DNA of 31,639 nt, taken from the IMG/VR virus record IMGVR_UViG_3300021519_000040, positions 1 through 31,639 of that record. One strand, written 5' to 3'. Positions 1-31,639 of the stretch are shown here, piece by piece. A program made the position numbers and the translations under genes. Source of the DNA: a virus. Under the pieces are notes generated by a model. The model made no database searches. It saw only the letters and a program-made list of their open reading frames with translations, and had not been told where the DNA came from. Within the stretch, counting starts at the first letter, position 1; each line of letters opens with the position of its first letter.

Positions 1-1
1 G

Positions 2-328
2 GTTATTCTGCTCGCCCACACCACGATTAAGCGGTTCGACAGCCCAGAAGTGGAGCCGTTCGACCGTTACCAGCCAAAGCTGCAAGAGCGGTCCAATGCC
101 CTTGTTCGCGAATGGTGCGATGCCGTCTTGTTTGCCAACTACAAGACCATCGTGAAGCACGACGACGTTGGATTTAACAAAACTACCAATCGCGGCATCT
201 CAACGGGCGAGCGTTTGCTCTATTGCAACGAGCGCCCGGCCTACATGGCTAAGAACCGCTACCAACTCCCTGACAGCATCCCGCTGTCGTGGGACGCCTT
301 TGAAACCGCAATCAGCAGCAAGGACTAA
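2..328 (+). CDS. Sak4-like RecA-fold ATPase (AAA_24), C-terminal part, cut by window edge
   Basis: The frame is open from base 2 with no start inside the window, so this is the last 108 codons of a longer gene. A GTG at 50 is internal and should not be taken as the start. The visible segment has the pattern typical of the C-terminal half of phage AAA_24 (Sak4-type) proteins: a beta strand ending in LLAHTTIKRF, the DRYQPKLQ segment, then REWCDAVLFANY. Family members are RecA-core ATPases that assist single-strand annealing in phage recombination. The Walker A and B motifs would lie upstream and cannot be checked. It is followed four bases later by the DUF669 gene, a common partner of Sak4 in phage recombination cassettes. 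Confidence 0.75.
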   Translation, partial: VILLAHTTIKRFDSPEVEPFDRYQPKLQERSNALVREWCDAVLFANYKTIVKHDDVGFNKTTNRGISTGERLLYCNERPAYMAKNRYQLPDSIPLSWDAFETAISSKD

Positions 329-332
329 AACG

Positions 333-806
333 ATGGCCGCATTTGACTTCAACCCTTCCGAATACGTTGACACCAAAACCTCAACCTTTGACCCCCTGCC
401 TAACGGCACCTATAGCGCCATGATTTCCAACTCCGACTACAAGGCCACCAAGGCCGGCACCGGCCACTATATCGAGCTGGTGATCGACATCATTGATGGC
501 CCGCACGCCGGTAGGAAGCTGTGGGAGCGCCTGAACGTCGATAACCCGAACAAGCAAGCCGAGGACATTGCCCGCAGCGCGCTTAACCGCCTGCTCGTGT
601 CTTGCGGCAAACCCGACGCCCGCGACACCGAAACCATCCACGACATACCGTTTAAGATCGACGTTGAGGTTGACCGCAAAGACCCAACCCGCAACCGCAT
701 CGCGGCCTATTGGCCCTCGTCTAAGCAAACGGCAAGACCGGCAATCAATGCCGTAAACCAAGACGCGACGTTCAATTCCGGTCCCAAGAAAGCCTGGGAG
801 CGGTAA
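333..806 (+). CDS. DUF669 family phage protein
   Basis: The product has 157 residues. I chose the ATG at 333, four bases after the upstream stop, because it begins MAAFDFNPSEY, the usual start of DUF669 proteins; a longer frame from 168 overlaps the ATPase gene and is unlikely. DUF669 proteins are conserved in phage replication and recombination modules and are thought to act with Sak4-type ATPases, possibly on single-stranded DNA, but no activity is established here. Visible features are a central segment with GTGHYIELVIDIIDG and GRKLWERLN, consistent with a small beta-rich core, and a basic, disordered C-terminal tail ending KKAWER. The stop overlaps the next start by one base (TAATG), indicating translational coupling with the nuclease gene. 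Confidence 0.75.
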   Translation: MAAFDFNPSEYVDTKTSTFDPLPNGTYSAMISNSDYKATKAGTGHYIELVIDIIDGPHAGRKLWERLNVDNPNKQAEDIARSALNRLLVSCGKPDARDTETIHDIPFKIDVEVDRKDPTRNRIAAYWPSSKQTARPAINAVNQDATFNSGPKKAWER

Positions 807-1771
807 TGCCACAGGTGCCCGATTCGACTCACACAACTACGGCGGCGGTTTTCGATTGGTACGCTAACCAAGCCGACGATTTCCGCGACCACATGGGTGC
901 GAGCCTTATCGGGCACCATTGTGACCGCTATATCTGGCTCAACTTCCATTGGGCTGTCAGGCCGAAATTCATTGGCCGTATCAAGCGGCTATTCGGCACA
1001 GGCAAAAGGGAAGAAGGCCGGGTTTATGAGGAACTGCGCGCCATCGGCGTCGATTTACATACAGAAGATGAGGGCAAGCAGATCGAATGTCGCGACGACA
1101 GCGGCCACTTTGGTGGTTCCGTCGATGGCGTTGGCAAAGGCTTTCCAGAGGCCCCGAAGGCTTGGGCCGTGCTGGAAGTTAAGACAATGGGCGACAAGGC
1201 TTATGGCGATCTAGTTAAAAACAATGTGAAAGCCGCCAAGCCGCAACATTACGCCCAGATGCAGACCTACATGGGCCTGATGGGCTTGGATCGTGCGCTC
1301 TATTTCGCGGTGAATAAGAACACCGACGAAATTCACACAGAATGGGTGCATTTTGACACAGAAGCGTATGCCAAGATTACCGAACGCAAAGGCCGTTTGA
1401 TCGCGGCCAAGACCCCGCCAATTAAGATCAGCGATGACCCGTCTTATTGGCTTTGTAAAATGTGCGACATGTACAAGTTTTGCCACCAAGGCGAAGCGCC
1501 AGAAACCAATTGCCGGACCTGCACTTCAGCGGTGCCAATGCCGGGTGGAACATGGCGCTGCACGTACCATGACCGGGGCATTACGGGCGATGAACAACGC
1601 GCTGGTTGCGCTGCTCATACACACTTGCTCGTAGCGCCTCCAGAACGCCCCCAGACGGCCCCGCCGGCAAAAACTATGGCTAGGGTCCGATACGTTAAAC
1701 CTGCCGCCAGGGCGCCCAAGGAGCAATACCTAGGGCCAGTGCCTTTTGATGACGATATCCCTTTTAGCTAG
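806..1771 (+). CDS. Cas4/RecB-like PD-(D/E)XK exonuclease with SSB-like C-terminal tip
   Basis: A 321-residue RecB-family nuclease. The PD-(D/E)XK core is visible: FGGSVDGV (D107), VLEVKTM (E124, K126) and a QMQTY motif (Q151/Q153, Y155). Cysteines C39, C217, C220 and C226 follow the Cas4/AddB arrangement (C...CxxCxxxxxC) that holds an iron-sulfur cluster. A second set (C236, C239, C252, C268) may bind zinc. Family members resect DNA ends, which fits a neighbouring Sak4-type recombinase. After a low-complexity basic linker (about residues 275-310) the protein ends PFDDDIPFS, almost identical to the acidic tip of bacterial SSB. It is coupled to DUF669 by a TAATG overlap. Nuclease assignment is firm; the exact polarity and the meaning of the tail are inference. 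Confidence 0.85.
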   Translation: MPQVPDSTHTTTAAVFDWYANQADDFRDHMGASLIGHHCDRYIWLNFHWAVRPKFIGRIKRLFGTGKREEGRVYEELRAIGVDLHTEDEGKQIECRDDSGHFGGSVDGVGKGFPEAPKAWAVLEVKTMGDKAYGDLVKNNVKAAKPQHYAQMQTYMGLMGLDRALYFAVNKNTDEIHTEWVHFDTEAYAKITERKGRLIAAKTPPIKISDDPSYWLCKMCDMYKFCHQGEAPETNCRTCTSAVPMPGGTWRCTYHDRGITGDEQRAGCAAHTHLLVAPPERPQTAPPAKTMARVRYVKPAARAPKEQYLGPVPFDDDIPFS

Positions 1772-1837
1772 GTGGGGCTGTCCACCTTAAAAACACAACC
1801 GAAAAAAACAACCCATACGTAAAAGGACGCAAGACCA

Positions 1838-2092
1838 ATGACCAGCGCAATTAAGAAGGCCAAAAGCGTTTGGCATTATGTAAAATATGTTTTTTGGGGC
1901 ATCCGCACAAATGCCAAGTCCGAAAAACCAATTGTTCCGAAACGCGCCGAAAACCCAAGCCCCCGCTTTCCAAATTCTTCAATCGCAGACATTATCCAAA
2001 CCAACATTGAGTTTAGGTTGGCCAACGCGGATTCGACCATAACCAGCAACGCGGATTTGTTGCGTCGGCTAAAAAAACGTCAAGCCAAATGA
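1838..2092 (+). CDS. Small early protein carrying a copy of the major capsid N-terminal arm
   Basis: An 84-residue protein with an AAAAGGA ribosome site about ten bases before the ATG. Residues 1-43 are basic with an aromatic amphipathic stretch (VWHYVKYVFWGI) and match no family I know. Residues 44-81 align without gaps to residues 3-40 of this phage's own major capsid protein (18378-19379, minus): 21 of 38 positions are identical, including NSSI-DII-TNI at the start and LLRRLK-R at the end. Codons for shared residues often differ, for example Ser as TCT/TCA versus AGC/TCG, so this is not a recent copy. The gene is more A-rich than its neighbours. It sits in the early recombination module and overlaps the following nuclease gene by four bases (ATGA). 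Function is unknown; a capsid-assembly modulator, decoy, or capsid-targeted cargo is possible. Confidence 0.7.
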   Translation: MTSAIKKAKSVWHYVKYVFWGIRTNAKSEKPIVPKRAENPSPRFPNSSIADIIQTNIEFRLANADSTITSNADLLRRLKKRQAK

Positions 2093-2424
2093 CCGGCAAG
2101 ATGGCCCGTAACAAGGGCGCTCGTGGCGAGAATGAATTGGCTGCAATCCTAAGCGACGAGCTTGGAACCGTGGTCAAGCGCAAGCTGGGACAGGCGCGTA
2201 ACGGTGAGGATGACATTGAGATCGGCAAGTTCCGTATCGAGGTCAAGCGCCGTGAAACGTTGGCCGTCATGGCTTGGGTGCGGCAGATTGAAGCCTGTAC
2301 GCCCAAGACCCAGGTGCCGCTGGTTGTGTTTCGGCAGAATAACCAAGAATGGCGGGTGATTATCCGCCTCAAAGACCTAATCCCCATGATGCGCGAGGAA
2401 TTGTGCGATGTACGTGAAGATTGA
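2089..2424 (+). CDS. PD-(D/E)XK resolvase-like nuclease
   Basis: A 111-residue small nuclease of the archaeal Hjc-like / phage PD-(D/E)XK type. Residues 8-20 (NKGARGENELAAI) give the N-terminal helix with the conserved glutamate E14. GEDDIE (D41/D42) and FRIEVKRRE (E51, K53) give the acidic and E-x-K catalytic residues. Such enzymes act on branched DNA such as Holliday junctions, which suits the recombination genes upstream. The start at 2089 overlaps the previous stop (ATGA); an in-frame ATG at 2101, before ARNKGARGE, is an alternative. Length matches the small single-domain family. Junction specificity cannot be judged from sequence alone. Confidence 0.7.
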   Translation: MTGKMARNKGARGENELAAILSDELGTVVKRKLGQARNGEDDIEIGKFRIEVKRRETLAVMAWVRQIEACTPKTQVPLVVFRQNNQEWRVIIRLKDLIPMMREELCDVRED

Positions 2425-2665
2425 CACCTACAAGCCGCTGCGGGGCTTGCCGCTTTTTAGCTACAAGATTTACAGTACCTCAATGGGCCTGCTTGCTTCC
2501 GGCGAGGGTTTCCAAACGCGGGAATATCTCGACCACGCCATAGCCCTACGCAAGCGGGCTTTGGTCGGCCTTCGGCCCGAACGTGTCAGGCCGAAGTACG
2601 CCACTAAATATACCATGCGGGTTGTGGAAAACTGGAATGACCAATTTTACGGAGTTGAAACTTAA
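2408..2665 (+). CDS. Small unknown protein, weak DUF1508-like pattern
   Basis: An 85-residue protein that overlaps the resolvase-like gene by 17 bases. I do not recognise it with confidence. Residues 17-50 (around FSYKIYSTSMGLLASGEGF) resemble the single repeat of DUF1508/YegP-like proteins, in which a strand pair ending in S-x-G/E-x-Y/F precedes a helix. The rest is basic and ends in an acidic and aromatic tail (NDQFYGVET). It is the last gene of the left plus-strand operon and is followed by a terminator about 175 bases downstream. The intervening stretch holds no convincing gene. Confidence 0.5.
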   Translation: MYVKIDTYKPLRGLPLFSYKIYSTSMGLLASGEGFQTREYLDHAIALRKRALVGLRPERVRPKYATKYTMRVVENWNDQFYGVET

Positions 2666-2839
2666 TCGAGCAGGGGCTATTTTAGTCTGGCTCACGGCGA
2701 TGAAAAAGAGCAACCCGGCCCACCCAAGGGTTCTGCGGAGCGCAGAGGCAAGCGAGTATTCGCCACCACCTTCCGGCTCGTCGCGCCAACGACGTCCGGC
2801 CTTCGGGGTATTCGCCCGTAAGAACGTGAGATTGAAGGG

Positions 2840-2864
2840 ACGGGAGCCTTGCGGCTCCCGTTTT
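2840..2864 (+). terminator. Rho-independent terminator of the left early operon
   Basis: A near-perfect hairpin: ACGGGAGCC, loop TTGC, GGCTCCCGT, followed by TTTT and more T-rich sequence on the plus strand. The minus-strand side has no T run, so it mainly ends rightward transcription. It lies between the last plus-strand gene and the 3' end of the convergent late operon. Confidence 0.85.
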
Positions 2865-2876
2865 CGTTCTGCTTTG

Positions 2877-3035
2877 TTAACCCATACCGTTACGAATAAA
2901 CGCCGCCAACAGCGCCGTGACGCCCATCTGAACAGCCTGGATGGCCGTTGCGTCGCCGGTGGCGAAGGCAGCGGCAGCGCCGATGATGGTTAGCAGCGCG
3001 GTAACGTAGGTTTTCTTGCCTTTTAGGAAGCCCAT
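2877..3035 (-). CDS. Holin-like small membrane protein
   Basis: A 52-residue protein starting at the ATG at 3035, preceded by a good AAGGAG site seven bases away; a longer frame to 3119 runs into the endolysin gene and has no such site. It begins MGFLKGKKTYVTALLTIIG and has two hydrophobic segments (about residues 10-25 and 30-46) separated by the polar turn ATGDATA, with a charged C-terminus (IRNGMG). This matches small phage membrane proteins found next to endolysins and often called holins. It is the last gene of the late operon and follows the M15 peptidase directly. Holin function is inferred from topology and position. Confidence 0.7.
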   Translation of the reverse strand: MGFLKGKKTYVTALLTIIGAAAAFATGDATAIQAVQMGVTALLAAFIRNGMG

Positions 3036-3045
3036 CGTAATCTCC

Positions 3046-3423
3046 TTATGGATATTTTGCCCACGGCAATTGCCAGTGAGGCCCGTCCTTAAACGTCTTC
3101 CAGTCGCCGCCCCATTCAATCGGAACGTTAACCGTCTTGGCCGCAGCCTTTACGATCACGGCAAGTTTGTAATACAGGGGCCAGTCCCAGCGGACTTCGC
3201 CCCCGACAAATGGCGCTATATCGACGGCATGGCCGTCTAGGTGGCGTGAATTGAGCGTAGTTGATGCCCCGCTTTCAACCATCTGCTTCTGGCGCTCCAA
3301 CGTCCGCACGCCTTCTAGGACGGTGAAGTCCAGGTCGGTCGCCAGGATGGCTTGGTCCATCACCTTCTTAAGGTCCGGGTGAAGGCCGGCCATGCGACTG
3401 ATTGACCGCGCCCCGAAGATCAT
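3046..3423 (-). CDS. Endolysin, M15 (VanY/L-alanyl-D-glutamate type) peptidase
   Basis: A 125-residue single-domain zinc peptidase. The metal and catalytic pattern is complete: S59-R-H61-x3-H65-A-V-D68 (SRHLDGHAVDI) and DGPHWQL with D113 and H116. VLEGVRTLERQ is the usual strand and helix of the M15C fold. Enzymes of this family, such as the phage T5 endolysin, cut the peptide stem of peptidoglycan. No signal peptide is visible, so export would rely on the holin-like protein just downstream. Its start overlaps the preceding stop by four bases (ATGA). Function is well supported by the motifs and by the lysis neighbourhood. Confidence 0.9.
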   Translation of the reverse strand: MIFGARSISRMAGLHPDLKKVMDQAILATDLDFTVLEGVRTLERQKQMVESGASTTLNSRHLDGHAVDIAPFVGGEVRWDWPLYYKLAVIVKAAAKTVNVPIEWGGDWKTFKDGPHWQLPWAKYP

Positions 3424-3773
3424 TTCAGATTGACCAGCATGTAAAGCGTGGTGGAATAAAGCTGCATCAGGTCATCAATGAGGTTTTCCATCATTGTGTT
3501 ACCCTTGGCAATCTTGCTGCGGTTGGCGTTAATCCAAACCAGCTCATCGCGGATTTTGTTTGTAATGTTGGTTTTAGGAAAGTTAACCGGGCGAATCTCA
3601 CCGATTAAGCCGTAATAGCCCTGGTAAGCCTCGACGATAGAATCAATCTTATCAATCAAGCCATCGTAAAACTTGCCCAACGCTTTGTGTTCACTGAAAG
3701 ACTTGCTCGCCCAATGGGCCAAGTGGGTCGCATTGCGGAGTGCAAAAACATGCGAGACAAGTTCTTCAATCAT
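3420..3773 (-). CDS. DUF5856-type, ferritin/Dps-like helical protein
   Basis: A 117-residue, almost entirely helical protein. The N-terminal half (ATHLAHWASKSFSEHKALG, then FYDGLIDKIDSIVEAYQG) has the spacing of the Dps/ferritin-like fold: H17 and H20 with W21, then E27-H28, a following D and E helix. This pattern is characteristic of the phage DUF5856 family. Whether it binds metal or DNA is unknown; some canonical ferroxidase residues appear replaced. It lies between a membrane/coiled-coil gene and the endolysin and overlaps both by four bases, so it is expressed with lysis genes late in infection. A role in lysis, oxidative protection, or DNA condensation would be speculation. Confidence 0.6.
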   Translation of the reverse strand: MIEELVSHVFALRNATHLAHWASKSFSEHKALGKFYDGLIDKIDSIVEAYQGYYGLIGEIRPVNFPKTNITNKIRDELVWINANRSKIAKGNTMMENLIDDLMQLYSTTLYMLVNLK

Positions 3774-4012
3774 CTGTCTGCCTTCTTTTCCAGCTTGTCG
3801 TAAATCTTTTCCAATAACTCATGGATACGCCCAATGTCTTCCCGGTATTCGTCCTTGCGGACGTACTCCGCTGGAAGCGTTATTCGCAAGTTTGCAAGGT
3901 CATCTTTAAGGGCTTGCGATGCGGACCACAACATACGCATAAACCAGCCGGCCACGGCCATGCCCGTCATTAGCAAGATTTGGATTATCTGGCTTACGTC
4001 AAGGCTTTGCAT
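3770..4012 (-). CDS. Single-TM coiled-coil protein of the lysis module
   Basis: An 80-residue protein with one N-terminal membrane segment (about residues 8-29, QIIQILLMTGMAVAGWFMRM) followed by a charged, probably coiled-coil region containing LPAEYVRKDEYREDIGRI and KIYDKLEKKADR. The layout is like an inner-membrane spanin or a single-TM holin partner, but no outer-membrane lipoprotein gene was found nested in or beside it. It starts one base after the tail fibre gene ends and overlaps the DUF5856 gene by four bases. A lysis-associated role is inferred from topology and neighbours only. Confidence 0.55.
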   Translation of the reverse strand: MQSLDVSQIIQILLMTGMAVAGWFMRMLWSASQALKDDLANLRITLPAEYVRKDEYREDIGRIHELLEKIYDKLEKKADR

Positions 4013-5578
4013 TTACTTGGCTTCTAAAATGGCAATGCGGGCGTGCAGTTCTTGGATCGCATTGACCAGAACCGCAATCAGGCTTTGGTCCGTGATCTTC
4101 AGCTTGTCGGGGTCTTCGTTGTCGATGATGACCGGGGCATCGCCCTCAAGGGCTAAGACATCTTGCGCTAGGAACCCGTAACGCAGGGGGCCATTGCCTT
4201 CGGTGTCTTCGCGGTTGGCTTTATAGCGGTAAGTTGTAGGCTTTAGGTTGTTTACGAAATCAAGGCCGAGCGGCACCGGGCCGAAGTCGGTCTTGTCGCG
4301 CATATCGGAAACCGCCGTCCAGGCCACTTGCACATAGGCGTTGGTGGTGTTGGTCGAGCCGATCATGACGCGGTCGTTTTGCGTGGTTGGGTCAAACACG
4401 GGGGCGTAGGTGCCGGTTGATGAGTACCCACCCACCATGACGTTACCCGCGCCGGTGGTGTTATTTCTAAGCGCCTCAACCCCAATCCCGGTGTTATAAG
4501 ACCCTGTCGTATTGCCAAAAAGAGCCTGATACCCGGACGCGACGTTATAACCGCCGGTCGTGTTGGCTGATAGCGTAAAGCCGCCAACGGCGGTATTGGT
4601 TACGCCGGTGGTGGTGGCCACTAGCGCCTGATAGCCAACGCCGACATTGTAAGCCCCCGTCGTATTGGTTACTAGCGCCGCATAGCCAACGGCGACGTTG
4701 TAAGCCCCCGTCGTATTGGCCGTTAGGGCGCTTACGCCGAGCGCGGTGTTAGTTGCCACCGCAGACGCGCCAAGGCCCACTGTGAGGGTTTGTAGCGTCG
4801 TAGCGCCGGGGATGCTGACTTTACCGCTGGAGTCGATAGAAAGCCGTGAACTGCCAGCGGTGAAGTCGGCAATGTCAAAACTATTAGTTGTTGAACCACC
4901 AGCGCGAATGCCCCAAGAGCGCACACCAGTTTCAAGCAAACTTACGGTTGCCGAGCCACCACCGCCAGCCACGGTAAACTTGTACCCTGGAGAAGTAGTT
5001 CCCACGCCAAGGAAGTTATTCGTGTCGTCCCAAAATAAATTAGCGTTGTCCTGTGTGTAAACTCCAGACGTACCCGCAAACACAACAGAGCCAGCCGTAA
5101 AGGCCGTAGATGTAGCCGTGCCACCATTGGCGACGGGGAGCGTTCCAGTTACACCTGTCGTAAGCGGCAAACCCGTTGCGCTGGTGAGCGTGACACTGCT
5201 GGGCGTCCCCAAGGCCGGCGTAACCAATGTGGGGCTGGTGGATAAAACCATATTGCCCGTGCCGGTGACGGCGCTACTCAAAGTGACCCCGCCATAGGTC
5301 AACGCGCCCGTAACCGTAAGCGTCGTATGGCTGGCCGGCCCGCCCCAGGTTACGGCATCGCCGGCGGTTGTGGCATCGCCCACCCCGGTTAGCTTGTAAG
5401 TGCCGAGCTTGATGTTGGCCGTAGGCGTGGTTTGCCCGTCCTTGGTGAGCGCCGTGGTTAGGCCCGTCGCTAGGTCCGCCGTGAGGGCGTTGAAGGCCGT
5501 GGACGTAATGGTCGTGCCATTAACGACCGGTTGGCCGGCGCTGTTGATATTGAATGTACCCGAGCCGTTGTAAGACAC
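4013..5578 (-). CDS. Tail fibre with self-cleaving S74 chaperone domain
   Basis: A 521-residue receptor-binding fibre. The C-terminal 98 residues form a peptidase S74 intramolecular chaperone: SDMRDKTDF with the Ser424/Lys429 pair, LKPTTYRYK, LRYGFLAQDV and a terminal helix ending in ARIAILEAK. In the family this domain trimerises the fibre and cleaves itself off just before the serine. Upstream lie six 17-residue repeats of the type ALxxNTTGxYNVxVGYx (about bases 4430-4740), forming a YadA-head-like beta roll, and an N-terminal half rich in G, T and V for the shaft and tail attachment. The start is GTG at 5578, immediately after the upstream stop, with a GGGGGAAT ribosome site. The variable shaft region would decide host range. 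Confidence 0.85.
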   Translation of the reverse strand: MSYNGSGTFNINSAGQPVVNGTTITSTAFNALTADLATGLTTALTKDGQTTPTANIKLGTYKLTGVGDATTAGDAVTWGGPASHTTLTVTGALTYGGVTLSSAVTGTGNMVLSTSPTLVTPALGTPSSVTLTSATGLPLTTGVTGTLPVANGGTATSTAFTAGSVVFAGTSGVYTQDNANLFWDDTNNFLGVGTTSPGYKFTVAGGGGSATVSLLETGVRSWGIRAGGSTTNSFDIADFTAGSSRLSIDSSGKVSIPGATTLQTLTVGLGASAVATNTALGVSALTANTTGAYNVAVGYAALVTNTTGAYNVGVGYQALVATTTGVTNTAVGGFTLSANTTGGYNVASGYQALFGNTTGSYNTGIGVEALRNNTTGAGNVMVGGYSSTGTYAPVFDPTTQNDRVMIGSTNTTNAYVQVAWTAVSDMRDKTDFGPVPLGLDFVNNLKPTTYRYKANREDTEGNGPLRYGFLAQDVLALEGDAPVIIDNEDPDKLKITDQSLIAVLVNAIQELHARIAILEAK

Positions 5579-5579
5579 C

Positions 5580-7550
5580 CTATTCCCCCAATTTCATAAC
5601 GTTTCCGGTAAGTTTTGCGGCTTCATAAGCGCCTATTGCGCCCAGCACGGTTTTAATGGCTATATCTCTATGGTTTTTAAACCCAACGGCTTTGGAAGCT
5701 TCATTAATTTGTTTGACATATTGATCTTGTTGTTTTGCTGTTATTTTGTTTTCTTCAGCAAGCTTTTTAATTAACCCCTTTGCTGCGGGGATAACGTCTT
5801 TATCTGGAAGGTTTTTCAGATTGATGGCTTGTGATTGATAATACAGGCGATCTTTTCTAGCAGCCGCTTGTGCGGCGCTAGATTCCGTGGCTGTTTTTCC
5901 AAAATCCGTAGCCGCCACGCCAGCATTTTTAGCGTCCAAAAGACCGTTTAAATGCCGGTTAACGGAAGTTTCTAAATCAGGGATGGCGTGGATCATGTCA
6001 CCCAATGGCGTACCTTTGGCTACTTTTTTTGCAGCCGCATCGTAACCTAACGCCCCCCGCGCAACGGGGTCATGCAATGCGGTTTCCACTGCATCATTGG
6101 CAAACTTTCTAGCAATTTGCGGATCGGTAATGGCTTTAAATTGCTCATACGTATCAGCGCCACCGCCTATTACTTTGCCGGGGATTTTAGCGGCGGGCAG
6201 TTTTGGCGTTTCATTAATGCCCTGAACCGACGTTATGTTTTTGCCAAGTCCAGTTGAAAACTTTTCAGAATTAGCCAAGGCAGCTTTATAAGCGTCTTTT
6301 TGGACTTGGCTAAGCCCTTGCGTGGCCGCGTCTTCAATGCCGCTCAGGTCTTTGTAAATGTTTTTCCAAGTTGAAGAAGCGACACCCTCAAAGCCGGAAA
6401 CCACATCTTTAGAAAATCCAGCATCACCAGCAAAACGGCGCAAGTTTGTAACCGCTTCAAGTGGGGTTTTAAATGTGCGGGAATATGTGTCTGGAATTGG
6501 GTTTGCTTCAGTTCCGCCGCCGGGCACGACATCAACTTTGTAACCCAAATCTTGAGCTTTTTTTGCTTGAGACGCAGTAAGCTGGATTTTGTTTTCCGTA
6601 AGGGCGTCTTGCACCATTTTATAGGCACGTTGCTCGCCCGCTGTTGGCCTGGGGGCCGTCGTTGAAGCTGTTACGGGATTAGGCGACAGCATATCTTGCA
6701 CTTTTTTAAGTGTGGTTTTTGTTTCCGGCAAGTCGTTTACATATACGCCATTGGCTTCGCCAGCTTTAACAACATCGTCAATTGCCGCCGTATGAGCATC
6801 ATACGCTGCGCGTTCTGCCTGTTTAGCGGCGGCGGCATTGGCTATTGCGGCTTCTTGCCCCGGCGCGCCCATTTCAGTTAGGTGAGACACAAGCCCAACG
6901 TTAATTGGCTTTGCGCCTTCAGCGGTGGCCTGCGCGGTTTGTTGCGCGGTTTGGGCAGTTTTGGCTTGCGCGCTAGCAGTTTGGTCAAGCGCCCTTGCCG
7001 TCATTTTTTGTTTAAGCACGTTGGCTAATAGTTGAGCGCGAACGTCATTAACCGCCGAAGTTGCCGCTGGACCAGCTCCAATTATCTTTGGAATTAAAGG
7101 GGCAACGCGCCGTATAATGGGGGCCGCTGCGGCCCCAACAATTCCACCACCCAGCTCCCCAACAGCGCCTTCGCCAAGGTCTTGTGCAGCGGATTTCCAA
7201 GCTGGTTGAGCGGGCTTAAAGTTAGGGTCTTTTGCATGGTTAATGAGATTGGCAATCAAGTCATAAACCTGCCCCCCTGCGCCGTAACCTAACCCGCCCC
7301 CCGCCATAGCCGTTGCAACGCCAGCAGGGAGGCCTAAGCCGGCGGTGGCAGCAGTTTCACCCACGCCCAGCGCGGTGCCGCCAGCAGCCCCTAAAATGCC
7401 ACCCAAGGCCTTTGCCGCAGACCGCAGAAATGGTTCGTGGCCTATGCCTTTTTTGCCGACGACATCGACAGCAGAAACTTCGGGCGCGGTAGCCGCAGCG
7501 CGTTCAGCTTCAGCCCTGGCCCGGAACTCAAATTCCTGCTCTTGAGTCAT
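5580..7550 (-). CDS. Probable DNA-ejection / internal virion protein (656 aa)
   Basis: I place the start at the ATG at 7550, which overlaps the upstream stop (ATGA) and gives MTQEQEFEFRARAEAE; the frame extends to 7706 but that part lies inside the preceding gene. The N-terminus is a charged helix. Residues 44-93 are a G/A-rich hydrophobic stretch (for example GGILGAAGGTALGVG), probably membrane-active. The rest is long, helical and Lys/Ala/Gln-rich, and a last hydrophobic segment (TVLGAIGAYEAAKL) lies near the C-terminus. Large helical proteins with glycine zippers placed between the tail hub and fibre genes of podoviruses are usually ejected with the DNA to form a trans-envelope channel. 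No enzymatic motif was seen. Function is inferred from position and composition. Confidence 0.6.
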   Translation of the reverse strand: MTQEQEFEFRARAEAERAAATAPEVSAVDVVGKKGIGHEPFLRSAAKALGGILGAAGGTALGVGETAATAGLGLPAGVATAMAGGGLGYGAGGQVYDLIANLINHAKDPNFKPAQPAWKSAAQDLGEGAVGELGGGIVGAAAAPIIRRVAPLIPKIIGAGPAATSAVNDVRAQLLANVLKQKMTARALDQTASAQAKTAQTAQQTAQATAEGAKPINVGLVSHLTEMGAPGQEAAIANAAAAKQAERAAYDAHTAAIDDVVKAGEANGVYVNDLPETKTTLKKVQDMLSPNPVTASTTAPRPTAGEQRAYKMVQDALTENKIQLTASQAKKAQDLGYKVDVVPGGGTEANPIPDTYSRTFKTPLEAVTNLRRFAGDAGFSKDVVSGFEGVASSTWKNIYKDLSGIEDAATQGLSQVQKDAYKAALANSEKFSTGLGKNITSVQGINETPKLPAAKIPGKVIGGGADTYEQFKAITDPQIARKFANDAVETALHDPVARGALGYDAAAKKVAKGTPLGDMIHAIPDLETSVNRHLNGLLDAKNAGVAATDFGKTATESSAAQAAARKDRLYYQSQAINLKNLPDKDVIPAAKGLIKKLAEENKITAKQQDQYVKQINEASKAVGFKNHRDIAIKTVLGAIGAYEAAKLTGNVMKLGE

Positions 7551-9334
7551 TTGAGGTGCGCCTTTTTGTACGCCTGATATGCGGCCTCCTTGGCGGGGTC
7601 GGTATATGGAGCGGGTGCCGTCGGTGTTGCGCGAGAAGATTGAATTGTAAGCGGAGTCATGCGGGATATGCGAGGGGCTAAAGTTTTCATCTGCCCGGCA
7701 TACCAACCATCAAAGGCTTCCGGGGACATAGTGATTGGCGCGGCTTCTGCTTCCATTTTAATGGATTGATCGGTTGCTCCAGTTGCCCGCATAACATTTG
7801 AAACGGTTTGCATGGCGTCAGCACGTTGGTTCATGTACTCGACAAAATCGGGATCATTTAAGGTCTTTTTCTCGAAAGCTTGCAGCTTTCCAATGTAACT
7901 TACTTTGCTAAAGTCCAATTTCTTTCCGGCATCACGCACGTTTTGTAAGACTTCAGGCAGTGCGCCTGCAATAAGCGCCTTTGACTGGAACGCCGGATTG
8001 GCGGTCATGGCGGCTATGGCGTGACTGTTAACAAAGTTTGCGCCGGGATTGTGCAGCAAAACGTCAGCTTGTATTTTTGCGTTTCTGCTATTTAAACGTG
8101 TGGGGTCAATTCGACCTTCCGCTACCGCTGTATCCAAAGCGGTTTGTTGTTGTTCATTTAATCCGGCTGAGGCCATTCTGTCCTCACGGTTTTTTTCAAT
8201 TTTAAGCTTTTGTTGGCTTACCCCAAGTTGGCCCTGAGAAGTTCTAACGTTGGCCTCCGTAGCCGCAATGCTTCTGTTTGCAATTTCTTGCGTTTGGCCG
8301 TTAAGGAGAAGCGTTACCTTTTCAGAATCATTAACTTGAACAACCGAGCCGGGCGGGAACCCAGCGGCCTTTATTTCGTCGGGAGTTGCAAACCGTTCTT
8401 TGGGTCTAAGGGCAGCTGCGGCAATCGCGTCAAGTATTCCTTTTGCGCCGGCTGGATCGGAAGCGGTGGCCGCATGAGCTGCGGCCTTTACGTCGGGCGG
8501 AACGTTAAGGCCATCAATGGCTTTGCTAATTGAGGCTAAGCCGCTCTGCCGTTCATTTTCTTTCGCGTCGGCCTTCAGCTTTTCAGTGGTCAACGTGTCG
8601 ATTTGTTTGCGTGTATCAGCAATCATCGGCACAAGCTGCGCCCTTTGTGTGGGGCCAATTTGCGGGCTAATTGCAATGGTTTGGAGTTGCGACAATTTGG
8701 CCTGAGCTTGGCTCAAGGGGTCGCTGTAAACATTTGACGGCGCAGCCGGGGGCGCTTGTTGCATAGGCGGTTGTGGCATGGGCGGCGCGCTTGCCGGAGG
8801 CATAGCTTGGGGCGGAGGCGCGTTACCCTGAAGGGCCTGGGCCAAGCCGGCATTTTGAGAAGCCGCTTGCGGACCCATTGGATTATCCGCCACGGGCGGA
8901 GCTTGAGGCATGGGGGCGGGCGGACCAGCATCAGACGGCGCTGCGCCACCCATAGCCAAGACAGAGGCCAATTGCGATCCTGCATTTTCAGGCGGAGCAT
9001 TGGGGGCGCTCATCGCATCCATAGTCCCTGGACCGGCGGGGGCCTGGGGCTTTGCGCCGGCATTAAGCGCATCCATCATATTGGATTGAGCCAACGCTTC
9101 GGCCCCCGCCTGCCCCTCAAGGGCGCGTTTTTGCATGACGTTTCCGCCATAGCTTTGGAGTATTTTAGCCAGAATCGCAGTCATGGGGATCGGGGCCTGC
9201 GTGCCCTTATACGATTGAATATCAATCGGGGCATTGGCTTGCTGTTGCAGCATCTCAGCCATCTTTTGCTGATATTGCGCTTTAGCAAGCTGATCGGCAT
9301 AAGACGGCGCGGTTGTAAGGCTTATGCTTGACAT
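7547..9334 (-). CDS. Proline/glutamine-rich internal virion protein (595 aa)
   Basis: The N-terminal 50 residues are helical (SYADQLAKAQYQQKMAEMLQ). A disordered P/A/M/Q-rich linker runs from about residue 90 to 205. After that come helical segments and a conserved-looking C-terminal domain with FQSKALIAGALPEVLQNVRD and DFVEYMNQRADAMQTVSNVM. The pattern resembles virion proteins of Bcep22-like podoviruses that are packaged inside the particle and ejected. I know no catalytic domain in it. The start codon overlaps the stop of the preceding 899-residue repeat protein by one base (TAATG), and the stop overlaps the next start (ATGA), so three large virion proteins are translated as a coupled set. 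Confidence 0.6.
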   Translation of the reverse strand: MSSISLTTAPSYADQLAKAQYQQKMAEMLQQQANAPIDIQSYKGTQAPIPMTAILAKILQSYGGNVMQKRALEGQAGAEALAQSNMMDALNAGAKPQAPAGPGTMDAMSAPNAPPENAGSQLASVLAMGGAAPSDAGPPAPMPQAPPVADNPMGPQAASQNAGLAQALQGNAPPPQAMPPASAPPMPQPPMQQAPPAAPSNVYSDPLSQAQAKLSQLQTIAISPQIGPTQRAQLVPMIADTRKQIDTLTTEKLKADAKENERQSGLASISKAIDGLNVPPDVKAAAHAATASDPAGAKGILDAIAAAALRPKERFATPDEIKAAGFPPGSVVQVNDSEKVTLLLNGQTQEIANRSIAATEANVRTSQGQLGVSQQKLKIEKNREDRMASAGLNEQQQTALDTAVAEGRIDPTRLNSRNAKIQADVLLHNPGANFVNSHAIAAMTANPAFQSKALIAGALPEVLQNVRDAGKKLDFSKVSYIGKLQAFEKKTLNDPDFVEYMNQRADAMQTVSNVMRATGATDQSIKMEAEAAPITMSPEAFDGWYAGQMKTLAPRISRMTPLTIQSSRATPTAPAPYTDPAKEAAYQAYKKAHLK

Positions 9335-12033
9335 TAGCTATACCCCGGAATTTTAATCGGACTAATCATTCCTGCCGCGCCACCCAAAAGACCACCAAGC
9401 GCGTTAACGTTAGCATTACGCGCCGCCATCTGTTGCCCGTAAACGTCCTGAGCCGCCTGGGCCTGGTTCTGCGTAGCTTGATAAACCGGCGCAGCCGCGA
9501 CGTTAGCCCCGGTGTATTGTTGGAACTGTGGGTTTTGAATCTGCGAACTGCTCATCAGCGCATTAATCGAGTTCAGGGGCTGATTGTAAAGGCCAAGCTG
9601 CTGTTGCAGGTATTGCGCCGCAGCGGTGTTGCCAAACTGCGCCGCGCCAAGGTTCTGGTTGTAGTTTTGCGCGCCGGCTTGATTGTAAAGCCCGGCGGAT
9701 GTTGCGCCTTGGCCGTAGTTCTGTCCGACAGCTTGGTTGCCAAGCTGTTGAGCGCCAAGAGCTTGGCTGTAATTCTGGCCGATGGCCGTGTTGTATAGCC
9801 CGGCAGACGTAACGCCTTGGCCGTAGTTTTGACCAACGGCTTGATTGCCGGCTTGCTGGTTGGCAAGGTTGGATTGGAACTGGGATAATTGGGCGGCATT
9901 GCCAAATTGAGCATTGTTGGACGCTTGGTTGTATTGTTGGGCTTGGGCTGCGTTTTGGGCCGCATTTGATTGCATACCTTGGCCGAAGTTTTGACCAACG
10001 GACTGGTTTCCAAGCTGTTGAGCCTGAAGCCCTTGACCAAAGTTTTGACCCACGGCTGAATTTTGGGCTGCGTTTGCCTGAAGGCCATAACCGACGTTTT
10101 GACCAATCGCTTGGTTGCCGAGTTGCTGGGCGCTAAGCCCTTGGCCGTAATTCTGACTAATGGCTTGATTGCCGAGTTGCTGGGCGGTAACACCCTGGCC
10201 GAAGTTTTGGCCCATAGCAGCATTTTGGGCAGCATTTGCTGCGGCAAGCTGGCCGAAGTTTTGGCCGATAGCTTGGTTGCCCAACTGTTGCGCTGATAGG
10301 CCCTGACCATACGCTTGTGCTTGCGCGGCATTTTGCGCTGCGTTGGCTTGCAAGCCTTGCCCGAAGTTCTGGCCCAGAGCTTGGTTGCTCAGTTGTTGAG
10401 CGGTAACGCCTTGGCCGAAGTTTTGACCAACGGCTTGATTGCCAAGTTGTTGAGCCTGAAAGCCTTGGCCGAAGTTCTGCCCTACAGCGGCATTTTGGGC
10501 TGCGTTTGCCTGGAGACCAAGGCCAACATTCTGGCCGATAGCTTGGTTGCCAAGCTGTTGAGCTTGGAAACCCTGACCGAAGTTCTGGCCGATGGCCTGA
10601 TTGCCCATTTGCTGCGCCTGGGCAGCCTGCCCGAAGCCCTGACCCAAGGCGGCATTGTACATACCGGCCTGGCCCACAGCCTGACCGTAGCCCTGCTGGT
10701 TGGCACTCATATCGAGGCCGATGCCCTGCAAGGCAGCCTGGCTCAGAAGGTCGTTCTGGCCCTGCTGCTGCTGGCGCATGGCGTTATTGTACGCCTCTGA
10801 GCCGGGCGTGATGCCCTGGTTGGCAAGCTGCTGGGCGGTAGCCGCAGACTGCTGGGCAAGCTGGGGCTGGAGGCGGTTCATGATCGCCTGCTGGCCTGTC
10901 ATACCGGCATTGACCGGCATGGCCGCAACGCCAGACATATCTGCGCCCGTCCTTAAGCCGCCGAACTGGCCCGCATTGACGCCCTGCGCTTGCCCATAGG
11001 CACCGGCATTGATACCGCCTGCTTGACCATAACCAGAAATGTCAGGCCCTTGGGCCGTGCCAAATTGACCAGCGCCAACGCCCCCGGCCTGGCCGTAAGC
11101 CCCTGCATTTACGCCACCGGCTTGGCCGTAGGGAGATGCGCTAAAGCCTTGTATTTGGCCGTAAGAATTAGGATTTAAGCCGCCTGCTTGTCCGGCTTCG
11201 TATGCTCCATACCCCGTGGCGGTGCCGTATTGACCGGCATTAACCCCACCCGCCTGTCCGTATTGACCGGCATTGATACCGCCCGCTTGCCCGTAGCCAG
11301 CAATATTTGGCCCCTGGGCCATGCCGTATTGACCGGCACCGACGCCGCCCGCCTGGCCGTATTGTCCGCCGGTCGGAGCGTTTTGCACATTGCCGTAACC
11401 ACCAAAGCTGGTCTGCAGGTTTGGACCAGCAACACCGCCTTGCGCCATGCCGTATTGCCCAGCGGCAACGCCGCCGGCTTGCCCATAGGCGGACGGATTG
11501 ATGCTTCCCGCTATGCCGTATTGACCCGGCGAGGGTCCGTAATCCAACGGGCTTTGTTGCCCAAGCGATGTTTGGATGCCGGGGCCGGTATAATTAAACG
11601 GCTTGTTTAGAACGCCGGTCGCCTGTTGAAGCCCTAGCAGGCCAAGGTTCGCGGTTCCGGCCTGTACCTTCTGTTGCGCCGTCAATGCCGCCTGGGCATC
11701 GGGCGTAAGGGTCTGCGTGACGGTGGGCTGTAGGCTACCCGGCTTGGTGAATTGGTCGATTGTTGGGGATGCGCCCTTGGGTTGAAGGTTCCCGTATTGG
11801 TCATAGGTGTCTTGAATGGAGCCGTAATTCTTCATGGCTTGGTCGTAACCAGCCTGATCGACAACGGGGGCGGTGTTGCCGTAGCTTACGGTTTGATTGC
11901 CATACGGGCTGATGATGTTGGGATTTGACAGCGTAGCCGTTTGCTGAGCGCCAGCTTGGTTAGCCGCTCCTTGGGCCGTCGCAGCCGCAGCGTAGTCAGG
12001 TGCTGCGGGCGCTTGTGGTGTACTTTTTCCCAT
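9334..12033 (-). CDS. Q/N/G-rich repeat virion protein (899 aa)
   Basis: An extreme low-complexity protein. Residues 1-172 are a Pro/Gln/Ala-rich head containing LTPDAQAALTAQQKV. Residues 173-359 are about fifteen units with an 11-residue period, consensus GQAGGVNAGQY, each ending in Tyr or Phe. Residues 360-454 are a helical spacer. Residues 455-814 are twenty consecutive units of exactly 18 residues, consensus AQQLGNQAIGQNFGQGLQ, alternating in part with ANAAQNAAVGQNFGQG-type units. The last 85 residues contain a hydrophobic GLLGGAAGMI. Charged residues are nearly absent. Position (after the GNAT gene, before two other internal virion proteins) matches the Q-rich structural proteins of Bcep22-like phages. 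It is probably a structural or ejected protein; the mechanism is unknown. An AGGGAA site precedes the ATG. Confidence 0.65.
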   Translation of the reverse strand: MGKSTPQAPAAPDYAAAATAQGAANQAGAQQTATLSNPNIISPYGNQTVSYGNTAPVVDQAGYDQAMKNYGSIQDTYDQYGNLQPKGASPTIDQFTKPGSLQPTVTQTLTPDAQAALTAQQKVQAGTANLGLLGLQQATGVLNKPFNYTGPGIQTSLGQQSPLDYGPSPGQYGIAGSINPSAYGQAGGVAAGQYGMAQGGVAGPNLQTSFGGYGNVQNAPTGGQYGQAGGVGAGQYGMAQGPNIAGYGQAGGINAGQYGQAGGVNAGQYGTATGYGAYEAGQAGGLNPNSYGQIQGFSASPYGQAGGVNAGAYGQAGGVGAGQFGTAQGPDISGYGQAGGINAGAYGQAQGVNAGQFGGLRTGADMSGVAAMPVNAGMTGQQAIMNRLQPQLAQQSAATAQQLANQGITPGSEAYNNAMRQQQQGQNDLLSQAALQGIGLDMSANQQGYGQAVGQAGMYNAALGQGFGQAAQAQQMGNQAIGQNFGQGFQAQQLGNQAIGQNVGLGLQANAAQNAAVGQNFGQGFQAQQLGNQAVGQNFGQGVTAQQLSNQALGQNFGQGLQANAAQNAAQAQAYGQGLSAQQLGNQAIGQNFGQLAAANAAQNAAMGQNFGQGVTAQQLGNQAISQNYGQGLSAQQLGNQAIGQNVGYGLQANAAQNSAVGQNFGQGLQAQQLGNQSVGQNFGQGMQSNAAQNAAQAQQYNQASNNAQFGNAAQLSQFQSNLANQQAGNQAVGQNYGQGVTSAGLYNTAIGQNYSQALGAQQLGNQAVGQNYGQGATSAGLYNQAGAQNYNQNLGAAQFGNTAAAQYLQQQLGLYNQPLNSINALMSSSQIQNPQFQQYTGANVAAAPVYQATQNQAQAAQDVYGQQMAARNANVNALGGLLGGAAGMISPIKIPGYS
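9592..10671 (-). repeat. Twenty in-frame 54-bp tandem repeats inside the 899-aa gene
   Basis: Twenty back-to-back 54-bp units, each coding 18 residues around GNQAIGQNFGQG. Units are diverged at the nucleotide level, with synonymous changes, so the array is selected as protein rather than freshly expanded. Confidence 0.9.
10957..11517 (-). repeat. 33-bp coding repeats (11-residue GQAGGVNAGQY units)
   Basis: About fifteen units of 33 bp code for GQAGG(V/I)NAGQY and variants, with two irregular units near residues 200-225. Glycine-rich spacers flank single aromatic residues. Confidence 0.85.
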
Positions 12034-12472
12034 ATCGGTTCCCTAAGAAACGGCAGTCAGTTTTCTTCAGTGTATACAAGATCATATCGCCGCCAGGGAC
12101 AGCGTCTTTAATGCGCCCCTCCTCAGTAAATCCCATTTTTTCGACCATCTTAATGCTTTTGGCATTATGACTGCCGACCGGGGCTATGGCTTTTTCGATG
12201 TCGCAAACGTTGTAAGCGTAATCGAATATCGCCCCTATGAAGGCTGGAGTTATGCGATCTTTGATGACTATGTGGACCACCATCGAACGCCTATTCCAGT
12301 TCTCATAAATAATCCCGGCTACGATCTCCTCATTCTTTATAAGCCCGATAGCTTGTGAGCGTTCTGCAAAGAATCCCGCGTCAAGCTCATTAGCTACCCA
12401 ATACCCGATTTTCGGGCCGCTTTCTATACGCCAGCCCATCCGGCCTGATAAACCACATCTGTTGATGACCAT
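11996..12472 (-). CDS. GNAT-family N-acetyltransferase
   Basis: A 158-residue GNAT fold protein. The acetyl-CoA region shows the familiar ending APVGSHNAKSIKMVEKMGF followed by TEEGRIKDAV; upstream strands are IVAGIIYENW and MVVHIVIKD. A GNAT gene at this place in the tail region is a recurrent feature of Bcep22-like podoviruses, where it may modify a virion or host protein, but the substrate is unknown. It overlaps the hub gene by up to 49 bases and the repeat-protein gene by 38 bases. The start at 12472 is uncertain; an in-frame ATG at 12439 (MGWRIESG) would reduce the first overlap to 16 bases. Confidence 0.75.
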   Translation of the reverse strand: MVINRCGLSGRMGWRIESGPKIGYWVANELDAGFFAERSQAIGLIKNEEIVAGIIYENWNRRSMVVHIVIKDRITPAFIGAIFDYAYNVCDIEKAIAPVGSHNAKSIKMVEKMGFTEEGRIKDAVPGGDMILYTLKKTDCRFLGNRYGKKYTTSARST

Positions 12473-13989
12473 TCGACCTGAAGGCCGCTACTGGCACTTT
12501 GCAATTGCGGTGCGCCGCAATAGCCAATGCCGGTAATGCCGATCCAAGTGTTTTGGATAGCGCCGTCGCTGCCCCACATTCCCGTATCCCATTTGGACGT
12601 ACCCCAAACGGCTGAAGTCGTAGGCGTATAAGATAGCGGGGCCGTTGTGTTGGAAGTATCAAAGTCGATATTCATGCCGACAAAGATACTGGGCGAACCA
12701 TTGGAAAAGATGGATGGCCTAGCGCGGGTGAAATACTTTTTTACCGCCCGTTGCTCAAAATAGTTAAACGCCTGAAGGGCGACTGTTTGGATGTTGGACC
12801 CGTTGTCAGCGTAGCTCGTATCCCACGCCTTGTAGACCTTGTTGGTGCCGCCGAAATAAGGATCGTCGTTAAACGTTTCCCAGCAGCTAGCCCCCCAGCC
12901 CGTAAACTGACACCATGACTTCGTAATCGTGTTCATTACGTACTGCTGCTGGTAACCCGTGGACACCGGCACGTTAATCCAGACCGCATTGTTTTTGGCG
13001 TTGTAAAACACCTGCCAGCCCACGGACGCATGGTTTCCGCCGTAGGTGGTGGTAGCTGCCGTAATAGCCCCCTGGATCTTGTCAGAGAGGGCTACGCGGG
13101 GGTCGAGCCTAGATGACTGTAGGGAGCCCGCCATAGGCATTAGGCCGTCATAGGTAAGGATTAGGAGGTCGCCGCCCCATTTGAGCATGGGACGGGTGCC
13201 AACGGGCGAACCTAGCTTCCAGACGCCGATCAGCGCCCATGTGGCCGCAGCGGCAGGGTCGGTGCCGCTATAGACGATAACTTCACCCATGCTAGTGATG
13301 AAGACGATGTTATCGTCCACGCCATAGCCGGCGTCGATTGTCCATGTATCGAAATCAACGATGTGACCGCCAAACCTGGCAACGGAACTTAGGTCCACCT
13401 TTTGCGCCGCACCGCCGACCGCGTTGGTGGGCAGATACCAAGCTACCAGCGTGCTTTTTTGGAAAAACCAAAGGCGGTTTTTAAACAAAAGGGTATTGAT
13501 AAGTGTCGTGGTGGTTACGCCAGTAATGGCAATGGCGGACGTGCCATCCACTCTCAACCACGTTGTGCCGTCCCATAGGATCGGCTTATCGGCACCGTTG
13601 ACCGCGTATAGGTAGTTAACGCCGGCGGTGCTGGTTACGTTGGTATATTCCCAAATGCCGTTGGTTAAGCCCGTGACTTTGGGAGCGCCGACAGCGCCGG
13701 CGGTGGTTACGTCGTACAGCTTGCCGGTCGAGGTGATGGCGTAAAGGTAGACCGAATTCCCCGCCGCGTAGTTCATAAGGGTCTGAACTTCGCCGTCTAG
13801 GCCGGTACACCATTCGGAATAGCCGCCGCGCAGGACCACGTTACTAACCGTTGGGAACATATTGGTTAGCGTAATGGCGTCCGTGGGGGCCATGTTAGCA
13901 TAGCTATCGCGCACGTTCCAGCCGCCCACGGGGGCCGGTAACGACTCGACTTGAGCCGACGCTTTCTGAACTAAGGAGCCAACCCTCAC
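12424..13989 (-). CDS. Tail hub / stabilisation protein, beta-propeller type
   Basis: A 521-residue beta-rich protein in the position of the P22 gp10-like tail hub or nozzle. It opens with SLPAPVGGWNVRDSYANMAP and TNMFPTVSNVVLRGGY, a start shared by many podovirus tail accessory proteins. Blade-like repeats follow, such as YLYAITSTGKLYDVT, YLYAVNGADKPILWDG, NRLWFFQKSTLVAWY and DNIVFITSMGEVIVYSG. Proteins of this kind seal the DNA channel below the adaptor and hold the tail tip. It follows the adaptor gene with a four-base overlap (stop/start near 13986-13989). Assignment rests on these patterns and gene order. Confidence 0.75.
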   Translation of the reverse strand: MRVGSLVQKASAQVESLPAPVGGWNVRDSYANMAPTDAITLTNMFPTVSNVVLRGGYSEWCTGLDGEVQTLMNYAAGNSVYLYAITSTGKLYDVTTAGAVGAPKVTGLTNGIWEYTNVTSTAGVNYLYAVNGADKPILWDGTTWLRVDGTSAIAITGVTTTTLINTLLFKNRLWFFQKSTLVAWYLPTNAVGGAAQKVDLSSVARFGGHIVDFDTWTIDAGYGVDDNIVFITSMGEVIVYSGTDPAAAATWALIGVWKLGSPVGTRPMLKWGGDLLILTYDGLMPMAGSLQSSRLDPRVALSDKIQGAITAATTTYGGNHASVGWQVFYNAKNNAVWINVPVSTGYQQQYVMNTITKSWCQFTGWGASCWETFNDDPYFGGTNKVYKAWDTSYADNGSNIQTVALQAFNYFEQRAVKKYFTRARPSIFSNGSPSIFVGMNIDFDTSNTTAPLSYTPTTSAVWGTSKWDTGMWGSDGAIQNTWIGITGIGYCGAPQLQSASSGLQVEWSSTDVVYQAGWAGV

Positions 13990-14891
13990 CGCCCGTAGCC
14001 ACTGTCAGGAATGTTATCGTAACCAATAAGGACGTTGCCGGGACGCGGGGCGAAGGACAGGTTGGCCGCTGATGTATCTTGGGCCACGGAGGTTTCAAAT
14101 TCGGTAAGATAATCGCGGTATATCGCCGTGGTGTCGAAGCCCTTGGCCTGGAAGTATTTCAGTTTGGTCGATAGGACCATAACGCGGTCGGGATAAATGC
14201 AGGTATCGCTATCTAGCGTAAAGCTGTTTTTGACGCTTCCATCAGCCGCCCTAGCCCAGCCCTTGCTGCGGTATTCAAAGCCGAGATATTCATCCGTGGA
14301 ATTGCCGGGCCAGATTTGGAAATAGTTGCCGTACAACCGCCAACGGATGCGCGGGCCGGTGCTGATATAGCCCGACAGTAACCATTCCCACTGCTGCGCG
14401 CTTTCGGGGCCGAGCATTTCCCAATGTTTCGACTTGTCCCATTGGGTGCGCGGGACGATGGAGTCGTAATCGGACGGCAGGTCGTATTTGACCTTTTGGA
14501 AATAGATCGTGCCGCCCGTAGCGGCTACGTCGGAATACTGCGACACCGTAACCTGGGTCGCAGAATCCACACTGGTAATGAAAGTGGCGTTAGGAAAGCC
14601 GTTCCCCACAACCATGTAGGTCGTATCTAGACCTGCGGTTGAGGGGATGCCGGTGATCGTAAGGGCCGACGTTGTATAATTGCCGGTGGTCGTCTTGTAC
14701 TGGGTGAAGAACGAATTGGACTGGGTTAGCTCGCGCCAATCAGCTTTTCGCAGCAATTCGTATCCGCTAGCGTTCATTAACGCTAGGATTTGAATTACGT
14801 CTTGATTGGTGTTGCCAGCTACGCCGACCGGGGTAGGAACGCCCAGTTCATTCGTAGCTTGCTGCACCAACTGAAGCATCGTGGTCGCCAT
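13986..14891 (-). CDS. Head-tail adaptor / tail accessory protein (P22 gp4-like position)
   Basis: A 301-residue protein. It begins with a helical segment (MLQLVQQATNELGVPTP) followed by VIQILALMNASGYELLRKAD, typical of podovirus adaptor rings that dock under the portal. A beta insert (about residues 65-130) follows, and then FQIWPGNSTDEYLGFEYRSK and CIYPDRVMVLSTKLKYFQAK, also typical of the family. The start at 14891 overlaps the upstream gene by 44 bases; an ATG four codons later (14879) is an alternative. Its product would connect the portal to the beta-propeller hub encoded next. Confidence 0.75.
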   Translation of the reverse strand: MATTMLQLVQQATNELGVPTPVGVAGNTNQDVIQILALMNASGYELLRKADWRELTQSNSFFTQYKTTTGNYTTSALTITGIPSTAGLDTTYMVVGNGFPNATFITSVDSATQVTVSQYSDVAATGGTIYFQKVKYDLPSDYDSIVPRTQWDKSKHWEMLGPESAQQWEWLLSGYISTGPRIRWRLYGNYFQIWPGNSTDEYLGFEYRSKGWARAADGSVKNSFTLDSDTCIYPDRVMVLSTKLKYFQAKGFDTTAIYRDYLTEFETSVAQDTSAANLSFAPRPGNVLIGYDNIPDSGYGR

Positions 14892-15426
14892 CAGTCAATT
14901 CTTTCCTTGGTCGCCCAACGCGGGGCCTACGTTCTTCCATCAAGATGCTCATCTGTTCCTTAAGCGACTCAAGCTCCAACCGCGTTTTGGTCAATTCGTC
15001 CGCGTGTTTAGACAGGCCCTTGGACGACAAGAACGCTTTTGCGCGCTCCCTCATAGCCGTCCCGCCCATGCCAATACGTTGGATTTGCGAGTCTGAAGCC
15101 GTTGCCACTTGGTCAACGGTTTGGAACTTAAGGATTTGCAATTCTGCCAGTTGAACTTCGCTGATGTCTTCAGGACGCTCTTTGTGCCAGTCAATGAGGG
15201 GTATCCCGATTATAATGTTCTCATTGTTTTGCATTTGATAGTAGAGCCATTGGCGCGGGAACCGCTCTTTATGATGTTCCCGCACCACCGTTTCGATGAT
15301 GGTCGTCTTATCGCCCGGAGCCATTATCCGAATAAACTTCTCACCCTTGTAGGGGGCTTTGTCGTACTCGTAGAATTCGACATAGAGTTGAGAATCGGCG
15401 TTTGAAATATCCGAATCGAGAGCCAT
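14848..15426 (-). CDS. Virion-region protein with AT-hook-like C-terminus
   Basis: A 192-residue protein of unknown function, conserved in type among podoviruses between decoration and adaptor genes. The N-terminal half has LYVEFYEYDKAPYKGEKFIR and RQWLYYQMQ, suggesting a small beta/alpha domain. A helix (AELQILKFQTVDQVA) and a coiled coil (about residues 145-165, LELESLKEQMSIL) follow. Then comes a basic RRPRVGRPRK segment (residues 167-175, GRP core at 171-173) that matches an AT-hook minor-groove binding motif, and an acidic tail. I would guess a DNA-contacting capsid or connector protein, but this is inference. Confidence 0.55.
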   Translation of the reverse strand: MALDSDISNADSQLYVEFYEYDKAPYKGEKFIRIMAPGDKTTIIETVVREHHKERFPRQWLYYQMQNNENIIIGIPLIDWHKERPEDISEVQLAELQILKFQTVDQVATASDSQIQRIGMGGTAMRERAKAFLSSKGLSKHADELTKTRLELESLKEQMSILMEERRPRVGRPRKELTDGDHDASVGAASYE

Positions 15427-15438
15427 TTGGGGTGTCCC

Positions 15439-15801
15439 TTATGCAGTTAGAACGGACGCCCAAGTGGTAGCACTGGGCGCAAAAAGCAGTACGGTTTTGG
15501 CGGTAGCAAGCGAAAGGCTGGTAGCGCCGGCGTTAATGGTGGTCGAGGTATTGAACGGATAAACGGTAACGGTCTGGCCGCTATCATTGCGGATACCAAC
15601 GAAGGCACCAGCTTCAGTCGGCTGGAGCTTGACGCCGGTGCTGGCCGAGCTGGTAGTAATCGTATTCCATACCGCCGATAGTTGAAGCGCGTCAGCAGCG
15701 GTGGAACCAAGGGCAACAAGGGCAACAGCGCCGTCACCGTTGATGGAAGTGGTAGCCAGCGGGGAAGTGCCCGAAGCAAGAACGCGAGAGGGGATTGGCA
15801 T
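15439..15801 (-). CDS. Small beta-rich virion protein (decoration-like)
   Basis: A 120-residue protein rich in Ala, Thr, Ser and Val with hardly any charge. It starts MPIPSRVLASGTSPLATTSI and ends TTWASVLTA, with strands such as VTVYPFNTSTTINAG between. Similar small all-beta proteins are common in head and tail operons, and I believe they decorate capsids or fibres, but I cannot name a family. It stands between the fusion enzyme and the AT-hook-like protein, both on the same strand. Confidence 0.5.
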   Translation of the reverse strand: MPIPSRVLASGTSPLATTSINGDGAVALVALGSTAADALQLSAVWNTITTSSASTGVKLQPTEAGAFVGIRNDSGQTVTVYPFNTSTTINAGATSLSLATAKTVLLFAPSATTWASVLTA

Positions 15802-15802
15802 G

Positions 15803-17770
15803 TTAATGTCCTTTTATCTTAACGAACCATGTGAAGTTGTCGCCTAGTTCTAATTCTAGTCCATTTGCCGCGACAAACTCGTCCACAGCACGCTTAACTC
15901 CCCACTGGGGAAAATCAACATTATCATAATCGTGGCCGCAAAGTAATCCACCAGGGCGAACCTTGCTAGCCCACGCCTCAATGTCAGCGTGACAGCCGTC
16001 ATAGCTATGGTCGGCGTCTATAAAAACAAAGTCCAAACCGTCCAAAATGTCCTTAGCCGCATCCACGGACTTCATCCTATGGATAATGCCCCGGCCCTTA
16101 AATGGCGATACGGCGCGCTTGGTCATCGCCATATAGCCCTCTTGGGCGGCATTGCTTAGCGTGGCATGGTAATCGCCCGACGCTTCCAGGCTGGGCTCGT
16201 AGTCGCCCCACGAGTCCACCATATGCAGGACCATTTCCGAACGGTTCATTAGTAGCCGTTCGGATAGTTGCCCGGCAAAAACACCGATCTCAACGCCCGT
16301 AACAGGGCCGGCAGGGATGCGGGCCAGTATCTCACGCGCCCGCGTATCCACCGCGCTTTCAGGTACACCCATCCGGGCTATGTGGCATAGCAACCCGTCA
16401 CCGGCGACGGTAATGGTTCCGGTAAAGCGTTGGGCGTAGTCGATGAAATCCTGAGATTGCCCGATCATCCACGGCGCGCACTTGAACGTCCGGTCGCCAT
16501 AGATCAAATCCATGACGCGCTCGCCGTTGTTCCACTTTTGCTCGTATGCGTGATGTTCGCCGTTGTCGTAACAGCTATCAATGCCAAGGAGGTGGATAAC
16601 GCGGGTTCCGCCCAGTTCGGCTATCAGCATGGCCTTCAGGGCGACCGTGGTGCCTGCGCCTAGCAAATGTACCGGGCGCTCGACTTCGCCGCGTAGCAAG
16701 TCCTCAACGCCTTCTGACTGGCAATGAAACAGGGTTACGTCGTAGCCGTCCAACGCATCAAAGATTGCCGGGTCGCATTGCGACGATATGTAATAGCGGA
16801 TTGACTTTTGCGGCTGGGAAACAAAGGCCAGATTGTCGGCGCGGGCGTCTAGGATCACATGCACATCTGGCGTCAGGTCGTGACTGATTAGGTAATTACA
16901 GACGCCGTTTACCGCCCATATCTCTTGGCCGTAGCCCCGGCGCTTACGCAATGTGTCCAGTTCAAACTTCAGCGATGGTCCGCCGCCGACAATGCAAACC
17001 TGCCGATCATGGGTTTGCCAATCGAAATCAAACCATTTCAGGTCGCGGGCGCAAGCCGACCTAATGTTGTCGTGAATAACGCTAGTTTCGGTATTGCAGA
17101 CCGTATCCATTTCCACGCGAGTCATTCCGCCTTCTTTCCACATTCCGGGAACCCAGCCATCTAGCACTTCATGCGGGCGCGGATGACCATGAAACACAAC
17201 AACAGCCGCCTTGTCGGGGGCCGAGCCGCCTGAGACTTTGTAGCTGACAAAAGCGTCGGGCAGTACATCCTGCCATATGTCAGCCTTGCCGATATAGGCA
17301 CGTTCGATCCACGATTGATCGCCGCCCATAATACAGGGCATCCCGGCGCGTTCCCAATCGCGCCAAAGCGATTCCGTGGCCCTAGAAACGCGCCATGCCA
17401 TGACGGACGATTGCAAGCCTTCCGCACGGTAGAAATCGCGCAGGATGGCAAACTCGCCGGCATAGTTGGCTACCGCGTCTAGGCGTCCCGCCAACACGGT
17501 ATCAAGGTCCAGATAAAGGACGCGATCATCCCAATTAAATACGCCGGGCTTGAATAAGGCTAGCTTGTTCCACCAACCGTCTAGGCCGGGGTGCGGTAGG
17601 TCGCGGACTTCAACCCCGTATCCATAATCGCCGGGGGTATCTGTGAAAACAATGAACTTGCCGGCATAGCCCTCAGGCAGGTTGCGGCGGACCATATCGT
17701 TTAGATTGCGGACGTATTCGACGCCCCGGCCAAGGTAGTTACCGGCGTTAACACATATGACGTTTAGCAT
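15803..17770 (-). CDS. Three-domain fusion: glycosyltransferase, DUF115-like domain, SAM methyltransferase
   Basis: A 655-residue enzyme made of three recognisable parts. Residues 1-215 resemble a GT-A glycosyltransferase: LDGWWNKLALF, the D-x-D motif in YLDLDTV (D88/D90), GGDQSW and a C-terminal VVFHGHPRPHEV. Residues about 245-470 carry the DUF115/Maf-type signature VCIVGGGPSL (262-267 GGGPSL), IWAVNG, VHVILDAR (308-310) and HLLGIDS, known from motility-linked glycosyl- or sialyl-transferases. Residues about 485-655 are a Methyltransf_24-type SAM methyltransferase: VTGVEIGVFAG (494-500), FIDADHSYDGC (583-593) and GGLLCGHDY. It lies between capsid and tail genes and would be made late, so glycan decoration of the virion or host surface is plausible. 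The acceptor is unknown. The start directly follows a terminator hairpin. Confidence 0.8.
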   Translation of the reverse strand: MLNVICVNAGNYLGRGVEYVRNLNDMVRRNLPEGYAGKFIVFTDTPGDYGYGVEVRDLPHPGLDGWWNKLALFKPGVFNWDDRVLYLDLDTVLAGRLDAVANYAGEFAILRDFYRAEGLQSSVMAWRVSRATESLWRDWERAGMPCIMGGDQSWIERAYIGKADIWQDVLPDAFVSYKVSGGSAPDKAAVVVFHGHPRPHEVLDGWVPGMWKEGGMTRVEMDTVCNTETSVIHDNIRSACARDLKWFDFDWQTHDRQVCIVGGGPSLKFELDTLRKRRGYGQEIWAVNGVCNYLISHDLTPDVHVILDARADNLAFVSQPQKSIRYYISSQCDPAIFDALDGYDVTLFHCQSEGVEDLLRGEVERPVHLLGAGTTVALKAMLIAELGGTRVIHLLGIDSCYDNGEHHAYEQKWNNGERVMDLIYGDRTFKCAPWMIGQSQDFIDYAQRFTGTITVAGDGLLCHIARMGVPESAVDTRAREILARIPAGPVTGVEIGVFAGQLSERLLMNRSEMVLHMVDSWGDYEPSLEASGDYHATLSNAAQEGYMAMTKRAVSPFKGRGIIHRMKSVDAAKDILDGLDFVFIDADHSYDGCHADIEAWASKVRPGGLLCGHDYDNVDFPQWGVKRAVDEFVAANGLELELGDNFTWFVKIKGH

Positions 17771-17784
17771 TATTCCCCACGGTG

Positions 17785-17812
17785 AAAACTACGCCCCCCC
17801 GAAGGGGGGCGC
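17785..17812 (-). terminator. UUCG-loop terminator after the capsid block
   Basis: On the minus strand: GCCCCCC, TTCG tetraloop, GGGGGGC, then GTAGTTTTC. The stem is seven to eight GC pairs and a short T run follows. It lies immediately after the decoration gene and before the fusion enzyme, as expected for reducing transcription downstream of highly expressed capsid genes. Confidence 0.75.
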
Positions 17813-17820
17813 AGAGCCTA

Positions 17821-18363
17821 CTAGGTAATCGGGCCTTGGAAATGCGGACGGTTCATCGAGCAAACCACGGTAGAAGTCGTGGAAGTCACGGTGGCGAGGT
17901 TCGCAGAGGCCAAGCCGAGGATGTTCTTGCCCGCAGCCGAGGTTTGCATCAGGCGACCAGTGGTGGCCGATTGATACATACGACGGGTGCCGGCAGGGTC
18001 CACCTTAACGGCGCTTTTCTTCACAACGGCAAGGCCGCTGATCTGATACCAACCGAACGACGCAGCCAGATTGGCCGACATCGCAACGGCCATCGGCTGC
18101 GACAGGTTAGCCGTATTCGGGCTAAGTGCCGTTTGCCAAGTCGTCGGGCTGTAGGTGACGCACGAGCCGACGACCGTGGACGCTACGCCAAGGAGAAGAA
18201 TGAACTCCCCTTCGCCATAGGTCGGATCGAAAGCGCGGCAAATCATGCCCAGGGACGCGGGAGGGGTGGGAATGGCAGAAGAGCCATTCGCCATCGTTAC
18301 GCCAGCATCGGTATTCGCGATCTGGAGCAGCCCGACTTTGGGTTCGTCAAAAGTATAAGCCAT
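17821..18363 (-). CDS. Capsid-adjacent virion protein, probable decoration protein
   Basis: A 180-residue, Ala/Thr/Ser-rich protein beginning MAYTFDEPKVGLLQIANTD. It contains FGWYQISGLAVVKKSAVKV and a beta-rich C-terminal half (ATVTSTTSTVVCSMNRPHF). The gene immediately follows the major capsid gene, with a ribosome site between, and precedes the hairpin terminator, the usual place of a decoration or head-stabilising protein. I recognise no named family, so the role is inferred from position and composition. Confidence 0.55.
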   Translation of the reverse strand: MAYTFDEPKVGLLQIANTDAGVTMANGSSAIPTPPASLGMICRAFDPTYGEGEFILLLGVASTVVGSCVTYSPTTWQTALSPNTANLSQPMAVAMSANLAASFGWYQISGLAVVKKSAVKVDPAGTRRMYQSATTGRLMQTSAAGKNILGLASANLATVTSTTSTVVCSMNRPHFQGPIT

Positions 18364-18377
18364 GTGATTATGCTCCC

Positions 18378-19379
18378 TTAAGCGATCAAAACGCCTTGGA
18401 ACTGCGCGCCCGAACAGGTCAAGTTACCCGCCCAGCCGATCAGTTTCACAATGGCGTCTTGGTTAACCGATTGGCGCTCACCGCCAACAGGAACAAAGTT
18501 GCGATCCACATGGGGCCGGAACATCAAGTATTTGCTGTTCAGGAAGAACATATGGTTAGCGGTAGCGGACGCGCCGATACCACCATCAAGCACAACGTCG
18601 GAAGCCATACCAGCGCCATAATACTTCAGGGCGGCAAAGCCAGCGCCAGCCATCGACGAACCGGAGTCCGAGATGCGTTGGATGGATTGCAGCGACTGAA
18701 GATAGAGGCGGTAGTAGTTATTGTCAGCCACGATCAAATCGGGCTTATCGGTGCCACGGATCAGCTGGACGGCCAGGGCATCCATGTATTGTTGGATGTT
18801 CGAAGCAGTCGTAGCCGCGCCGCCGTTCGTCACCGCCGAATAGGCAACGGATTGCCAAAAGGTGAAAGACGCACGGTTGATGCCGCCGTAGGTGCCGGAG
18901 GTCGGTACATCAGGAACGGCAGCGCCCAGGCCGGTAAGGTTCTTACCGCTGTTGCCGGTGCCGTCGAGATATAGATCGCCGCTGATACGGTTGGCGAGTT
19001 GGGCTTCGGCAACATTCATACGACCGTCAAGCAGGTCGATGATGGCTTCCTTACCGCTGTTCTGGATCATTTCCAGGCCAGAGATAGTTACCGCCGAAGC
19101 GTATTGCGTGATGGAGAACTGAGCCGCCGAGATTGGCGAGTTCTGGGACACGTTCAGCACTTCGTAACCGGAATAGCTGTTCGTGTTGTTGGTGGTGCTG
19201 TCGTTGTACATGATTTCTTGCAAAATCACGTTACCGCCGGAGAACGTCTTAACGTTTCCCCGGTCCTTTAGGCGACGAAGCAACGCATTGTTGTTCGTCA
19301 CGTTGTCGGCCAGCTCACCACTACGGCTTTGGATATTCGTCGCAATGATGTCGCTGATCGAGCTATTGGCGAAAGCCAT
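18378..19379 (-). CDS. Major capsid protein
   Basis: A 333-residue HK97-fold type capsid subunit. It begins MAFANSSISDIIATNI, and the N-terminal arm up to LLRRLKDR (residue 40) is followed by NVKTFSGGNVILQEI, a pattern I associate with a group of podovirus major capsid proteins. Later segments fit the E-loop, spine helix and A domain: ANRISGDLYLDGTGN, PDLIVADNNYYRLYLQSLQS and MFFLNSKYLMFRPHVDRNF. It stands between scaffold and decoration genes and has a good AAAGGG site upstream. The arm (residues 3-40) reappears in an early 84-residue protein at 1838-2092. Identification as capsid is well supported by order and family pattern. Confidence 0.9.
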   Translation of the reverse strand: MAFANSSISDIIATNIQSRSGELADNVTNNNALLRRLKDRGNVKTFSGGNVILQEIMYNDSTTNNTNSYSGYEVLNVSQNSPISAAQFSITQYASAVTISGLEMIQNSGKEAIIDLLDGRMNVAEAQLANRISGDLYLDGTGNSGKNLTGLGAAVPDVPTSGTYGGINRASFTFWQSVAYSAVTNGGAATTASNIQQYMDALAVQLIRGTDKPDLIVADNNYYRLYLQSLQSIQRISDSGSSMAGAGFAALKYYGAGMASDVVLDGGIGASATANHMFFLNSKYLMFRPHVDRNFVPVGGERQSVNQDAIVKLIGWAGNLTCSGAQFQGVLIA

Positions 19380-19399
19380 ATTAATGCCCTTTCATTGAA

Positions 19400-20356
19400 C
19401 TAGAGGCGGTCATTAATGCCGTTGAATTGTTCAAGCAGCATTGCCCGCCTATCTTGCGCTTTGGTAGCCGTCACAGCCCCAGGTGTGGAGCTTCTAACAC
19501 TTACCGCTGCTGCCTTAGCGGCTTTCGCCGCCCGGTTGGCCGCTGACTTTCTTTCGGCTTCAGCTTCGGCTTGTCGGCCCTGCTGAGACTTTTCAAAAAG
19601 ATCATCGTTAAGGCGTATCGCTTTTTCATAAGCGTCTTCCAGCGTAGTCGCCACGCCGCTCTGTAGGAGCTGGATCATGGTCGGCCTTGCGTCCTCAAAA
19701 TACTCGGCCTTATGAGAGAAATTGTTTATCTCACTCATAAGCGTCTGATTTTGAGCTTCTTCCTGCTGTTGTTTATAACCTACAATTTCTCCGCGAACAT
19801 TGTTCAGTTCGTTCTGTAGATTGTAGATCATCGGATCAACCGGACCCCCAGCAGGAGGGTAGTATTCCGATCCGTCCAAAGTTATGCCGTACTGCTGAGC
19901 CAGTTGGATCATGTACGCTCGTTTTTGATCTGGCGCGGCGGTCCTAAGAACATGGTCCGCTTGCATCAGGGCTTGCACGGCTTGCGCCGGCGCAACACCT
20001 AGGCCGCGAATGGTGTTCTCGTAGGGCTGCATGACTTGCTGCATTTGGTCGGCAAACTGCGCCTTAACGCGCAGCGGTTCGATTCCGGTGCGGGTTTCTT
20101 CGTCCCGTTGCCAGATGTATTCCCGCAGCTTGGGGTCAACGGCCTGCCAGGGCTCGTGATATTCACGCTTCCAGCTTGACGGCGGTTTAGCCCAAATTGG
20201 TGGTTCTTCGGGTTCAACAACTTCTTGTGGCGCTTCGGTTTGCGCTGGGGCAACTTCTCTTGCCGCCTCAACCTCCTCAAACTGCTGCATAAGCAGTTCT
20301 TTGCGGTCAACTGTTTCTTCGGTAGGCACGATTTGATCTTGGGTGTCCACGATCAT
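19400..20356 (-). CDS. Scaffolding protein
   Basis: A 318-residue, highly charged, mostly helical protein without cysteine, directly upstream of the capsid gene. It has an acidic N-terminal region (about residues 1-55), a PPIWAKPPSSWKREYHEPW segment seen in podovirus scaffolds, long helices with many Gln and Glu, and a basic C-terminal tail with RAAKAAKAAAVSVR. In such scaffolds the basic C-terminus binds capsid subunits during procapsid assembly. The ATG at 20356 lies only two or three bases after AAAGGG; a GTG two codons later has better spacing and may be the true start. It overlaps the preceding gene by four bases. Confidence 0.8.
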   Translation of the reverse strand: MIVDTQDQIVPTEETVDRKELLMQQFEEVEAAREVAPAQTEAPQEVVEPEEPPIWAKPPSSWKREYHEPWQAVDPKLREYIWQRDEETRTGIEPLRVKAQFADQMQQVMQPYENTIRGLGVAPAQAVQALMQADHVLRTAAPDQKRAYMIQLAQQYGITLDGSEYYPPAGGPVDPMIYNLQNELNNVRGEIVGYKQQQEEAQNQTLMSEINNFSHKAEYFEDARPTMIQLLQSGVATTLEDAYEKAIRLNDDLFEKSQQGRQAEAEAERKSAANRAAKAAKAAAVSVRSSTPGAVTATKAQDRRAMLLEQFNGINDRL

Positions 20357-20709
20357 TTCCCTTTAATTTGCTTCAAAATCTTATTGGCCTGCTTGTCGCT
20401 CATATCGCCAAGTTGTCGATGTAAAGATTCACGCCGGTTAGTGGCCGGCGGGGCAATCTTGGTTTCCATCTTCTCATTGCCAACTTCAACGCAGTTGTGC
20501 CTGCGTAAAAGCTCCTTATGCTCTGATCGGCTGGAAATCATTTTGCCGTTAATCATGTTCTTATACGGCTCAATGTCCCTAATGACCATAGGCGAGGGAA
20601 GCTCTGAGGTTTTGCGCTCGCCATAGCCTTCGCGCAGAAAGGTTGTTTCGCCGTTTTCTATGGTGGCGACTAGCCCATTAGAGTCGTAAATCATTCTAAA
20701 TCGGCTCAT
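20353..20709 (-). CDS. Conserved-type phage head-module protein of unknown function
   Basis: A 118-residue protein. Its core (MVIRDIEPYKNMINGKMISS, then RSEHKELLRRHNCVEVGNE) is a pattern I have seen in many podovirus head operons next to the scaffold, always unnamed. The RSEHKELLRRHNCVEVGNE segment is reminiscent of a winged or homing-type DNA-binding helix, and the C-terminal part is basic and helical (DKQANKILKQIKGK). It is coupled by four-base overlaps to both neighbours. No function is assigned. Confidence 0.6.
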   Translation of the reverse strand: MSRFRMIYDSNGLVATIENGETTFLREGYGERKTSELPSPMVIRDIEPYKNMINGKMISSRSEHKELLRRHNCVEVGNEKMETKIAPPATNRRESLHRQLGDMSDKQANKILKQIKGK

Positions 20710-22778
20710 AACAACAGCAATACCTCCTCGTCGTCCATTTCAAGATACGCCCGCCATAGCTTTTCGGCCCTATCGGTGTCGGCAAGCAGTTTGTCGTAAT
20801 TGATGGTTGGCTTGGCAAACGTTTTGTTTGGCGGCTCAAGATACGGGGCTGCAATTTCCTCCGCTACGTTGGGCCTGCCTTCAACCAATTGCTCGTATGC
20901 CTGAACAATATCGGCCCTTTTGTGGGCGGCTTTGGCTTGTTCTTTTTTAAACTTCTTTTCTTGGTAATCACCGTCGTGCGTATCGTCGATGATAATTACC
21001 GGCGCATAACCTATCGTCGCCGCTTTGCCGGTAACCGCGTAAGTGCCGCTTAAAGCCGTCAGGACATACGCGCCAACCGTCGCGTAGGTTATTGTCGCTG
21101 GCTTACCCGTGACGGCATACGTGCCATTGGCTGCGGTCAAAACGCGGTTGACCGTTAACGTCGCCGCCTTACCCGTGACGGCATATGTGCCGTTATTGGC
21201 CGTTACGGCGTAATTGGGCGCGGTAAATATCCAACCCGTGTTGCCGCTGACGTTGGTGCTGTTTGCGCCCGCGTACCATGACGCACCGCCCGTGGCCGTA
21301 GAATTTGTAATGGAAAGATAGTTGCAAGACACGGTGCCGCTGGCTTTGGATAGCGTATGGGTAGCCGCCGTGGCGCTATTGAGGTTAACGAGGTTGCCCG
21401 CCGTGCCGTTGAGATTGAAATTGCTAAAGGTGTTTGTCGTTCCCGCCGTAAAAGACACGGTGGTGGGTGTGGCGGTTGTTCTAATATCGGAAAAAGTGTT
21501 GGCTCCGGTAATGGTAAGTGTGCCGTTACCGTCTTGGCTTAGGGTGCAGTTAAAGGTCGATCCGCCGCCTACAAAGGTTTTGGAGCCAGCCGCAGTCATG
21601 GATATGAAGCCGGTGCCGGTGCCTGCTGTGGTGGTGTAGCCCGTGGGGGCCGCGTTGTTGAACGCCGTTGTCGCCGCAGTCGGGCAGATCAGCGTACCAG
21701 CATTAAACGTAAGGTTCTTGGTGCCTGTGGCGGTCGTGTAGTCGGTGCCAACCGTCAGCGTTTTTCCATTAAGGTCTATGGTGCCGTTGGTGTGCGTCAG
21801 GGACCGTGTCGACCCCATCGTCAGGTTTGCGCCAAGCACCCACGTACCGGCCACACCATTAAACGTAAGCGGGAAATCTAGCGTCGCAGTAGATGAAATT
21901 GTCTTGCTGCTAGTAGCACCAAAAGTCCAAGCGTTTGCGCCCGCCGTCAGGGTGGTTGAGGCGGTGTAAGTAAGGTTGCCATAGATGGTTATGGCGATGT
22001 TTGAGAGGGCAAACGCACCGTTTAACGTCAGGTCTTTAACGACGTTGGCGGCGGTAAACAATACCGTGCCTGCGCTATTTTGCAGATTGAAGCTGATACT
22101 GTTAGCTTCGCTTAGCGCACCCGTATTGATTGTTTTGGTAGTTGCGCCGCCGCCGGTGGTGTTAACAATCGGCGTGCCGGAAACGGTTAGTCCGGTAACG
22201 GTCGCAGTCGTCCATATCGTAGCGGTGATTTGCGCTGTTAGGGTGATCGCGCCGGTGCCGAAGTTAAGAACGCGGGTGCTGGAAAAACTGCTGGAAAATA
22301 GGCCGGTGGTTAGCGTGTAACTGCTGAGACTTAGGGTGCCGTTAGTAAGAATAACGGTTTGCCCGGCGCCAAGCGTCAGCGCGCCCGCGAGCGTCCATGA
22401 GCCAGCTACACCGTTAAACGTCATGCCGCAGCCGAACGATGTGCCGCTCGTTGTTATGGTTTTGGCGGTTGTGGCGTTGTAGGTAAGCGTCCCGGTCCCG
22501 GTCCAAGTCACCAAGGCCGTTAGGTTCATATTGCCGGAAATGGCAATGGTGCCTGTAGATGCGACCGTCCAGCCGGTAACTTGCACGTTAAGGTCTAGGC
22601 AAGCCATTGCGCCCGTAACCGTAATGGTGCCGGGGGTGCCGCTTAGGCTGGTAATGAATACGTTATCTGCGGCGGTCGGGATTGCCGCGCCGGAGGGACC
22701 GCCGTCGCTCAGGGACCACTTAGTCGTCCCCCCGGTGGTCCAGGTTCCTGCGCCGCCTACCCAGTATTTATCGGTCAC
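20706..22778 (-). CDS. Beta-solenoid protein with helical C-terminal domain, in head module
   Basis: A 690-residue protein. The N-terminus (YWVGGAGTWTTGGTTKWSLS) is a signature of phage and bacterial beta-solenoid adhesin-like proteins. Residues about 40-520 are Thr/Gly/Asn/Val-rich strands in regular turns such as GSWTLAGALTLGAGQTVILT and TWVLGANLTMGSTRSLTHTN. Residues about 523-591 hold three copies of a TYAVTGK(A/P)AT motif. From 592 the character changes to a charged helical domain starting with VIIIDDTHDGDY and ending EMDDEEVLLLL, which resembles small stand-alone head-operon proteins in other phages. The gene starts with GTG at 22778 and overlaps the next gene by four bases. A head-attached fibre is a reasonable guess. 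Confidence 0.6.
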   Translation of the reverse strand: MTDKYWVGGAGTWTTGGTTKWSLSDGGPSGAAIPTAADNVFITSLSGTPGTITVTGAMACLDLNVQVTGWTVASTGTIAISGNMNLTALVTWTGTGTLTYNATTAKTITTSGTSFGCGMTFNGVAGSWTLAGALTLGAGQTVILTNGTLSLSSYTLTTGLFSSSFSSTRVLNFGTGAITLTAQITATIWTTATVTGLTVSGTPIVNTTGGGATTKTINTGALSEANSISFNLQNSAGTVLFTAANVVKDLTLNGAFALSNIAITIYGNLTYTASTTLTAGANAWTFGATSSKTISSTATLDFPLTFNGVAGTWVLGANLTMGSTRSLTHTNGTIDLNGKTLTVGTDYTTATGTKNLTFNAGTLICPTAATTAFNNAAPTGYTTTAGTGTGFISMTAAGSKTFVGGGSTFNCTLSQDGNGTLTITGANTFSDIRTTATPTTVSFTAGTTNTFSNFNLNGTAGNLVNLNSATAATHTLSKASGTVSCNYLSITNSTATGGASWYAGANSTNVSGNTGWIFTAPNYAVTANNGTYAVTGKAATLTVNRVLTAANGTYAVTGKPATITYATVGAYVLTALSGTYAVTGKAATIGYAPVIIIDDTHDGDYQEKKFKKEQAKAAHKRADIVQAYEQLVEGRPNVAEEIAAPYLEPPNKTFAKPTINYDKLLADTDRAEKLWRAYLEMDDEEVLLLL

Positions 22779-22792
22779 AATTAATCACCACT

Positions 22793-23206
22793 CTAGGTGG
22801 CTTGGAAGACGCCGTTGGTAGCGTCAAGAGTTACCGTAACCGTTTCACCGGCGGCGACGGCTTGGCTGGCCCCATAATCCCAATAGGCAACCGGGGTGCT
22901 TGTCGTGGTATCCCACAATATTGCATAGCGGAACGTAAAGCCCGCGCCGGTCGCCGTCCAGGCCGTAGGGCTGGTTAGGACTAGCTTATAGGTGCCGGCT
23001 GTCTGCGTGGCGGTGGATACCGCTGCCGCATTACCCCCGGCGGTGTAGCCGTTGGCCGTGGCTAGATCGGTTGTGCCGGCGGTGAATGTAGTGTCTGCAA
23101 TGTTGACGGTAGTTGCTAGGGCGACTTTCCAGCTATCGGTGCCGGCGTTCATACCTTCAAGCATTGGCTCGATGGCGGCGGTATATTTGACGTATGCCGA
23201 ACTCAT
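22793..23206 (-). CDS. Small beta-rich virion protein next to portal
   Basis: A 137-residue protein starting SSAYVKYTAAIEPMLEGM and containing YAILWDTTTSTPVAYWDYG followed by a strand-rich end (GETVTVTLDATNGVFQAT). This combination occurs in structural proteins encoded beside portals and fibres. It overlaps the portal stop by four bases (ATGA) with an AGGGAA site in front. A structural role is likely; a more exact one cannot be given. Confidence 0.55.
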   Translation of the reverse strand: MSSAYVKYTAAIEPMLEGMNAGTDSWKVALATTVNIADTTFTAGTTDLATANGYTAGGNAAAVSTATQTAGTYKLVLTSPTAWTATGAGFTFRYAILWDTTTSTPVAYWDYGASQAVAAGETVTVTLDATNGVFQAT

Positions 23207-25488
23207 TGCATTGTTCCCTGCTGAACGATCTCAACCCCAACAGCTCGCCCGTCAGGACCACGAATTAATTTTCTTGGCGAATTAGCGATGTTAAGAACGT
23301 CATGCAGTTTTTGCATCGCCTCTGAATGCATATTCGCCATATCAGTATGCGAATTATTCATATGGTCCAATGCCTCCCGAACATTGTGGCTAAGGTCATT
23401 GCTAACCGTATCCATTGCGGCTTGTTGGGCATCGCTCATTGGTTGATCCATACCGGGGCTGGCCGCAATCCGCGCAACCATAATCTTGGTCGCCGCGTCT
23501 AGTTCGGCTTTCCAGCGGTCAAACTGTTCACGCATAGCCAACTCTTGCATCTTAAGCTGGGCTTCGTGCTGCTGCTTTGTTGCCTCTAGTTGCGCTTCGT
23601 GCTGTTGCCTTACCGACTCCATTTGCATTTCAGCCTGGGCCTTGGCCTGTGTCATTTGTGCATCAGCCTGTGATTTGGCCTGTAGAGCTTGCTGGTCGGC
23701 CTGCATCTTCATTTGCTCAGGTGTGGGCTTGGGATTCTGTTGTGCCTGCTGTGCCTTCGCTGAGAGGGCCTGGAGGGCAACGTCAATCGTTCCCTCAATC
23801 TGCCGGGCCTGTTTAAACCCGCCAATGCCGAACTTCATAATATCCATGAGGGTCGGAACCATCTCGGGGCTGGCCTGTCCAGCAGGAACAGCCTCACGCA
23901 TAAAGTTGGAAAACGCATTGAGGAACTCAACACGATCCGCCTTATTCTGGTTCTCATCGAGTTGAACCAGACTGTCTGATGCCACTTGGATACGGAAAGT
24001 CCGAAGTGGATTATTTTGCATTAGCTGCAATGCCTGCGGGATCAATTGCTGATCCGCCGGGGACATTTGGTTTGCGGCGGCATATTCAAGAATTGTTTGC
24101 GGTTGGAACTTGGTGCAAATGATTTGCGCCTTAAGCCGCAATAGCTCGCTGGCAAATAGGGCGACGGCTTCCTGCATGGACCGCAGTCTTAGGCCGGCAT
24201 ATTGACCCTTGAGTTGCTGCGCCGTGGCTGTTTCGGACGCAGCGCTTTGGCCGCGTATGATGTCCGAAATGCCGGTGATTTCGTAGATTTGGCCCTTAAT
24301 CTGCTGTTGCGCCTGATAACATTGGATCAGGGTCGCGGCGAGCGTATCAATGGGCAAAAGGTCTATGGACCCCTTCAAGCCGCCCTTTTCAGAAAACGCC
24401 ATCCACTTATCGACCGGGATAAGGGTATTGTTGTCACCTTCGGTCAAAAGCCGCTGTAGGGCCGGCTGTGAGGCGTCATAGACCCCTCTGACGCGCAGGG
24501 CCTTCACTAGCCCGTCAATGCGGTCGGTAAGGATGTCTAGCTCGTTGGCTTGATCCTGATAGAGGACAAAATCAGGAACTGGAACTAGGCTATCGCTGGT
24601 GGTGGTGGAAAATAACGGTTTGGGGCAAGGGAAGAAACCTTCCAGCTCAAGCGGGTCATCGCGCTCGTCAAGCATATGCGGGTATGAGTCGGTAAACCAG
24701 CAAACGCTGTTTTTTTCCTTATCCCAAAGCTCGCACACCTTGGCCTTATCGTTGGTCTTGTTGGTCTGCGCGTATTTGTTAAGTTGCTCAGGGCTGGAAT
24801 CCAGCGGTACTTTATTGGCAAGGTCTGCGCCAAAACGCTCCTCGAGCGCGTCTTTCGACATATAGACCCAACGCCAGACCTTCGTTACTTCTTCCCAAGT
24901 CCGCGCTACGGAATGGCCGAAGTCCTTCCAATGCACGTAATCGGTCGGTGAACATTCGTATTCAATTTCTTCTGGCGCTTCTTCCGTGCCGGCGGTTTGG
25001 TTGTGAATGTCGCCTTGGCCGTATTCCCCGCCTTCGTTTTCAACGTCCTCAGTGATTTGCAAGCCGTCTTCCGGCATATCCTGCTTTTTGATGTGCGGGT
25101 CATAACGCACCCAAGCCACACCCCGCCCGCCAAGAAAACGGTCTTGCACGGCATTATGCATAGCCGAACGGAAGTCGGGATAATGCTCAATCTCGTAATC
25201 CAGGGCGCGTTCGATAAGTAGGGACGCAACTCGGCCCACCGGGTCATTGTCGCCAAAGCGGCGCGATACGTCGGCATTGGGTAGTTTGGAATAAACCGCC
25301 GGGGTTAGCGTCTGCACGTTCGACCATAGGATATTAAAGCGCGCAGTTTCATTGCCCGACGCGCCCCGCGTATCATCGCGGTAACGGCGAATGATCTTCG
25401 TCGCCCTGGCGTCCCACTTCTTGAACTCGTTATCGTATTGATGAACGCAAGTCAGGAGAGCATCGACGGGGGTTGAGGCGTATTCCAT
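23203..25488 (-). CDS. Portal protein
   Basis: A 761-residue podovirus portal of the P22-like size class. Characteristic parts are FNILWSNVQTLTPAVYSKLP near residue 50, FLGGRGVAWVRYDPHI, the central stem region with QDQANELDILTDRIDGLVKA, and ITGISDIIRGQ followed by SETATAQQLKGQYAGLRL. The C-terminal third is a Gln/Ala/Lys-rich coiled coil with repeats such as QHEAQLEATKQQHEAQLKMQ (about bases 23500-23720), expected to form the barrel that reaches into the capsid. It is the entry point for DNA and docks to the terminase and to the adaptor. An AGGAAA site built on the upstream stop codon serves the ATG at 25488. Confidence 0.9.
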   Translation of the reverse strand: MEYASTPVDALLTCVHQYDNEFKKWDARATKIIRRYRDDTRGASGNETARFNILWSNVQTLTPAVYSKLPNADVSRRFGDNDPVGRVASLLIERALDYEIEHYPDFRSAMHNAVQDRFLGGRGVAWVRYDPHIKKQDMPEDGLQITEDVENEGGEYGQGDIHNQTAGTEEAPEEIEYECSPTDYVHWKDFGHSVARTWEEVTKVWRWVYMSKDALEERFGADLANKVPLDSSPEQLNKYAQTNKTNDKAKVCELWDKEKNSVCWFTDSYPHMLDERDDPLELEGFFPCPKPLFSTTTSDSLVPVPDFVLYQDQANELDILTDRIDGLVKALRVRGVYDASQPALQRLLTEGDNNTLIPVDKWMAFSEKGGLKGSIDLLPIDTLAATLIQCYQAQQQIKGQIYEITGISDIIRGQSAASETATAQQLKGQYAGLRLRSMQEAVALFASELLRLKAQIICTKFQPQTILEYAAANQMSPADQQLIPQALQLMQNNPLRTFRIQVASDSLVQLDENQNKADRVEFLNAFSNFMREAVPAGQASPEMVPTLMDIMKFGIGGFKQARQIEGTIDVALQALSAKAQQAQQNPKPTPEQMKMQADQQALQAKSQADAQMTQAKAQAEMQMESVRQQHEAQLEATKQQHEAQLKMQELAMREQFDRWKAELDAATKIMVARIAASPGMDQPMSDAQQAAMDTVSNDLSHNVREALDHMNNSHTDMANMHSEAMQKLHDVLNIANSPRKLIRGPDGRAVGVEIVQQGTMQ

Positions 25489-25497
25489 TACGTTTTC

Positions 25498-25596
25498 CTA
25501 AAAACTAATTGGACGAGAAAGCCTAACGCCGCCAGAACCGTTTTTGATACGCTCTTGTTTTGCTAGAATGTTTGCATAGAGGCCGGGCTTGCTCAT
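25498..25596 (-). CDS. 32-residue phage protein between portal and terminase block
   Basis: This small gene reads MSKPGLYANILAKQERIKNG and ends RLSRPISF. It starts in an ATGA overlap with the preceding stop, and its own TAG lies inside the ribosome site of the portal gene. The (K)PGLYANI-AK-ERIK-GSG motif is shared with small basic proteins found near portal or terminase genes of many podoviruses, which are usually somewhat longer; this one has a shortened, altered C-terminus. Function unknown. Coupling on both sides and the conserved motif make it likely to be real despite its length. Confidence 0.7.
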   Translation of the reverse strand: MSKPGLYANILAKQERIKNGSGGVRLSRPISF

Positions 25597-25913
25597 GTGA
25601 AGATTCCGACAGCCATGACTTCAACGCCAGCGCCCGTGGTAACTTTCCACGCGCCGTTGGCCGACACCGCATTTACCTCGATATTGTAAACACCAATGCC
25701 GCCGCCGGGCGAAGCGGGCAAAACGGTGTGGGTCAAGATGCCAGCGCCCGTACCGTCAACAATTAGCACGTTACCAGTCGCAGCGGTGGACACCGTGCAG
25801 ATAAGGCGGTGCAGGTAATCACCAACCGCGCCCGTTATACCAAGGGTTTGGGCCGAAGAACTAACCGCAACATGCTCATATTGATAGCGATATGGGTTAT
25901 TTACGCCGCTCAT
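25593..25913 (-). CDS. Small beta-rich head protein after terminase
   Basis: A 106-residue protein when started at the ATG at 25913, which overlaps the terminase stop (ATGA) and has a GGAGG site seven bases upstream; the longer frame to 25949 lacks such support. It reads MSGVNNPYRYQYEHVAV, followed by strands such as HRLICTVSTAATGNVLIVDG and ends VEVMAVGIFT. It looks like an all-beta structural protein. I know no function; its place between terminase and portal suggests a head component. Confidence 0.55.
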   Translation of the reverse strand: MSGVNNPYRYQYEHVAVSSSAQTLGITGAVGDYLHRLICTVSTAATGNVLIVDGTGAGILTHTVLPASPGGGIGVYNIEVNAVSANGAWKVTTGAGVEVMAVGIFT

Positions 25914-27250
25914 ATTCTTTGCCTCCTTGGCTTTCTTTGCGCGGCCCACATATCGTTAAGTGTGGCCGTATTGCCGGAACCGACCATTAATGGCCGTTCT
26001 TGGTTGATAATGGCTTTTGCCGGCTCATTGCGCCACGCAATCGCCATCATGCGGAACGCATCCGCCGCATGGCTCGTCCAGTCATGCCGGGGCGTCGCCC
26101 TATACGCCTTCTTGTCTTCGTCGTATTCGCGCTGATATTGCCGCAACGATTCAATGCCGGCATGGCACCGTTCTTGGTCAAAATAGACCTTCGGCAACAT
26201 CATGCGTACCGCCTGGATGCCATCCTGCACGCTCAGGTCGGGTACGATGGCTAGGCTTTGCATCCCTAGATATTCGCCCATTTGCTCAATGATCGACTTG
26301 CCTTGCGCCGCTAGGGTCTTGGCCTTGGCGTCGTGCGGCAGGAAGTGCCGCGCATAATGGTAGGGCTTGCTCGTAATGACGTTGGCAAGCTCCTGTATGC
26401 TAGAGCCAGACACGGCATGGAAATCAATTACGCGGATTTCATTGCGCGCCATCTGATACCACCAGATCGCCGTGTCATCCTTATAGCCCAAGTCCCACGC
26501 CGTAAACGTTTGCAGGGCGGGATCGTATGGCACGCTGCGTATACGGCCTTCGTCCTGGGCAACGCGCATCTCAAGCCCATAATACGCGCCTCTAATAGCA
26601 GCTTCAAAGCTGCACTCGTATTCCTGAAGATATTGATCCTCCGAAATTTGCGACGCAGCGGCTTTAAGCTCCGAATCCGGTAACAATCCGCTCGTTGACG
26701 CCTTCAGGGTCAACAGGAACCAGTCTTTGTCCTTATTGCTGATCGCGGTGTCGTAAATGTCCCAAAACTGGTTTTTGCCCTTGGGCGTACCGCCAAAGAC
26801 CGCCCAGCCTAGCTTGTCAGAAAGCGTAGGGCGAATAACATTACCCCAGACGCTAGGTCTGAAGTCACCATACTCGTCCATGTAGATGCCATTGAAGCCC
26901 AAACCCCGCATAGCGTCCGCATTATCCGCCCCAAACAGCCTAATCTGCGCGCCATTGACCAACGTAATCTGCAATTCGGCTTCATTGGTTTGCTTAATGA
27001 TCGGTTTCGCGTACCACTTGAAATAATCCCACGAAACGCTCTTAGCCTGACTGCGATACGGCGCAATATAGCCAAACATGGGGTTAGGGCTGGTACTCAT
27101 CACCGCCTTGGCAATGATGTCATTCACCGCGCTAACCGTCTTACCGGCCCGGCGATGCGCCACAAGGCACGCCCAACGCTGGGTGCGCTTGTGGAACGGC
27201 ATAAACGCCGCCCGTGCCTTGTATGGAAGCTCTATTCGTCTTTCGCCCAC
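25910..27250 (-). CDS. terL: Terminase large subunit
   Basis: A 446-residue DNA-packaging motor. The ATPase has a Walker A variant AHRRAGKT (residues 31-38) and a Walker B GIYMDE (121-126). GGTPKGKNQFW gives the coupling motif. The nuclease domain shows AWDLGYKDDTAI with D253 and a late HAADAFR with D397, the acidic residues of the RNase-H-like site. It cuts concatemeric DNA and pumps it through the portal encoded two genes downstream. The start is GTG at 27250, inside the end of the small-subunit gene (19-base overlap). Identification is secure. Confidence 0.95.
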   Translation of the reverse strand: MGERRIELPYKARAAFMPFHKRTQRWACLVAHRRAGKTVSAVNDIIAKAVMSTSPNPMFGYIAPYRSQAKSVSWDYFKWYAKPIIKQTNEAELQITLVNGAQIRLFGADNADAMRGLGFNGIYMDEYGDFRPSVWGNVIRPTLSDKLGWAVFGGTPKGKNQFWDIYDTAISNKDKDWFLLTLKASTSGLLPDSELKAAASQISEDQYLQEYECSFEAAIRGAYYGLEMRVAQDEGRIRSVPYDPALQTFTAWDLGYKDDTAIWWYQMARNEIRVIDFHAVSGSSIQELANVITSKPYHYARHFLPHDAKAKTLAAQGKSIIEQMGEYLGMQSLAIVPDLSVQDGIQAVRMMLPKVYFDQERCHAGIESLRQYQREYDEDKKAYRATPRHDWTSHAADAFRMMAIAWRNEPAKAIINQERPLMVGSGNTATLNDMWAAQRKPRRQRI

Positions 27251-27549
27251 GAGATCACAATCTCAACGGGGCCTTCGTCCGCGCCCGTATGTTCAGTGCG
27301 CGCCAGCTTGGGCACATGATATTCCAGCATGTCAGAAAAACAATTAAATGCCGCTTTCGGGCCTTCACGCTCGTAAATCTCGTCCAACCAGCTTTGGATG
27401 CGGCTGGCATTGCCATCAATGAAGCTGGCAATGGCCTCGCGGGCCTTCTCTGTGGATTTACCTTTGGCACCCTTGGGCCGGCCAGGGGGTACAACGCCCA
27501 TTAGGTCGCTGCCTGCTTTGACAAACGTGGTGCCGTTTTTAGACATCAT
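27232..27549 (-). CDS. Probable terminase small subunit
   Basis: A 105-residue protein starting at ATG 27549 or the adjacent ATG at 27546. The frame extends to 27744, but the upstream portion is occupied by another small gene and does not look like protein. It contains a PPGRPKGAKGKSTEKAREAI segment, typical of the DNA-binding N-terminus of small terminase-like proteins, then helices (ASRIQSWLDEIYEREGPKAA and FSDMLEYHVPKLAR). It overlaps TerL by 19 bases. The assignment rests on position before TerL and the basic helical N-terminus; the protein is short for a classical TerS. Confidence 0.65.
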   Translation of the reverse strand: MMSKNGTTFVKAGSDLMGVVPPGRPKGAKGKSTEKAREAIASFIDGNASRIQSWLDEIYEREGPKAAFNCFSDMLEYHVPKLARTEHTGADEGPVEIVISWAKDE

Positions 27550-27703
27550 CCATGTCCCGCATGGCCTTAGCCAGCTTCTTGCCCTTGTCGGCCTGATTGT
27601 AATCCTTAGCCACGGCTGTGGGGATACCCATCTTCTTAGCGAATTTGGGGTTATGGGCCGCTGCGGCCATTGTTCTACGCTGTTTGTTTGAGACTGAGGG
27701 CAT
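27539..27703 (-). CDS. 54-residue basic phage protein
   Basis: This short gene reads MPSVSNKQRRTMAAAAHNPK, then FAKKMGIPTAVAKDYNQADK and ends MRDMDDV. The SxxQ-RxMAAAAHNPxFAKKMGIP pattern is shared by many small proteins next to phage terminase genes, known only as unknown-function families. It overlaps the start of the small terminase by 11 bases. A six-base-pair hairpin (27711-27728) lies just ahead of the ATG and partly covers the AGGA ribosome site, which could limit its translation. Real by motif and position; function unknown. Confidence 0.7.
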   Translation of the reverse strand: MPSVSNKQRRTMAAAAHNPKFAKKMGIPTAVAKDYNQADKGKKLAKAMRDMDDV

Positions 27704-27764
27704 TGCTGACCAAATCCTGCAAGATTTGAGGCAGTTTCGATCAAATGGGGCGCAAAGTAAAGAC

Positions 27765-28040
27765 CTAGTCCTGCACGATTTCTTCCAGGACGAGGCGCGG
27801 GCGATACCCCATTGCCCAGGCTAGCTCTGCGACGCGCCCGTGCGTTAGGTCCATATCCCCCCTCAACTCTCGGCTCACAATTGACCTATGCACCCCAATG
27901 TCGCGTGCGATACGGGATTGGGTCAGTCCTCGCAAACGTTGCTCATCTACGAGTGTTTGTTGGAGGGCGCGGCGCACTTGCGCGACGTATCGGCTAGCGG
28001 CGCGCCTCTGGGGGGTAACTCCAGTTTGAAACGACGTCAT
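27765..28040 (-). CDS. HTH (XRE/Cro-like) transcriptional regulator
   Basis: A 91-residue protein if started at the ATG at 28040, which has a perfect AGGAGG eight bases upstream; a GTG at 28046 is too close to that site. A basic N-terminal helix (residues 10-36) is followed by a classic helix-turn-helix (LTQSRIARDIGVHRSIVSRE, residues 39-58) and a second helix set ending LAWAMGYRPRLVLEEIVQD. It begins the late operon, directly next to the control region with three palindromes, which are natural candidates for its operators. It may be a repressor or early-late switch; whether the phage is temperate cannot be decided from this. Confidence 0.8.
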   Translation of the reverse strand: MTSFQTGVTPQRRAASRYVAQVRRALQQTLVDEQRLRGLTQSRIARDIGVHRSIVSRELRGDMDLTHGRVAELAWAMGYRPRLVLEEIVQD

Positions 28041-28143
28041 CTTCACGGCCTCCTGTCACACATTTCGGTTCATCTAAATTAAGGGCATCACGGAATCTCA
28101 CGACCACGTAGCCCCGCACCATCCCTGGATATTCCAAAGCGAA

Positions 28144-28167
28144 GGGCTCCAGCGCGAACTGGAGCCC
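28144..28167. repeat. Inverted repeat, 9-bp stem
   Basis: GGGCTCCAG, six-base loop CGCGAA, CTGGAGCCC. Read leftward it is followed by TTCGCTTT, so it might act as a weak terminator or attenuator ahead of the HTH gene; on the plus strand there is no T run. Confidence 0.7.
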
Positions 28168-28207
28168 CATCAACCGCCCGGAGGAGGCGATTTGTTTGTG
28201 ATCACAG

Positions 28208-28262
28208 GTTGGTTTTCCAACTGTTTGTTGACCTTGTCAACAGATTGTTGAGATCGACAACA
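28208..28262. promoter_or_regulatory. Three tandem operator-like palindromes about 20 bp apart
   Basis: Site A (28208-28221) is GTTGG-TTTT-CCAAC; site B (28226-28242) is TGTTGAC-CTT-GTCAACA; site C (28246-28262) is TGTTG-AGATCGA-CAACA. Their centres are about 20 bp apart, close to two helical turns. B is a perfect seven-base dyad, and C shares the TGTTG/CAACA half-sites. The array lies about 170-220 bp upstream of the HTH gene. Confidence 0.65.
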
Positions 28263-28284
28263 CGCCGCCGGGCCTTGGCTTTGT

Positions 28285-28315
28285 GGCGGGGGCATACGCC
28301 ACATACACCCCCGCC
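28285..28315. repeat. Inverted repeat GGCGGGGG / CCCCCGCC
   Basis: Eight-base GC stem around a 15-base loop. No T run follows on either strand, so a terminator role is doubtful. Confidence 0.6.
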
Positions 28316-28510
28316 GAGCGTTAACCGTGGAGGGGACGCGCTCGTGCTATGCACCGGGGCATTATGCGTGGGTGTTGAGCAAAGGTAAAGCTCGATTTTA
28401 GGGCAAAAATTCGTGGGTGGGGGCTATATACATACACACACCCCCCCAACCGGGGTCGATCCCCCCTTGCCCCTCTTACTCCTATCGCGCCCATAGGGAA
28501 TTGCGGCTTT

Positions 28511-28530
28511 CCAGCCAGGGCCAGCCAGGG
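28511..28530. repeat. Tandem 10-mer CCAGCCAGGG x2
   Basis: Two exact adjacent copies in a GC-rich noncoding stretch. No function is apparent. Confidence 0.6.
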
Positions 28531-28590
28531 CCACGCGCCGGCATGGGTCATAAGCGCGTCAGGATAGCGCGTAGTGGCAAGCAATGGGTG

Positions 28591-28609
28591 ATGGCGCGTG
28601 GTGCGCCAT
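28591..28609. repeat. Inverted repeat ATGGCGC / GCGCCAT
   Basis: Perfect seven-base arms around GTGGT in the noncoding region. It may be a protein-binding dyad; nothing else supports a role. Confidence 0.5.
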
Positions 28610-28672
28610 GCATGACGCGACCAGCCTGGATGGGCGCGGGTGAGAGATAGATACAGATAGTTCCCTGCCGGC

Positions 28673-28935
28673 TGCACCGATGCGGACCGGCGAAGGACCG
28701 GCCGTGCACCGATATAGGGCCTATAGGCCCCTATATCGTAATCGGTGCATATCGGGAGGGAGAGATAAGCGGAGATTAAGCTACTTTTGATATAAATTAT
28801 AATGCCTCCATGCCCGATTAGGCCCGATGGCCCAAAACGGTGCACCGATTTAGCTACTTTTAGCCTATTTTTGGCTCACTATTGATGGGTGCATCAATAG
28901 GCCATTCATAACCATTTAATTATGAATCTGGTGCA
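28673..28935. promoter_or_regulatory. TGCACCGAT/GGTGCA repeat cluster with large palindrome, origin-like
   Basis: TGCACCGAT occurs at 28673-28681, 28705-28713 and 28841-28849, and inverted (ATCGGTGCA) at 28741-28749. Shorter GGTGCA copies occur near 28889 and 28930. The pair at 28705 and 28741 flanks an almost perfect inner palindrome, GATATAGGG-CCTATAGG-CCCCTATATC (28711-28737), so the whole of 28705-28749 can fold as a cruciform. Direct repeats AGCTACTTTT (28779, 28852) and an inverted ATTGATG/CATCAAT (28881-28898) lie among AT-rich DNA. This is iteron-like, but no initiator gene is visible in the window. Confidence 0.55.
28796..28803. promoter_or_regulatory. TATAAT box in palindromic ATTATAAT
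   Basis: A perfect -10 hexamer readable on both strands within the AT-rich part of the control region. The positions 17 bases upstream on either strand do not match a -35 consensus, so the promoter call is tentative. Confidence 0.3.
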
Positions 28936-29066
28936 TTGCCGGCATGGGTATGGGAACGCCATTAATAACCAAACGGTGATTGATCAAAATAAAATTACAA
29001 ATAGCCCTTTGTGCCCCCATCATATTGATGTAGGTTCAATATACCAACCCGCAAGGAGACACCGAT

Positions 29067-29357
29067 ATGACCGACCTCGACGCCCTTCTCGCCGAAATGG
29101 AAGCAGACCGCGTCAAGCTGACCGTTGATGGCCTGACCGCCGTACAGCGCAAGGCGCTGGACAAGGCAGCCGCCAAGGCTGTCCACAGTTGGCATGAGAT
29201 TAAGAAGCTGGAAATTACCAGCAACAGCCACGCCGGTTACGTGTACGTTTACTGCGTCGGCGGTCTGGCTGGCGACGAGGGCACGGCCGCCGAGCTGTTC
29301 GCCCGCTCCGGCTTCCACGCTTGCATCGGCCCCCGCGGCGGCGTGAAGTACCTTTAA
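29067..29357 (+). CDS. Unknown small early protein (96 aa)
   Basis: First gene to the right of the control region, with AAGGAGA about eight bases before the ATG. The product begins MTDLDALLAEMEADRVKLTV and has a helical, charged N-terminal half (AVQRKALDKAAAKAV), a central SWHEIKKLEITSNSHAGYVY segment and an end GFHACIGPRGGVKYL with a Gly-rich, aromatic finish. I do not recognise the family. Position suggests early expression. A UUCG-loop hairpin follows soon after its stop. Confidence 0.7.
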   Translation: MTDLDALLAEMEADRVKLTVDGLTAVQRKALDKAAAKAVHSWHEIKKLEITSNSHAGYVYVYCVGGLAGDEGTAAELFARSGFHACIGPRGGVKYL

Positions 29358-29363
29358 TGTCCG

Positions 29364-29377
29364 GGGGCTTCGGCCCC
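29364..29377 (+). repeat. UUCG tetraloop hairpin between small genes
   Basis: GGGGC-TTCG-GCCCC right after the stop of the previous gene, with no T run. It may protect the 3' end of a processed mRNA or slow polymerase; it is not a full terminator. Confidence 0.55.
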
Positions 29378-29410
29378 AACACTCACCTTATCAGCAACGG
29401 AGCCACCGAC

Positions 29411-29629
29411 ATGACCTCTTACACCGCCGCCGACCTCGCCGCCGACCTCGCCGCCGCTTATGAGCGGTGGTACGACGCGCTAGACGCCCGCGACGCCGCC
29501 CGCGTCGCCAATGAAGCCGCCGCCGATAGGCGGTACGATTCGGCGGCATACAACCTATTATATGCCGCCAACTTTGAAGTGGAGGGGGCGGAGATGGCCC
29601 TCGACGCCGTTCGCGAGGCCATCGGCTAA
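29411..29629 (+). CDS. Unknown small Ala/Asp-rich early protein (72 aa)
   Basis: Starts at the ATG at 29411 (MTSYTAADLAADLAAAYERW); a CGGAG site lies 8-12 bases upstream, and the frame further left overlaps the previous gene. The protein is one long helical pattern rich in Ala, Asp and Arg with many Tyr (DSAAYNLLYAANFEVEGAEM). The N-terminal ADLAADLAA comes from a 12-bp tandem repeat in the DNA (about 29429-29452). No family is recognised. Confidence 0.6.
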   Translation: MTSYTAADLAADLAAAYERWYDALDARDAARVANEAAADRRYDSAAYNLLYAANFEVEGAEMALDAVREAIG

Positions 29630-29643
29630 ATCCCGGCGATATA

Positions 29644-29664
29644 GGACGGCGCGCGCCGCCGTCC
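29644..29664 (+). terminator. GC hairpin after the 72-aa gene, weak terminator
   Basis: GGACGGC, loop GCGCGCC, GCCGTCC, then GGTTATTCCC. The stem is strong but the T run is poor, so partial termination or mRNA stabilisation is more likely than a full stop. Confidence 0.45.
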
Positions 29665-29703
29665 GGTTATTCCCTCGAACGATGCAAACTAAGGAACCAC
29701 GCC

Positions 29704-29946
29704 ATGATTATGCAATGTATCCAAACCAAACTCCTAGGCCCGACAAACCATCGCGGCTCGCGCATTGTAGCGACCGCAACACACGGAAGTAAAATAACCC
29801 GCGCTTACGATTACGCCTTAAACGTTGAAAATAACCACAAGGCCGTTGCCAACGCCTTATGCTTGCAGCTTGATTGGCCGACCATCAAGGCGGGAGGCGC
29901 AACCATGCAAGGCTTTGTTTGGTGCGTTTCGATCTTGGGGGCCTGA
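29704..29946 (+). CDS. Small conserved-type phage protein (80 aa)
   Basis: An AAGGAA site precedes the ATG. The product contains IQTKLLGPTNHRGSRIVATA and then AYDYALNVENNHKAVANALC, a pattern I know from many small proteins in early regions of phages and plasmids (LGPTN-RGSR followed by YxHAL-x-ExNHxxA). Members usually end with a glycine-rich GGGYVxV strand; here the end is GATMQGFVWCVSILGA. Function is unknown, but the recurring pattern supports a real gene. Confidence 0.7.
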   Translation: MIMQCIQTKLLGPTNHRGSRIVATATHGSKITRAYDYALNVENNHKAVANALCLQLDWPTIKAGGATMQGFVWCVSILGA

Positions 29947-29949
29947 ACC

Positions 29950-30150
29950 ATGACAATTGTAACCCAAGAATATATCAATGGCATACGCGAAGGCCGCGAA
30001 ACCTTACGCCGTTGCGGGCCTAGCGTGGCGCGCCAAGAACTAGAGAACCTTACCGCCACGGTTCGTATGTTTAGCGCGTCTAACCCTGTCGGCCAGATGC
30101 TTCGCGGCGAGCGCGACTTCTGGCGCAACCAAATCAAAATCGGAGCCTAA
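29950..30150 (+). CDS. Small conserved-type phage protein (66 aa)
   Basis: Begins MTIVTQEYINGIREGRETLR three bases after the previous stop. The YINGxREGRExLR start and the LRGERDFWRNQIK end match small, basic, helical phage early proteins of unknown role that I have seen in other phages. It is expressed with its neighbours as one operon. No motif suggests an activity. Confidence 0.65.
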   Translation: MTIVTQEYINGIREGRETLRRCGPSVARQELENLTATVRMFSASNPVGQMLRGERDFWRNQIKIGA

Positions 30151-30153
30151 ACC

Positions 30154-30357
30154 ATGACACGCCAAGAATTTGACCTAGCCTTCGCCATCCACATCGACCA
30201 AACGGAAGGCTATAATGCCGCGCAACTTGCCATCCTGAACGAAGACACGTTTCAGAACGTCGAGCACATTGATGCGGATGACCGTATTGCGCGATCCGCC
30301 GTTAATGACGCAATGGCCTATGCCGCAAACAGCTTCAAAGTTGTGGAGGCGGGATAA
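30154..30357 (+). CDS. Unknown small acidic early protein (67 aa)
   Basis: Begins MTRQEFDLAFAIHIDQTEGY, three bases after the previous stop, and is acidic (EDTFQNVEHIDADDRIARSA). It ends in a TAATG overlap with the next gene. Mostly helical by composition; I do not recognise it. Confidence 0.6.
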   Translation: MTRQEFDLAFAIHIDQTEGYNAAQLAILNEDTFQNVEHIDADDRIARSAVNDAMAYAANSFKVVEAG

Positions 30358-30551
30358 TGACAAACGCAATCTATCAGGAAGCAAAGCGCGTAGCAGACGA
30401 GGCTTTCGCCACCTATGATCCGATCCGCCGCGCTTATGCCGCCGGCAAGGTATCGGACGATACCTATCTAGCCGCGCGCGCCACCTATCATGCGGCGCAA
30501 ATGGTTTTCGATGATGCATGGCGCGCTGCTGCGTATGGGAAGGACGCCTAA
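30357..30551 (+). CDS. Unknown small helical early protein (64 aa)
   Basis: Its ATG overlaps the preceding stop by one base. The protein (MTNAIYQEAKRVADEAFATY, then TYLAARATYHAAQMVFDDAW) is a pair of Ala-rich helices. It resembles the 72-residue product at 29411 in style (YxxA spacing, Ala/Asp-rich helices), so the two could be diverged copies, but the similarity is too weak to be sure. No function known. Confidence 0.6.
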   Translation: MTNAIYQEAKRVADEAFATYDPIRRAYAAGKVSDDTYLAARATYHAAQMVFDDAWRAAAYGKDA

Positions 30552-30595
30552 TGGCCAGAACCATATCGGACGCAAAGGCCCACGACGATGTATAA
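30551..30595 (+). CDS. Possible 14-residue leader peptide
   Basis: ATG at 30551 overlaps the previous stop (TAATG) and reads MARTISDAKAHDDV, ending after the next gene's start at 30588. It may simply pass ribosomes on to that gene. Too short to call firmly. Confidence 0.3.
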   Translation: MARTISDAKAHDDV

Positions 30596-30887
30596 AACAA
30601 TGGACGCTTGCCTATTAGCCGCAGACGCTGCCAGGATGGCCGCTAGGGCTTCGGAAATAGCCGCCAAGGGGCCAGACAAATCCGCCGCACTAGGAGCCGC
30701 CAGCGCGGCTGTCAGAGCCGCCACAACCGCTATCGCGCTTGCGCGCCAACATAACGCAATGGGGCCAGATATGACGCGCAGCGGCATATTCCAGAACCAC
30801 AATTGCAACCGTTGCAGCGATGGAGCCAAGCCTTGCGTCCAGGGCGGGTCGCATAAATGCGACAACCCTCATGCGCGAAACGATTAA
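30588..30887 (+). CDS. Small early protein with Cys-rich C-terminus (99 aa)
   Basis: An Ala-rich helical N-terminal half (residues 1-55, AADAARMAARASEIAAKG) is joined to a Cys/His segment NHNCNRCSDGAKPCVQGGSH and KCDNPHARND. The four cysteines (C-x2-C-x6-C-x7-C) could bind zinc; similar C-terminal tails occur in other small phage proteins, in my recollection. It may bind nucleic acid or protein. It is followed by the 11-bp repeat array. Confidence 0.6.
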   Translation: MYKTMDACLLAADAARMAARASEIAAKGPDKSAALGAASAAVRAATTAIALARQHNAMGPDMTRSGIFQNHNCNRCSDGAKPCVQGGSHKCDNPHARND

Positions 30888-30888
30888 A

Positions 30889-30954
30889 CGCTAATTTCGC
30901 GCTAATTGCACGCTAACTGAACGTTAATTCGCTGTTAATCGACCGTTAATTGAT
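30889..30954. repeat. Six 11-bp repeats, CGYTAATT-type, exactly phased
   Basis: Six consecutive 11-base units starting at 30889, 30900, 30911, 30922, 30933 and 30944 share C-G-C/T-TAA-T; the TAA falls at 30892, 30903, 30914, 30925, 30936 and 30947. A degraded seventh (GCGTTA) follows. The array is intergenic, about 40 bases before the next gene, and close to one helical turn per unit. It is a candidate protein-binding or iteron array. Confidence 0.75.
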
Positions 30955-30991
30955 GCGTTATAAACATAACGCCACAACCAAAGAGGACGCC

Positions 30992-31345
30992 ATGACCTTA
31001 GATGACGCAACGCACCAATTCGAAACCTATACCCGCTACATTTTCCGCGTGACGCCCGCCCAAATTGCGAGCGAAGTTGACCGTTTGGCCCTGATCGCCG
31101 AGACGCTGGCTAAGGCCATTGCCACCCTCGCGCCCCTTGTGAACGCGCTGGATACATCGCGCCTTGGGTGCGACCGGTCGGGCTTACCTAGCCGCGTCAT
31201 GGCGTTCTTGCCGCATGCGGCGGACGAGTACGCAATCGTTGAAAGCGCCTTGTGGGGGTTCCTGACGCCCGAGGCCGAGCGACTGGTTAAGGTCATGCTG
31301 CACGACATTCTAAGGGGCGCACACGGTGCGGAGATTGTTGGGTGA
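30992..31345 (+). CDS. Unknown early protein (117 aa) coupled to the DNA methyltransferase
   Basis: I use the ATG at 30992, with AGAGGA six bases upstream, rather than TTG or ATG codons inside the repeat array. The product begins MTLDDATHQFETYTRYIFRV and is helical, with VDRLALIAETLAKAIATLAP and a later EAERLVKVMLHDIL. I do not recognise a family. Its stop overlaps the methyltransferase GTG start by four bases (GTGA), so the two are probably made together. It could be a partner or regulator of the methyltransferase, but this is only from context. Confidence 0.65.
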   Translation: MTLDDATHQFETYTRYIFRVTPAQIASEVDRLALIAETLAKAIATLAPLVNALDTSRLGCDRSGLPSRVMAFLPHAADEYAIVESALWGFLTPEAERLVKVMLHDILRGAHGAEIVG

Positions 31346-31639
31346 TATACGGATCCGTTTGCAGCGGCATTGAGGCCGCTTCTGTCGCGTGGCATCCCCT
31401 TGGCTGGAAAGCCTCGTTTGTGTCTGAAATTGATAATTTCCCCCGCGCTGTCTTGGCGCACCATTATCCAGAGGTTCCGCTACATGGCGACTTCACCACG
31501 ATCCAGGCCTGCGACTACCAGCCAATCAACCTTCTGGTCGGAGGAACACCTTGCCAGTCTTTCAGCGTCGCAGGATTGCGAGGGGGACTGGCAGACGACC
31601 GTGGCAACCTGGCCCTCGAGTATCTTAGGCTGGCTGACC
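31342..31639 (+). CDS. C5-cytosine DNA methyltransferase, N-terminal part, cut by window edge
   Basis: GTG start in a GTGA overlap with the previous gene. Only the first 99 codons are present. Motif I is VCSGIEAASVAWHPLGW (SAM binding), followed by motif II with FVSEID and motif IV with the catalytic cysteine in GGTPCQSFSVAG. This is the Dcm/M.HhaI-type layout. No restriction enzyme gene is visible in the window, so it may be an orphan phage methyltransferase that protects the phage DNA or alters its regulation. The target sequence cannot be read because the recognition domain lies outside. Confidence 0.9.
   Translation, partial: MIYGSVCSGIEAASVAWHPLGWKASFVSEIDNFPRAVLAHHYPEVPLHGDFTTIQACDYQPINLLVGGTPCQSFSVAGLRGGLADDRGNLALEYLRLAD

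Follow-up and report, generated by a model that had tools for sequence, protein, structure and literature searches.

Proteins that derive from a capsid protein and act on particle assembly have precedents in Ccm of SaPIbov5 (PMC8569155) and in p22 of Ty1 (PMC4599808). Ccm is a homologue of the phi12 capsid protein that is encoded apart, by the satellite; it is a full HK97-fold subunit which forms pentamers and redirects capsid shape (PMC8569155). The Ty1 restriction factor p22/p18 is a fragment of the own capsid of a yeast retrotransposon; it corresponds to the C-terminal half of Gag, is produced through internal initiation on the Gag gene itself and interferes with particle assembly (PMC4599808, PMC8458377). 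A third relevant protein, the small CpmB encoded by the satellite SaPI1, competes with the scaffold of 80alpha for the site that the scaffold has on the capsid (PMC5644958). The N-terminal arm of capsid proteins is a known point of contact during assembly. In P22 the scaffold gp8 binds the coat N-arm at D14, E15 and E18 (PMC9965877), in 80alpha the N-arm helix is contacted by the C-terminal helix of the scaffold (PMC5644958) and in SPP1 the N-terminal helix is the scaffold-binding route for all subunits of the major capsid protein (MCP) (PMC6813328). In all three phages the arm also touches adjacent subunits of the shell (PMC9965877, PMC5644958, PMC6813328).

Here we describe a small optional ORF that lies amid the DNA-recombination genes of a virus of bacteria and that encodes, in its second half, a diverged version of the N-arm of the virus's own MCP. 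The window, that is, the whole stretch of DNA analysed, comprises the 31,639 nucleotides of IMG/VR record IMGVR_UViG_3300021519_000040. As with Ccm, a capsid relative is encoded apart, its role in assembly being putative in this case; in contrast to Ccm, the arm alone is present and it is encoded by the phage itself. CpmB occupies the scaffold's side of the contact, whereas the 84-aa protein represents the capsid's side. Unlike p22/p18, it is the product of a separate, diverged gene and contains the N-arm. A literature search within a limited paper collection turned up no account of a gene of this kind. The features of the locus are as follows.

806..1771, plus strand: Cas4-domain exonuclease, bounding the slot on its upstream side (phrog_1990, E 2.9e-93)
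1771..1786, plus strand: inverted repeat GGTGGGGCTGTCCACC, after the exonuclease gene
1838..2092, plus strand: gene of the 84-aa protein (arm gene), ATG start; basic aromatic helix, linker and MCP-like N-arm
1838..1966, plus strand: N-terminal part, residues 1-43, net charge +8; relative only in the sister phage L001
1967..2089, plus strand: arm part, residues 44-84, of which 44-81 align to MCP 3-40
2089..2424, plus strand: resolvase or PDDEXK endonuclease, bounding the slot on its downstream side (phrog_244, E 5e-20; PF24608)
18378..19379, minus strand: MCP, 333 aa, phrog_9953, HK97 fold (best Z 20.2, cyanophage A-1(L) capsid)
19260..19373, minus strand: N-arm of the MCP, residues 3-40, predicted helices 5-29 and 32-39
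19400..20356, minus strand: putative scaffold, possible partner of the arm, upstream of the MCP gene

The 84-aa protein and the capsid arm

The TGA stop of the arm gene overlaps the start codon of the following gene (ATG at 2089), and a ribosome-binding site is visible before the arm gene in both the window and the sister phage L001, despite the differing leader. Because it keeps company with recombination genes and lies on the strand opposite to the structural genes, the arm gene is probably expressed early, before the late genes. AlphaFold2 predicts helices at residues 2-26 and 49-83 and a disordered linker at 27-48 in a weak model (mean pLDDT 65), and no folded body: the predicted protein consists of a basic aromatic helix, a linker and the arm. 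The HK97-fold body (A and P domains, E-loop) is absent, as the earlier note had stated, and searches of Pfam and PHROGs returned no match, including to phrog_9953. The same note's description of the N-terminal segment as basic and aromatic is borne out by the charge and the predicted helix; for the origin of these 43 residues only weak, chance-like matches were obtained.

The MCP belongs to phrog_9953 (E 3e-105) and is of the Mx8 type, with relatives in the Myxococcus phages Mx8 and Mx9, Stenotrophomonas phage BUCT555 and Bradyrhizobium phage ppBjS10J-1. No solved structure matching it by sequence was found. An AlphaFold2 model built from 45 sequences has a mean pLDDT of 81, with values of about 79-89 from residue 11 on in the arm, and both Foldseek and VIA-align 2 identify it as an HK97 fold. 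The two predicted helices of residues 3-40 precede the body and correspond to the N-arm, so that the copied part is indeed the kind of arm that, in P22, 80alpha and SPP1, contacts scaffold or neighbours. The product of 19400..20356 is a candidate scaffold from its position; it had no family match in the Pfam and PHROGs searches. Elsewhere among the tail and structural genes, all on the minus strand, the window encodes a 655-aa protein (15803-17770) with MptE-like and Methyltransf_24 domains, whose N-terminal third looks by eye like a glycosyltransferase, and a GNAT-like acetyltransferase (11996-12472; weak Pfam match), an annotated GNAT gene being present in the corresponding region of BUCT555 and ppBjS10J-1 too. 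An 899-aa protein (9334-12033, minus strand) is made of many degenerate NQAIGQNFGQGLQAQQLG-like repeats and is strongly shortened in L001, to 372 aa.

The alignment reported in the earlier note is exact: residues 44-81 of the 84-aa protein match MCP residues 3-40 without gaps, with 21 of 38 identical. The shuffled controls it called for place this match far beyond chance. The BLOSUM62 local score is 94, against a mean of 26.9 (sd 4.2) and a maximum of 51 in 5000 shuffles (Gumbel p about 8e-10), and in an all-vs-all blastp of the window's genes the arm protein and the MCP are the sole matching pair (E=1.2e-8). The arm of L001 is closer still to the MCP than that of the window. Different codons encode 14 of the 21 shared residues, in line with the earlier observation, and recent nucleotide-level copying or gene conversion is ruled out, since merely 58 of 114 bases agree between the two arms.

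Identity is unevenly spread. The ends of the arm match at 12 of 17 and 7 of 8 positions, the middle at 2 of 13. Changes thus affect 11 of 13 residues at MCP positions 20-32 and 6 of the remaining 25 (p 5e-4 by Fisher's test, p 0.008 by sliding-window permutation). The middle contains most of the arm residues that are invariant across the MCP family, and these are mostly altered; the copy therefore retains both ends and loses the core. A24, D25, V27, N31 and A32 are changed in the window copy, and N30, L34 and L37 are retained; the position of V27 is I in the window copy and V in that of L001. Loss of the core argues against faithful mimicry of the MCP arm. That the protein 'copies' the arm holds for the ungapped match as a whole and breaks down in the middle.

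Origin of the copy and its genomic slot

The free arm bears marks common only to this clade of MCPs, namely a two-residue SS insertion, TNI (not TTI) and LLRRLK, which are missing from Mx8, BUCT555 and other MCPs. The arm gene therefore arose, very probably, when part of the MCP gene of this same phage group was duplicated, and the copy postdates the divergence from the Pandoraea-type MCP, which is 72% identical. This dating goes against the earlier description of the copy as old. Since the duplication the copy has been altered at 17 of 38 positions, whereas the clade's MCP arms hardly differ from one another. Its dN of 0.37-0.50, compared with 0.05 among MCP arms, corresponds to protein change about eight times faster, with synonymous sites saturated. 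Through its clade-specific residues the 84-aa protein, like the Ccm-like and p22-like modulators, is marked as derived from a capsid protein.

The slot between the Cas4-like exonuclease and resolvase genes is hypervariable; upstream of it are genes for a Sak4-like AAA protein and a DUF669 single-strand binding protein, followed by the exonuclease. In some relatives 10-48 bases separate the exonuclease from the resolvase (L088, L091, L093, L099, L102 and others). The slot of L086, whose exonuclease is 99% identical to that of the window, holds an unrelated 118-aa ORF, those of L089 and L090 hold coiled-coil-like ORFs, and further relatives hold various other ORFs. A variant of GGTGGGGCTGTCCACC is found in L088, where the slot is empty, and the repeat is deleted in L001; as a possible control element it is present in a single copy, with no others within the window. 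In L001 (IMGVR_UViG_3300013285_000047) an arm protein that is 85% identical is encoded at the same site, in an open frame. Fifteen records carry both the MCP and the exonuclease (the window and 14 contigs common to the match lists of the two proteins), and the arm gene is in two of them, the window and L001. Confined to one site and present or absent among close relatives, the arm gene is an accessory (moron-like) gene.

Relatives of the 84-aa protein number none in GenBank phages, none in genome_contigs and one, L001, in viral_contigs. Apart from L001, no arm-only copy was found in 99 viral records, 32 whole genomes, 50 further records and 3.0 Mb of loci. Mx8-type MCPs (phrog_9953) have an arm homologous over residues 3-40, but the records that match a search with the arm show the MCP copy only. 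Short arm pieces in L064, L223 and L224 were rejected as free arms, being 5' exons of split MCP genes. In L064 (IMGVR_UViG_3300021519_000096, 1860-3679) a group I intron splits the MCP gene between codons 13 and 14 (Rfam RF00028, 68 bits), and a 216-aa ORF on the opposite strand overlaps the insert. In L223 (9140-10001) and, at the same positions, L224, about 780 bases interrupt the MCP gene near codon 27/28; this insert matches a group I intron in part (24 bits, under the gathering score) and contains a homing endonuclease ORF. These are two distinct intron sites within the arm-coding part of MCP genes.

Possible roles of a free arm

What might a free capsid arm do? We tentatively propose, as the likeliest of several readings, that the 84-aa protein is an optional, capsid-derived accessory protein with an assembly-related role, a role that is possible rather than probable. 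After partial duplication of the MCP gene, the N-arm was very probably joined behind a short basic aromatic helix, and the fused gene now lies in an exchangeable slot of the recombination-gene operon. The simplest task for a free arm would be to bind in trans the normal partner of the MCP arm, whether scaffold or an adjacent MCP subunit; capsid assembly of the phage itself or of a co-infecting relative might thereby be modulated, that is, slowed, redirected or poisoned. The more specific claim that a free N-arm of the phage's own capsid, encoded outside the structural genes, controls assembly in trans, directed at self or at a rival, as a phage counterpart of Ty1 p22, is doubtful. The functional reading of the earlier note, in which an early free arm holds back premature assembly, serves as an assembly decoy or carries its N-terminal part into procapsids, is possible. 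An assembly role is favoured by a significant match that is restricted to the arm and unique in the window, by the predicted arm helices and HK97 fold of the MCP, by the scaffold contacts of the N-arm in P22, 80alpha and SPP1, by the shared site and open frame in L001, by the turnover of genes in the slot, by the precedents of Ccm and Ty1 p22 and by the retention of both arm ends, with change clustered in the middle. Against it stand the loss of the family-invariant core, the fast protein change, selection compatible with neutrality and the lack of the gene in most relatives.

A rival reading is a decaying or nearly neutral fusion, in which a chance duplication of the arm drifts in a variable slot, its frame perhaps held solely by translational coupling to the resolvase. 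We consider this unlikely. The dN/dS of the arm gene is 0.41 (0.58 in the N half), compared with 0.072 for the exonuclease, 0.036 for the resolvase, 0.015 for the AAA gene and 0.10 for the MCP, and its differences fall 9/5/9 on the three codon positions, as opposed to 10/8/54 in the exonuclease. Only two copies are known, the family-conserved core is gone, and GC (0.456) and GC3 (0.51) are below those of neighbouring genes (0.53-0.58 and 0.60-0.75), a composition that fits a separate history or drift. On the other hand, 23 of 252 bases distinguish the window gene from that of L001, all of them substitutions, and the frame is open in both, although the adjacent leader underwent a large deletion; the arm half has a dN/dS of 0.27, and changes from the MCP arm are concentrated in the middle rather than scattered. 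In neutral simulations, equally many synonymous differences arose in 9-20% of runs (two copies, 23 differences), and retention of the arm gene is therefore plausible at most. With neutrality not rejected, one other phage carrying the gene and the slot empty or refilled in relatives, the earlier statement that the copy is kept goes too far; the arm gene is better termed clade-restricted, fast-changing and optional than old and kept.

Other readings have less in their favour. The free arm could occupy a capsid-recognising host sensor before the MCP is made, which would suit a slot that carries exchangeable small genes; this anti-defence role is improbable, and we know of no sensor that reads the capsid N-arm. 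Capsid-sensing defences as such are known: CapRel binds newly made MCP (PMC9712102) and a staphylococcal Thoeris binds the 80alpha capsid protein (PMC11312562). However, CapRel escape mutations map to MCP residues 111-124, outside the arm (PMC9712102). It is quite improbable that the arm is a packaging tag, by which the protein would lodge in the procapsid and the virion would take its basic N-terminal helix along to the next cell. The arm does contact scaffold or shell in related folds (PMC9965877, PMC5644958, PMC6813328), and AlphaFold2 predicts a basic helix and a flexible linker; yet the N-terminal segment matches no known cargo or DNA-binding domain and is less conserved than the arm half. 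Convergence on a generic helical motif, with no duplication of the MCP, would draw on the short and helical nature of both segments, and is extremely improbable given the strength of the ungapped match and the three clade marks.

For phage biology the outcome matters in either case. If the arm gene is a decaying fusion, it is a record of how fragments of structural genes enter the accessory-gene slots of phages. If, as in the assembly role that we tentatively prefer, the free arm acts on the scaffold or the capsid, HK97-type assembly would have a natural inhibitor in the form of a peptide. It would also be the first case known to us in which a tailed phage employs, as a regulator, a piece detached from its own shell protein.

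Follow-up and report, generated by a model that had tools for sequence, protein, structure and literature searches.

A GT8-like glycosyltransferase, Maf-like and methyltransferase fusion in the head-tail block of an environmental phage, with a possible role in virion glycosylation

The chlorovirus PBCV-1 encodes A064R, a protein of 638 aa which, in the available text of PMC9614988, is described as carrying a retaining, Mn-dependent GT-A glycosyltransferase, a cation-independent inverting glycosyltransferase representing a new family, and a methyltransferase, which jointly build the terminal, methylated part of the capsid N-glycan. Among phages, the mycobacteriophages Che8 and Rita have been described as encoding glycosyltransferases and as having capsid proteins that are glycosylated (according to the accessible parts of PMC11256854). 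Maf enzymes move nonulosonic acids onto Ser/Thr residues of flagellin, with that of C. botulinum also using CMP-Neu5Ac and CMP-Kdo (available text of PMC11339370), and their site of action is cytoplasmic (available text of PMC4065374). Among the titles listed from the open-access literature, none concerned a Maf-like enzyme of a phage, and in one of the papers listed the match was to DUF1156.

The DNA analyzed here (the window) is a 31,639-base IMG/VR virus record from a phage known only from environmental DNA. The head-tail block on its minus strand has the order terminase, portal, major head, decoration protein, fusion, s120, p192 and tail genes, with the following features.

25910–27250, minus strand: terminase
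18378–19379, minus strand: major head protein (phrog_9953, E 3e-105)
17821–18363, minus strand: decoration-type virion structural protein of 180 aa (phrog_29386), putative acceptor
17789–17814, minus strand: GC-rich 11-bp hairpin with a UUCG loop, between the decoration gene and the fusion
15803–17770, minus strand: fusion gene, 655 aa, comprising a GT8-like glycosyltransferase (GT), a Maf-like (PF01973) domain and a sugar-O-methyltransferase-like domain
17123–17770, minus strand: GT-A (GT8-like) glycosyltransferase domain, aa 1–216 (phrog_1962; LgtC and glycogenin structures)
17501–17509, minus strand: DLD motif, aa 88–90
16361–17065, minus strand: Maf-like/PF01973 domain, aa 236–470, the conserved anchor of the locus (PF01973; Maf 5mu5)
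16970–16987, minus strand: GGGPSL motif, aa 262–267
16544–16585, minus strand: GIDS ... HHAY segment, aa 396–409
15806–16360, minus strand: methyltransferase (MT) domain, aa 471–655 (Methyltransf_24; MeT1, MycF)
16001–16021, minus strand: IDADHSY motif, aa 584–590
15439–15801, minus strand: s120, a Ser/Thr-rich protein of 120 aa directly downstream of the fusion, possible alternative acceptor
14848–15426, minus strand: p192, conserved, the downstream edge of the slot (phrog_20268)
13986–14891, minus strand: tail protein (phrog_6013)

Elsewhere in the window, a GNAT-like acetyltransferase gene (11996–12472) overlaps the end of a tail gene and is found at this position in most relatives; in the record of Mx8 it is labeled an acyl-CoA N-acyltransferase and potential holin. 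A protein of 899 aa, rich in repeats of the form GNQAIGQNFGQG, is encoded at 9334–12033.

The fusion gene is a single intact open reading frame with an ATG start. The initial annotation had read it as one 655-aa protein fusing a GT-A transferase with a DLD motif, a Maf/DUF115-type domain with GGGPSL and a SAM methyltransferase, encoded between the capsid block and the tail genes. Profile searches and predicted structure confirm all three domains, and the gene is flanked by the decoration protein on one side and by s120, p192 and tail genes on the other. A search for the same three-domain order, which had been proposed as a check, found it in at least 17 IMG/VR contigs beyond the window, one of which (L104) is cut at the GT end. 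Compared with four homologs (L002, L003, L008, and L068), dN/dS ranged from 0.09 to 0.12 for the whole gene and from 0.07 to 0.12 for the individual domains, part of the dS values being close to saturation. Because the GT–MptE–MT order recurs in other contigs and dN/dS is low, the gene is, judged from these alignments, under purifying selection and neither a product of chance nor decaying. The fusion protein contains no hydrophobic stretch of the membrane-anchor kind and has no match in PADLOC.

The N-terminal domain was identified through the glycosyltransferase profile phrog_1962 (aa 24–212, E 6e-28). In an AlphaFold2 model of the whole fusion (23 sequences, mean pLDDT 83.2, pTM 0.68), aa 1–216 matched the GT8 structures LgtC (Z 15.9 over 204 residues, 3.5 Å) and glycogenin (Z 15.8), and Foldseek agreed with the structure matches of all three domains of the fusion. 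Residues W66, W67, K69, D88, Q120, D151, Q152, Y177, K178, and H194 are invariant in 14/14 GT rows, and H194 may be the C-terminal metal-binding His of the kind found in LgtC. The first Asp of the DLD motif (D88) is thus kept throughout, while the second (D90) is kept in 8 of the 14 fusion rows, with Ser in five and Gly in one.

For the central domain, the PF01973 profile covered aa 255–403 (E 6e-17; 62.4 bits against a gathering cut-off of 34.6). A model of this domain alone (32 sequences, pLDDT 94.2) matched Maf 5mu5 with Z 22.2 over 221 residues at 3.0 Å, followed by the archaeal pterin diphosphokinase 8sd5 (Z 15.5), SteA (11.7), Cst-I (11.1), Cst-II (10.7), and mammalian sialyltransferases (about 8 to 10); in the whole-protein model the Maf match extended over aa 189–468 (Z 21.6). 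A profile built from 15 phage central domains likewise returned Maf first (E 1.1e-11), with the pterin kinase at 1.3e-5, and the Kdo-transferase WaaZ gave a weak match (E 0.02). P265, S266, D308, R310, H349, D398, H406, and H407 are invariant in 14/14 fusion rows, the last three within the GIDS ... HHAY segment. In predicted structure the domain is therefore Maf/sialyltransferase-like and nearer to Maf than to the archaeal pterin kinase, a shared fold not being proof of function; the Pfam name “MptE-like” is accordingly misleading for it.

The C-terminal domain matched the Methyltransf_24 profile over aa 493–615 (E 9.5e-13; 49.4 bits against a gathering cut-off of 26.3), with its SAM and acidic motif residues conserved. 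Residues E494, D585, D587, H588, and D614 are invariant in 13/13 full Methyltransf_24 rows, the middle three belonging to the IDADHSY motif; the 14th fusion row (L236) has a methyltransferase of another family, FkbM/Methyltransf_21. The best structure matches of aa 448–655 were MeT1 (Z 18.1) and MycF (Z 17.4), and sugar O-methyltransferases are represented among the matches by MycF, CalS11, NovP, and SpnH.

To place the fusion among its relatives, the slot, defined as the region from the capsid gene to p192/tail genes, was read in several sets of loci. A scan with the fusion protein gave 6 loci, two of them full-length; scans with the capsid protein and with an alignment of the central domain were read for the best 80 loci of 590 and the best 80 of 564 matches, respectively; and searching the genomes of 84,980 species of bacteria and archaea with a capsid alignment gave 66 loci. 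The HMMs used for reading were built from the same loci, which makes the gene labels partly circular. The sets overlap by 9 contigs and contain many loci that nearly duplicate one another; the locus counts therefore do not represent independent events.

Among the close capsid relatives (88–97% identical; best 80 of 590 matches), 80 loci were examined, 25 were dropped for an incomplete slot and 55 were readable, 45 of these having the Maf-like domain. In 18 it is fused to a Methyltransf_25-like domain, 14 have it without a fused or adjacent partner, 8 have separate MptE, GT-B-like and MT genes, and 5 have the GT–MptE–MT fusion. The decoration protein is present in all 45 and in none of the 10 loci without the domain, which have a c5-type protein of 88–106 aa instead. 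Of 66 bacterial-genome contigs examined, 56 were readable and 7 have the Maf-like domain, again always with the decoration protein (7/7), which also stands without the domain in 12 of the 19 readable contigs that bear it. In phage-collection records the domain was found in 0/9 and the decoration protein in 3/9. The set seeded with the central domain (best 80 of 564 matches) comprised 77 loci examined, the other 3 having already been numbered, and the decoration protein was found in each of the 59 readable ones. As the decoration protein also occurs without the Maf-like domain, the co-occurrence is one-way, and the linked genes may be exchanged as a block.

Wherever it could be read among the matches listed, the Maf-like domain lies between the decoration protein and the tail genes, and it is retained in every cassette form found among them. 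Its GT partners are of at least two types and its fused MT partners of at least three families (Methyltransf_24, Methyltransf_25-like, and FkbM), with a Methyltransf_11/23 gene occurring adjacent to it; a GT–MptE–FkbM fusion also occupies the slot. The three-domain description given initially can thus be refined, in that the conserved core is the Maf-like domain rather than the whole fusion, and the GT and MT partners are swapped around it. On a quick capsid tree (101 representatives from 129) the domain switches between present and absent 13 times, and supported branches force a minimum of 8 of these switches. A tree of 47 central domains has 2 label changes for the fusion, 5 for MTb and 1 for the operon type.

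A number of variants were observed in the slot. Separate Maf-like, GT-B-like and methyltransferase genes occur in L033, L035, L036, L039, L043, L046, L059, and L069, with a GT8-like gene in addition in L046 and L059, and the HAY motif is lost in the aligned Maf-like domains of this operon-type group. From its sequence we read the c6 protein, to which no library gives a name, as a GT-B enzyme. Tandem Maf-like genes, of which one carries a fused GT or methyltransferase, are found in L168, L169, L171, and L172, the last being cut off upstream. The order decoration protein, s120-like protein, Maf-like domain is seen in L064, L071, L074, L058, and L083; the first three have a second s120 copy after the Maf-like domain, and the latter two end inside the Maf-like gene. 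A protein of 151–154 aa inserted between the capsid gene and the decoration or c5 gene (L019, L020, L029, and L051) looks, by sequence, like an HNH homing endonuclease. Six loci (L030, L040, L058, L078, L086, and L177) have a lone phrog_1962-type GT located ~5–6.6 kb upstream of the capsid gene and upstream of portal; four of them have a Maf-like gene without a fused GT, and two of the contigs end before the slot. This lone GT was considered as the missing partner in phages with MptE alone; it was present in 4 of the 8 such loci with enough upstream sequence among the matches listed, too few for a conclusion.

The hairpin in the gap between the decoration gene and the fusion had been interpreted as a terminator just before the gene that may set its level low. 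A GC-rich hairpin is indeed there, and one was found in the gap of 13/15 readable fusion loci among the matches listed. However, outside the window and L011 the sequence following it has no clear T run in the fusion loci for which it was displayed, and hairpins are also present in 11/14 loci that have the decoration protein and no cassette (among the matches listed). We therefore do not regard it as an intrinsic terminator, and a low level set by it found no support either, a terminator scan of the window giving 5 sites against 10.7 in shuffles. A few homologs had at one point suggested a hairpin specific to the fusion, which the wider tally contradicts. Strong GC hairpins follow the decoration gene in relatives, with sequences that differ by lineage and also where the cassette is absent; perhaps they protect the 3′ end of the mRNA rather than terminate transcription.

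The Maf-like domain is locked to the decoration gene, and this points to an acceptor in the virion. The decoration protein is the most likely candidate, with s120 second. Ser/Thr content was considered as proof of the acceptor: it is 0.215 in decoration proteins accompanied by the Maf-like domain (118 proteins) and 0.150 in those without (15 proteins), and in the tract before a C-terminal RP motif it is 0.45 and 0.18, respectively, the motif having been found in 105/113 decoration proteins with the domain, 5/15 without and 0/8 of the operon type. A tail protein, taken as a control, follows the same trend, with a dense Ser/Thr stretch in 102/128 cases with the domain and 19/71 without, and the enrichment was therefore dropped as evidence for the acceptor.

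The reading we prefer, with a probability of roughly 0.5, is that the fusion is a soluble trifunctional enzyme that equips a virion protein, most likely the decoration protein, with a methyl-capped glycan. It would probably be made late, together with the structural genes. The GT8-like domain would add one sugar from a UDP-sugar donor and the Maf-like domain the other, probably from a host CMP-sugar (nonulosonic acid or Kdo), on surface Ser/Thr residues of the virion protein. Transfer would take place in the cytoplasm before or during assembly, as in the cytoplasmic O-glycosylation by Maf, and the C-terminal domain would O-methylate a sugar hydroxyl, leaving the glycan capped, with shielding or altered adsorption as the possible benefit. 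As the Maf-like domain is paired with GT and MT partners in several ways, sugar transfer followed by methylation would form one pathway. The retention of the domain in relatives, with exchange of its partners, suggests a capped sugar coat on some part of the phages' own particles. Scanning of the window proteins revealed no gene of a nonulosonic-acid or Kdo pathway, as would be explained by the CMP-Kdo that most Gram-negative hosts contain. A point against the scheme is the loss of the second Asp of the DxD motif in 6/14 GT rows. The annotation had left the site of the methylated glycan as virion or host surface, and of these the virion is favored by the decoration-gene neighborhood, the host surface less so.

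Action of the enzyme instead on a glycan of the host surface (LPS or capsule), which would prevent superinfection or keep progeny from readsorbing, is an unlikely explanation though the strongest of the alternatives. In its favor, lipo-oligosaccharide is made by GT8 relatives such as LgtC, the Cst sialyltransferases resemble the central domain in fold with the weak WaaZ match beside them, and a stand-alone gene of this GT family occurs in P1-type phages. However, every readable locus with the Maf-like domain, among the matches listed, has it next to the decoration gene, the fusion is without a membrane stretch, and neither an integrase nor Gtr-type genes were found among the window proteins scanned. 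Slightly less probable again is a moron slot downstream of the hairpin, filled with interchangeable sugar-related cargo the acceptors of which vary by phage, so that there would be no fixed virion acceptor. Several architectures as well as absences at one site, the GT lying elsewhere in the genome in half of the informative MptE-alone loci, and the occurrence of the gap hairpin without a cassette all agree with such a slot, but every cassette form keeps the central domain and, among the matches listed, always with the decoration protein.

We consider a metabolic role improbable, with the PF01973 domain acting, as archaeal MptE does, as a diphosphokinase of pterin or similar: the Pfam name and the 8sd5 match would fit this, but Maf is clearly closer both in structure (Z 22.2 vs. 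15.5) and by profile (E 1e-11 vs. 1e-5), and the partners are GTs and sugar-type MTs. Glycosylation or methylation of the phage DNA to give hypermodified bases is hardly credible, in that the “DNA methyltransferase” label of PHROGs for the MT match phrog_2675 is set against top structure matches to small-molecule/sugar O-methyltransferases and GT8 with no DNA enzymes, a Z of just 4.3 between T4 alpha-glucosyltransferase and the central domain, and no base-hypermodification gene recognized among the window proteins scanned.

Glycosylation of a virion protein by the fusion would fit into a broader picture, which we offer tentatively and at less than even odds. In the large and mostly uncultured Mx8-like group, a Maf-type protein O-glycosyltransferase may stand in the head module, tied to the decoration protein and served by swapping GT and MT partners, as a modular capsid glycosylation that would use host CMP-sugars and would have converged on the GT–GT–MT design of A064R. 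If true, this would be a widespread virion-glycosylation system whose acceptor is predicted and whose enzymes are few; to our knowledge, few systems of glycosylated phage virions have been described. The label “pterin diphosphokinase MptE-like” on phage proteins probably conceals glycosyltransferases, and, if the picture holds, glyco-engineering would gain Maf-type enzymes whose acceptors are not flagellin.

Compared with cultured phages, Mx8 has a capsid about 53% identical to that of the window and a common gene order around the slot, but in Mx8 and related cultured phages the slot is without an MptE-like cassette (9/9 phage-collection records). PmgQ of P1 and HdmD of P7 belong to the same phrog_1962 GT family (27% identity to the N-terminal third of the fusion), and their alignments, unlike the fusion, have no MptE or MT part. 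Two proteins of uncultured Caudovirales phages named “MptE-like” in UniProt, A0A6J5PVH5 and A0A6J7XC21, are of similar length with predicted structures and are 41 and 33% identical, respectively; these are catalog names only, and the pterin-kinase label hides any other domains they may have. The GT genes of Che8 and Rita lie near the 3′ end of the genome and no Maf-like domain is named for them in the available text of PMC11256854, whereas the fusion lies in the head-tail block. The HH after the GxD motif of Maf from Magnetospirillum magneticum (5mu5) aligns with the HH of the fusion. Maf has N- and C-terminal domains of its own (available text of PMC11339370) where the fusion has GT8-like and Methyltransf_24 flanks, and Maf acts on flagellin, whereas the fusion is linked to no flagellin gene and is flanked by capsid, decoration and tail genes. 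In function, the nearest parallel is A064R of PBCV-1, which in the portion of its description available has the GT, GT, MT order in one viral protein, an order matched by the fusion provided that its central domain is taken as a GT. A064R belongs to an algal virus and to an N-glycan with rhamnoses (same source), whereas the second GT of the fusion is Maf-like, and the two are likened by description of their design.
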